From positions 58,538,520-58,602,519 of the forward strand of contig OX578153.1 in the NCBI GenBank assembly GCA_951213105.1: DNA of 64,000 nucleotides. The letters are read 5' to 3'. Of this stretch, positions 1 through 64,000 are shown in pieces. Under the pieces are notes generated by a model. That model searched no databases. It saw only the letters and a list, made by a program, of their open reading frames with translations, and was not told the origin of the DNA. The first letter of the stretch is position 1. The number at the start of each line of letters is the position of its first letter. Source of the DNA: Amaurobius ferox. Its lineage: Eukaryota > Arthropoda > Arachnida > Araneae > Amaurobiidae. The position numbers and the translations under genes are program-made.

Positions 1-122
1 TCCTTGTGGATGCCTCCCTCACTGGGTTCCGGTCTAAATCGGGTTGGACTTCCCAGCCGTCCAAACAGTTACCTTACACCTTTCTGGTAGGTTGGACGGT
101 CTGGGTCTCAACAACAACAACA
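1..122 (+). mobile_element. SINE 3' part (tail family T)
   Basis: This is the 3' portion of a SINE, cut by the window edge. It carries the conserved tail phrase CGGACGGTCTGGGTCTCAA and ends in a (CAA)n tract. The same tail ends the SINEs near 13.2, 13.5, 40.0 and 49.0 kb. Confidence 0.85.
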
Positions 123-1460
123 ACCCTCGATGACCTAGAAAGCTGACAGTTGGAACTCCTATAGAATCAACCGAGCGACAGAACGTAACTGAGCCAATTT
201 TCGATTAAGACGATTAATTTCGACTACGCATTGTAAAGCCAAATAAAAACTTATTTAAATAAAATTACACCTTAACTTTTAAGAGTATTAGTTTTTCTGT
301 GTTCAATATGCTTAAATACTAATTGTAAAGTAGAAAGAATACAAAAGTATAAATTTTAAAACAAAATTTTATTAAATTACACTTAGAAACGCATGATTCC
401 GTTAAATATAATCTCAAATACCTCTGACTGTTAATGAGAATGTTAGCAGATAGGACAATCCTGGTGGAATTAGTGCAATGTTCTCGCATTTGTAACGGAG
501 CCCTGCTTAATCCTTGATTCCGGAAGCTGTGTTACGCTTCTATAATCGTCGGTATCTCTGTTTCGGAACATGTGTGTGATGCAATCATTCAATTCTAAAC
601 TGGAATATGCGAGAACATCCTTAATATATAATGGCCATAAAGATTCTGAAGTCTGCTGAGTTCATAGTCACAATGTTCACCGTTAGAGGGCGTTTCTTCC
701 GATTCACTGGTTACATAGTTATTTGAAAATGAATACATTGATTTCACGTATTTCTAACTGAAAGAAGACAAATAAAGCATGGCAATAGAGAACAATATAT
801 TAAATTAAAAATGCATTATTGAAAACGGATTCATAATATATTTTGTAAATAAATAACACATGAAAATCTCCCACGCGGTATATTCAGTGGTGTCGCAAGG
901 TTGGCCAAACCCCGCCCCCAAGGACGAATTAGAATATATTGATGTTCGGATAAAGAATATTTTGGAAAATGGGAAAATATATCCGGTTACCAATTCCCTC
1001 TCCTACCAAAAAATTTCTGTAGATGCTATTGGTCATATTATACTGATTATATATCAGTTTGAAGTTAAAGTTAAACTCGTTATATACCGGTGTATAATAT
1101 CATATACCGGTGTATGCCAAATATCTAAAAAATTAATTTGCGGCTAACTCTCATTTCCTAGGGAGCAAAGCAAATTACCACCTACCAACCTAACCTATTA
1201 CCGATATAAAGTCGGCTCTTTGTCAAGATATTTATATAAATATTATTATATCCAACAACTTATGCAGATATAAAGGAAATAGTTTCTTCTTTTTAAATAA
1301 TAAGATGTGTCTGTCCATCATTCGTTCCATACGGGAAATTCGTCAATTTTCAGTTTGTGTAAATTTTATTAACATACTTAATGTTAAGTTCATTTAAATT
1401 GGTGGTATACATTTTGCAATACCATTATTTTTTAGAAATATTTTGCCTTGGAACATATGT
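123..1460. other. AT-rich stretch, no gene seen
   Basis: The only ORFs are under 100 codons, have biased composition and resemble nothing I know. I see no repeat structure or RNA gene here. Confidence 0.5.
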
Positions 1461-2215
1461 TTCTCAGAATCTGGATGGAACTTAGGTGATGACTGATATC
1501 GATTCAGCATTAAATTCTAGAAGAGACTGAGTGTTTGCTAAGGATTTCCACTTTCAGTTCTATTTTTTTATTTCCGGTTCAAATATTTTCATTTTACTCT
1601 AAACATCTATTTCTCATGATTGGCAACTATTCTCAGAATCTGATATAGATGGAACTTAGGTGATGACTGATATCGATTCAGCATTAAATTCTAGAGGAGG
1701 TTGAGTGTTTACTAAGGATTTCCACTTTCAGTTCTATTTTTTTATTTCCGGTTCAAATATTTTCATTTACTCTAAACATCTATTTCTCATGATTGAGCTT
1801 ACATGGTGACTGATATGGATTCAACATCGAATTCTGGAGGAAGTACGGTGGATCACAAAGAGTGCTTACTTCCGGTTTCTTTTCCACTCCCGGTTCAGAA
1901 TTTTTTCTTAAAACATCAATTTCTTAGAATTGGTTATTGATATAGCTTAGATAATGACTGATATAGATTCAGCATTAAATTCTTCAGGGATTAAAGGACT
2001 CACTAAGAATCTCCATTTCCGATTATAAGGATGTCACTTTCGATTAAAGCATTTCAATTTTTTTAAACATCTATTTCTCAAAATCTACTATAGATATAGC
2101 TTAGATGATGACTGATGTAGATCCAGCATCAAATATTGGAGGGTGTTGGAAGATTTTCTAAGGATTTCCATTTCCGGCTATAGAGATTCCTATTTTTTCA
2201 CTTCTTGTTACCAAA
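1461..2215. repeat. Tandem array, unit about 155 bp, about 5 diverged copies
   Basis: The phrase GATGACTGATATCGATTCAG or a close variant recurs near 1490, 1660, 1805, 1950 and 2105. Each copy is followed by a related stretch with TTTCCACTTTC and AACATCTATTTCTCA. The first two copies are nearly identical and the later ones more diverged, so the array was probably extended recently at its left end. Confidence 0.85.
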
Positions 2216-3027
2216 AATTGTTACCAACCTTGACACTTCCTGTTTTCTAAAAAACTTTATGACTTTACGAAGTAAATATGCAAAATAAAATAAAAATGCT
2301 TAATAGCTGCATTAAAACTGAAGTGACACACTACTTTCCATAATATATACGTCACTAAATATCCTATGCTCATTTTTATCTGATTGTACCTGTAAAAAAT
2401 CGCCAAGGATGGCATTCTGTTTCACAGATAACCGCCAAGGAATACCAATCATAATTACATACGTCAACTTATCATGAAGTAACGTCAATTACCAGACTGA
2501 TTATTGTAAGCGATCATTAAATAATCGTTTCACTGACAGTATTCAGGATTACAAGTGGTCTGATTATTAGGGATTTGGGAGACAATTACAGATGGTAAAA
2601 TAATCAACGAGTTCTTTTAAGGGAGTCTGGTGAAAGGGTGGATTATTGTTACCAGCATATTATTATTAGATATAGCTTAACTGGGTTAAGAGGGGGGGAA
2701 AGAAAACACAGACTGATTTGGGCAGCACCTGACTCTCGCTACAAGTTCAATGTTTAATTTTCTCACATTCATTCTTGTTTTCTTCCATATTGCATTAATT
2801 TCAGTTTCAAAATATTACATAGATTATTTCAACCATTTGAAGATAAAAATGCAAAATGTCTACTACAATGATATTTGTAAAAAAATCACATGAAATGATG
2901 ACTGAAAAATTAGATATATAATGATGTAAAAATACATTCCCTGCAAACAAACTCCAATTTTATATCTTGCTGAATTATTAAAATTAGTTAAAACGTTAAA
3001 CTTTATGCTATGATTCATTCCACACCA
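2216..3027. other. Unassigned AT-rich DNA
   Basis: No ORF, RNA gene or repeat was recognised. A short G-run lies near 2690. Confidence 0.5.
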
Positions 3028-3117
3028 TATACATTTAATAGAACTTGGAAATAGATCTATACATTTAATAGAACTTGGAAATAGATCTATACATTTAATA
3101 GAACTTGGAAATAGATC
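3028..3117. repeat. 30-bp tandem repeat, 3 identical copies
   Basis: A 30-bp unit beginning TATACATTTAATAGAACTTG and ending AAATAGATC is present three times with no visible difference, which implies recent slippage or duplication. Confidence 0.95.
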
Positions 3118-3604
3118 CTCCTGGTGTAGCCAGTTCTGCTAACATCTATCTCACTCGACCATATAAAGAATTTCAATGAATTACTTACAGTTTTTATCAT
3201 TAGACTGCATTATACCCTTTTTTATATTACATATGAGGACAGCTGTTGTTTTCAAGGCTTGACCACTCAGCCCGCTGGCTAAAAACCACCAGGTGTAAGA
3301 CTTTAAAAATATCTTCAAGTCCGGCTTCTTAATTCTGGATGTGTTTCATATAGAACAGTTCGATCGAAGTCTGGAATGACATTGGGCAGTTTGCTGCAAT
3401 ATTTCCCCGTCAGTGGAGACAAGGTCCGAGAGATTACCCATGAGGTGCATCTGATTTCAGCGCCGGTCAAGAGCAGCTTAGGGAGAGAAAAAGCTATTAG
3501 ACTTCGTTGTGTATGTGGTGGTTGAACTATGTGGACATCTGCGCAATCGTTCGCCTTGGCGAAGTACAATAGTAACGTTGACTTTTTTTGTCTGTACACC
3601 ACTT
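3118..3604. other. Unassigned DNA
   Basis: A 95-codon minus-strand ORF lies here but matches no family I know. I treat it as chance. Confidence 0.4.
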
Positions 3605-4020
3605 GTAGCCAGAGGTGCTAGTCCCAGGCATAACTGACTATTTTTTACCTAGCCATGCACATATGATGCCATGAGGGAATCAAACACTCACATTTTATTC
3701 TCGGGCTCTCAAAAGGGGCTGAACTTGTTAACTGCAATGATCATACTACCCCAACAACGTCACTAAATCTCCTGTGACATCACTGGGTCCTGTATGCGCA
3801 GAACAATTAAGGATCTGTGCACAAGTTGCATACATCTAGATATTGCCAGATCAAAAGTAACAAACACTTTTAATTGCAATAATGCGAAAATTTGCTGTGT
3901 TTTGGAAACACCTCTCAAAGACATCCCTGGTCCGTGACATCACGAATGAATAAATCTTTCCCTTGTGACATCAAACTGGAAACTTTGTGATTCGTTGCCG
4001 GGATGTCTTACCAATCTCAT
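3605..4020 (+). repeat. Dispersed repeat family D, copy 1
   Basis: This stretch shares an ordered set of phrases with 17150-17505: an ACTGACT-T-TTTT run, a GCACATATGATG-type phrase, TTCTCGGGCTC, a CTGTGTTTTGG phrase, and GTCACGAATGA-type phrases. The two copies are clearly homologous but old. The family is unknown and has no coding potential. Confidence 0.65.
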
Positions 4021-4025
4021 ATTAA

Positions 4026-4270
4026 CACTAGAACAACGGAAGTGGTCATTTTGACCGCATAACTTCTTTGAGAAAGGATTCCTCCAAAACGGCTAATCCC
4101 AGCCCATTGAAATTTTATGATTTTTCTTATTTTCTTCTGTGTTTTTAATAACTTTAAGAAAGCAAGAAAAGTCATAAAATTTCGATGAGCTGGGATTAGC
4201 CGTTTTGGAGGAATAATTTCTCAAAGTAGTTAAGTAGTTATGCGGTCAAAATGGCCGCGTCGTTCTAGTG
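4026..4270. mobile_element. Foldback MITE, piggyBac-like by target site
   Basis: The element is about 245 bp and is almost entirely an inverted repeat with arms of about 100 bp around a short centre near 4130-4165. It begins CACTAGAAC and ends GTTCTAGTG. The flanks are TTAA (4022-4025) and CTAA (4271-4274), as expected for a TTAA duplication with one later change. TTAA is the piggyBac target, and the assignment rests on that alone. Confidence 0.7.
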
Positions 4271-4274
4271 CTAA

Positions 4275-5159
4275 ATAACCTTACTTGTAGCAACAGAAGT
4301 CGGTGTAAAATCCGCATCCCTGATACCGAAAAGATGTAAATAGATTTTGAAAATTGTCAGTGTAGCAATATTTTGGCTATATATACTCGATACAGCTAGA
4401 GGAAGTAAATTGTATATAAATTCATTTTCTCATAAATGTAACTCTGAAAAAGATAAAAGGAGTCGATGCGCTGTATTTGTTTTATAGGAAAAATTCCATG
4501 AAGTGCTGCCAATGATGGACAGCTTACACGCCAAACATTTCTTCCAATGCCTGATTATTATTGACTGATTGCATCCTTCAGAATTCGATGATTTGTTGAG
4601 AAAGGGACTTCATGAATTGTAACTCGTGAAATTTTCCAGTCACATATATCATTCGAGAAGTAGACTTTTCAAATGAGGGGGACATTATATTGATCTTTTT
4701 TGAGAGATTAATCTAAAACTGATAAATTTTCTGTTCGTATGATGTTCTTAGTTTTCAGTGATTCTATACCCCTTGTTTTCTGTGTCTCGACAAGTTATCT
4801 TGCCAACTGAGCAACCTTGACTTGTAAAAGTGTCTAAGATAGTCCCTCCTCCTACATTTTAGGCCGCACCATCAAACAATTTCTTTATCCATTACTTAAA
4901 TATTTCGTAAAATGTTATTTAGAAATTCTAAAGATAATTAGAAAACATGACCTCAAACTACCAAAATAAAATATTTAAATTTGAAAATAGAAACCAACTT
5001 AAGACAGCTTTGCATTATATTGTCCAATGCATTATTCGGTTAAAATAATTTATTTTAATTGGAACAAACGGACAAATCTAATTAAAAAATCCCAAAATAT
5101 ATATAAAATTCTAAAATATTAATATATATAAAATATATATAAAAATATATTTTTATATA
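4275..5159. other. Unassigned AT-rich DNA
   Basis: No gene or repeat is recognised until the ATATAT-rich run at 5095-5160 that borders the next foldback element. Confidence 0.45.
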
Positions 5160-5406
5160 TAAAACTACTTTAAATATTAAAAACTTTATTCACACTAAAG
5201 GACGTTTGAAACATATTTACAAAGCCTGAGCGCTTTCGAGCGTAAAATGTTCATCACCAGAGGCACTGACTGTGATGCCTTTAATGCCTCTGATGATCAT
5301 GCCTTTGATGATGAGCGTTTCACGCCCGAAAACGCTTCGACTTTGTAAATATGCTTTACAATATCCTTTAGTGCGAATAAAACTTTTAATTTTAAAGTAG
5401 TTTTAT
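5160..5406. mobile_element. Foldback MITE (about 247 bp)
   Basis: The left end, AAAACTACTTTAAATATTAA, is mirrored at the right end by its complement. The arms continue inward through ACTAAAGGA, ATATTTACAAAG and a CGCTTTCGAGCG-type phrase to a centre of repeated GATGCCTTT-like words. It is flanked by ATAT on both sides. The superfamily is unknown. Confidence 0.75.
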
Positions 5407-5427
5407 ATCTAGATTTTAGATATGTTG

Positions 5428-5485
5428 TTGTTGTTGTTAAGACCCAGACCGTCCGACCTACCAGAAAGATGTAAGGTAACTATTA
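5428..5485 (-). mobile_element. 5'-truncated SINE of tail family T
   Basis: Only the last 58 bp of the SINE are present, starting with (GTT)n on the + strand. It is bounded by a 16-bp target duplication with one mismatch: GATTTTAGATATGTTG at 5412-5427 and GATTTTAGGTATGTTG at 5486-5501. This shows a real 5'-truncated retroposition event. Confidence 0.85.
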
Positions 5486-5501
5486 GATTTTAGGTATGTT
5501 G

Positions 5502-6100
5502 TCTAATGTAATTATATTGATATTTTAATTCCGGGTATGAATTAAAATATCGGTACTTTCAATTTCCTACAATCTCAAACGAAACCATTTTTATATTAGC
5601 TTAAAATCTCAAGTCCTAGAATTTAGTAGATTTCTCATAGATACCATATAAATTCTCTTACAAACATGCGTTGAATGTTACAGATGCATCGCATTTCAAA
5701 GGTAGAGTAGGTAATGCTTTACTGACTAGAAACAGTTTAAAAAACCGATCTCTTATTCATCTGTGTAAATAAAAACTTCATAAAACTGCATGTATACATA
5801 TTTACCACGAATAGCGTTCTTATTTCCAATTTTAGGATTAGCTCAGTGTACTGCTGAACGTCGCAAATTGCCAAAGTATCAATTTTCTGACCTTCAAGTA
5901 AAATACTAAAATTACTTAAAGACGTAAATGATTGATTTGTTTCTAAAAGAAATAGTTCGTAGAATGCGCAATAGATGGAGATATCTACAGACAAGTTTAC
6001 CAAAAACTGCGCCATCTATTGCAACAAATTAATCATTTGCATCTTTTTCGAAGAGAAGTTTTAGTATTTTAGTTGCAGATAAAAGATCTCTCTCTCTTCA
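5502..6100. other. Unassigned DNA
   Basis: A 92-codon minus-strand ORF at 5737-6015 has no recognisable domain and is probably chance. Confidence 0.4.
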
Positions 6101-6190
6101 AGTCGGAATCCCATCCGGTCACTCAACAAAACAAAAGCAACCACCAGTTAGGATCCATACTCTGACCAGAGCCAAACAACTTCTGAATTC
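6101..6190 (+). repeat. Dispersed repeat family F, short copy
   Basis: It shares GGTCACTCAACAAAACAAAAG-type sequence, AACCACCA and CAGAGCCAAACAACTTC with 8385-8480. It is probably a fragment of a larger unknown retroelement. Confidence 0.6.
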
Positions 6191-6371
6191 ACCGCGGCCT
6201 TTTTCAGGAATTATTTTATTCAGGTAATTGTAGGAATGACTTCGTATTAAGCGAAACTCAGATTATCTATTCTTTACTTTATTTCAGTTCGCCGCGGCCT
6301 TTTTCAGCGCAACTTTCTGGATACAAAATCGGCTTGATTCTTCTAGTATAACCTGATTAAATAAAACTATT

Positions 6372-6503
6372 TATTACTTTTCTTATATACATAATGTATA
6401 AGGAAAGTATTGTGACGGGGTCGAAAATTCGAATTCGAGTTTTCGACGGGAGAGCACGTTTCAAGCATCCCTGATCACGAATCAAACATTTTTGAAGTGA
6501 TGT

Positions 6504-6538
<35 letters not shown>

Positions 6539-7347
6539 TATGTGTGTGTGTGTGAAAGTATGTGTGTGTGTGTGTGTGTGTCAGTGAGTCTGTGGAGACG
6601 ATAACTGACGAACGAATGAACCGATTTGAACCAAATTTGGTACAAAAATCACAATCCGTAAACACTGGAAACCTATTGTTTTTATATGCAATCGAATGTT
6701 CAGAACCGCCCTAAATTTTTGAATGAAATTTTGAAAAAATTGTCAAAAAATCAAAACTACTAATAAAGTTACGCAAATAGACGTTTCTTATGTAATTTTT
6801 CATTAGAAAACGATTAACATAAATTTTAGAACGCTAACATAAACCGTTCTCGAGATATTGCACATTTTTCAAAAACATTATCAAAAAGTCATATAAAATA
6901 AAAAAAAATATTTCCTATTGAGAAACATGTTCATTTTTCATATATAATACCATGCGATAAATTGGGTGACATCATTCTCGTGGATCTAGCTCGTTCCATT
7001 CATGAAAAAAGATACTTTAAGTAATACTTTTGTATTTGAATGTCAATAGTCATTTATCTGCTGTAAGAATAACTTATTTCGCCGTCAGTAAAGCTTGGCG
7101 TCATTTTGGCGACGAATTTGGCGGAATGTCGCCAACTTGGCGACTTTTTGAAATGTTGCTAAATTAACGAAAATCTCGCCAAATGGATAAAAATGATACT
7201 AAATCAATGAAAATGATGACTAATTGTCGAAAATTCAATATCTTGAAAAGAATATTAGTATCTACTATAAGAAAAACCTATTTTTTATTGTAAATGTAGT
7301 AAATTCATTACATTATATAAGGAAAGTCATGTGTTGCCCACATCAGA
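6372..7347 (-). mobile_element. Family B element, copy B1 (Helentron-like, non-autonomous)
   Basis: This is a full-length copy of about 975 bp. On the minus strand it starts TCTGATGTGGGCAACACATG followed by ACTTTCCTTATA. It ends with a hairpin whose arms are ACTTTCCTTATAC and its complement, followed by GTAATAA. Internally it carries GCCAAGTTGGCG-type repeats, an ATATCTCGAGAACGG core and a TG microsatellite broken by GAAAGTATGT. It has no coding capacity; the small ORFs are translated microsatellite. Confidence 0.8.
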
Positions 7348-8259
7348 TTTTTTATTATATAGCACGTACTTTTAAAATATTATCGACGTATATGGAGAAG
7401 TGCGTAAAAAAAAATGTCTTTTTAATTATTCACGATCTTATACTTTGTGGGGAGATATAATAATATTATCTATTTCGAGCTTTAATAAGGACTGTCCAAA
7501 TGGCTGCAGCTGAAATAATTCGCATGTGACCTATCTGTCAGGCTAAAACTGAAATAACATGAAATTTAGACTTGGTACGGCGAAATTAGTGCCAATATGA
7601 AATCCGCACCGAAATATGATTTCAATTTCCTTTTTGCCTTGATCACTCTAACATCTGCCTAAGTGGTGATTTGGAATGAAACTAACTGCTTGAAAATTTA
7701 CCCATGTTTCATATTTATTGAAAATAAACACTATTTCAATGTCTCAAGAAAATTCCAAATGCTAAAAATGGAAGTGGAAAAATATGGACTGGGCCGTTTA
7801 CACAATTGTCACATGTCCCATCTATTCACAATAAAATCTTGCAGATATTTTCTACATAATCCTTGATTTCTAATTGAACAAAATTGTCGGGATTTTCAGT
7901 TCGTTTAATTTCTTATAGGAGGCCAGGCCGCATTAGCACTTGCTTGGGTTTCTGAGCAAAATTAAAGTACAAGGACCTCTTTATAATTATTAAAAGCGAT
8001 ATATACACTGACATCAAAAAGTGAAGTACAGAACGGTAAATTTTGCATGATGTATTAAATTCTGTCGAAATACCCCACTCCCTGAGTTTAAATTACAGAA
8101 CTCAAATGGGAAATAAATATTGTTTGAATGTTCTACATTACTATCCGTTGCTTTTTCGACAACACGAATACATAAAGTTTACCCTGTTTTATCCTATATA
8201 CTGGTAAATAAATGACGTTTGGATAGAAGATAATCATTTGAAAATACGCACCACCCGAA
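7348..8259. other. Unassigned AT-rich DNA
   Basis: ORFs under 80 codons only, none recognisable. Confidence 0.45.
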
Positions 8260-8480
8260 GGTATACGGAGTAATGATGATAGGTCCAAACGACAGCAATC
8301 CCGTCAGCCCCGGCACATGCCCCCGTAGACCCGGCGGCGAGGAATGCCTTCCACGGGTCACACCTGACGCTCCAAGCCGGAATGGAATCACATCTGATCA
8401 CTCAGCAAAACAAAAGCCCGAGAAACAACCACCATGCCGCCAGTCAGGACTCGTCCTCTGATCAGAGCCAAACAACTTCA
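8260..8480 (+). repeat. GC-rich dispersed repeat family F, longer copy
   Basis: This locally GC-rich patch holds CCCCGTAGACCCGGCGGCG and CCACGGGTCACACCTGACG, then the part shared with 6101-6190. Its composition stands out from the AT-rich surroundings. It could be a piece of a retroelement LTR or UTR; no domain is visible. Confidence 0.5.
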
Positions 8481-8719
8481 ATGGCAAACACAAGTACAAA
8501 CTACACCATCTTGTGGAGGAAACAAAACATAATAAACATTGTGTCACAACAGTTCAAAGAATAACATCAGCATATGAATATACGAAAAGAGTCTGCAATA
8601 GATTCCACATTGAACTTATAATAAATTCAAGCAAAATCAAGTAAAACAGTCTCGTGATAACAGGAAACCAGCAGACATAATCAACCTTGCTTGGAGTCAA
8701 ACAATATCACCTTTTGGTA

Positions 8720-8976
8720 CGCCGATCTGGTGGTCGAGCGGCCAGGGTCATGCGTTTCCGTCTGATCGCTGGATTGCCGGGTTGCGGGTTCGAATCCCGC
8801 CAGCAGGCATGGATGTTGTCATGTCGAAGCCAAGTCAGACTTCCACCCTTCGGGGAGCTTCTATAAAAAAAAGTGAAGCTGCAAATATCTTTCCTTTCGC
8901 CATGGGGCACTCTGGGGGGGTGGGGGGGTGGACGTGGTTCGTAGGCGCCTCTTCACCACGTGGGAATTAGTACACA
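8720..8976 (+). mobile_element. tRNA-derived SINE, second family
   Basis: The tRNA-like head has an A-box-like TGGTCGAGCGG and a B-box GGTTCGAATCC (8787-8797), which act as an RNA polymerase III internal promoter in this class. It is flanked by an exact 12-bp duplication, CACCTTTTGGTA, at 8708-8719 and 8977-8988. The body and tail differ from tail family T. The A-box resembles a Leu/Ser-type tRNA. Confidence 0.85.
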
Positions 8977-9069
8977 CACCTTTTGGTATACCTTGCATTC
9001 TGTACTGGTAGATGAATGAAAATTTTCAAATGTCGTGCCAAATCTGGCATTATGTTTTATGCAGTTAAA

Positions 9070-9400
9070 ATACAAGATAGGATTAGGGCAATTATCCTTT
9101 TTGTGATCACTTTTACCGCAATTTTTACAAACCTCCTTTGATGAACAATATTTGCTGATATTTCCCTACCCTCTATTTGCAGCATACAGTTACTCTCATA
9201 TTTTTTACGTCCATTCTTGACCAGTCCAGATTAACTGTACGCATGTCTATCAAACCACTAAAAGTTCCAGGTTCCAGGATCTACAGCCAGGACCCGGTTA
9301 GATTCTCTTTTCCCTTGAAAGTAATTTTTAACTTCAAACTTGTGCAAAATCACTATCTCGTGATTTTGGGAAATTAGCTTTTCTGTTACTATTTCTTTGG
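9070..9400 (-). pseudogene. Decayed non-LTR retrotransposon ORF1 with CCHC knuckle
   Basis: On the minus strand, codons at 9129 down to 9088 read a CX2CX4HX4C zinc knuckle (VCKNCGKSDHKKDNC). Upstream, in shifted frames, lies a phrase like LDWSRMDVKNMRVTVCCK. It fits the pre-knuckle motif of ORF1 proteins in I/Jockey-type elements, where a basic RNA-binding segment precedes paired knuckles. Frame shifts and stops break the reading frame, so it is dead. No endonuclease or reverse transcriptase remains nearby. A Gag of another retroelement class is possible. Confidence 0.5.
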
Positions 9401-9572
9401 AAAGCTCCTGCTCCATCTTATACAGGATAATTTGTGGCTGCTTCTATGTAGATTTCACAATTTCGTATACACTACGTAACTCTGTTCTGTAAATTCCCTT
9501 ATCAGGGTATTTATATCTTCATTTTGTTTCGTCAATATTAGTATTCCACATTCTCTAATCCTTTTAACATTT

Positions 9573-10351
9573 TTACTTTCCCTGCAATACATGGTGATGT
9601 ATAGGGAAAGTATTGGAATCATGCCGAAAATCGCAACTCTAGTTTTCGACGGATCTACACGTTTCGAGACCTCTAGAATACGAAAAAACCATTTTTAGCG
9701 TGACGTCTGTGTGTGTGTCTGTGTGTCTGTGTGTCTGTCTGTCTGTGTGTCTGTCTGTCTGTGCAGATTTTGTATCCACTCTAACTAAAAAAATAATGGA
9801 CCGAATTTCGCAAAATTTTATAGGTAAGTCACTTGTGGGCGGGGCTGGTGCTGATTAATTTTGGGTACGATTCGGAATAAAAGAACCCGCCTTTTTTGTG
9901 AAATGGCCCGCAAAAGCTTGTATCCACTGTAGCTGAAAAACTAATGAACCAAATTTCACAAAATTCGGCAGATAAGTCACGTATAGGTCACCCTGGTGCT
10001 GATTAGATTTTGGTACGATTCAGAAAAAAATAACCTGCCTTTTTTTGCAAAATGGCCCGCAAAAATTGCCGAAATCTAAAATAAAAAACTGGGTATACTC
10101 AAATATATCCATTAAATGCTGATTTAATACGTAATTTTTAACGACGAAAAGAATAAGACCAACCCCATTACACTAGGACTAGCCGTTCTCGAGATATTTT
10201 TGTTTTTCGTACTTTCCCTACGCCACCTTTGAAAATAAGTCCGGTTATCGAATGAGAACGAAAATTGAATTAAAAGTGAAATAAATTTAATTAAAATAAA
10301 GAGAACGTTAATATAAGTCTGCAGGGAAAGTCATGTGCTGCCCGCATCAGA
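9573..10351 (-). mobile_element. Family A element, copy A1 (Helentron-like)
   Basis: This is a full-length copy. On the minus strand it starts TCTGATGCGGGCAGCACATG plus ACTTTCCCTGCA and ends in the hairpin ACTTTCCCTATACAT...TGCAGGGAAAGT followed by AAAA. Internally it holds ATATCTCGAGAACGG, two diverged internal units with TGTATCCACT, and a GTGTCTGT microsatellite near the hairpin end. It is non-coding. Confidence 0.85.
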
Positions 10352-10355
10352 TTTT

Positions 10356-11047
10356 TTTAAACTGCAGCTAAATGTATATCGAAGCTAATGGCCAACTTTT
10401 TAAAACAGACCTTAGTTATTATTTTTTTAATATACAAATTTTAAAATATTGGCGAAATCCAGTGAAAATTTCGAAAAAGTTCGCTCAAAAGATCGCTGTG
10501 CGGGTTAAGCCCCACCTTACCTTCTCTCTCAAAGGAAGTATTCCATTTTGTTTATTTTATTTTCTTTGCACGGTTGCGGTAAATGGCTGCTTCGAGGAGC
10601 AATTTGGTTATGATAATCGCTTTGGTTGCTTGATGTGTGGTCTCGGGGGAAGGGGGGGATCTGGACCATGTTATTTCATTAGTTAGTTGTTTCCCGAGAA
10701 GTCAAAATGGAGATTGGAGTATTGGATATATAAAAATTACGTAGTTTTCGGAAGAGGGTACCAATGTATAAATGGGTTTAATTGTGTTTGAGCTTGTTGA
10801 AATTAAGATATAAAATATTTTTGTCGTAGCGTAAATTTACACCGTAGCTAGATTTTGCAACGTGTTACGAATGGTGTCTATGCAAATGATGGATTCCAGT
10901 TTCTATTCAAATTGTGTTCATCGTGGGAGAGGAAATTTTTTATTTATGTGTGTGTGTTTGTGTGTGGAAGGAGGGGGGGGGTCGTTTCATGTCCGTTGCG
11001 CCGCTATACATGGACTGCATGCAATTTTTACTATTATTTATATTTTT
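10356..11047 (+). repeat. About 690-bp repeat, inverted partner of 15786-16482
   Basis: The stretch from CTGCAGCTAAATGTATATCG to GGACTGCATGCAATTTTTAC recurs as the complement at 15786-16482 with high identity. It contains (GT)n and a G-run. It sits between two family A copies. The largest ORF is about 100 codons and disagrees between copies, so I see no coding. The family is unknown. Confidence 0.85.
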
Positions 11048-11073
11048 ACTATTATTTATTACTCACATCAGAT

Positions 11074-11838
11074 TTTTACTTTCCCTGCAATACATGGTAA
11101 TGTATAGGGAAAGTATTGGAATCATGCCGAAAATTGCAACTCTAGTTTTCGACGGATCTACACGTTTCCAGACCTCTAGAATACAAAAAAACTAGTTTTA
11201 GCGTGACGTCTGTGTGTGTGTCTGTCTGTCTGTGCAGATTTTGTATCCACTCTAACTAAAAAACTAATGGACTGAATTTCATAAAATTTGGTAAGTAAGT
11301 CACTTGTGAGCGAATCTGGAGCTGATTAGTTTTGGGGTACGATTCGGGATAAAAGAACCCGCCTTTTTTTGCGAAATGGCCTGCAAAAGCTTGTATCCAC
11401 TCTAGCTGCAAAACTAATGGACCGAATTTCACAAAATTCGGTAGATTAGTCACTTGTGGGACAGCCTGGTGCTGATTAGATTTTGGTACGATTCGGAAAA
11501 AAATAACCTACCTTTTTTTTTTAATGACCAAAAAATCAAAAATTTTAAAAAATCGCCAAAATCTAAAATAAAAACTCCGAATGCTCAAATATATCCATTA
11601 AATGCTTGTTTAATACGTATTTTTTAACGAAGAAAAGAATAAGACCAACCCCATTACACTAGGACTAGCCGTTCTCGAGATATTTTAGTTTTTTCGTATT
11701 TTCTCTACACCACCTTTGAAAATAAGTCCAGTTTTCAAATGAGAACGAAAATTAAATTAAAAGTGAATTAAATTTAAATAAAATGAAGAGAACGTAAATA
11801 TAAGTCTGCAGGGAAAGTCATGTGCTGCCAACATCAGA
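11074..11838 (-). mobile_element. Family A element, copy A2
   Basis: Full length, same orientation as A1. Immediately left (11062-11072) is CACATCAGA, the 5' terminus of another family A copy, so this is a head-to-tail junction. The microsatellite is short here (GTGTGTGTCTGTCTGTC). Confidence 0.85.
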
Positions 11839-12909
11839 TTTTTACCTTGTATATTTAACTTGGAGTCCACAAGTCCCTGAATCTCAGTCTTTCAGTATTG
11901 GTTTCCTGTTTCCCACCTTTTTCCCCCATTTTTCGCACCTTTTTCCCCCATTTTTCGCACCTTTTTCCCTATTCACCTTCAGTCTGACGTCTGTTTCTAC
12001 GTGCTAGTTCTAGAAGCTATTTCAGCATAGGTTTTCTGTTTCTCACCTTTTTCCTTTCAACTGTCCTGCCAAGACAGACTGATTTATTGATCTAAGATAA
12101 TTTGTACAAAGTTTGTAAATTCATTTTTAACACTTTCCAACATGGTTGAAAAGTGTTTATGACTCTTGACATTCTGTCTGTCTGTCCGTTCGTACGATAA
12201 CTGCTGTAAAAATGACTATATCAAAATGAAATTTGAGTATGTTATTGAGACTGTCTGTGGAACATATGGGAATGTAAATTAATAATATCACCCAATTAAG
12301 TTTGGATTGAACTCGGGTTGAAAAAGTGAAATACTTGAATCCTATGGGAACTAATTATTCAAACATTTTTTAAGTGAAGTTAATATTCACAAATTATTTC
12401 CTAACGTTTCGAAGCTTTCAAATTATCCTATAAAATATATAAAAAGACTTTCAACAAAATATGTTCAGTAGTTTTTTTACATAAAAATTAAAATGATAAT
12501 TACACCCATATTATATGAAGAGATCACGTGTTTCACTTCAAAATAAAATATGACATCCATCTTTTTGTAACACTGTAAACATCGTGTTTTTAAAGTTCTT
12601 TTAAATTTATATTTAGTGTTGTATCCGTCCTAAACCTGTTTAATTTGTATATTTTCTGTGCATCTATGTTCGGCGCCACCGAAATTACGATATTTAAGTT
12701 TAAATGATCATCAAACTTTGATTATTTCTACAACGAAGCCTAATTTTAATGGATGCAGAATGTAAACAAGTGGTTGTAAAATGAGTTGTATAAGATTTGC
12801 TGAATTCCTTTCAAGCAAAATGATTTAGCTCTGGAGTCTGGAATAAAAGTGATATGAATGAAATATTCATTTCTCTGTGATATGAATGAAATACTCATTG
12901 CTTTTACAC
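11839..12909. other. Unassigned DNA with short tandem words
   Basis: A 25-bp unit containing CACCTTTTTCCCCCATTTTTCG is repeated about two and a half times at 11917-11975. A related phrase recurs near 12045. The rest is AT-rich with no gene. Confidence 0.5.
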
Positions 12910-12922
12910 AGAGTGCCAGACT

Positions 12923-13260
12923 GAAGTCTAGCAGCATCGGGCGCGGTTAGTACTTGGTGGGTGACCACCTCGGAACACCGCGTGCTGTTGGCCATCTCGG
13001 GTGCGGTATCCCCGTGGTTTGCGCGCTAGATTTGCACGCTACCACAAATGCCGCCGTGTTCATGCGGAGTACGATCACGTTAAACATGTGGGTCCGTAAG
13101 TCCTTCCGAGAGGTTGGTGGTAGGGGAAGGAGGGTACGGTCCCTGTGGATGCCTCCCCCACTGGGTTCCGGTCTAAATTGGGTGGCACTTTCCGGCCGTC
13201 CATACAGTTACCTTACACCTTTCTGGTAGGTCGGACGGTCTGGGTCTCAACAACAACAAC
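12923..13260 (+). mobile_element. Compound SINE: 5S rRNA part + tRNA-like part + tail T
   Basis: 12923-12992 matches the 3' half of 5S rRNA (TAGCAGCATCGGGCGCGG, TTAGTACTTGG, TGGGTGACCACCT, AACACCGCGTGCTGTTGGC), including the internal A-box/IE and C-box regions. A degenerate tRNA-like segment follows at about 12999-13050, then the same body and CAA tail as the neighbouring tRNA SINE. The 5' half of 5S is missing. Copies of AGAGTGCCAGACT flank it at 12910-12922 and 13261-13273. Confidence 0.8.
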
Positions 13261-13273
13261 AGAGTGCCAGACT

Positions 13274-13553
13274 GGGCACGGTAGCCCGGTGGTTAGCCCG
13301 CGGGAATTGCACTCGGTAGGCCCGGGTTCGATTCCCTCCGCTGCCCAAACTGCCGCCGTGTTCACGCGGAGTACGATCACGTCAAACATGTGGGCCCGTA
13401 AGTCCGAGAGATTGGTGGTAGGGGAAGGAGGGTACGGTCCCTATGGATGCCTCCCCCACTGGGTTCTGGTCTAAATTTGATGGCTCTTCCCGCCGTTCAA
13501 ACAATTACCTTACACCTTTCTGGAAGGTTGGACGTCTGAGTCTCAACAACAAC
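13274..13553 (+). mobile_element. tRNA-derived SINE with tail T
   Basis: The head GGGCACGGTAGCCCGGTGG has an A-box, and GGGTTCGATTCCC (13324-13336) is the B-box. The body (CCGTGTTCACGCGGAGTACG) and tail match tail family T. The left flank AGAGTGCCAGACT (13261-13273) is echoed on the right as AGAGAGCCAGACC (13554-13566, two mismatches). This copy therefore shares its target duplication with the preceding compound SINE. Confidence 0.88.
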
Positions 13554-13566
13554 AGAGAGCCAGACC

Positions 13567-14027
13567 ATTCATATTTCTATGACGTCATTTGAATCATTTG
13601 TTTCATGAAGTTTCAAGTTTTCAAATATAATAAATTACTGTAATACTGTGATAATTTAAAATATATCAGTGCTGAATGTATCGCATTTTGGAGATGTTTA
13701 AATAAAATTGCCTTTCAGTTGAAAAGTGTTTCATAACCAATGCTTTATGCATGATTGATCTTTCTTGTTCATTTCTTGCTGTTTGTTGCTCGTACACTTG
13801 GATTAGAAGATAAGTCCCTCCACTTTGTTGTGGCTTCCAAGTAACTTCTTAATGAAGTCCCTGGTTTCACCTATTTGATCTAAATCATCAAGGTTAACCC
13901 TTGAGTCTCTATTTGCATGAATATTTGCCATAACAAATTTCACAAAACTAGCGGAAACTCAAATAACACCGTTCACAAATGCTCGTGAAGCAGGTGGGAA
14001 CATAAGTACTGATGGTAAGAACAAAAA
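13567..14027. other. Unassigned DNA
   Basis: No gene or repeat recognised. Confidence 0.45.
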
Positions 14028-14787
14028 TCTGATGTGGGCAGCACATGATTTTCCCTACATACTTATATCCACGTTCTCTTTATTTTATTTAAATTTAATT
14101 CACTTTTAATTCAATTTTCGTTCTCATTTGGTAACTGAACCTATTTTCAAAGGTGGCGTAGAGAAAATACGAAAAAACTAAAATATCTCGAGAACGGCTA
14201 GTCCTAGTGTAATGGAGTTGGTCTTATTCTTTTCTTCGTTAAAAATTACGTATAAAACAAGAATTTAATGGATATATTTGAGCATACGTAGTTTTTTTTA
14301 TTTTAGATTTTGGCGATTTCTGCGGGCCATTTCGTAAAAAAAAGGCAGGTTTTTCTTTTCCGAATCGTACCAAAATCCAATTAGCACCAGATTATCCTAC
14401 AAGTAACTTATCTACCAAATTTTGTTAAATTTGTTCAATTAGTATTTTAGCTAGAGTGGATACATGAAATTTTTACGGGCCATATCGCAAAAAAACGCGG
14501 GTTCTGTTTTTACAAATCCTACCAAAAACTAATCAGCACCAGACTCTCACGCAAGTGACTTACATACCACATTTTTTGAAATTCGGTCCATTAGTTTTTT
14601 AGTTAGAGTGGATACTTACATTGCACAGACAGACACACAGACACACACACAGACGTCACGCTAAAAATAGTTTTTTCGTATTCTAGAGGTCTCGAAACGT
14701 GTAGATCCGTCGAAAATTCGAGTTGCGATCTTCGACATGATTCCAATACTTTCCCTGTACATTACCATGTATTGCAGGGAAAGTAAA
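14028..14787 (+). mobile_element. Family A element, copy A3
   Basis: A full-length + strand copy, from TCTGATGTGGGCAGCACATG to the hairpin and GGAAAGTAAAA. The 5' subterminal repeat has decayed to TTTTCCCTACA. The internal order (CTCGAG core, GCGGGCCAT units, CACACAGAC microsatellite, hairpin) matches other copies. Confidence 0.85.
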
Positions 14788-15027
14788 AAGGGTCGGTTTT
14801 CGCCCCTCAAAATATGGGGGAACCCCTGGCCACGCTACGGCTCCTACTCAAAGAACAGACTTAGCCCTTTTAATGAAAGAAGTAGCTTTAACACCAGAAA
14901 TTGTATTCAACAATACCCTTAAGCTCAATTTATTTGCTTTTAATACTAACAATATAAATCACACTATTTTCACTGGTCCCCGGGGGTTGGATGGAAGATA
15001 AATACCTAAAACTGTTGGACACTAGAA

Positions 15028-15612
15028 GATGAATATGCTCTAGAGACAAATGAATTTGTCATAGAGTCAGATGAATATGCCATAGAGTTAAATAAAGAGA
15101 GTCAGACCTAGAAAGATTGAATATATTATTCCATCATCCCAGAGCTAGACGCTTTTCTTTTCCTTATGAAATTATGGTTATGACAATGGTGAAAGAATAC
15201 ATAATATACAAATTTTATGGAAACATAGGATCTGTGGCAAATGAATTTGCCATAGAATCCGATGAATATGCTATAGAGTTAGATAACAAGAGTCAGACCT
15301 AGAAAGATTGAATATATTATTCCATCATCCCAGAGCTAGACGCTTTTCTTTTCCTTATGAAATTATGATTATGACAATGGTGAAAGAATACATAATATAA
15401 AAATTTTATGAAAAAATAGGATCTATGTCAAATAAATTTACCATAGAGTCAAATGAATATGCCATAGATTTATATAAAAAGAGTCAGACGTAGAAAGATT
15501 GAATATATTATTCTGTCATTTCAGAGCTAGACGCTTTTCATTTCCTTATGAAATTATGGTTATGGCAATGGTGAAAGGATATATAATACAAAAATTTTAT
15601 GGAAACATAGGA
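15028..15612. repeat. 191-bp tandem repeat, about 3 copies
   Basis: GTCAGACCTAGAAAGATTG starts at 15101 and 15292, with a variant at 15483, an exact spacing of 191 bp. Each unit also contains short internal echoes of ATGAATATGCCATAGAGT. The copies differ by scattered substitutions. Confidence 0.9.
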
Positions 15613-15785
15613 TTTTATTTCTTCTTACAGTAATTTATCTTATACTAGAAATGTAATTCATCTTATACTAGACAGAATTATTTAGTTTAAACACATTGAA
15701 AATCACGCACAGCAATTGACTAATTCAAATGCAGCACGCAGATGATATGCATAGTTATATAAAATAACATAATAATTGTATTTTA

Positions 15786-16482
15786 TTCATATAAATAATA
15801 GTAAAAATTGCATGCAGTCCATGTATAGCGGCGCAACGGACGTGAAACGCCCCCCCCCCCCTCTCCTTCCACACACACACACACACACACATAAATAAAA
15901 AAATTCCTTTCCCACGATGAACACAATTTGAATAGAAACTGGAATCCATCATTTGCATAGACACCATTCGTAACACGTTGCAAAATCTAGCTAAGGTGTA
16001 AATTTACGCTACGACAAATATATTTTATACCTTAATTTCAAGAAGCTCAAACACAATTAAACCCATTTATACATTGGTACCCTCTTCCGAAAACAACGTA
16101 ATTTTTGTATATCCAATACTCCAATCTCCATTTTGACTTCTCGGGAAACAACTAATGAAATAAAATGGTCCAGATCCCCCCCCTTCCCCCGAGACCACAC
16201 ATCAAGCAACCAAAGCGATTATCATAACCTAATTGCTCCTTGAAGCACCCATTTACCGCAACCGTGCAAATAAAATAAAATAAACAAAATGGAATACTTT
16301 CTTTGAGAGAGAAGGTAAGGTGGGGCATAACCCGCACAGCGATCTTTTGAGCGAACTTTTTCGAAATTTTCACTGGATTTCGCCAATATTTTAAAATTTG
16401 TATATAAAAAAAAAATAATAACTAAGGTCTGTTTTAAAAAGTTGGCCCATAGCTTCGATATACATTTAGCTGCAGTTTAAAA
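15786..16482 (-). repeat. Inverted partner of the 10356-11047 repeat
   Basis: It is the reverse complement of 10356-11047 over its whole length, with a longer CA run and a C-run of about a dozen bases. Two family A copies (A2, A3) and the SINE pair lie between the partners. The ends show no clear terminal repeats. Confidence 0.85.
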
Positions 16483-16965
16483 AGAATGGAGATCGTATCA
16501 CTAAAATTACATTAGAGGGTATATTTTCGATATTTAGCTCTTTTTAAGGCGATTATTTTTTTCACATTAGCCAGGAATTAAAAATTCTGTAACAAATTAA
16601 TTATCCGCTAGGGGCGCTAAAATCATATTTATTTGATCGAGCACTATTACTACCTAACGTGTATACTCATGGGGCTTTCATTATAATTATATTGTAGTGC
16701 TAAAGGAATTTCCTAGGACCACTGCCTAAGCAGAGATTGACTGTTGAATCGTATTTGTAAGATTAGGGAAGGAAGAGGATATGGCTAAAGAAATAGTGTA
16801 GGAATGATATAGCTCCATAAGTCCATCTTTGTGACGTTTCTGCCACGCAGAAAAATTGGAAGTAGGCTCGACCCATAAAATCTTTGCCCATACTGGCAAT
16901 GCTAAATTTTATTAATTAGTATTTTATTAACTAGGGTTCAAATCGAAAATATAAGCCCGTCTTGC
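16483..16965. other. Unassigned DNA
   Basis: No gene recognised. Short phrases resemble 21875-21965 (GGGCGCTAAAATCA against AAGCGCTGAAGTCA, and GTGTATACTCATGGGGC against GTGTACACTCCTGGGCC), which hints at another old dispersed repeat. Confidence 0.4.
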
Positions 16966-17150
16966 AGGGGGGCTGGATAGCCCGGTGGTTAGCGCGTGAG
17001 GATTGCAGTCGGACATCATATGTTCGATTCCCGGCTATTCGCAAGCTGTCCCCGTGTTCCCGCAGAACATGGGCGCATTAATTATGTGAGTCAGTAAGTC
17101 TTTCCGAGAGGTTGGGGGTAGGCAGGGGGTCCGATGCCGGTCATGACTGA
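16966..17150 (+). mobile_element. tRNA-SINE head and body, interrupted
   Basis: The head GGATAGCCCGGTGGTTAGCG has an A-box, and GTTCGATTCCC is the B-box. The body matches tail family T up to the GTTGGGGGTAGG phrase, then stops. The missing tail appears at 17506-17650, so a family D repeat has split the element. Confidence 0.75.
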
Positions 17151-17505
17151 CTTCATTTTTTCTTTTCTAGGTCTGTGCATATGATGTCACGAAAATAGCA
17201 AACTCGCGCATATTGTTCTCGGGCTCCTTGAAGAGACAGATAATATCTTTGAACGTCACTGAGGAAAGTGTGCACAACCCAATTAAAACCCTCTGTGCAA
17301 GCTGTTTCCGTCTGGGTATTACTCCTTCAAAATTAAGAAACAATTCTTAATTGTAATCATGGGAAAACTAGCTGTGTTTTGGTAACAACTCTTCTAGTCC
17401 ATAGCGTCACGAATGACGAAATGCTACTCTCGTCGACGTCAGACTAACAAGTTACTGATTGGTTACCAGGCTCAGAGCGCAACCTCATACTAAAGAACCT
17501 TGTTT
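17151..17505 (+). repeat. Dispersed repeat family D, copy 2 (inside a SINE)
   Basis: Homologous to 3605-4020. Its edges coincide with the break in the SINE, with GTAGGC-like words on both sides, which is consistent with insertion into it. Confidence 0.6.
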
Positions 17506-17650
17506 GTAGGCGAAGCAGAGTACTGTCTTTATGAATGCCCCCCCCCCCCACTGGGTTCCGGTTTAAATTGGGCGACACTTATCGACCATCCAAACAGATG
17601 CTTTATACGTTCGGGTAGGTCGGACGGTCCGGGTCGAAGAAGTAGAAGAA
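17506..17650 (+). mobile_element. SINE tail T, continuation of 16966-17150
   Basis: It resumes with GGCGAAGCAG-like sequence, then CACTGGGTTCCGG, GGTCGGACGGTCCGGGTC and a GAA-rich tail where other copies have CAA. It is old and diverged. Confidence 0.7.
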
Positions 17651-17959
17651 GCCTGTTCTGCGAGGTTTGGTTCATATTGGCTTATTTTTAAAGTTCTAGA
17701 ACTGTACATTTTCTCGTCTATTCAATGAGAGAATTCGCAGGATATTTTAATATAGCAAAACAAAACAACTTTTAACTTCATACTAGGCAAATAGATTTCT
17801 GATTTCTACATAACAGATGAAGCATATTTTATACAATGCAGTTGAAAGTTTTCTAGTGCCATGTGTACCTATCTCTTGTTTTCATGTACTGGTGTACATA
17901 CATACCCTCTCAAATGCCTGTGTAATTTGAGGAAACCTTCTGGAAATGCAGGAGAAAAA

Positions 17960-18620
17960 TTACTGCAGAAGAAAAATTATCTATGTGTCTTCTTATTTAA
18001 CACTTATCCGTTATAATCCGCATCCAATAAAATTATAAGAAATCCATTTCATCTGCTTGTCACCCCCTCAAAATAACAAGATTTAATCTGGAGTATGTAA
18101 TATATAGCTTCCCCTGTCCTGATTATCTCCCTCTTTGCTTTAGGGAATCAATGCAGTAAATCGGTGGTAAATAAAAATCTATGTAAATACGTATTACTCT
18201 GTAAATTATCTCTGTGGTAATCTGTATTTTGCGTCATTTCTGAATTTGTAAAGCGTTAAAAAACTCTCCCTTTCTATCTCTTTACATCCACCCACATCCC
18301 CTTTCTGCAAACTGATAGAAAAGAAACTAGATGGGGAAAAGGGAGGTTCTGTTTTTGCCCATGCTCTTATTTTTTTATTTTTTTTTCTTTATGAAAGCTA
18401 ATCAATACTGTTACAAAAGTCTAAAGAGCAATATTTTAATTACTTATTATATGGAGTTCAAACTATTCAAGTGAACTTATCAGCACTGTAAAAAGTCTGA
18501 CAACCATAGTACAGTTATTGAGTAAAATAACAGATAGAATCCTATTTATTTGAAGTACATAGAATTTACAGTTTCGAAATCATTTCCGTTTCATGCAATT
18601 TGAGATATTTCACAAGAAAA
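17960..18620 (+). repeat. Dispersed repeat family E, copy 1
   Basis: Phrases such as CCAATAAAATTATAAGAA, TTTCATCTGCTTGTCACCC and AATCAATGCAGTAAATCG recur in order at 18960-19290, 23935-24270 and 26255-26640. The AGTCTGACAA phrase at about 18495 is also shared with about 26632. Unknown family, no coding. Confidence 0.65.
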
Positions 18621-18740
18621 ATTGCATTATATATTAATCGGTCTTTCATCTTTCCTTAATCTTGTTACACAATCAATCCCAAACGAAGAACCTCTCAAAA
18701 AGACAGGTATTTGACATACTCTATCCCAAACAGTTCGATT

Positions 18741-18788
18741 CCCCTTTGCAGGCATTGGCGTCCGTGGACGCCAATGCCTGCAAAGGGG
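18741..18788. repeat. Perfect 48-bp palindrome
   Basis: The 23-bp arms at 18741-18763 and 18766-18788 are exact complements around a 2-bp loop (GT). The arm begins CCCCTTTGCAGGCATTGGCG. It would form a very stable cruciform or RNA hairpin. CCCTTTG-type ends occur in piggyBac-like elements, so collapsed terminal repeats are one possibility. Confidence 0.95.
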
Positions 18789-18959
18789 TCCCACCCGTAA
18801 GCAAAAGGTTAAGCACCCCAAGAACACGCAATGAGCGGTCCATGAGTATACACGTTAGGTCTATGCATAGTAAAGTGACCATGCGCAATCGAATAAAAAT
18901 GTTTGCAGCGCTCCCTAGCGGAGAAGTTTTAACCCTTCTATCAAAGTCCGGGGGGAAAA

Positions 18960-19290
18960 ACAAATTCTCACATTTTTACTTCTCACTTAGCACTTGTTCA
19001 TTTCATTCCAGAACCAATAAAATTTTAAGAATCAATTTCGTTTCTTTATCACCCTCGATAAAATAAGAAGTGTTAAACTGAGGTGGGTGATATAAATTCC
19101 CCCTACTCTTGAATACCCTCTTCCTTGTTTTCGGAAATCAATACAGGGAATCGCTGGATAAGAAGGCTGCCCGTTCTGGATTTCAGTATTTTGAGTCATC
19201 TCTGATAGCCAGTAAAGCGTAAGGATATTCCCCTCGTATCTACTTATCCGCTGTACCCACTTTCTTTAAACAGATAAGCGAAACAACAAA
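18960..19290 (+). repeat. Dispersed repeat family E, copy 2
   Basis: Matches the other family E copies through GTTCATTTCATTCCAGAACC, AAAATTTTAAGAATCAATTTC and CCGTTCTGGATTTC. Family B copy B2 lies about 90 bp to its right. Confidence 0.7.
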
Positions 19291-19379
19291 ATGGTAGATT
19301 TTTTTTTAATTTTTTTTTACTCACATTACTGTTTGCATTCCGACATTTTCGTTTAAAATTTCCCTCCATAAGAATAAAA

Positions 19380-20197
19380 TCTGATCTGGGCAACACATGA
19401 CTTTCCTTATATAATGTAATGAATTTACTACTTTCACAGTAAAAAAATAGGTTTTTCTTATAGTAGATACTAATATTCTTTCCAAAATATTGAATTTTCG
19501 ACAATTAGTCGTCATTTTCATTGATTTAGCGTCATTTTTATCCATTTGACGAGAGTTTCATTAATTTGACAACATTTCAAAAAGTCGCCAAGTTGGCGCC
19601 ATTCCGCCAAATTTGTCGCCAAAATCTCGCCAAGCTTTACTGACGTAGAAACAAGTTATTCTTATAGCAGATAAATGTCTATTGGCGTTCAAATACAAAA
19701 GTATTACTCAAAGTATCTTTTTTCATGAATGGAACGAGCTAGATCCACGAGAATGATGTCACCCCATATATCGCAATGTATTACATATGAAACGTGAACA
19801 TGTTTCTCAATGGGAAATTTTTTTTTTTTATTTTATATGCCTTTTTGATATTTTTTTTTGAAAAATGTACAATATCTCGAGAACGGTTCCTGTTAGCGTT
19901 CTAAAATTTATGTCAATCGTTTTCTAATGAAAAATTACATAAGAAATGTTTATTTGCGTAACTTTATTAGTGGTTTTGATTTTTTGACGATTTTTTCAAA
20001 ATTTCATTCGAAAATTTATGGGGGTTCTGAACATTCGATTGCGTATAAAAACAATAGGCTTCCAGTGTTTACGGATTGTGATTTTTGTACCAAGTTTCGA
20101 TCGAATCGGTCGATTCGTTCGTCAGTTATCGTCTCCACAGTCTCACTGACACACACACACACACACACACATACTTTCACGCACACACACACACATA

Positions 20198-20243
<46 letters not shown>

Positions 20244-20376
20244 GACATCTCTTCAAAAATGTTTGATTAGTGATCAGGGATGCTTGAAACGTGCTCTCCC
20301 GTCGAAAACTCGATTTCGAATTTTCGACCCCGTCACAATACTTTCCTTATACATTATGTATATAAGGAAAGTAAAA
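19380..20376 (+). mobile_element. Family B element, copy B2
   Basis: A full-length + strand copy. It starts TCTGATCTGGGCAACACATG, then ACTTTCCTTATA, and ends in the hairpin with TATAAGGAAAGTAAAAA. The CA microsatellite at 20148-20240 is interrupted twice by ATACTTTCAC. The 154-codon ORF across it is translated repeat. Confidence 0.85.
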
Positions 20377-21216
20377 ATGTTATTCTTATAGTAGATACTT
20401 ATATTCTTTCCAAGATATTGAATTTTCTTCAATTAGTCGTCATTTTCATTGATTTAGCGTCATTTTTATCAATTAGGCGAGATTTTTGTTAAGTTGGCAA
20501 CAATTAAAAATGTCGCCAAGTTGGCGACATTCCGCCAAATTCGTCGCCAAAATCTCGCCAAACGTTATGGACGGAGAAATAAGTTATTTTTACAGCAGAT
20601 AAATGACTATTGGCGTTCAAATACAAAAGTATTACTCAAAGTACCTTTTTTCATGAATGGAACGAGCTAGATCCACAAGAATGATGTCACCCAATTTATC
20701 GCATGGTATTACATATGAAAAGTGAACATGTTTCTCGATAGGAAATATTTTTTTTATTTTATATAACTTTTTGATAATTTTTTTTTTAAATGTGCAATAT
20801 CTCGAGAACAGTTCATGTTAGCGCTCTAAAATTTATGCCAATCGTTTTCTAATGAAAAATTACATAAGAAAAGTCTATTTGCGTAACTTTATTAGCGATT
20901 TTAATTTTTTGACGATTTTTTCAAAATTTCACTCGAAAATTTAGGGGGGTTCTGAACATTCGATTGCGTATGAAAACAATAGGCTTCCAGTGTTTACGTA
21001 TTGTGATTTTTGTACCCAATTTGTTCAAATCGATCCATTTGTTCGTCAGTTATCGTCTCCAAAATTGCACTGACACACACACGCACAGACATCAGTTCAA
21101 AAATGTTTGATTCGTGATCAGAGATGCTTGAAACGTGCTCTCCCATCGAAAACTCGAATTCGAATTTTCGACCCCGTCACAATACTTTCTTATACATTAT
21201 GTATATAAGGAAAGTA
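20377..21216 (+). mobile_element. Family B element, copy B3 (5'-truncated)
   Basis: It begins directly after B2 at ATGTTATTCTTATAGTAGATAC, so it lacks the terminal 80 bp or so that B4 has. The remainder is complete to the hairpin and TATAAGGAAAGTAATAA. The microsatellite is very short here. Confidence 0.85.
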
Positions 21217-22124
21217 ATAATTTTTTGTATACAGTGTTTGTATACAGTGTTCCTAGTCCTTATAAAACCAAATAAATTTGTAAGGAAAAATCCGCGAGTG
21301 TTCATCTCAGATCTATCTATAATAAAGTGACCCTACCCGAATGTATAAACATAGCGGAACTATCGAAAAATTTAAAAACCCAGAATTACAGCAACAAAGT
21401 CAGATAGACGTAAAAACCAATTAAAATATTGTAGAGCATTGCTCAATGTGCATAAATCGACAATAAAACTGTTGTAAAAGATATTTATTTGACACAAAAT
21501 GATTATTGTCGAATTTCTGTTATATTCAGGAAAGCTAAAATAAACAACAGTCACGTCAAACAACCGTCTAATGTACAACCTTTTCTAGTTCCCCTTTGTT
21601 AGCTACAATGCTTATTTGAATTCCAAAAAGAATATTACCTTGTTCTTTAACAAGCATTGCGAGTATCACCGTGTTAAGTACCCGATGATGCAACTTTTGA
21701 ATAGGTATTTATTGCCTTTCCTATAAGTTCCTTCATATACATTGCCTTTCATATGGGTTCTTATGTCAATTCCTACTCATTAGATAATCCTCCACAACTT
21801 TATAATTGATATTTTTCTTTTATTTCGCTTTGCTGGCGAATTCTTTACCCTAATTTTTTAATTCTACACTAGAAGCGCTGAAGTCACATTTTATCTTGCA
21901 TGTCACTTTACTGTAGATAGTCTTAACGTGTACACTCCTGGGCCTTTCCTTACATAGTTATTGATGTGCTTTCCTAAGACCTCTGGAACATTGATCTTCA
22001 TATTCAATTGACGCATAAAACTGAAATGAACAATCAACCCCCTTCTTAAATGTTTTAATGTCATGAAAGGGTTTTTATTTTAGTTCTTCAATTCTTCAGA
22101 AAAATGTCTGCTGCTTGCTTTCTG
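21217..22124. other. Unassigned DNA
   Basis: No gene recognised. A weak family-like phrase near 21890-21965 is shared with 16620-16680. Confidence 0.4.
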
Positions 22125-22640
22125 ATACTATAGAATATAGTATAGAGAAAGTTCTGTTTTCGCAAAAATTTTCGATTTCGAGATTTTGATGCCTATATAC
22201 ATTTTAGGACCTCCTGGTCACGTTTTGACTATTTTTAGAGTGATGTCCGTCTGTCTCTTTGTAGTCGATATTTTGTGTACACAAAATATCAATGGATTTT
22301 TACCGAGCTCTGTATCCAGCTTTGTTATCAAAAAATCTAGAACTAGACGCAATTTCTTGAAAATCGAGGGAAAACTTCAAAATTGATTCAAAATTTTATA
22401 TTTTCTTAACATGGCATCATGGGACAAATTTTGATATAATTCTGCATAAAAAGGGTTATTTATGACACAGTAAACCACTAAGCTTAACAGGTGCGATCAT
22501 TGTAGTGAAAAATAGCTGCTATGCAATTTTTGTGTTCGCTACGTGACGTCATGTGCCCCCTTGAGGGGGAAAGTTACTTCCCTTGGGGGTAAATTGTCAA
22601 ACTTTGTATCAATAGAAGGATTTTTTTCATGTCCTTTAAA
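22125..22640 (-). mobile_element. Family C element, copy C1
   Basis: The hairpin end is TTTCTGATACTATA...TATAGTATAGAGAAAG. Inside come a TTTTCGATTTCGAGATTTTGA phrase, TTTTAGAGTGATGTCCGTCTG and a short CTGT microsatellite, in the same order as families A and B. It matches the family C copies at 52.4, 55.9 and 59.1 kb in reverse, including the GACGTCATG and CCCCCTTGAGGGGG phrases. It is diverged. Confidence 0.65.
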
Positions 22641-22723
22641 ATGAAGGGTAGGTTGTTGTAATTGTGATTATTTGAACAAATGATACAGATTTTCATTTTT
22701 TTTCTTGTAAAAAAAAATAAAAA

Positions 22724-23706
22724 TCTGATATGGGCAGCACATGACTTTCCTTATAAAATGCAATAAATTTACTACTTTTACAGTTAAAAAAAATGTTATT
22801 CTTATAGTAGATACTTATATTCTTTCCAAAATATTGAATTTTCTTCAATTAGTCGTCATTTTTGTTGATTTAGCGTCATTTTTATCCATTTGGCGAGATT
22901 TTCGTTAATTTGACAACATTTAAAAATGTCGCCAAGTTGGCGATATTCCACCAAACTCGTCGCCAAAATCTCGCCAAGCGTTATGGATGGAGAAATAAGT
23001 TATTCTTACAGCAGATAAATGATTATTGGGGTTCAAATACAAAAGTATTACTCAAAGTATTGTTTCGCGTGAGTGGAACGAGTTAGATCCACGAGAATGA
23101 TGTCACCAAATGTATCCCATGATATTACATATGAAAAGGGAACATGTATCTTAACAGTTAATATTTCTTTTTTCATATATGGGATATTTTTGATAAATTT
23201 ATTTGAAAAATGTGCAATATTTCGAGAACCGTTCAGGCTAGTGTTCTAAAGTTTATGTCAATCGTTTTCTAAGGAAAAATTACATAAGAGATTTCTACTT
23301 GCGTAACTTCATTAAAGGTCTTGATTTTTTGAAGATTTTTTAAAAATTTCACTCGAAAATTTAGGGGTGTTCTGAACATTCGATTGTGTTTTAAAACAAT
23401 AGACTTCCAGTATTCACGGGTTGTGATTTTTGTACTAAATTTCATACGAATCGCTCAATTCGTTTGTGAGATATCGTCTCCACAGACTCACTGACACACA
23501 CCCACACACACACACACACACATACTTTCACACACACACACTCACACACACATACTTTCACACACACACACACAGACATCATCTCAAAAATGTTCGATTC
23601 TTGATCAGGGATGCTTGAGACGTGCTCTCCCGTCGAAAACTTGAATTTGAATTTTCGACTCCGTCACAATACTTTCCTTATACATTATGTATATAAGGAA
23701 AGTAAT
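22724..23706 (+). mobile_element. Family B element, copy B4
   Basis: A full-length copy from TCTGATATGGGCAGCACATG to TATAAGGAAAGTAATAA. The CTCGAG core has mutated to TTTCGAGAACCG. The CA tract carries two ATACTTTCAC interruptions. Confidence 0.85.
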
Positions 23707-23934
23707 AAAATAAATTATTAGCTACTTCAAAATGGAATCTGGCATGAGAAATTTGAGTTGAGCCACACTCCAGTTGATTTATTCTAACCATCCCCAACAA
23801 AAATTAGCCCCTATAAAAATTATCTGCATTTCTTACACATATGTACCGAAACCGTCACTCATTTATACCCTGATTCTAAAATTTTCACACAAATCAACTT
23901 CATGAAATCTTTAGCTAAAAGTCAACCCTTTATT

Positions 23935-24270
23935 GACGAAGTGCCAGAAAAACATCTTCTAGCATTTTATCATCTCACTCAACGCTTGTTCATTTCAATC
24001 CCGAGCCAATGAAATTTTAAGAATCAATTTCATTTCCTTAACACCCTCCACAAAATAACAAGTGAACTGAGGTGGGTAACAAAAATTTCCCCACTCCTGA
24101 AAACCCCCTCCCTTGTTTTGGGAAATCAATAGAGAGAATCGCTAGAAAAGAAGACCGTCCGTTCTGGATTTCTGGATTTTGAGTCATCTCTAATAACCAG
24201 TATAGCGTAAAAGTATTCTCCCTTACTTATCCGCAGAACCCTATTTCTTTAAACGGGTAAATGAAGAAAA
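23935..24270 (+). repeat. Dispersed repeat family E, copy 3
   Basis: Close to copy 2 (shared GAACTGAGGTGGGTAACA-type and CCGTTCTGGATTTC phrases). Family B copy B5 has inserted at its right edge. Confidence 0.7.
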
Positions 24271-24286
24271 CGTGGAATAGATGCTT

Positions 24287-24592
24287 ATTACTTTCCTTAT
24301 ATACATAATGTATAAGGAAAGTATTGTGACGGGGGGTCCAAAATTCGAATTCGAGTTTTTCAAGGAGAGCACGTTTCAAGCATCCGTGAACACGAATCAA
24401 ACGTTTTTCAAAGAAACGAGATTATGGCTGTGTGTGTGTGTGTCAATGAGTCTGTGGAGACGATATCTCACGAACGAATGGAGCGATTCAAATGAAATTT
24501 GGTATAAAAATTACAATCCGTGAATACTGAAAGTCTATTGTTTTTATACGCAATCAAATGCTCAGAAGCCCCTAAATTTTCAAGCGAAACGG
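24287..24592 (-). mobile_element. Family B fragment, copy B5
   Basis: Only the hairpin-side 300 bp or so are present: hairpin, CGAATTCGAG phrase, short TG tract, and the AACGAATGGAGCGATTC segment. The copy stops at about 24592. Confidence 0.8.
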
Positions 24593-24867
24593 TGTGTTTT
24601 TCCGGGGAGACGCACTTCGAAATGTCTACCCGGTAAGGTGATATTGCATTAGGAATGGAACGGAACTAAAAGGAAATACACATTTAAGTGCCTTATAGGA
24701 TCAGATAGAAGTGTCTATAAACTGAAGGTTTTTTATGGGAAGGAATAAAAATGATTTTTCTTTCATCTCGATGGGATTTCGTTTCTTTTACCTGAATCGT
24801 TTTTCCTCAAACATGTTCATTGGCTGATGACTCTAGGGAGTCGTTTTAAAATTTAACAGCAAACTTA

Positions 24868-26105
24868 ATTGAGAGAATCGCTAAATTATAAGGGTTTTGA
24901 TATTTTTGATAAGAAATTATTCTATGAGAATTATACATTACACGTTTAATAAGTGAAAAAGTAAACCTTAGCTTACTGGTACATTTATTTTCTTAATTGC
25001 TTTCCTGAAATTTTATATTCTAATTAAAATGTAGTGTCGATATGCTTTAATATATTAATCGCTACATTTTAGATTAATTTCTATATTTTAATATATTTTA
25101 TTAAATCGCTGCATTTTAATATTAATTTCTATATTTTAATATATTTTATTAAATCGCTGCATTTCAATATTAATTTCTGTATTTTAATATATTTTAATAA
25201 ATCGCTATATTTTAATATTAATTTCTATATTTTAATATATTTTAATAAATCGCTATATTTTAATATTAATTTCTGTATTTTAATATATTTTAATAAATCG
25301 CTATATTTTAATATTAATTTCTGTATTTTAATATATTTTAATAAATCGCTATATTTTAATATTAATTTCTATATTTTAATACATTTTAATAAATCGCTAT
25401 ATTTTAATATTAATTTGAATATTTTAGTATATTTTAATAAATCGCTATATTTTAATATTAACTTCTATATTTTAATATATTTTAATAAATGGCTATATCT
25501 TAATATTAATTTCTATATTATAATATATTTTAACAAGTTGCTATATTTTAATATTAATTTCTATATTATAATATATTTTAATAAATCGCTATATTTTAAT
25601 ATTAATTTCTATATTTTAATATATTTTAATAAATCGCTATATTTTAATATTAATTTCTATATTTTAATATATTTTAATAAATCGCTATATTTTAATATTT
25701 TATAGAATCGCTAAACTATAAGGGTTTTGACATTTTTGATAAGGAATGCTTCTATGTGAATCATAAATTAAACGTTTAATAAATGAACGTTTAATAAGTG
25801 ATACATTTTTTTCTAAATTATTTTCCTGGATTTTTACATTCTAATTAAAATATAGTTTCGCTATATTTTGATATTTTAATCGCTATATTTTAACATTAAA
25901 AGCTCTATTTTAACATATTTTAATAAATCGCTATATCTTCATATTTTATAGAATCGATAAATTATAGGGGGTTGACATTTTTTGATAAGGAATTTTTCTA
26001 TGTGAATCATAATTAAAACTTTTAATAAGTGAAAAGTAAACCTTGGTGAATAAATAGTACATTTATTTTCCTGGATTTTTATACACTGATTAAAATAAAA
26101 TTTCT
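24868..26105. repeat. 48-bp minisatellite within a block-array repeat
   Basis: From about 25060 to 25700 a 48-bp AT-only unit (TAAATCGCTATATTTTAATA plus TTTCTATATTTTAATATATT) is repeated about 13 times. A flanking block of about 190 bp (AATCGCTAAATTATAAGGG...CATTCTAATTAAAAT-like) occurs at 24868-25060, 25705-25890 and 25945-26105, with a short array between the last two. A 96-codon ORF over it is only the period-16 translation of the repeat. Confidence 0.9.
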
Positions 26106-26254
26106 TGCATATGTGCTTTTTTCCAGCATTCAGCGTTTCCAACAGTTAACGTTAATTTTGTGCAATGAATTATGAAAGAAAGAAAAAAGGAAGTGAATTT
26201 GATTATGTAGGGAAAGTGATGATCTCTGCACATCATATTTTCGGCGGCGAACAC

Positions 26255-26640
26255 AAATACATATTGTTCTTCTCATTTCTAGACGAATAAAATTATATGA
26301 ATCAATATTCATCTGCTTGTCAACCCCACAGAATAAAAACGAGGAAATAAGTGGCATGTACAATATATAGATATTCCTCTCTCCTAACCCCCCTTCTCTT
26401 CACTTTGTTTTTTTAAATCCAGTGGAGGGAGGAGGGGTGTACAATCGGTTGGAAAGAAGTTCCCCAATTGCGGAATTACGTATTTTGAGTCATCTCATAG
26501 CGTAAAAGCATTCTTCTCTTATCTGCTATTCGCTCTTTCTTGAAGTCGATGGTGAGAGACCGAAAGAGGGAGAGAACTTTTCTTTTAAATTTTATAAGAT
26601 TATAAATATTCGCTTAACTGCTGTCTAAAATAGTCTGACA
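26255..26640 (+). repeat. Dispersed repeat family E, copy 4
   Basis: Shares TTCATCTGCTTGTCAACCCC, TTTTGAGTCATCTCATAGCG and TAGTCTGACAA with the other copies. More diverged than copies 2 and 3. Confidence 0.6.
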
Positions 26641-26649
26641 ATTTTCAAT

Positions 26650-27770
26650 ACCTTTATTCTTTTATTATTCTCTTAATTCTTGTATTGCTTTATATACCGG
26701 TATTTTTTTACAGTAACTTTAATGAATAGTTTTTTTTCTTTATTTTAAAATTTTTTATAACATTATGTCATTCAACTTCTGAAACAGATGGATTGTTGCA
26801 TTTTTTTATATACTACGTAATCACTTATTATTTTATTCAGTATTAAGTTTTTAGCGCATGTTCTTTGAAGTTAGTTGATATTTCTCATTTTGTTCCCAAA
26901 ATCACTTTTTCTTACTATTTCTTTTCTCAAAATGCGTTCAAATTCGCACTTTTAATTCATAATATTCGTTTAGTAATGTATCGATATTTATCACTATCGT
27001 TTCTTACTGCATCGACACTGTCTAGTATGGACGGAAAGACAACATACCATCTCAGCCAAAGGAAGATAAATCTCCAGAAAGTTTCACACGTGATCCAGGT
27101 AGTATGAAGTAGTTGCCATCTAAAACAATAAATTCCAAACGTTACCTTTCATACCAAACCAAAATGAGTTACTACCAAAGCCGAAATTAACGATTCAACT
27201 GTATTGATGAGTCCATCACTAATTCTTACTAAAATTTATTGAGTCTAGGAAAATATACATTTCTGCAAGAACAGGAATACTATAATTATGAGATTGCCCA
27301 ATAAATTCAAAGATATGGCTACAAGTATATCTTCCTATTTGTCCCTTCAGATCAATAAGATTATCACTTACACAACTCCATTTACATACCCTTTCTCATT
27401 CAACCCTGAATAATGGGGATTTAAGTGGGTACCATACCAGAAGACAGTTCCTTCCTCCCCATCCCTTCTCTAACATCCTCCTCTTATTCTCCTCCATCTC
27501 CTCCCGCAGCGGAGGACCGACCATCCCGAGCTGCAAAGAATATCCGTTGTACTGGAATTCCGTGTTTGAACATTGTGAGTCAGTCTTCAGTGTTTCTTGG
27601 AGCGTGAAGTATCTGTCGTCATCTCCTTATTCAGAATTGTTGGTAATCAAGCAGAGTCATGGCAGTAGTGCGATTGTAAAAAAATTCACGTAGATAACTC
27701 ATGGCATACCCAACAGTCTGCAATTTGTTTTCTTTATAATAAGGAACCCTTTGCATACAACAGCCCTAGT
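26650..27770. other. Unassigned DNA
   Basis: A slightly richer CT patch lies at 27440-27530 (TCCTCCTCTTATTCTCCTCC). An 80-codon and a 60-codon ORF have no recognisable domain. Confidence 0.4.
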
Positions 27771-27824
27771 AACAATCCAATATTGGCTTTTCATTGCCTC
27801 CAATATTGGACCAATATAAAAAAA

Positions 27825-28570
27825 TCTGATGTGGGCAGCACATGACTTTCCCTGCAGATTCATATTCACGTTCCCTTTATTTTAATTAAATTTAATTAAC
27901 TTTTAATTCAATTTTCTTTCTCATTTGGTAACTGGACTTATTTTCAAAGGTAGCGTAGAGAAAATACGAAAAAACTAAAATATCTCGAGAACGGCTAGTC
28001 CAAGTGTAATGGGGTCGGTCTTATTCTTTTCTTCATTAAAAATTACGTATTTAACGTATTAAACAAGCATTTAATGAATATATTTGAGCATACATAATTT
28101 TTTATTTTAGATTTTTGCGGGCCATTATGCAAAAAAAGGCAGGTTATTTTTTTCCGAATCATACCAAAATCTGATCAGCACCAGGGTGTCCTACAAATGA
28201 CGTATCTACAGAATTTTGTGAAATTCGGCCCATTAGTTTTTCAGCTAGAGTGGATACAAGCTTTTGGTGCCCATTTCGCAAAGAAAGGCGGGTTCTTTTA
28301 TCCCGAGTCATACCTAAAACTAATCAGCACTATATTCGCCCACAAGTGACTTACCTACCAAATTTTGTGAAATTCGGTCCATTAGTTTTTTAGTTAGAGT
28401 GGATACAAAATCTGCACAAACAGACACGCACACAGACGTCACGCTAAAAATAGTTTTTTCGTATTCTAGAGATCCTGAAACGTGTAGACCCGTCGTAAAC
28501 TCGAGTTGCGATTTTCGGCATGATTCCAATACTTTCCCTATATACGACCATGTATTGCAGGGAAAGTAAA
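27825..28570 (+). mobile_element. Family A element, copy A4
   Basis: A full-length copy from TCTGATGTGGGCAGCACATG plus ACTTTCCCTGCAG to the hairpin and GCAGGGAAAGTAAAAA. It has inserted into a stretch rich in CCAATATTGG words, which lie on both sides (27774-27818 and 28600-28735). Confidence 0.88.
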
Positions 28571-30396
28571 AATGGATATTTTGTGGGAAATTGGCCCAAT
28601 TTTGGCCTAAAATATTGGGACAATATGAAGCCAATATTGGCGTAATATTGTAATGAAAATATTAGCCAAAACTGAAAGTCAATGTAACTCCAATATTTTT
28701 CCAATATTGAAATTACATTGGGAATATTTCCAATGTAATAGCATTTGAAATGCAATTTTGAAAGAATTAGAGTGAAAAAGAGATGTCGGGGATCACCCGA
28801 CGTCTGACAGCAACTAAAAAACTTCAATATCGTAGCCCTTCTGAACATAGGGCCCCAAAGTGTTAATTATTAAGGTAGAGCGATGATTATTTGAAGAATT
28901 TGAATGATATGTAATGATTCTGAAGTTCGATTGTTATGTTATGCTAAATTTCAATTGTCTTCAAGAAATTCAATAAACTGGTTCTGAAATTATTTTAAGC
29001 GTTCTCACAGAAACGGATAGCATTCATATGAAATTTGAATGTATAAAACAGTCTAGTGTGAATCCATTCCTATAATAAGACATATTTATTAAATAGAATT
29101 CCTAAAAACTATAAATAAAACTATACGATTTTGTGGGTCATTTCACAAAAAAAGGCTGGTACATTTTTCCCAATCCTGCCAAAATCTAATCCGCAACAAG
29201 GTCCATTATAAGTGGCTTTTCCACAGTAGCGTTGGATATTTTAAAATATGTTACCTATGTGAATTAAATACATATAAAATATAACATTTTAAATGTTTTC
29301 TTATTTCTAAATTAGTTGAACTTTTACAACAATTCTATTAAATGGTTGCTCAAAAGGGTGGACACTCTCCCCCTTGGAGATTCAAGATAACAAAAGTGAG
29401 CATCAAGCTAGACGACGTTGTACATTTCATTCTTAAGTTTAACCCCCCCCCCCCCCCCCCCAGAAAAATGTCTACGGCCGTCCATGTATGAAAGAGTGCA
29501 CTGAAAATTGGTAAGAAATCTGGAACATAAGCTTAAATGAAAATTACTGTAGTCAACAATGTCTTTAAGCATTATTGTATATTAATTATTTACAAATACT
29601 GTACTATGAAAACTTAATATCTTATAATTACAATATGCTGAGAATCCGATAGAAAATTACCAACCACTTTTTTTATCTAACCGAGATATTTTTAAAGAGA
29701 AATCAGATTTATCCTTTCTAACACTTCCAAATACGAAAACTGATGCTTCGCCATATTGATGCCGATATAAAGAGCAAAGTCTACTTTGAAAATTACTTAA
29801 GTTTAATGGTCATTATTAGTATATTTCTTCGTTTTGATATTACTTAAAGGTGGGCAAATACTAGGTTATTCGTGAAAAGTGACTCAAATTCTTAAGTATT
29901 ACAAATAATGATTATTTACTAGAAATATTAATTAATAGATTAACGTTTGAACTAAAATGGAGAATCCATTAGCCTTATCAAAGAAATGTTCTTTCTTTTA
30001 AATTCCCCACTCTAACCTACCTATCACTGATAAAACGTCACGTCCATTGACTATTTACAAAAGGTTGAAAATGGGGCATCAATAGCCACACCTTTCTGTA
30101 AGCTAGCTTCCATGTTAGTTCATCAGCGAGGGAAGAGTTTAACATTCGGTTGGTTGTAATACCACGCTTCTCGTCATAGACCACAAAGGCGGATTTCACC
30201 TTCTAAAACGTTAAGATATGCCTTTTAATGGGAAAAATACTTTAAGCAAGCAGAATGCAACAATTTTCTAAATAATACATATATATTCTCAAAGTTATAA
30301 AAAATTGTAATAAATAAAAGCATGTTTAAATAATTCTTTAAACTGGATTTTATACAGGGAAGGCTCATCTTTTTAGACTGGATGAACGCTACGTCA
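28571..30396. other. Unassigned DNA with CCAATATTGG words and a C19 run
   Basis: 28600-28735 holds several half and full copies of the palindromic word CCAATATTGG. A run of 19 C lies at 29443-29461. A faint family A internal phrase (GGCCAT-type, AAAAAAGGC) is near 29130-29215. No gene. Confidence 0.5.
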
Positions 30397-30594
30397 CTGC
30401 TTATCTACCAAATTTTGTGAAATTTGGATACATACATTGCACAGACAGACACACAGACGACAACCTAAACACGATTTTTCAAGTTCTAGAGTAATTCTTG
30501 AAACGTGTAGACTCGTGGAAAACTCGAGTTGCGATTTTCGACACAATTCCAATACTTTCCCTAAACATTACCATGTATTGCAAGGAAAGTAAAA
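30397..30594 (+). mobile_element. Family A fragment, copy A5 (internal deletion)
   Basis: The hairpin-side 200 bp only, from CTACCAAATTTTGTGAAATT to GCAAGGAAAGTAAA. Part of the CAAATTTGG-to-GATACATAC spacing found in other copies is also missing. Confidence 0.75.
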
Positions 30595-30706
30595 TGTGTC
30601 CGATTTTATTCAATGTAATAAAACTCAATTTAACGCATTTGACTAAAAAAGACAACGAAAATGAACTTGAATCAGGAGTGAAAATCATGTGCTGTCTACA
30701 TCTGAT

Positions 30707-31462
30707 TTTTACTTTCCCTGCAATACATGGTAATGTATAGGGAAAGTATTGGAATCATGCCGAAAATCACAACTCGAGTTTTCGACGGATCTACACGTTT
30801 CGAGACCTCTAGAATACGAAAAAACTATTTTTAGCGTGACGTCTGTGTGTCTGTTTGTGTGTCTGTCTGTCTGAGCAGATTTTGTATCCACTCTAACTTA
30901 AAAACTAATGAACCGAATTTCACAAAATTTGGTAGGTAAGTTACTTGTGAGCGAGTCTGGTGCTGATTAGTTTTGGGTACGATTCGGAATAAAAGAACCC
31001 GCCTGTTTTTGCGAAATGGCCCGCAAAAGCTTGTATCCACTCTAACTGAAAAACTGATGGACCGAATTTCACAAAATGCCGTAGATGAGTCACTTGTGGG
31101 TTACCTTGGTGCTGATTAGATTTTGGTATGATTCGGAAAAAATGACCTGCCTTTTTTTGCAAAATGGACCTCAAAAATCGTCCAAATCTAAACTAAAGAA
31201 CTGGGTATACTCAAATAATCCATTAAATGCTAATTTAATACGTAATTTTTAACGACGAAAAGAATAAGACCAACCCCATTACATTAGGACTAGCCGTTCT
31301 CGAGATATTTTAGTTTTTCGTACTTTCCCTACGCCACCTTTGAAAATAAACCCGGTTACCGCATGAGAACGAAAATTGAATTAAAAGTGAAATAAATTTA
31401 GTTAAAATAAAGAGAACGTTAATATAAGTCTGCAGGGAAAGTCATGTGCTGCCCACATCAGA
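30707..31462 (-). mobile_element. Family A element, copy A6
   Basis: A full-length minus-strand copy. To its left, 30640-30705 is the 5' end of another copy (TCATGTGCTGTCTACATCTGA). To its right copy A7 follows directly. Confidence 0.88.
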
Positions 31463-31463
31463 C

Positions 31464-32241
31464 TTTTACTTTCCTTGCAATACATGGTAAAGCATAGGGA
31501 AAATATTGGAGTCATGACGAAAATCGCAACTAAAGTTTTCGACGGATCTACACGTTTCGAGACCTCTAGAATACAAAAAAACTATTTTTAGCGTGACGTC
31601 TGTGTGTGTGTGTGTGTCTATGTGTCTATCTATCTGTGTGTCTGTCTGTGCAATGTATGTATCCACTCTAACTCAAAAACTAATGGACCGAATTTCAGAA
31701 AATTTGGTAGTTAAGTCCCTTGGGTGTGACCCTGGTGCTGATTAGTATTTCGTACGATTCGGGATAAAAGAATCCGCCTTTTTTTGCGAAATGGTCCGTA
31801 TAAATTACCTGTATCTACTCTAGCTGAAAAACTAATGGACCAAATTCCACAAAATTCGGCAGATAAGTCGCTTTGGGGTCACTCTGGTGCTGATTAGATT
31901 TTGGTACGAATCAGAAAAAATAACCTGCCTTTTCTTGCAAAATGGCCCGCAAAAATCGGCAAAATCTAAGATAAAAAACTACGTATTCTCAAATATATCC
32001 ATTAAATGCTTATTTTATACGTAATTTTTAACGAAGAAAAGAATAAAATCAACCCCATTACACTAGGACTAACAGTTCTCGGGATATTTTAGTTTTTTGT
32101 ATTTCCTCTACGCCACCTTTGAAAATGAGTCCAGTTACCAAATGAGAACAAAAATTGAATTAAATGTGAATTAAATTTAATTAAAATAAAGAGATCGTGG
32201 ATATAAGTCTGCAGGGAAAGTCATGTGCTGCCCACATAAGA
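31464..32241 (-). mobile_element. Family A element, copy A7 (tandem with A6)
   Basis: It starts directly at the end of A6 through CCCACATCAGACTTTTACTT, an exact head-to-tail junction with about five A/T bases between termini. It ends at CCCACATAAGA. Confidence 0.88.
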
Positions 32242-35200
32242 TTTTTTATATTCTGGAGTAAATAGATTTTAACACTCTTTAATAAATGAATATACAACAA
32301 AGTCGAGGAGCTTTAGATATTATAATATACAGGTATTTTAATATAATTTTATTTTTATTTCTGCTAAAATCAAAACATGTTTATTCGATTTTTAAGACAC
32401 ACATTTTTAATATCGCCTTCACCGCAAACTGTAACTGTCTTAATGCTGCTTCGCTACTAGTAACATTAGAAGGCATTTTTCTCATAAATCGAGGATTTCT
32501 TTTTAAACCAATTTTACGTTTTCATTCCAAATCTGGAAGCAGCTGTCTCCCGGGATTTAACCTCCGCCTGCAGCAATTATCTGATTCCACCGAAAATCGC
32601 ACAAGTAGCGAGAAATTTAAGATAACTTCAAGCAATAATAATTGCGTTTCCTAATTTCATTTATGAAATCTGTCATTTTTCCCGCCGTAGAATAAGAGTT
32701 TATCTGCTCCAAGTGCTAAAATTAATACACTTCTGAAATATAATATTCCATTTCAGATATTAATAGATAATTTTTCTTTCTGTCTAAAAGCAAAGTCTTG
32801 TCAGTTCTTTCTATTTTAAACTGTTTATCTTGTTGTTGAATTTTAAATTTGAAAGAAGCTTTATAAAAGCCTGGAAGCTGCAGTGAGGAAAATTCTTCAA
32901 GATTATTAACTTAAGATAAAATATGATTAAGGCAACATTATTTCACAACTAATAACTAAAATTTAACTTAAATATTTGCATCTGTAATAAGCGCAAATTA
33001 TAATTGAATCAGTCATTTTGAAAACATCATAAGTCACGTTTTTTACGAAAACTAAATTAATTATTGCGGTTTTGAAGTCTTTGAAGATAGTTTCATATGT
33101 TGTGAAAAGCAAAATTATCACTGAGTTTAATGTGTAATATAGTCTCAACATTTTTACCATCAAAATAAACTTATGTTACTAATAAAATACCGATAAATAA
33201 AAAGAACATCGACAATGAAAACGACTTCAATAATATAATTCCAGATGAACCTCAAAACCATGGAGTTAGAAAAAAAGCGATAAAACTCCTATGGATGAAA
33301 CACTTGAAAATGAAATGATGCTTTGAGAATCATATCTAGGTGTCGCTAAGTGTCGCTAGGTGTCGCTAGTTGATATCGTTAGTTGACACAACAGACAGGT
33401 ATAGTATTTAGTATATGTATTTTGATTATATTTAATTTAAGGATTCGCTAATGATGAGTATAATCAACCAGTATTTTTTCATAGTTGCAGGATAGAGTAC
33501 AGAATATATGGAGATAAAAATAAATTAATAGGTAAAATAATTTAAAATACGTAGGAATATTCTTTATTGTCTCAGTTCTACTTTGCGATGCGCTAATAAT
33601 TTAGTTTTAGAAACTGGACAGTTTAAATAAATATCTTAGGCTTTTCTCTATAGAAATGCATACAATACAGGACTACTTGTCTTATCTCAGAGCAACCTGA
33701 ATTATTGCCTCAAACGATATTGGCGTTTATTTAATATGAAATTTTATCTCTTTACTTTTAACTCCATGATGTGTTTGTTTTCCAGACGATTTCTATTTAA
33801 TTTATACGATATAAATAATGTATACTCCATGATCAAAACTTTTAAGAAGAAATGCTGAACTGGATAACTAAACAAGCGGAAGCACCAATGAAAACGAGGT
33901 AGAAACAGATGGCAAATATCACTATGTGTTTTAAACAAATGTCTTGAAATTCTTACACATATATTTATAACGATGCTACTAAATAAACAGGTGCTTCATA
34001 TATTTTTACCATAATAGTTATTTTTTAAGTATTTTCTGTTCCTCTGTTTCTAGCAAAAACGCCATAATTCAATGAACGTAAAATTATATATTTTAAAAAA
34101 ATTTCAACAAAACTTCTTGTTGCAACAAAAATTAATACTAAATATGTTAAAACATAATGTGTTAAAATGTTTTAACTATCTTAATTTTATTCCGATTTAT
34201 ACAGTTTTTATTGATTCCTGTAAATTTTTGAAAATGGGACTTACGCTGTTTTTTAAATGAACGATTAATTTGAATGAACAGTTGTCATTCGGGGGATCTT
34301 TCTGTAACTTCCCTGACTTTGTTTTTATTTTTCAATGAACTCATAAATTTTTAATAGCTGATTTTAAGTATAACCTCAGAGCATCAACAATCGTGAATGG
34401 AGTAACCACCAACATTTTTAGTGCAGTTTGATACCAACTTTAGAACGCTTCCTAACGATGCATTTTATAATCAATACCATATAGAGATGGGGAATAACTA
34501 AATAACTTATCCATCCAATCCTAAACAACCAATCCATCAGATAAACTTGATTTTGAAGCGTAATTGAGCTAATTCATTGAAATGGGCTAAGTCTGGTCAA
34601 GAAAGAATTTTATATTAACCTATATTTTCCATTAATAAAGATTACTATCACCTCCATGTGTGCAATAATGGCGTGAAAGTGGCATATTTGGGGTTTAACA
34701 TTATTCATAACCTATGCACACAGTCATGCTGCTTGGATAACACAAAAATACACAATTCAGAACTATTTAAACTGGTAGAATTAATAAGGCCATAGAAATG
34801 ACATCAGATAAAAGCACGCTTCATTGTTATAAGTATTTTAAATTAAAGCTTAAGGAATTGATAGCTTACCTCCTAAAATAAATAGCTGGCCATCAAAATG
34901 GTTAACTATAACATCATCTCACTGTTAAGGTTCTTGACTTTATTGCCTTCTAGGGTATTTTTGTGGAATCATAAGAATTTTCCATGAAGAAATCATGATT
35001 CTAGGGATATTACTTTACGAGTTCACAAGAAAAATGTTTTTAATATTTTTCAACCCTTTCTTCAAAATATGAAAAAAATAATGTTTCTTAATTAACTTTG
35101 ATTATTTCATTTCGTGATTTTTCTTATATTTTAGAAGAAATAGCTACGATATTATACAAAAATAATCGTGGAGACATACCATAGAGGTGACATCCAGAAT

Positions 35201-35625
35201 ATTTTGAATATTTTTTTAAACAGTAAAACCATATAATTATCGTAAAATGCAGTTGACATAAAACAATTTGATGCTTCGCAATTATTTAAATGAATATTTG
35301 ACTATTTATTTAAATAAAATTTTGAAAAAATTGGCAGAGACACAAATTTCCACTAAATTTCAGAATGACCCAGTGAATGTTTTGAAGGAATGCAACATGG
35401 ATCTCTTTTTATCCAAAACATGTCTTAGATTTTTTTAAACGAACCCAACAGATAGCAGACCCCACCAAAACTGTTCCACTCCCACATAAATTTTGAATTG
35501 CTTCTGCCTATACCATCAATGCAGTTCAATTTCATATGTGATTAAAATTTATTTTCTACTTTTTGGTGCGCCATTGTGGTTTAGGGGAAGACATTGAAAA
35601 ACTATATATATTATAAAACCAAAAG
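32242..35625. other. 3.4 kb of unassigned AT-rich DNA
   Basis: The longest ORF is 122 codons (32286-32654), with no domain that I recognise. A short GTGTCGCTAAG/GTGTCGCTAGG tandem lies at 33343-33370. I see no gene, RNA or mobile element. Confidence 0.45.
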
Positions 35626-35675
35626 AGTAAAAAATAAATTATGAGAAGTATTTTTCTCATAATTTATTTTTTACT
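35626..35675. repeat. Perfect hairpin, 22-bp arms
   Basis: 35626-35647 and 35654-35675 are exact complements (AGTAAAAAATAAATTATGAG + AA) around a 6-bp loop. AT-only arms make it a candidate MITE remnant or cruciform. Confidence 0.9.
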
Positions 35676-35869
35676 TTTTTGTTTTCATATTTATTACTTA
35701 ACGTAATGTAGCATTACATATGGATCGACTTATTAAAATCAGAAAACATTTTATCCACATTAACTTTGCAAAGAAAATGCATGGAAAGACAAAAATATAG
35801 GCATGGCTTACATAAATAGAGAAACGACATAACCAAATAGCGCAAAAAGTTTATAGATGAAGATGTTAC

Positions 35870-36410
35870 GCAAAATGAAATTGTGTGCGGTGTTTCAGTT
35901 CTCTACGGAAACTAAGAACCGAAAATGAGCTCGTAAAGTATGACGTACTACAATGAAGTGATAAAGAAACGTAATGACGCGAAAATTTGATACATGAAAC
36001 TGAACTGTATAAGTAGTAGTGTGTAAGTAGTAGTAACTGTGCATGTAGCAGTGTGGGATAATGAAACTGTGTGTAGTTTCAGTCCTATGTAATCTAGATA
36101 CTGAAAACAAGGCCGTAAAAGATAACGTAAATTACGTAGTGACGTAACAATAAACCGTAATTTGCAAATAAAATAAAACGCACGAATAGAGCAAAAGCAC
36201 AGTCATAACGTAAAAAATGACGTAATGAAGTTACTGGTTGAAGTGAAAATTTTATAGATGATAATGTTCCATGTACGCAGTTCAACTTTCTGCGTGCTCT
36301 CTGAACAGCGAACAAGACCGTCAAAGATGTAGAAAAAAGGGACTAACAGACGTAAATGACGTGACAACATGACGTAATGATACGAAAATTTTATATATGA
36401 AAAGAAAGTG
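35870..36410. repeat. Diverged repeat array rich in TGACGT
   Basis: Three diverged units of roughly 160-200 bp share GTGTGC-GTTTCAG, GAAAA-AAG-CGTAAA and ATGACG-GAAAATTT phrases. TGACGT occurs at 35941, 36140, 36218, 36357 and 36370, three of them as TGACGTAA. These match CREB/ATF-type half or full sites, but the repeat origin explains the clustering. Confidence 0.55.
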
Positions 36411-36694
36411 TGCGAGATGAAACCCTGTACCAAGTTTCAGCTTTTTACATGTCCTGGGAGCCCATCAAAATGTTGAGCCAAACGACAAACGAAATTCACA
36501 TGAAGTTGAAGAGAATAGTGAAAAATAAAAGAAATTCAAAGTACCTTATTGAAGTACCTTATTGTAACATAAATATTTATCCATTTCCAAAGTAATATCA
36601 TAAAGGACATCCACCTTTGATAGAACATGGAACATTGCATTTCATACTGTACTTTATAGAGAGTTTCTTGAAAAATATAAACCCAAATACTATA

Positions 36695-37594
36695 CAGTGT
36701 GTCCCAAAAACATTGACCTCGGCTTTTATTCCTTAAATATTGATCTTAGACATATATAATAAATTACAAAGTTGAGTACAGAATTTTATGAAATCGACAA
36801 AAATTTTCAGGAAATTAAATTTGAAGAAATACAAAATTTACATTTTTATACTGCATCCGTACAAAAACATTTCCAATGAGTAAAATGTGCCCCATACGCT
36901 AATAAGGTGATGTACAAAATTTCAGCATTTTATCATAAAAAGTCCCAGATATATGTTTAAACAAAGTTGGTGAGGGATAAATCACAAATTAAAATGTAAA
37001 TGTTGACAGCAATAGTGCAAATGACGCAACACAGAAATGCATCATAGGCAAATAATATCTGCCGCTTATCTTAATTGGATCTTTGGCATGGATGGAAAAC
37101 ATTTTGAACAAGCTTTGTAATCTTTGTATACAGTATTATTTCTGCACCGATACTTTTGTACCAATAAATAGCAAAATTATTATTTATTTATGTAATCATT
37201 GCTTTCATTCGTAATTTGTGTATGACCCCTGAAACGCGATCTGCCGACACGATTTTTCCCCTCGAAGAACCCATGTCGATGCATCGAAAAGCGGTTTAAA
37301 TCAGCATTTTTGTCTTTTCATATCTCTGGGACTTTTTATAATAAAATGCTGAAATTTTTTACATCACCTTATTAGTGTATGGGGCACATTTTACTCACTG
37401 GAAATGTTTTTGTACGAGGGCCGTATAAAAATTTAAATTTTGTATTTCTTAAAATTTAATTAACTTGAAAATTTTAATCAATTTCATAAAATTCTGTACC
37501 TTTTTTAACGCAACTTTATAATTTATTATATATGTCTAAGATCAATATATATTTAAGGAATAAAAGCCGAGGTCAATGTTTATGGGACACCCTG
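36695..37594. mobile_element. MITE with long terminal inverted repeats, TA target
   Basis: It begins CAGTGTGTCCCAAAAACATT and ends with the near-complement AATGTTTATGGGACACCCTG. TA is present on both sides (36693-36694, 37595-37596), as in Tc1/mariner-like elements. The arms extend about 270 bp (to about 36960 and from about 37315) with interruptions. The centre is non-coding. Confidence 0.8.
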
Positions 37595-37614
37595 TATATT
37601 CCCCAACAACGAGA

Positions 37615-37770
37615 ATGAGGCCTTTAATTGCAAGGAATCTTACATAGGGTTTTCTTTGACATTATCACCATCTAGTGGTAATCTCAATGGCAATTCTTAG
37701 CAAAGTCAATTTGCTACATATGGTCTTTTTTATGTTCGTGGGTCGTTTTCTGAGGTCGTGATCATAAATT
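37615..37770 (+). repeat. Dispersed motif M, isolated copy
   Basis: CACCATCTAGTGGTAATC, GCAATTCTTAGCAAAGTCAA, TTTGCT and GGTCGTGATCATAAATTACT occur in the same order as in the tandem duplications at 50.7-64 kb. The ancestral unit of that region is therefore also found outside it. Confidence 0.75.
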
Positions 37771-38239
37771 ACTAGAATACGACATACACGTTAGCAGTTG
37801 CTTGCATTAGATTCTCGTTCACAAATTTGTGGCATTGTTTTTGGTGTCATATTATTCTTCTTTCGTCTGCTGCATTTATTGAAGCATTTATGATGTTCAA
37901 AAATACTACCAAGACAATAATGACACGATTTTTTGAATAACTAAATTCGTTCAAAGTGTTGAGTCCTCCAACACATTAATTTGAAAAATTTTTAGTTGTG
38001 TTCTGCCCGATTCAAAGTTTGGCAATGTATTAAAATATCGAAATCGAATTTAAAGTTTCGTTTGTTTCAGATATATAACAACAATAAAATTTTTCTTTTG
38101 GGGATTCATATTGTATCATCGTACTAAAAACAGGATAATACGTATAACTAGATATAACATCACAAATATATACTTTTAATTACTTTCGGCCGTTGAAAGT
38201 TTTCACAGAAAGAGCAATTGCACACTTATCACCTTCCGT

Positions 38240-38700
38240 CCACTCACCCTGCTGCTCATACTCTAGGGTGAGTCGGGTGGCCTGGGTCTTCCACGCTTAC
38301 CACCTTATTCATTTTATATTGGGCTTAAATATCTTGAGAATTTATTAATTTGGTCAAAGAAAAAAAAATCAGATCGTTCATTTAATTATTCTTAGCCCTT
38401 GGGTGAGTCGTACGGTCTGGGGTCTTCCAGTTGGTAAAATTTAGCAGGGGTTAATTTCAAATTATTAAACATTATATATATATATATATATATATACAAA
38501 CTTTATATATATATATATATATATAAGAATGTCAAAAGAACAAGAGGGAAAAGAGCCAACAGGTAAAATAATAAATGGCCAAAAGGGATTGTGACCCTTT
38601 GTTCCCGGTTATAGACAGCTATTACACCATGGTAACACTCCCGTCCGGCCACACATCTAGCTACCATAAATCTTCGGGTTGGTCGTGTGGTCTGGGTCTT
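38240..38700 (+). repeat. SINE-tail-like relics and (TA)n
   Basis: GGTGAGTCGGGTGGCCTGGGTCTTCC, GAGTCGTACGGTCTGGGGTC and GGTCGTGTGGTCTGGGTCTT resemble the family T tail GGTCGGACGGTCTGGGTCTC. All three are preceded by CCGTCC-like text or truncated. Two short (TA)n tracts lie at 38474-38523. Confidence 0.45.
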
Positions 38701-39003
38701 TCACCATGGTAACACTCCTGGAGCCGATACCTTCCTGAAGCATAATCTCCGCGTGACTGTCAAGCAAAAGACATAAACGAGGTGTGAAAATAGAAGCTAC
38801 GTGTATATTCAAAGGATACAGATGGAGTGAAAAATCAAAGAAAGAATATCATTACATTAAGAAATGAAGGTCCTGTGAACACAACATCTATGTTTCCAAT
38901 ACGAATCAATAGTTCGTAGAAAGATGCGTAAATAGTCATATCAGTATATACGTTGCCAACAAAATTCATGTTATATCGATGTCGCCAAAATCTGTATAAA
39001 ATG

Positions 39004-39898
<895 letters not shown>

Positions 39899-39913
39899 AT
39901 TGCTATTACTATG

Positions 39914-40069
39914 TTGTTCTTGTTGAGACCCAGACCGTCCGACCTACCAGAAATGTGTAAGGTAACTGTTTGGACGACCAGGAAGAGCCACCCAATTCAG
40001 ATCGAAACCCAGTGGGGGGGGGGGCATCCACAGAAACCGCACCCTCTTTCTCCTACCTCCTTCCCCTAC
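39914..40069 (-). mobile_element. 5'-truncated SINE, tail family T
   Basis: The tail phrase GAGACCCAGACCGTCCGACC and part of the body are present. The head is absent. The target duplication TTGCTATTACTATG (39900-39913) / TTGCTATTATTATG (40070-40083) has one mismatch and fixes both ends. Confidence 0.88.
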
Positions 40070-40084
40070 TTGCTATTATTATGT

Positions 40085-40600
40085 AAAAAACCTTGCCCCA
40101 ACCTGAAATCGAACCACGGATCTTCGTGCTGCCCTGCTGACGATCTACCGGTGAACTACTGGGATAGAATTGCAAGCTCTTATTGTGGATGTGGACACTA
40201 CATTTTCCTTCCTGTAATGTCAGATTAAACCACCACTTGACAATCTAACTGACCACATCCTGTATTTTTTACCTCAAGTTAACCTCCTGATGTTTTATCC
40301 TCAAGGCTAACTTCCGGCGCGGTCATTGATCTCCCGATTTAAAATCGACTCTTAATATACCAGAGTCCACTGAATCCATGCTAGTCGTACTAGGGACACT
40401 TTCAGGCAAACGACATCATTTCACTAACACTTGGTTTAAGTTGTTCGGGCACCATTGTAAAGAAATTTGCTAACCCAACCGGGAATCAAACTACGGATCT
40501 TCGTACTGACCAGCCGATGCTCTATCATTAAGCTACTAGAACGGAATTGCAAGCTCTTATCGTTGAAGTGAGCTCTGCAACTATCAATAGACTTCATAGT
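40085..40600 (-). mobile_element. Two tRNA-like SINE heads, third type
   Basis: On the minus strand, 40165-40100 (GTAGTTCACCGGTAG ... GTGGTTCGATTTC) and 40545-40470 (TAGCTTAATGATAGAGC ... GTAGTTTGATTCCCG) both show A- and B-box spacing. Both are preceded by AAGAGCTTGCAATTC-like sequence. The acceptor stems do not pair, so these are SINE-type tRNA relics and not tRNA genes. Confidence 0.55.
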
Positions 40601-41464
40601 CGAATGATTTGTGCCTACCCTAATCGTTGAAAATAAATTGATTTCCAAAATTACCTCTACTATTAACAAAAATCGTTTCATTTTTGTGTATTGAAAGTAA
40701 GATATCCCCTAACATAACAACTAATTAATGCATTCAGTTCCAAACAATACAATATTTCAAACCTCAGAGCAATCTATAAAATGATTACCACTTGTTTTGT
40801 GTTCTACAAAATCTACTTGTCAGTTTCATTGGATATTTTAGTATGAAGCCTTTGTAGCCTTTTACTTGAGAAAGAAGGTTTTAATCTGAAGGATTCAAAA
40901 TTATCATCGTTTTGGTATCTGGTTATCAGATGTCGATTCTTATAAAGGCTGATTTGCTGTAGAGGAACTTTTTGTGCGCGCTTTCTGATATCATGATTGT
41001 AATCAAGTCAAACGTATCTTTAAAGTTAACAGTTGCTTGTCATCAAATGTTAGTTCCTACATTTATGTTATCGGGTTTGATCTTATATGAGTTATTTATC
41101 TTATGCATTATTTCTAATTATAGAAAATGATAAAAATATAATTATGGTACCAGGCTTTATTTTCATTAATCCCAAATTAAATATCAAGATTTCAATTATT
41201 TTACAATATTTTTTTATATATTTAACTTTTAATCACAAGACTGCCTTATCATTTTTAAAACATAATTTTATTTTAAGTTTAAAGTATAATATCTTTAGAG
41301 ATTATATTAAAAAATGAGCATGAATATGCCACATTTTATCCAGAAGCCTGCGAACAGCTATTGTATCCCAAGACACACTATCAAAATCTACCAATTTGTC
41401 TATAATAACAACAAAATATTCTACCTTATTTTATTAACTCTGCTTTTGTAGTAATAGATAAAAA
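40600..41464. other. Unassigned DNA with a weak motif M relic
   Basis: 40930-41060 (TCGATTCTTATAAAGGCTGATTTGCTGTAG-like, then AACAGTTGCTTGTCAT) is a diverged match to motif M. A 76-codon ORF is not recognisable. Confidence 0.4.
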
Positions 41465-41753
41465 TCTGATGTGGGCAGCACATGACTTTCCCTGCAGACT
41501 TAAATTCATATTTTCTTTATTTCTTTAATAATTCATTAGATTGAGTTTAATTGCGCCAAATAACACTTAATTTGCATTTTTAATTCAATTTTTGTTTTTA
41601 TTTGGTAATTGGACATTTTTTCGGTAGCGGCGTAACAAAAATGCAAGAAATCTCAAATATCTTAAGAATGGTTAGTCCTAAAGTACAATGGAGTGTGTTA
41701 TATTCTTTTCCTCGTCAAAAATTGCACATAAAACAAGAATTTAATTGATACAC
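41465..41753 (+). mobile_element. Family A copy A8, left part
   Basis: It starts TCTGATGTGGGCAGCACATG plus ACTTTCCCTGCAG and is interrupted after TTTAATTGATACAC by the LTR element. The rest resumes at 48036. Confidence 0.85.
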
Positions 41754-42556
41754 TGTTGTGAAATGCTTGACCTCGTTTAATATTTATTTTATGTCAAAAT
41801 TTAACTTCCCGCAGTTTCTAATTCACTTTCGATTCTAAAACTTGTTCTCAGAAAATTATTCCAAATTGATAAAGCGCCATTTCTGTATTCGGCCCTTTTG
41901 GATATTTCCCGCCAGTTCCGGCAAACCTTGGTGTAGGGTTTTGTCCCGCGCTTTAGTACATGTACTTCGCATTCGCATTTCATATTCTTTAACATTGGAA
42001 CTCTTTTTATTTGCGTCATGAACGCGTAATAACATTAAAGATGCTTAAGTCTGTTTTCGGTAAATAGTTTTAATTGGCGATGTGACGCGGACGGGGTAGG
42101 TCGTGCTTTGCCTACGGAGGCAAAAGAATGAGAATTCTAAAGTTCCATGATATTCTAAATTAAATTAAATGTAATTAAAAGATTTTAACAAGCAGATTTA
42201 ATTCAGTGGTGAGATGATATGTGGAAAGATATTTAATTGAAATATGATTATTGAAGATTTTGTCAACTACTTTGGTTTTCGACATCAAGTTGTTTGTTCC
42301 TGTTTAAAGTAAATTATGCTCGAGATGAATAAAGTTATTTAAGTTCAAAGGCCAAGATTGTTCGTCTCATTCTTCAAATGCTTTAGTCACCAGCAGTCCG
42401 AGATACTCGTCGAGTGTGTTTTCCTCATCGACCACCTCCAGAACAGAATACACAACGCAATGAAATTCAGTCGTGCTTCATCACCACCCAACGACCACTA
42501 CCGCTCAGTGCCGCTTCCCGTTCCACAACAAATGATGACCGCGACAGCTTATAACA
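41754..42556 (+). repeat. 5' LTR (803 bp)
   Basis: It begins TGTTGTGAAATGCTTGACC and ends GCTTATAACA. It carries an AATAAA at 42328-42333. Compared with the 3' LTR it has an extra TT in the AAGTTATTTAAG stretch and three base differences. The 72-codon minus-strand ORF found in both LTRs is probably chance. Confidence 0.93.
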
Positions 42557-42558
42557 AA

Positions 42559-42573
42559 TGGTGCCGTAACATC
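42559..42573 (+). promoter_or_regulatory. Candidate primer binding site
   Basis: TGGTGCCGTAACATC lies two bases after the LTR end. The leading TGG pairs with a tRNA CCA end. The tRNA would have to end in a GTTACGGCACCA-type sequence; I could not assign which one. Confidence 0.6.
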
Positions 42574-42976
42574 AGAGTCTGCAAGAATGACTCTTACGAT
42601 CCTGTGGTGTGCCATGAATGCCTACACCAGCTGTGTTAATCCTACGTTGACATCGGGAGGTCGATTCCCGAGTTGGCAAAGTGAATTTATTTTTTTTAGC
42701 TTTAAAAGTGGAATGCATCTGTGAGTTGAAAAGTGGTAAAAGAGAGTGAAATTTATTGTTTAAAATAAAATGAAATATGTCTTATTGTCAATTATACAAA
42801 TTTAAGGATGTAGTTAATACCTGTAGAAAGGTAAGTCTTGAAAAGCTGGAAAAAATGGTATAGTTGAAAATTTAAATAATATGCTTGTTATACTTGAATA
42901 ATTCTTTTTGCTCATTCATTATTGAAATTTTTGTATTGAATTTATGTTTATTATTGATATTGTATACATCTAAAAA

Positions 42977-45900
42977 ATGTCAGCAAACATAACTAGTGCT
43001 TTAAGTTTAATCCCTACATTTGGTGGAGCAGTCGGGGAATCCTTTTCTGAATTTATTACCAAACTTAATAACACTGCCAATTTCTTCCAATGGAAGGAGG
43101 AAGAGAAAATTTTTGCTTTGAATACCAAACTAACATCGCAAGCAGCAATCGCCCTTAGGCTGAATACCGGCGAAAACTTTGAACAAATTGTTAAAAATCT
43201 ATCCTTGAGATTTAGCACTGGTGTATCACTTGCAAACCATTGGCAAAGGTTGAACAACATCGATTGCAATACACATGATATTTTGATTTTTTTTAACAAC
43301 ATGGAAATAACATTTGGGGAATGTTTCCCAACCAAAGATATTGAAAACATTCGCGACACAATCTTGTTGTCTATTACGATAGATAAACTTCCACCGCACA
43401 TCAAAAGAGCTGTCCTGGCTAACGATCCAAAAACTTACGCAGAAGCGAAAAGAACTGCCATTCTTGAGCACAATGCTTGGCTCGCCATAACTCCCCAGCC
43501 CAGCGAAATGCCTGCAATTGCAAACACGCTGCAGTCACCTGAAATGCAACAAATACAAAGTAAAATTGATTTTTTGGAAGAGGAATTACTAAAATTCAAA
43601 TTGGAAAATGAAAATTTAGAAAATTGGAGAAAAATTCCAGAGTGTTATTCATGTGGCAAAAAAGGCCATATTCAAAGAAATTGTTTTTTTAGAGAAGATT
43701 TTGGACAAGAGCGGCAAATAACACAGAAACTGAAATCTAATAACCGCCAGAATAAAAGATTCAGACAATTTAATCAGGAAAGTAGAAGGAATGACAACCT
43801 TGAACAACATCCCATTGAAAATCCTTCATATCCTGCATACAATCCAAAAATTAGGGACACAATTGTAACATCACTGACTGATGAAAATTTAGGATCCTTA
43901 GAACCGGTTAGAAATAATATTGGAAATACTTTGGTTACAATAGGTGAACAAGTGATCCCTAGTAAAACACCCATCGTAAATACTTCCATTTTTGGGACAA
44001 ATGTTCCACTCCTTGTTGACACTGGAGCATGCCTTAGCTTAATATCAAGGGACATTTTGAAACAAATTCCTTTTAAAGTCCAAATAAACCCAGCTCAATT
44101 GACTGTATCACTTGTTACAGGAGACTTTATGCAACTAACTGAAAAAGTCACACTCCCTACCATCATAAATGGAGTTGAATACAAAATTACATATCATTTG
44201 GTTAATAATTTAAAATCTCAAAATTATAAAGGAATCCTAGGGATTGACTTTCTTTCTTGCCAAAATTTTATGATACATTGTAATAAGGGAACAATTGAAA
44301 ATAATGCATCTAATTTATCAGCAATCCCTAGAAGAGAAGTTCCAAAAATTGTACAATGGGAAGATCAATATAATAAAAAAGTAATCCCTGAATCTCAAGA
44401 AATTATTAAACAAAAAGAAGATAGAATAAAAAGTTTAGAAAACCTACATCTGGCAAACAAGAAAAGAATTGATGAGGGAAATAAAAGATGGATTGAATTA
44501 GCAAACTCTTATGAAAAAGAAATATATGACTTAAAAAACTATTGTAAAGGATTAGAAAATGACAATCATGAACTTTCTCAAAATTTAAAGGCAGCTTGCC
44601 AAGATGTTAACTTTTTGGAAAACAAACTTTCAAATTTCAAACAAAATTGTTTTCAGTCATATAAAAATAACAGAAGGAACAACCATCAAAGATTTAACAG
44701 AAATTTAAGAAATCAGAATCGAAGTAAATCCTTTCATAATACCCAATATGGAGTGAAACCATCTTATCCTCCATTTCAACAACAGGAAAGTAGCTATGGC
44801 ACAAATAGATTTCGCAATGAGTTTCATCATCAAAATCCCATAAATCCAAATATAATACAAGGTCAACAGATAAAAGAAAAATTTGAAAAAGCCTTCAATT
44901 CAATCAACAATCAGAAATCTCCCAGAGCTGACATTGATATTTGTAAACAAGTTGCACAAAGTAATAATCAAAATTTCCATAATTTAGATCTGAGAGTACA
45001 ACAAAATTCTAATCCTGAAAATAACAAAATGCAACAAATGTCACAACCTTGTATGGATAAATTTAAAAGTGAAGAAAAAGAAAATATAGATGAATCCGTA
45101 GAGTCAGATGACTTATATGAAAATCAACCATCTCATGCAGATCAAATGCAACTTTTAAAAGATTTTGAAAAAATTACTGTACAAATTTTAGAGGTACATA
45201 AGAAAACACAGAGCATGTATGATACCCAAGACTTTAAATCAATTCCACATATTTTGGAAGAGGTAACTCAACTTTTGTGCACACTAGATGCCCTTCAGTT
45301 ACATGATAATCAATTTGTAAGACAACATAGAAGATCTCACATAGAACGATTAAATGCTATAGCAGATGATCTTCAAAACACACTAGAGGAACAAAATATG
45401 GCAATTTCAAAGGAAGAAAAAGTCACTAGTCCTCTAAATGCTATTAGCATCTGTACTGATAAGGTGAATAATGCATCTAACTGCAAGGAAAAAAATGCTC
45501 TGATACCAATTGAGGAAATACAGAAAATCATAAAGGAACAGAAAACTGACCCTCATTGCATAAAAATTCGAAGAGCTGTGGAGGAAGGTAGTCAACCTCC
45601 AGCATATAAACATATAAATTTTCTTATACACAATGAGGCTCTTTATGCTAAAAACAAGAGGCATAACCATGTTCAGAAATCATTCGCACAGGAAAGATTA
45701 GTAGCTCCAAATTCGTGTATACCTACATTATACAGGTTATTTAACACATCCACAAATTCAACCCGATGTGAAATGTCAAAAATTATGTCAGATATCAAAA
45801 GAAACTTTTTTGTGCCAAATTTAAAAAAAGGTATGATAAATCTAATATCCAGTTGCGACGTTGAAAGAAAATGTGTGAAACCCAGAAACGTGAAAGTAAA

Positions 45901-46174
45901 CAATTTGCAGAAAATACATAATCAGGAGTTGACTGGAAGTTCACACTGGTGCCAAAATCAAATGATTGACTATTCCAAAGTCAGAGAGGCACAGAATTTT
46001 CGTGAAAAACCGAAATCCAATATTTTCAGAGGCACTCCCCAACCGCAAGAGTGGAGATACCCCAAGGCCTCATCTGTGGCAAAACAGCCCAGAATACAAT
46101 CGTATGTGCAGAGAATGTCAACAGCGCAACCATCCCAGCTGAAACCTCTCACATTCACCAACGACAAATATTAA
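42977..46174 (+). CDS. Gag-protease polyprotein with probable BAG domain
   Basis: The ORF is 1065 residues. The start is fixed by an in-frame TAA just upstream (42971). Residues about 10-170 fit a retrotransposon Gag capsid-like region. C223, C226, H231 and C236 form a CX2CX4HX4C nucleic-acid-binding knuckle. About 325-430 is an aspartic protease with DTGA at 348-351 and the GILGIDFL flap-side motif at 419-426, both intact. About 460-560 is charged coiled coil, and 560-700 is Asn/Gln-rich and disordered-looking. Residues 729-804 fit a BAG domain, which binds the Hsp70 nucleotide-binding domain. Residues 842-966 resemble the N-terminal zinc-binding part of Ty3/Gypsy integrase. The two His are lost there and the Cys pair is spaced CX5C (960, 966). 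No RT, RNase H or DDE core is present. It would act as a structural, self-cleaving protein and needs enzymes from another element. It is intact, uninterrupted and young. Confidence 0.92.
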   Translation: MSANITSALSLIPTFGGAVGESFSEFITKLNNTANFFQWKEEEKIFALNTKLTSQAAIALRLNTGENFEQIVKNLSLRFSTGVSLANHWQRLNNIDCNTHDILIFFNNMEITFGECFPTKDIENIRDTILLSITIDKLPPHIKRAVLANDPKTYAEAKRTAILEHNAWLAITPQPSEMPAIANTLQSPEMQQIQSKIDFLEEELLKFKLENENLENWRKIPECYSCGKKGHIQRNCFFREDFGQERQITQKLKSNNRQNKRFRQFNQESRRNDNLEQHPIENPSYPAYNPKIRDTIVTSLTDENLGSLEPVRNNIGNTLVTIGEQVIPSKTPIVNTSIFGTNVPLLVDTGACLSLISRDILKQIPFKVQINPAQLTVSLVTGDFMQLTEKVTLPTIINGVEYKITYHLVNNLKSQNYKGILGIDFLSCQNFMIHCNKGTIENNASNLSAIPRREVPKIVQWEDQYNKKVIPESQEIIKQKEDRIKSLENLHLANKKRIDEGNKRWIELANSYEKEIYDLKNYCKGLENDNHELSQNLKAACQDVNFLENKLSNFKQNCFQSYKNNRRNNHQRFNRNLRNQNRSKSFHNTQYGVKPSYPPFQQQESSYGTNRFRNEFHHQNPINPNIIQGQQIKEKFEKAFNSINNQKSPRADIDICKQVAQSNNQNFHNLDLRVQQNSNPENNKMQQMSQPCMDKFKSEEKENIDESVESDDLYENQPSHADQMQLLKDFEKITVQILEVHKKTQSMYDTQDFKSIPHILEEVTQLLCTLDALQLHDNQFVRQHRRSHIERLNAIADDLQNTLEEQNMAISKEEKVTSPLNAISICTDKVNNASNCKEKNALIPIEEIQKIIKEQKTDPHCIKIRRAVEEGSQPPAYKHINFLIHNEALYAKNKRHNHVQKSFAQERLVAPNSCIPTLYRLFNTSTNSTRCEMSKIMSDIKRNFFVPNLKKGMINLISSCDVERKCVKPRNVKVNNLQKIHNQELTGSSHWCQNQMIDYSKVREAQNFREKPKSNIFRGTPQPQEWRYPKASSVAKQPRIQSYVQRMSTAQPSQLKPLTFTNDKY
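45161..45388 (+). other. BAG-like domain segment of the polyprotein
   Basis: Residues 729-804 align without gaps, over about 45 residues, to the second and third helices of BAG3-type domains as I know the family. Shared positions include I759, E761/E762, L767, L770-D771, V781-R782, R785-R786 and I789. The first helix keeps the hydrophobic spacing (I733, I737, V740). The family's conserved helix-3 Gln is Asn here (N793). BAG domains are Hsp70 nucleotide-exchange factors. I rely on memory of the consensus, not a search. Confidence 0.72.
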
Positions 46175-47234
46175 AAAGGAAATGATTCAAAAATTTTTTT
46201 TGTATATGTATATTTTTTTTAAAGGAAAAAATGAGTTAATTTTTTTGTTTATTTTGGAATAGGAAATTGAAAATAATTTTATTAAAGTAAAGAATTTTTT
46301 TTTGTATAAAGGTTTAAATTGAATTTTTTTTTGTGAAAAGTGGATTTTTTTTTGAGGAAGAATTATATTTTTTCATGGAGTTATAAAAGAACTTTCACAT
46401 TTTTTTAGGAAGTCTGATTTCAGCGAGTACTCGCACTTATTGAACTTTGACCACAGTCAAAAAATTTTTTTTCAAATAAAATATGTTGTATTGTTTACGC
46501 GCGCATATAATCTGTTTATTTATTTTTGTGATCACAAATTTTTTTTAGCTGCAGCTAGTTATTGTAAATGAATATGTATTGTATTAATATGTGATATTGT
46601 ATATAAATTGTAGTAGAAAGATTGAAAAAGAATGTAAGTATTTTGAATATCTGAAGATTAGTACAAGTTTCAAATGGATGTAAGTAATATTGGTATAAAT
46701 GGAATATTGTTACTTGTATTATGTATATATATATTGTCTTTTTTTTAAAGACATCTCACCCGGTTAGGTTATTCTAAAAGTAATTTTTTTTGCGCAATGT
46801 TCATGACAATCTGATATGCAATAGTGATGAGATTTTTAATTTTTGAATTGAAACACATTGAGGAAAATTTGAAAAACTCAACCCCCTCACTTTTATCTAG
46901 CATGTAAGGACTTCTTTTGTGAAAATCAGTGTATGAATGTGAGCGAATGCAGTGTCGTATGAATCAAATTTTTCACATCTGTCCTTGTTTTCGTTGAATT
47001 TCTGGGTTGAGAATCACACATATTTTGGAAATGAGAATTAATTGCATTTGACAATCCTATTTGCATAACAGATCCTAAATTTTTATTTCAAATTTTTTGT
47101 GGCATATTTTTTATCCAGGAAATTGTTGGGTTTTTTTTATGTCACCGCTTTATTTAGGCATATTTGGAATATTTTTTTTTTTTTTGTTAGTCTTTGTTCT
47201 GTACCAGAACAAATCCTCGTTTGCGGCGGGGATA
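46175..47234 (+). other. 3' untranslated interior of the retroelement, T-rich
   Basis: About 1060 bp with many T runs of 8-15 and no ORF of note. It is far too short for the missing RT-RNase H-integrase. It ends in GCGGCGGGGATA next to the 3' LTR. Confidence 0.8.
47222..47234 (+). promoter_or_regulatory. Candidate polypurine tract
   Basis: GGCGGGGATA abuts the 3' LTR, where plus-strand DNA synthesis is primed in LTR elements. It is short and contains C/T, so this is tentative. Confidence 0.45.
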
Positions 47235-48035
47235 TGTTGTGAAATGCTTGACCTCGTTTAATATTTATTTTATGTCAAAATTTAACTTCCCGCAGTTTCT
47301 AATTCACTTTCGATTCTAAAACTTGTTCTCAGAAAATTATTCCAAATTGATAAAGCGCCATTTCTGTATTCGGCCCTTTTGGATATTTCCCGCCAGTTCC
47401 GGCAAACCTTGGTGTAGGGTTTTGTCCCGCGCTTTAGTACATGTACTTCGCATTCGCATTTCATATTCTTTAACATTGGAACTCTTTTTATTTGCGTCAT
47501 GAACGCGTAATAACATTAAAGATGCTTAAGTCTGTTTTCGGTAAATAGTTTTAATTGGCGATGTGACGCGGACGGGGTAGGTCGTGCTTTGCCTACGGAG
47601 GCAAAAGAATGAGAATTCTAAAGTTCCATGATATTCTAAATTAAATTAAATGTGATTAAAAGATTTTAACAAGCAGATTTAATTCAGTGGTGAGATGATA
47701 TGTGGAAAGATATTTAATTGAAATATGATTATTGAAGATTTTGTCAACTACTTTGGTTTTCAACATCAAGTTGTTTGTTCCTGTTTAAAGTAAATTATGC
47801 TCGAGATGAATAAAGTTATAAGTTCAAAGGCCAAGATTGTTCGTCTCATTCTTCAAATGCTTTAGTCACCAGCAGTCCGAGATACTCGTCGAGTGTGTTT
47901 TCCTCATCGACCACCTCCAGAACAGAATACACAACGCAATGAAATTCAGTCGTGCTTCATCACCACCCAGCGACCACTACCGCTCAGTGCCGCTTCCCGT
48001 TCCACAACAAATGATGACCGCGACAGCTTATAACA
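47235..48035 (+). repeat. 3' LTR (801 bp)
   Basis: Nearly identical to the 5' LTR. AATAAA at 47809-47814. It ends TATAACA before the ACAC target duplication. Confidence 0.93.
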
Positions 48036-48708
48036 ACACTTCAGCATACGTAGTCTTTTTTTTTTTTTTTAATTTTGGCGATTTTTGCGGGCCATTTCGT
48101 AAAAAAAGGCAGGTTGTTAGCTTCCGAATCGTACCAAAATCGAATCAGCAGCAAAGTGCCCCACAAGTTACTTATCTACCAAATATTGTGAAATTTGATC
48201 AATTAGTATTTTAGCTATGGTGGATACATGAAATTTTTTAGGGCCATTTTGTAAAAAAATGCAGGTTCTTCTTTTCCGACTCGTATCAAATTCTAATCAA
48301 CACCAGAGAATCCAACAAGTAACTTATCTACAAAATTTTGTCAAATTTGGTAAATTAGTATTTTAGCTAGAGCGCATAAATGAAATTTTTACTGGCCACT
48401 TCGCAAAAAAAGGCTCTGCTTTTACGAATCGCACTAAAATCCAAAGTGACTTTCCTACCAAATTTTATGAAATTTAGTCCATCTAATCCATTTTTTAGAA
48501 TTTAGTCCATTAGTTTTTTAGTTAAGAGTGGATACATACACACACAGACAGACAGACGCACACACACACAGACGTCAGGCTAAAAATAGTTTTTTCGTAT
48601 TTTAGAGGCATCGAAACGTGTAGATCCGTCGAAAACTCCAGTTGCTATTTTCGACATGATTCCAATACTTTCCCTATACATTACCATGTATTACAGGGAA
48701 AGTAAAAA
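48036..48708 (+). mobile_element. Family A copy A8, right part
   Basis: It resumes with TTCAGCATACGTAGTC, which continues the left part exactly as in intact copy A3 (TTTGAGCATACGTAGTT). It contains one extra internal unit with ATTTTAGCTA compared with A4. It ends in the hairpin and GGAAAGTAAAAA, directly followed by A9. Confidence 0.88.
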
Positions 48709-48709
48709 A

Positions 48710-49768
48710 TCTGATGTGGGCAGCACATGACTTTCCCCGCAGACTTACATTCACATTATCTTTATTTTAATTAAATTTAATTCATTTTCATTCAATTTTT
48801 GTTCTCTTTTGGCAACTGGAATTATTTTCAAAATTGGCGTAGAGAAAATACGAAAAAACTAAAATATCTCGGGAACGGCTAGTCCTAGTGTTGTTGTTGT
48901 TACCCAGACCGTCCGACCTACCAGAAAGGTGTAAGGTAACTGTTTGGACGGCCGGGAAGTGCCACCCAATTCAGACCGGAACCCAGTGGGGGAGGCATCC
49001 ACAGGGACCGTACCCTCCTTCCCCTACCACCAACCTCTCGGAAGGACTTTCGGACCCACATGTTTAACGTGATCGTACTCCGCATGAACACGGCGGCAGT
49101 TTTGGCAGTGGCTGGAATCGAACCCGGGCCTACCGAGTGCAACTCCAGCGCGCTAACCAATGGGCTACCGCGCCCCGGCTAGTCCTAGTGTAATGGGGTT
49201 AGTCTTATTTTTTTCTTCGTTAAAAATTACGTATAAAACAAGCATTTAATGGGTATATTTGAGCATACGTAGTTTTTTATTTTAGAATTTGACGATTTTT
49301 GCGGGCTGTTTTGCAAAAAAGGCAAGTTAATTTCTTCCGAATCATACTAAAATCAAATCAGCGCCAGGGTAATCCACAAGCGACTTATCTACTGAATTTT
49401 GTGAAATCCAGTCCATTAGTTTTTCAACTAGAGTGGATACAGGAATTTTTTGCGGGCCATTTTGCAAAAAAAAGGCGGGTACTTTTATTCCGAATCGTAC
49501 TAAAAACTAATCAGCACGAGGGTCATACCCAAGTGACTTACCTACCAAATTTTATGAAATTCGGTCCATTATTTTTTTAGTTAGAGTGGATACATACATT
49601 GCACAGACACAGACAAACAGACACACACACAGACGTCACGCTAAAAATCGTTTTTTCGCATTCTAGAGGTCTCGAAACGTGTAGATCCGTCGAAAACTCG
49701 AGTTGTGATTTTCGGTATGATTCCAATACTTTCCCTATACATTACCACGTATTGCATGGAAAGTAAAA
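48710..49768 (+). mobile_element. Family A copy A9, split by a SINE
   Basis: A head-to-tail tandem with A8 (AGGGAAAGTAAAAAATCTGA junction). Interrupted at 48891-49190 by a SINE plus duplicated target. The remainder is complete to ATTGCATGGAAAGTAAAA. Confidence 0.88.
48891..49175 (-). mobile_element. Full-length tRNA-SINE, tail family T
   Basis: On the minus strand the head is GGGGCGCGGTAGCCCATTGG and the B-box is GGTTCGATTCC; the body and GTT/CAA tail follow. The 15-bp target duplication CGGCTAGTCCTAGTG lies at 48876-48890 and 49176-49190, inside A9. Confidence 0.92.
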
Positions 49769-49857
49769 GTAAGGCAATAAATCTTAAAAATTTATCATCA
49801 TTTGAACAAATAATGACCGATCCATAAAATTTTGAATACTCCTCTACAAACAACGAT

Positions 49858-50629
49858 TTTTACTTCCCCTGCAATACATGGTAATGTATAGGGAAAGTAT
49901 TGGAATCATGCCGAAAATCGCAACTCGAGTTTTCGACGGATCTACACGTTTCGAGACCTCTAGAATACGAAAAAACCATTTTTAGCGTGACGTCTGTGTG
50001 TGTGTCTGTCTGCGTGTCTGTCTGTCAGTGTGTCTGTCTGTCTGTGCAGATTTTGCATCCACTCTAACTAAAATACTAATGGACCGAATTTCACAAAATT
50101 TTGTAGGTAAGTCACTTGTGGGCGGGGCTGGTGCTGATTAGTTTGGGGTACGATTCGGAATAAAAGAACCCGTCTTTTTTGTGAAATGGCCCGCAAAAGT
50201 TTGTATCCACTGTAGCTGAAAAACTAATGGACCGAATTTCACAAAATTCGGTAGATGAGTCACGTATAGGTCACCCTGGTGCTGATTAGATTTTGGTACG
50301 ATTCAGAAAAAAATAACCTGCCTTTTACTGCAAAATGGCCCGCAAAAATTGCCAAAATCTAGAATAAAAAACTACGTATGCTCAAATATATCCATGAAAT
50401 GCTTGTTTATTACGTAATTTTTAACGAAGAAAAGAATAAGATCAATCCCATTACTCTAGAACTAGCCGTTCTCGAGATATTTTAATTTTTTCATATTTTC
50501 TCTACGCCACATTTGAAAATAAGTCCGGTTACCGAATGAGAACGAAAATTGAATTAAAAGTGAAATAAATTGAATAAAAATAAAGAGACCGTAAGTCTGC
50601 ATGGAAAGTTATGCGCTGCCTACATCAGA
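49858..50629 (-). mobile_element. Family A copy A10
   Basis: A full-length minus-strand copy, hairpin at left (TACTTCCCCTGCAATACATG), 5' end at right (GCTGCCTACATCAGA). It has a long GTGT/CTGT tract at 49995-50045. Confidence 0.88.
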
Positions 50630-51213
50630 TTTTTGAGCTTAAAATGATGACCTCCTCCTTTAAAATCAGTTAATATAAATTTTTATGAGATTATTTTGCC
50701 TCTGTATGTTTTATCAGATACATTACGTGCCTTTATTAAAATTTAAAAAAAATTTCATATAAGGAAACATAATTAATACATCTGAATCAAAGAAATAAAA
50801 CTGTATAGAAACTCACCATCATCAATCATCAAGAGCAATATTCAAACTGTCTGTAACATGCTTAATTTTCTATCTAAAATATTTTGAATCATTTCAACTT
50901 TCAAAAAGTTCGGTGACACAGTCTTTAGTTTTTTTTTCTTTAGAGGAGTCAAAAGAACTTAATTAGAAAAATCTTAATTAGATTTATCTTAAAATAGATC
51001 ATCCCCTTGCGTAATGGCGATTCTTAGCCGAGCCATTTTGCTGCTAGAAGCCTTTCTTCAATATATGGTCATTTATAACTCAAATTTGTCATTTAAGAAA
51101 GAAGTTGCTTGTTATTAAGAGAACTGTTTGTCAATAGAAGAATTTAGATTCAATAGAAGATTTTAGATCGATAATTTTAAACAATAGAGAATTTAGAATT
51201 AATAAAATAATTT

Positions 51214-51411
51214 GGAATATTTATAGTCAATAGGAGAATTTAGAATATTTATAGTCAATAGAAGAATTTAGAATATTTATAGTCAATAGAAGAATTTAGA
51301 ATATTTATAGTCAGTAGAAGAATTTAGAATATTTATAGTCAATACAAGAATTTAGAATATTTATAGTCAATACAAGAATTTAAAATATTTATAGTCAATA
51401 GAAGAATTTAA
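51214..51411. repeat. 28-bp minisatellite in U1 (about 7 copies)
   Basis: The unit is ATAGTCAATAGAAGAATTTA plus GAATATTT, spaced exactly 28 bp, ending at AAAGTTGTTGCTTGTG. Confidence 0.93.
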
Positions 51412-52429
51412 AGTTGTTGCTTGTGAATATCCCAGGATAATTGTTTACAAATTGTGAGTGTAATTTAGGATTGCAGAGGTACTTCTTATGATGTAAATTT
51501 CAGATTTTAAATTTTTAGCTTTGTTTTGTGATGCTCAATTTTAATTTACCCTTCATAGATTACTTTTGAAACAAAGCCCCGAGCAAAGTTTCATCAATAC
51601 TGACTTAAATCTGATCATGTGCAGAAGTCTCTTTAACAGAGTAAAACTCAACTAATTAGAATAAATTTATGTACATAGCTTGAACACATTATGTATATAT
51701 TTCGAACACTAATGGTTGAATATTTGTGTATTTATACTTTAGGTCATAACGAAGTCGGAATTTTAAATTTTGATTTATATACTGAAATATCTGGGGTCAA
51801 ATGTCAAATAACGTTGTCTATGGTGAAACATTAATTTAAAAAAATTCGGCCCACAAACAGAATTTTCTACTTTGTATAACTTGTAGGTGTTACTAAACTG
51901 TCTTTTACATTAATTATTTCTTCTTCAATATTTTGGATTTTATATTTTGAGTACTTTACTACGTTCATAAAATAAACGTCATAAACATGTAGCAAGATAC
52001 TCAGATTCGTAGACAGCATATAGTACATTTTTTTTTACTATTTTCAAAAATTAGCATTCAAATAAATGAGGTCTCTCGAATTTTTTACATTAAACTCATG
52101 ATAAAAATTGGTTTCATCAGATTGAAAAAATTATAGGAAGTTTTAAAAACTGTCGCTAGGTAAGCTTTTCGAAACAATTTATTAATTATTATTATTATTG
52201 ATGGTCCTTCACAGTTAGTTACATTAACAGCAATAGTCTTTCACTTGTGTTTAAATTAACTGGCTCAACTTGAATGTCTCATACCACAATTCATTTTTTT
52301 GTCCAATTCTTACAGGAAAAAAATTGAAAAATCAGTATAGTGGGTCTTAATTATTGCAACCATAGCTTGTTACCTTTCAGTTTAAAAGGTTTGATAAAAT
52401 ATTTCGATTGATACCGTGCTTGACAATAT

Positions 52430-52880
52430 ACCCCCAGCGGCAGGTAACATCCCCCCCGAGAGAGAGCTATAGACGTCATGAACAAAAACTTGTAAAGCTA
52501 CTATCTTTCGCGACAATGATTGAATCTACAAAATCTTGTGACCATTGAACCATAAATAAACCCTTTTATGCATCATTATATCAAATTTTTTTCTATGCTG
52601 TCATAATAAAAAAATATAAAGAAAAAAAAATATATCCAATTTTAGATGTTTTGATAACAAAGCGGGTATAAAGTTTCGTGGAAATCCATTCGTATTTTGT
52701 GGCCTCTATTGTGTACGAAAGAAATCGACCACAGACATGAAACAGACAGACAGCCGGTCATCACTACAAAAATTGTCAAAACGTGGTCAGGATGTCTTAA
52801 AACATTATTGGCATCAAAATCTCCAAATCGAAAATTGTCATGAAAACAATAATTTCTCAATACTACGTATGAGAAAATAA
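52430..52880 (+). mobile_element. Family C element in U1
   Basis: It contains the GACGTCATGAAC phrase, ATCGACCACAGACATGAAAC, an ACAGACAGACAG tract, GGTCAGGATGTCTTAAAACA and the terminal hairpin TTTCTCAATACTACGTATGAGAAA. About 213 bp (52484-52696) are absent from the U2 and U3 copies. Confidence 0.75.
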
Positions 52881-54431
52881 AAATAAATGTCTAACTGGTA
52901 CATCAACATCCAAACATAAAATATGTTCGATTCCCAGGACAATATCCCAAATATCTGCCACCTGTTTCGTATTCTATCAAATCCCTTAGACAATTTTATA
53001 GGGAATTCAGATAAAAAAAAAGATGATCTTCTATGGTTAAAACGAAACCTTTATTTCCAAGGAATCTAAATTACGGTTATCTTTGATATTTTCACCATCT
53101 TGTGGTAATCTTAATGGCGATTCTTAGCAAAGTCAATTTGCTGTAGACAGACTCTTTTTTTTCATGTTTTCTGAAGTCATGATCATACATGAGTAAAATG
53201 CAACACCAATTTATCTGGTCTTCAGATGCTCGCTTACAAATTTATGGCATTCGTTTATGTGCTTATCCTTGTTTCATTGATTTGTAAATGTAATTAATTG
53301 CTCCATTTATCACTCTTTAAAACTTTCAAAGACAATTTTAGTAATAGATAAGCACCATGTGATTAGCTTAATTCATTCGAAAATATTATGTCATAAAATG
53401 AATTAATCTTTACAAAAATTATGTGCGTTCTGGTGAAAATTATATTAATGTATTGTAATCACAAAATATAAATTCTATCATAATACTATTTTTTTAGTGG
53501 TGTAATGATCAGGCAATGACCGAGGATTGGTTAATGTGACAAAGGCAGATTAAAACATACCGGTGAATTACAAAACCACACGCTCCAGGTACGAGCGTGA
53601 CGTGAGATATCTCCATTGACACATGTAAAATAAATTCTTCTACCTCCTTTGAAATTTGTTACTGAACGTATATCAGTCTTCATCGAAGCTATATAGTAGG
53701 TCCTAAAAAGTAGATGCTTAAGAAAAATTAGTAAAAACATAGATTAGTAAAAACTGGCACATTTGATTGCTGCCAGTAACACGCTGTGATGACTTCATTG
53801 TTAAACGTGCTGACTGCATTGTTATGATTGTATTGTCAAAACAATTGTATTGTTCTCCCTTAAAATCAGTTAAAATAAATATTTATGAGATTATTTTATC
53901 TCTGTATGTCTTATCAGATACATTGCGTGCCTTTATTAAAATTTAAAAAAGGTTTCATATAAGGAAACATAATTAATGCATCTGAATCAAAAAAATGAAG
54001 CCGTATAAAAAGAAACTCACCATCATAAGTCATCAAGGGCAATATTCAAACTGTCTGTAGCATGCTTAATTTTCTATCTAAAATATTTTAAAGGTCTTCA
54101 ACTTTCAAAAAGTTCGGAAACAACTTAGTTGTTTTTATTCTTGAGGAGTGAAAAGAACTAATTACAAAAATTCTCAATTACAGTTATCTTAAAATAGATC
54201 ATCCCCTTGCGTAATGGCGATTCTTAACCGAGACAATTTGCTGCTGGAAGCCTTTCTTCAATATGTGGTCATTTATAGGGCTTCTGCTCATAAATTACTC
54301 AAATTTGCCATTGAAAAAAGAAGTTTCTTTTCATTAAGGGATTGTTTGTCAATAGAAGAATTTAGATTCAATAGAAGAGTTTAGATTGAAAATTTAAAAC
54401 AATAGAGAATTCAGAATTAATAAAATAATTT

Positions 54432-54880
54432 GGAATATTTATAGTCAATAGAAGAATTTAGAATATTTATAGTCAATAGAAGAATTTAGAATATATATAG
54501 TCAATACAAGAATTTAGATTATTTATAGTCAATAGAAGAATTTAGGATATTTATAGTCAATAAAAGAATATAGAATATTGATAGTCAATAGAAGAATTTA
54601 GAATATTTATAGTCAATAGAAGAATGTAGAATATTTATAGTCAATAGAAGAATATAGAATATTGATAGTCAATAGAAGAATTTAGAATATTTATAGTCAA
54701 TAGAAGAATTTAGAATATTTATAGTCAATACAAGAATTTAGAACATTTATAGTCAATAGAAGAATTTAGAATATTTATAGTCAATAGAAGAATTTAGAAT
54801 ATTTATAGTCAATACAAGAATTTAGAATATTTATAGTCAATAGAAAAATTTAGAATATTTATAGTCAATAGAAGAATTTA
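54432..54880. repeat. 28-bp minisatellite in U2 (about 16 copies)
   Basis: Same 28-bp unit, with variants AATATAGAATATTGATAG and CAATACAAG placed at intervals, so a multi-unit block has been duplicated. Confidence 0.93.
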
Positions 54881-55859
54881 AAGTTGTTGCTTGTGAATAT
54901 AATTGTTTACAAATTGTGAGTGTAATTTGGGATTGCAGAAGTACTTCTTATGATGTAAATTTCAGATTTTGACTTTTTAGCTTTGTTATTTGATGTTCAA
55001 TTTTAATTTACCCTTCATAGGTTACTTTTGAAACAAAGCACCAAGTATAGTTTCATCAATATCGACTCAAATTTGATCATGTGCAGACGTTTCTCTAACA
55101 GAGTAAAACTCAACTATTTACAATAAAATTAAATACATAGCTTGAACACAGCATGTACATGTTTCGAATACTTATGGTTGAACATTTGTGTATTCATGAT
55201 TTAGGTCATAACGAAGTCGGAATTTTAAATTGTGATCTATCTACTGAAATATCTGGGGTCAAATGTCAAATAACGTTGTCTATGGTGAAACATTAATTTA
55301 AAAAAATTCGGCCCACAAACAGAATTTTCTATTTTGTATAACTTGTAGATGTTACTAAGCTGTATTTTACATTAATTATTTCTTCCTCAATATTTCGGAT
55401 TTTATATTTTGAGAACTTTACTACTTTCATGAAATAAACCTCATAAACATGTAGCAATACTCAGATTCGTAGACAGCCTATAGTACATTTTTTTTTACTT
55501 TTTTTCAAAAATTAGAATTTTTTACAATAAACTCATGATAAAGATTGGTTTCATCGGATTGAAAAAAATTATAGGAAGTTTTAAAAGCAGTCGCTAGCTA
55601 AGCTTTTCGAAACACTATATTAATTATTATTATTATCATTATTATTATTATTGATGGTCCTTCACAGTTAGTTACATTAACAGCAATAGTCGTTCACTCT
55701 TGTGTTTAAATTAACTGGTTCAACTTGAATTTCTCATACCAAAATTCATTTTTTGTCCAATTTTTACATGAAAAAATTTGAAACATTGGTATTGGGGATC
55801 TAAATTATTGTAACCATAGCGTGTTACCTTTCACTTTAACAGGTTTGATAAAATATTTC

Positions 55860-56122
55860 TATTGATAACATGCTTGACAATATACCCCCTGGGGAAGGTA
55901 ACATCCCCCCGAGGGAGAGCTAATGACGTCATGAACGTTGTGTCCTCTATTGTGTACAAAAGAAATCGACCGCAGACATGAAACAGACAGACAGGCGGTC
56001 ATCACTCAAAAATTGTCAAAACGTGGTCAGGACGTCTTAAAACATATATTGGCATCAAAATCTCGAAATCGAAAATTGTCGTGTAAACAATACTTTCTCA
56101 ATACTACGTATGAGAAAATAAA
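55860..56122 (+). mobile_element. Family C element in U2 (deleted form)
   Basis: Joins GACGTCATGAACGTTGTG directly, lacking the middle of the U1 copy. The hairpin is intact. Confidence 0.7.
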
Positions 56123-57716
56123 AATAAATGTCTAACTGGTACATCTAAATTCAGACATAAAATATGTTCGATTCCCAGGGCAATATCCCAAATATCTGCC
56201 ACCTGTTTCGTATTCTATCAAATCCCTTAGACAATTTTATAGGGAATTCAGATAAAAAAAAAGATGATCTTCTATGGTGAAAACGAAACCTTTATTTCCA
56301 AGGAATCTAAATTACGGTTATCTTTGATATTTTCACCATCGTGTGGTAATCTTAATGGCGATTCTTAGCAAAGTCAATTTGCTGTAGACAGACTCTTTTT
56401 TTTCATGTTTTCTGAAGTCATGATCATACATGAGTAAAATGCAACACCAATTTATCTGGTCTTCAGATGCTCGCTTACAAATTTATGGCATTCGTTTGTG
56501 TGCTTATCCTTGTTTCATTGATTAGTAAATGTAATCAATTGCTCCATTTATCACTCTTTAAAACTTTCAAAGACAATTACAGTAATAGATAAGCACCATG
56601 TGATTAGCTTAATTCATTCGAAAATGTTGTCATAAAATGAATTAATCTTTATAAAAATTATGTGCGTTCTGGTTAAAATTATATTAATGTATTGTAATCC
56701 CAAAATATAAATTCTATCATAATACTATTTTTTTAATGGTGTAGTGATTAGGCAATGACCGAGAATTGGTTAATGTGACAAATGCAGATTAAAACATACT
56801 GGTGGATTACAAAACCACACGCTCCAGGTACGAGCGTGACGTGAGATATCTCCATTGACACATGTAAAATAAATTCTTCTATCTCCTTTGAAATTTGTTA
56901 CTGAACGTGTATCAGTCTTCATCGAAGCTATATAGTAGGTCCTAAAAAGTAGATGCTTAAAAAGAAGTAGATGCTTAAAGAAAAATTAGTAAAAACATAG
57001 ATGGCACATTTGATTGCTGCCAGTAACACGCTGTGATGACTTCATTGTTAAACGTGCTGACTGCATTGTATTGATTGCGTTGTCAAACGTGCTGACTACA
57101 TTGTTATGATTGTATTGTCAAAACAATTGTATTGTTCTCCCTTAAAATCAGTTAAAATAAATATTTATGAGATTATTTTATCTCTGTATGTCTTATCAGA
57201 TACATTGCGTGCCTTTATTAAAATTTAAAAAAGGTTTCATATAAGGAAACATAATTAATGCGTCTGAATCAAAAAAATGAAACTGTATAGAAAGAAACTC
57301 ACCATCATAAATCATCAAGGGCAATATTCAAACTGTCTGTAGCATGCTTAATTTTCTATCTAAAATATTGTAAAGGTCTTCAACTTTCAAAAAGTTCGGA
57401 AACAACTTCTATAGTTGTTTTTATTCTTGAGGAGTCAAAAGAACTAATTACAAAAATTCTCAATTACAGTAATCTTAAAATAGATCATCCCCTTGCGTAA
57501 TGGCGATTCTTAACCGAGGCAATTTGCTGCTGGAAGCCTTTCTTCAATATGTGGTCATTTATAGGGCTTCTGCTCATAAATTACTCAAATTTGCCATTAA
57601 AAAAAGAAGTTGCTTTTCATTAAGGAATTGTTTGTCAATAGAAGAATTTAAATTCTATTGAAGAGTTTAGATTGAAAATTTGAAGCAATAGAGAATTCAG
57701 AATTAATAAAATAATT

Positions 57717-58082
57717 TGGAATATTTAAAGTCAATAGAAGAATTTAGAATATTTATGGTCAATAGAAGAATTTAGAAAATATATAGTTAATACAAGAATT
57801 TAGAATATTTGTAGTCAATAGAAGAATGTAGAATATTGATAGTCAATAGAAGAATATAGAATATTGATAGTCAATAGAAGAATTTAGAATATATATAGTC
57901 AATAGAAGAATCTAGAATATTTATAGTCAATACAAGAATTTAGAACATTTATAGTCAATAGAAGAATTTTGAATATTTATAGTCAATAGAAGAATTTAGA
58001 ATATTTATAGTCAATACAAGAATTTTGAATATTTATAGTCAATAGAAAAATTTAGAATATTTATAGTCAATAGAAGAATTTA
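57717..58082. repeat. 28-bp minisatellite in U3 (about 13 copies)
   Basis: Same unit as U1 and U2, with the same GATAGTCAATAG variants as U2. Confidence 0.92.
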
Positions 58083-59099
58083 AAGTTGTTGCTTGTGAAT
58101 ATCCCAGGATAATTGTTTACAAATTGTGAGTGTAATTTGGGATTGCAGAAGTACTTCCTATGATGTAAATTTCAGATTTTGACTTTTTAGCTTTGTTATT
58201 TGATGTTCAATTTTAATTTACCCTTCATAGGTTACTTTTGAAACAAAGAACCAAGCATAGTTTCATCAATATCGACTCAAATTTGATCATGTGCAGACGT
58301 TTCTCTAACAGAGTAAAACTCAACTATTTACAATAAAATTAAATACATAGCTTGAACACATTTTGTACATGTTTCGAATACTTATGGTTGAACATTTGTG
58401 TATTTATGATTTAGGTCATAACGAAGTCGGAATTTTAAATTTTGATCTATCTACTGAAATATCTGGGGTCAAATGTCAAATAACGTTGTTTATGGTGAAA
58501 CATTAATTTAAAAAAATTTGCGCCACAAACAGAATTTTCTATTTTGTATAACTTGTAGATGTTACTAAGCTGTATTTTACATTAATTGTTTCTTCCTCAA
58601 TATTTCGGATTTTATATTTTGAGAACTTTACTACTTTCATGAAATAAACCTCATAAACATGTAGCAATACTCAGATTCGTAGACAGCCTATAGTACATTT
58701 TTTTTTACTTTTTTCAAAAATTATCATTCAAGTAAATAAGGTTTCTCGAATTTTTTACATTAAACTCATGATAAAGATTTGGTTTCATCAGATTGAAAAA
58801 ACTTATAGGAAGTTCAAAAAACTGTCGCTAGCTAAGCTTTTCGAAATACTATATTAATTATTATTATTTCCATTATTATAACTATTGATGGTCCTTCACA
58901 GTTAGTTACATTAACAGCAATAGTTGTTTACTCTTGTGTTTAAATTAACTGGCTGAACTTGAATTTCTCATACCAAAATTAATTTTTTGTCCAATTTTTA
59001 CAGGAAAAAATTTGAAAAATTGGTATTGGGGATTTAAATTATTGTAACCATAGCGTGTTACCTTTCACTTTAACAGGTTTGATAAAATATTTCTATAGA

Positions 59100-59362
59100 T
59101 AACATGCTTGACAATATACCCCCTGGGGCAGGTAACATCCCCCCGAGGGAGGGCTAATGACATCACGAACGTTGTGGCCTCTATTGTGTACAAAAGAAAT
59201 CGACCGCAGACATGAAACAGACAGACAGCCGGTCATCACTCAAAAATTGTAAAAACGTAGTCAGGACGTCTTAAAACATATATTGGCATCAAAATCTCGA
59301 AATCGAAAATTGTCGTGAAAATAATACTTTCTCAATACTACGTATGAGAAAATAAAAATAAA
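59100..59362 (+). mobile_element. Family C element in U3 (deleted form)
   Basis: Shares the U2 deletion junction (CACGAACGTTGTGGCC) and the terminal hairpin. Confidence 0.7.
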
Positions 59363-60257
59363 TGTCTAACTGGTACATCTAAATTCAGACATAAAATATG
59401 TTCGATTCCCAGGGCAATATCCCAAATATCTGCCACCCGTTTCGTATTCTATCAAATCCCTTAGACAATTTTATAGGGAATTCAGATAAAAAAAAGATGA
59501 TCTTCCATGGTGAAAACGAAGCCTTTAATTCCAAGGAATCTAAATTACGTTTATCTTTGACATTATCACCATCTTGTGGTAATCTTAATGGCGATTCTTA
59601 GCAAAGTCAATTTTCTGTAGACAGACTCCTTTTTTTCATGTTTTCTGAAGTCATGATCATACATGAGTAAAATGCAACACCAATTTATCTGATCATCAGG
59701 TGCTTGCTTACAAACTTGTGGCATTAATTTGTGCGCCTATCCTTGTTTCATTGATTTGTAAATATAATTAATTGTTCCATTTATCACTCTTTAAAACTTT
59801 CGAAGACAATTATGGTAAAAGATAAGCACCATGTGAATAGCTTAATTCATTCGAAAATATTATCTCGAAAATGAATTAATCTTTACAAAAATTATGTACG
59901 TTCTTGCTAAAATTATATTAGTGTATTGTAATCACAAAATATGAATTCTATCATAATGCTATTTATATATAGTGGTGTAATGATCAGGCAATAACCGAGG
60001 ATTGGTTAATGTGACAAAGGCAGATTAAAACATACCGGTGGATTACAAAACCACACGCTCCAGGTACGAGCGTGACGTGAGATATCTCCATTGACACATG
60101 TAAAATAAATTCTTCTACCTCCTTTGAAATTTGTTACTGAACGTATATCAATCTTCATCGAAGCTATACAGTAGGTCCTAAAACGTAGATGCTTAAGAAA
60201 AATTAGTAAAAACATAGATGGCACATTTGATTGCTACCAGTAAAACACTATGAAGTC

Positions 60258-60432
60258 ATTGTTAAACGTGCTGACTGCATTGTAGTGATTGCGTTGTCAA
60301 ACGCGCTGACTACATTGTTATGATTGTATTGTCAAACGTTCTGGCTGCATTGAGCTGACTGCATTGTGCCAACTGCATTGTTCCGACTGCATTATCACAC
60401 GTGCTAACTGCATTGTGCTGGCATCATTGTCC
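60258..60432. repeat. CTGACTGCATTGT minisatellite
   Basis: The word GTGCTGACTGCATTGT and variants are repeated about ten times. Shorter versions end U1 (53805-53830), U2 (57050-57120) and the unit at 62798-62873. Confidence 0.85.
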
Positions 60433-62878
60433 CCCGACATGTCCTATAGATATGTTAATTATAACTAACATTGAAATTAAAATATATTAGATATAATTTA
60501 TATATTTCTATTGTTAAATATTTGCAGAGCATTAACAAAGAAATTTTCCTAACTCTGAAAAATAAATATTATATTTTTAAAAGGAATTTTGGAAAGTTAT
60601 ACAGTCGAATTTTATCTCTGGCTGTATTATAAGTAATATCGATTTTACTTTTTCTTCTTCGAAACGGACCGCCCGACCTACCCGAGGATGTAAAATATCT
60701 GTTTGGATGGATACCACCCGAATGCCACGCAATTTAGACTGGAACCCAATAGTAGAGGTATCCACAGGAACCGTACCCTCCTTCCACTACCATCAACTTC
60801 TCGCATTTAAAGTACCTGTACTCCGCTTTTACACGGGGACAGCTTGGGCAGAACCGAAAATCGAATTTGGGTCGTCTAAGTGCAATCCTTGAGAGCTAAC
60901 CGCTCGGCTGTTCCCCCTTGATTTTCATTTATGTACTGAAAATAAAAGAACCCTTTGAGGAGCTACAGTAATGCCTTCTAACAGATGTAATAAAAATGTA
61001 CTGAAGGTAGCAATTACCGCCAACAAAGCGTTACCCAAATAGTCTACAACCTGTTTTATCTTTTATCTAATATAGCTTCGTGGAACTTCAGATTTCAGAA
61101 AATTTGGAAATAAATCCTCTACGGCCCTTTTGCGATGAAAAGAAACCTTTAATTGCAAGGATTCTAAATTGCAGTTACCTTACAGCTGGTCGTTACCTTG
61201 TGGTAGCCGTTATGGCGATTCTCGGACAAGCCAATTTGCTGAAAACTGCTTTTTTTTCTGTCTGGGAATCTATTTCATAGGTCGTGATCATAAATAACTG
61301 AAATACGTCATTAAAAGGAGCAGTTGCCTGTCATTATACCTGTTTGTTCACAAATTTAGTGTGTAAGTTTCGGATTTTATGGGTCCTTCTCAGCTTTGTT
61401 ATTTGATGCTCAATTTCAGATTGTCTTTCAAATGTTTCAATGGGGGGCGGGTATTTTCGGTAAAGGAATGTCTCAACTAAATAAGGATTTTCACAGCTCA
61501 TATTGCTGAAAATTGGTATGACTTGTATTCACGGATTGCAAAAATTCTATGAAGTTATAGAAACTTATCTATAACACTGATTGCTAGGATTTTAGTAAAA
61601 TGTCATTTAAAAATCAATATTACTATCGATAGTCTTGCAATACTATTTGTGGTATCATGATAATATAAATATATGTGCTATATATTCTACTATATTCTAT
61701 TTGATATTAAACTTATGATAAAGATTGATTTCATCAGAATAAAAAAATTATGAGAAGTTTTTAAAACTATCGATTTTTGAAGCAATCTATAAAATATTAT
61801 TATTATTATTATTATTATTGATGATCCTTCAAAGTTAGTTACATTATCAGCAATAACGTTTCGCTTTCTGTGTTTAAAAAATAAATGCTTTTCATGGAGA
61901 GAAATCTAAATGGTACATCTTAATACAAGCATAAAAAATGTTTGATTCTCTGGGCAATATCACAAATATCTGCCACCTGTTTCGTATTCTATCAGATCTT
62001 CAAGACAGTTTCGTAGGGAATTCAGATAAAAGAAATCCCACATGATCTTCTAGGGAGAAAACGAAACCTATAATTCCAAGGAATCTAAATTACGGTTAAC
62101 TTTGACATTATCACCATCTTGTGGTGATCTTAATGGCGATTCTTAGCAAAGCCAATTTACTGTCGATAGACTATTTTTATGTTTTCTAGGGTCATGATCA
62201 TAAATGAGTAAAATGCAACACCAATTTATCTGGTCATCAGATGCTCGCTTACAAATTTGTGGCATTCGTTTAGGTGATTATCCTTGTTTCTTTGATTTTT
62301 AAATGTAATTCATTGCTCTCACTATTTAAAATTTTCAAAGAGAATTATAATAAGAGATAAGCAGCATGTGAATAGCTTAATTCATTTGATTGTATTATGC
62401 CCTAAAATGAATTAATCTTTTAAAAAATTATATATGTTCAGACTCAAATTGTTTCAATGTATTGTAATCTCAAAATATAAATTCTATTATATTACTCTTT
62501 ATAGTGGTGTGATGATCGGTCAATGATCGACGATCGGTCAATGGGACAAAGGACATTGATCAGTAGATTACAACACCATATGCTCGAGTTACGAACGTGA
62601 TGCGAAATATCTCCATTAGCACAGGTAAAATAAATCATCCTACCTCGTTTGAAATTTGTTATTGAATCCATATCAGCCTTCATCGAAAATATGTCTATAG
62701 TACATACTAAAAGTATATGCTGAAAAAATTCAGTAAATATATAGATGGCAAATTTGATTACTACCAGTAACATACTATAATGACTTCATTGCCATACATG
62801 CTGACTGCATTGTGCTGACTGTATTGTGCCGACTGCATTATCACAAGTGCTGACTGCATTGTGCTGTTTTCATTGATA
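60433..62878. repeat. Second tandem unit V1 (2.4 kb, includes a SINE)
   Basis: It starts at GACATGTCCTATAGATATG and is repeated from 62882. Motif M type a (about 61140) and type b (about 62067) lie inside, linking V to the U units. 61911-62800 is clearly homologous to the last third of U1-U3. Confidence 0.85.
60648..60920 (-). mobile_element. Old tRNA-SINE, tail family T, in V1
   Basis: On the minus strand the head is AACAGCCGAGCGGTTAGC and the B-box TTCGATTTTCGG is decayed. The body has GGTTCC, CACAGG and GGTACG phrases. It interrupts text that is continuous at 63080-63105 in V2, so it inserted after (or was lost from) one copy. Confidence 0.8.
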
Positions 62879-64000
62879 CACGACATGTACTATACGTATA
62901 GAGTTATAACTAACATTGAAATTAAAATAAATTAGATATATTTTATATATTTTTATTGTTAAAATTTACGAAACATTAACAAAGAAATTTTTCTAATTCT
63001 TAAAAATAAATATTATATTTTTAAAATGAGTTTTGGGGGGAAAATATGCAATCGAATTTTATGTCTGGCTGTGTTATACATAATATCGATTTTCTTTTTT
63101 GTACTGAAAATAAAAGAATCCTTTGAGCAGCTACAATAAAGTATTCTAATAGATGTAATAAAAATGTACTGACGATCACAATACTCGCCAACAACACACT
63201 TCCCAAAGAGTCTACAACCTGTTTTATCTTTTATCTAATACAATTTCGTAGAACTTCAGAATTCAGAAAATTTAGAAACACATTCTCTGCGGCTCTTTTG
63301 CGATGAAAAGAAGCCTTTAATTGCAAGGATTCAAAATTACAGTTTCTTATACCTGGTCGTTATCTTGCGGTAGCAGTTATGGTGATTTTCGAATAAGCCT
63401 ATTTGGTGAAGATAGCTTGTTTTCTGTCTGTGAATCGCTTTCAAGGGTCGTGATCATAAATAACTGAAATGCGTCATTAAAAGGAGTAGTTGCTTGTCAT
63501 TATACCTATTTGTTCACAAATTTAGTGTGTAAGTTTAGAATTTTATGGGCGCTTCTTAGCTTTGTTATTTGGATTAGATTGCCTTTTTTATCAGATTGCC
63601 CTTCAAATGTTTCAATGAAGAAGGGTACATTTTCTCTAAAGGAATGTCTCAACTAAATTCCACTGCACATTGGATTTTCACAGCTCATATTTCTGGAAAC
63701 TGGTAGGACTTGTATTCGTAGATTACAAAAAATATATGAAGTTATACAAAATTATCGATAACAACGATTACTTAAGTTTTGGTAAAATGTCATTTAAGTA
63801 TCAATGTTATCGATAGTCTTCTTGTCAATCAAGCATCGATATTATAGATAGTCTTCTTGTTCATTAAGCATCAATATTATCGATAGTCTTTTTGTCATTT
63901 AAGCATCAATATTATCGATAGTCTTCTTGTCATTTAGGAATCAATATTTTCGATAGTCTTCTTGTCATTTAAGTTATACAAAATTATAAGAATGATTACT
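62879..64000. repeat. Second tandem unit V2 (cut by window end)
   Basis: Parallel to 60433 onward, minus the SINE. Motif M type a is at about 63305. Confidence 0.85.
63798..63976. repeat. 35-bp minisatellite, about 5 copies
   Basis: The unit ATCGATAGTCTTCTTGTCAT plus TTAAGCATCAATATT is repeated about five times with few changes. V1 has only a single related copy near 61606-61640. Confidence 0.9.

What the first reader, a model, noticed from the sequence alone, without database searches (positions are those of the whole stretch)
45161..45388. A BAG (Hsp70 co-chaperone) domain inside an LTR retroelement polyprotein
Residues 729-804 of the 1065-residue Gag-protease protein fit the BAG consensus without gaps across helices 2 and 3: I759, E761/E762, L767, L770-D771, V781-R782-Q783, R785-R786, I789. 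BAG domains are host co-chaperones that trigger nucleotide release from Hsp70. I know of no LTR retroelement that carries one. If real, the element captured a host BAG-family sequence (BAG3/Starvin-like spacing) where RT and RNase H normally lie. It could recruit Hsp70 for particle assembly, uncoating or Gag turnover. The function is inference; the residue pattern is visible.
Basis: partly seen in the sequence, partly recalled or inferred. Interest (0 to 1): 0.93.

Follow-up and report, generated by a model that had tools for sequence, protein, structure and literature searches.

The report
Chaperone-binding domain in a jumping gene
A family of retrovirus-like jumping genes in an unnamed animal genome carries, inside its own polyprotein, a BAG domain, the part of host helper proteins that docks onto the chaperone Hsp70, which suggests that the element brings its own handle for recruiting the cell's protein-folding machinery.

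Summary
Residues 729-804 lie in a BAG domain: the segment alone scores 24.5-24.8 bits against Pfam BAG (cut-off 23.4), though the whole protein scores 21.4. A single-sequence model is a three-helix bundle whose best solved matches are BAG domains. It is not an oddity of one copy: 150 of 150 scored genome places match a relative's segment; Pfam BAG is hit by 24 of 24 non-autonomous copies and 19 of 19 diverse, stop-free copies. One point is corrected: BAG does not replace RT/RNase H. Pieces of the partner family (frames of about 2054 aa) show Gag-PR, then RT-RNase H-coiled coil-BAG-integrase. The window copy is a young non-autonomous derivative that lost RT/RNase H and the integrase core but kept coiled coil and BAG. 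The arginine equivalent to BAG3 R480 (R785), whose mutation abolishes Hsp70 binding, is identical in those 19 copies. Hsp70 recruitment is the best-supported function, but inferred. Five literature searches (listings) showed no BAG-bearing retroelement. Donor and species remain unresolved.

The parts
41750..41753 (.). target-site duplication ACAC, left copy
   Evidence: read; matches 48036-48039
41754..42556 (+). 5' LTR, 803 bp, TG...CA
   Evidence: blastn of the two LTR regions, 799/804 identical; ends checked
42559..42578 (+). primer-binding-site-like stretch TGGTGCCGTAAC... two bases after the LTR; TGGTGCCGT also present in the autonomous-type piece L060
   Evidence: that it resembles a tRNA-His 3' end is recalled, from no call
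42977..46174 (+). single ORF, 1065 aa: Gag-PR-coiled coil-linker-BAG-integrase remnant-tail
   Evidence: 43 places scored in the genome including the window itself, the other 42 at 93-96% identity; 36 of 43 without stops
42977..43621 (+). Gag (residues 1-215)
   Evidence: no Pfam hit of its own; residues 1-443 are 64% identical to the Gag-PR start of an autonomous-type copy
43640..43684 (+). CCHC zinc knuckle (residues 222-236)
   Evidence: Pfam zf-CCHC 20.8 bits (whole protein) and 22.6 bits (piece); cut-off 20.8
43979..44257 (+). retropepsin-type protease (residues 335-427)
   Evidence: Pfam gag-asp_proteas 29.9 bits on the piece, cut-off 28.2; 27 bits in the whole protein
44285..44305 (+). 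approximate join (residues ~437-443) where RT and RNase H of the autonomous-type relatives are missing
   Evidence: match to L060 ends at residue 443; match to L039 past RNase H resumes near residue 440
44378..44662 (+). coiled-coil segment (residues 468-562)
   Evidence: 59% identical to L039; several weak, sub-cut-off coiled-coil Pfam hits; coiled coil is read from these, no dedicated predictor was run
44663..45133 (+). N/Q/R-rich linker with a short acidic stretch
   Evidence: 38% identity to L039 over residues 563-700
45134..45412 (+). BAG domain, three helices (residues 720-750, 753-772, 779-812); E761, E762, D771, R785 are the interface-type residues
   Evidence: Pfam, AF2 model pLDDT 87.9, PDB match, alignments
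45161..45388 (+). the stretch named in the finding (residues 729-804)
45485..45925 (+). integrase N-terminal (H2C2) remnant, residues 837-983; both H2C2 histidines replaced (N, R), catalytic core absent
   Evidence: Pfam Integrase_H2C2 14.7 bits, below cut-off 25.5; alignment to L004, which has the whole integrase
45926..46171 (+). C-terminal tail, joined directly to the integrase remnant
   Evidence: 27.5% identity over 69 residues to the tail after the integrase in L004
47223..47234 (+). polypurine-tract-like GCGGCGGGGATA before the 3' LTR
   Evidence: read
47235..48035 (+). 3' LTR
48036..48039 (.). target-site duplication ACAC, right copy

Best explanation
A lineage of Ty3/gypsy-type LTR retrotransposons in this genome acquired a coiled coil plus a BAG domain of the BAG3/BAG4 kind between RNase H and integrase of its polyprotein (position and identity shown; the act of acquisition inferred from its absence in a distant gypsy group). 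The window element belongs to a young, multi-copy non-autonomous family of that lineage; it lacks RT/RNase H and the integrase core and kept Gag, protease, coiled coil and BAG (shown). Inferred mechanism: the BAG domain binds the nucleotide-binding domain of host Hsp70/Hsc70 and promotes nucleotide exchange, so that chaperone is recruited to, and clients are released at, the element's own polyprotein during particle assembly or disassembly. The coiled coil would make the recruitment multivalent. RT and integrase are presumably supplied in trans by the autonomous-type partner, whereas the coiled coil-BAG module is worth keeping in cis.
For: Domain: Pfam BAG above cut-off for the segment. 24 of 24 scanned non-autonomous copies match BAG at E<=1, 19 of 19 diverse copies, chosen stop-free, at E<=0.01; L004 31.5 bits, L050 30.6 bits, L039 23.6 bits. 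Fold: model pLDDT 87.9; the 14 best rows of 989 aligned PDB chains are 6 titled as BAG proteins or complexes and 8 from the 5aq* Hsp70 screening set in the residue range of the BAG1 chain of 1hx1 (that these chains are BAG1 is recalled). A profile of element BAGs finds BAG4, BAG4 and BAG3 first and, with 19 sequences, BAG4, BAG4, BAG3 and BAG5 at ranks 2-5; profile-profile match to host BAG P 1.6e-5 over 52 gap-free columns, P 4.3e-5 with the larger alignment. Place: RT, RNase H, coiled coil, BAG in one open frame in L038 and L039, the integrase match following directly. The segment is upstream of the related integrase in 18 of 18 fetched copies and absent in 2 of 2 from a distant gypsy group. 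Constraint: two losses of enzyme parts spare coiled coil-BAG; helices 2-3 are 58% identical to L039 against 38% for the linker, with pN 0.28 against pS 0.92 for that pair; BAG dN/dS 0.34 within the family. Interface: R785 (= BAG3 R480), E761 and E762 invariant in 19 of 19, D771 in 18 of 19; BAG3 R480A loses Hsp70 binding (PMC6297355, passages). Activity: 28 of 30 copies have an LTR pair in the fetched flanks, median identity 99.9%, lowest 92.6%.
Confidence: 0.66

Rival explanations
1. The domain descends from a BAG domain but now serves as a structural spacer or oligomerisation module, together with the coiled coil, and no longer binds Hsp70.
For: Helix 1 has drifted (26% identity); BAG3 R477's position is K or G in 7 of 19 diverse copies, and the VQ glutamine is N in 17 of 19; adjacent coiled coil.
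Against: The arginine equivalent to BAG3 R480 and the E761/E762 pair are invariant in 19 of 19 diverse copies (chosen stop-free), whereas a pure spacer would mainly keep core residues.
Confidence: 0.24
2. The segment acts as a decoy or trap: it binds host Hsp70 or competes with host BAG3 so that particles or polyprotein escape BAG3-guided clearance, rather than helping assembly.
For: Closest to BAG3/BAG4-type domains; host BAG3-type gene present. Host BAG3 restricts VP40-mediated egress of filoviruses (PMC5226679, title and start of abstract in a search listing).
Against: Nothing here distinguishes it from an assembly role; whether the element carries other BAG3 parts (WW, IPV motifs) was not searched for, beyond the absence of such Pfam hits.
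Confidence: 0.07
3. Chance resemblance: an unrelated three-helix bundle or coiled coil scored as BAG.
For: Whole-protein score below cut-off; no BAG in the PDB sequence search with the 143-aa piece; designed helix bundles rank near or above BAG in other PDB comparisons.
Against: BAG was the only Pfam family hit by all 24 and by all 19 members scanned; other copies score 31.5 and 30.6 bits; element profile to host BAG P 1.6e-5; L004 25.2 bits against the two-host profile, best of 2000 shuffles 8.7.
Confidence: 0.03

Closest known systems
BAG3/BAG4-type BAG domains (Pfam PF02179; solved BAG3 1uk5, BAG4 1m62/1m7k; host genes at L001 and L002)
   Same: Three-helix bundle, gap-free helices 2-3, E/D/R interface-type residues, LD-x9-VR spacing
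   Different: Sits in a retroelement polyprotein, weaker score, N instead of Q in the VQ motif, divergent helix 1
Ty3/gypsy LTR retrotransposons
   Same: LTRs, 4-bp target duplication, CCHC, protease, and in pieces of the partner family RT, RNase H, H2C2, rve core and Integrase_p58_C, with RNase H before integrase
   Different: About 400 extra residues (coiled coil, linker, BAG) between RNase H and integrase; window family has no RT, RNase H or integrase core
LTR elements with accessory domains (dUTPase between PR and RT in bdelloid families; chromodomain, DnaQ-like exonuclease, DNA methylase)
   Same: A foreign domain carried and kept in a lineage (PMC5408684 abstract and passages; PMC6338049 passages)
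   Different: Those named are enzymes or chromatin readers; this one is a co-chaperone domain
Non-autonomous gag-bearing LTR elements (TR-GAG-like; recalled, from no call)
   Same: Intact Gag ORF, young LTRs, presumed dependence on a partner for enzymes
   Different: Keeps protease and a coiled coil-BAG module
Virus-borne chaperone parts (J domain of polyomavirus T antigen, closterovirus Hsp70 homologue: recalled; BAG-domain protein reported in Fadolivirus, PMC8490762 passage)
   Same: A mobile or viral genome encodes a piece of the Hsp70 system
   Different: Those are other virus groups; here it is inside a retroelement polyprotein

Membership tests
BAG domain (PF02179) | profile score above the Pfam cut-off (23.4 bits) | tested here: met
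   24.5-24.8 bits for the segment; in the context of the whole 1065-aa protein 21.4 bits, below the cut-off
BAG domain (PF02179) | three-helix bundle | tested here: met
BAG domain (PF02179) | the arginine needed for Hsp70 binding (BAG3 R480, PMC6297355 passages) | tested here: met
   R785 aligns with it and is invariant in 19 of 19 diverse copies
BAG domain (PF02179) | further Hsp70-contact residues (BAG1 E212, D222, Q245; recalled) | tested here: inconclusive
   E761 in 19 of 19 and D771 in 18 of 19; the glutamine is N793, N in 17 of 19
BAG domain (PF02179) | binds the Hsp70 nucleotide-binding domain and speeds nucleotide release | not testable with these tools
   needs a binding assay or complex structure
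BAG3/BAG4 subgroup | closest to BAG3/BAG4 among BAG types | tested here: inconclusive
   BAG4 and BAG3 rank first among BAG chains, BAG5 lower; no tree was built
Ty3/gypsy LTR retrotransposon | LTR pair, target duplication, PBS- and PPT-like stretches, CCHC, protease | tested here: met
Ty3/gypsy LTR retrotransposon | RT, RNase H and integrase in the window copy | tested here: not met
   no Pfam hit to RT or RNase H, only a degenerate H2C2 piece
Ty3/gypsy LTR retrotransposon | RT, RNase H, then integrase in the partner family | tested here: met
   RVT_1 43.8 (end of the domain), RT_RNaseH 115.9 bits in L039, integrase match directly after; rve 44.9, H2C2 38.3, Integrase_p58_C 40.5 bits in L004
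Non-autonomous LTR element | mobilised in trans by a partner | not tested
   inferred from missing enzymes, young LTRs and related Gag and PBS

The most novel reading that the evidence does not exclude
A recently spreading LTR retrotransposon lineage encodes its own Hsp70 nucleotide-exchange domain within its polyprotein, and its non-autonomous offshoot, having discarded every polymerising and integrating enzyme, keeps that domain: self-supplied chaperone recruitment is a cis-required step of the life cycle.
Probability: 0.48. Interest if true: 0.9.

Novelty: new variant of a known kind. Interest (0 to 1): 0.82.

Why it matters
Hsp70 helps many viruses, but retroelements are usually thought to rely on host co-chaperones (general knowledge, not tested here). 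A BAG domain inside the polyprotein would be a direct genetic handle on when and where a retroelement needs Hsp70. The deletion derivative is a natural experiment: it separates what is kept in cis (Gag, protease, coiled coil-BAG) from what can come in trans (RT, integrase). It also adds a non-enzymatic, proteostasis-related domain to the short list of host domains carried by LTR elements.

Tried and rejected
Chance: 4 shuffles and the reversed segment gave no BAG hit. A two-sequence host profile did not single out the window copy (7 of 2000 shuffles higher, the target being the whole ORF); with the C21 host alone 2 of 2000 were higher, with the C3 host alone the window was not among the 8 rows printed. 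Searches without relatives: 5.8 billion proteins, viral contigs, prokaryote genome contigs; this says little, since those sets seem to hold few animal sequences (my inference). Rfam and tRNA scans of the window were empty. A second structure job on the integrase remnant gave an uninformative model (pLDDT 47.5). GC3 along the ORF did not mark the BAG segment as foreign. Around L004 (L005-L007) no further matches to the window element were found. The first LTR comparison failed for minus-strand copies and was redone with orientation. The Foldseek searches of pdb and viral libraries never ran. The species was not identified. Papers: search listings only for (searches listed 10 of 1,038 and 10 of 1,892 papers, none of those listed holding the BAG term); passages of PMC8490762, PMC3522557 (nothing used from it), PMC6297355, PMC5408684 and PMC6338049; outline and abstract of PMC5408684.

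Full report
What is there. The coordinates given lie in an uninterrupted 1065-aa ORF (42977-46174, +), flanked by two LTRs (41754-42556 and 47235-48035) that are 799/804 identical over the aligned stretch, a 4-bp target duplication ACAC, a PBS-like stretch two bases after the 5' LTR and a purine-rich tract before the 3' LTR. Pfam sees a CCHC knuckle, a retropepsin-type protease and, at residues 726-799, a BAG domain. The BAG score is 21.4 bits in the whole protein (cut-off 23.4) but 24.5-24.8 bits for the segment alone. No RT or RNase H is found; a degenerate integrase zinc-binding piece (14.7 bits, below cut-off) follows BAG.

The family. The window lies in a genome of 3,564,777,782 bases. 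A search with the whole protein scored 43 of 10,497 first-look candidates; apart from the window itself all are 93-96% identical, and 36 of 43 have no stop, some of them partial. Of 30 copies fetched, 28 show an LTR pair in their flanks, with median identity 99.9% and a lowest value of 92.6% over the 329-557 bp seen. The family has therefore moved recently. Four copies on C8 (L010-L013) stand in a tandem array with 5,641-bp spacing.

The autonomous-type partner. A Pfam BAG search of the genome gave three places at E<=0.001: two host genes (L001, L002) and the place of L003/L004, an old, 5'-truncated relative with coiled coil, BAG, complete integrase in broken frames (H2C2 38.3, rve 44.9, p58_C 40.5 bits), tail and a related 3' LTR. 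Its integrase finds 126 matches. By my count 47 rows spanning roughly query residues 21-288 are 77-81% identical, and 19 of those lie in open frames of 2051-2054 aa. Pieces of such copies show Gag-PR (64% identical to window residues 1-443) and, in one frame, the end of RT, RNase H, coiled coil, linker and BAG, with the integrase match following directly. In the copy at C3 the Gag start and the integrase match are 4,425 bases apart, a whole number of codons, and the table gives it a 2054-aa frame; the whole frame was not read in one piece. The BAG segment precedes integrase in 18 of 18 fetched relatives (11 intact, 7 diverged or broken). In 2 of 2 copies of a distant gypsy group (31-35% integrase identity) the bases before the integrase match encode RNase H, without it. 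A search with the BAG piece of L050 scored 150 of 222 candidates and all 150 matched, at 45-100% identity, the window locus among them; not every place was read. The window family is thus a deletion derivative: RT/RNase H are missing between about residues 437 and 443, and the integrase core after about residue 983. Both histidines of the H2C2 pattern are replaced.

Selection. Among 27 stop-free copies (3 with stops dropped) dN/dS is 0.20 overall, 0.12 for Gag, 0.06 for protease, 0.16 for the coiled coil, 0.43 for the linker, 0.34 for BAG (bootstrap of 40, 0.17-0.94), 0.52 for the integrase remnant (0.29-1.21) and 0.46 for the tail (0.25-1.06). Between the window and L039, helices 2-3 are 58% identical, like the coiled coil (59%), against 38% for the linker and 26% for helix 1. 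For helices 2-3 of that pair pN is 0.28 with pS 0.92, that is, saturated. In 19 diverse copies the invariant columns of helices 2-3 include the E-E pair (window E761, E762) and one arginine (R785); D771 is kept in 18 of 19. R785 aligns with human BAG3 R480, counted from P470 in PMC6297355 and the 1uk5 alignment. That paper reports that R480A strongly impairs or abolishes Hsp70 binding (passages). BAG3 R477's position is less constant (R in 12, K in 6, G in 1 of 19), and the VQ glutamine is N in 17 of 19.

Source. The host gene at L001 is BAG3-type by best solved match (1uk5, E 2.4e-15; BAG4 next), and L002 is a second BAG gene. Element BAGs rank BAG3/BAG4 above other types. Capture from a BAG3-type host gene is the simplest reading, but no tree was built and the coiled coil has no identified source.

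Mechanism. Shown: presence, position, many copies, recent movement, constraint, conservation of interface-type residues. Inferred: binding to Hsp70, nucleotide exchange, and the stage of the life cycle. The strongest functional hint is that the enzymes on both sides were lost while the coiled coil-BAG module stayed open and constrained, as expected if it is useful in cis and the enzymes come in trans.

Known or new. Accessory domains in LTR elements are known: dUTPase between PR and RT in bdelloid families (PMC5408684, abstract and passages), chromodomain, exonuclease and methylase domains (PMC6338049, passages). A BAG-domain protein is mentioned for a giant virus (PMC8490762, one passage). 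Searches of the open-access library for BAG with retroelement or virus terms showed no retroelement with a BAG domain in their listings (the last two list only the best 10 papers each). I therefore file it as a new variant of a known kind: a Ty3/gypsy element with a co-chaperone domain that I did not find reported.

Noticed in passing
L010-L013 (G000 C8:155428263-155448380): Four copies of the non-autonomous element stand at 5,641-bp spacing, as a tandem array; autonomous-type copies on C8 (three near 77.14 Mb, 8,833-bp spacing) and C18 (two, 8,815 bp) do likewise.
   Followed up: partly
42977-43621 and copies L008-L037: Synonymous divergence among copies is 0.20 in Gag against 0.04-0.09 in the other segments of the ORF, which suggests that Gag was exchanged by recombination between subfamilies.
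   Followed up: no
L001, L002: The genome has two BAG-domain genes with the domain in long uninterrupted frames (512- and 471-aa ORFs); the first is BAG3-type by best solved match.
   Followed up: partly
L061-L075: Intermediate BAG-bearing copies (48-73% identical to L050) without stops in the segment suggest several older subfamilies of the BAG lineage.
   Followed up: partly
48059-50468: A cluster of direct and inverted repeats of about 130-180 nt, 72-92% alike, right beside the 3' LTR.
   Followed up: no
38940-39318: A long TA-rich simple repeat with copies mostly 8 bp apart and inverted symmetry.
   Followed up: no
L039:901-1500: The coiled-coil segment scores 20.7 bits, below cut-off, against MIP-T3_C; its origin is unknown.
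   Followed up: no
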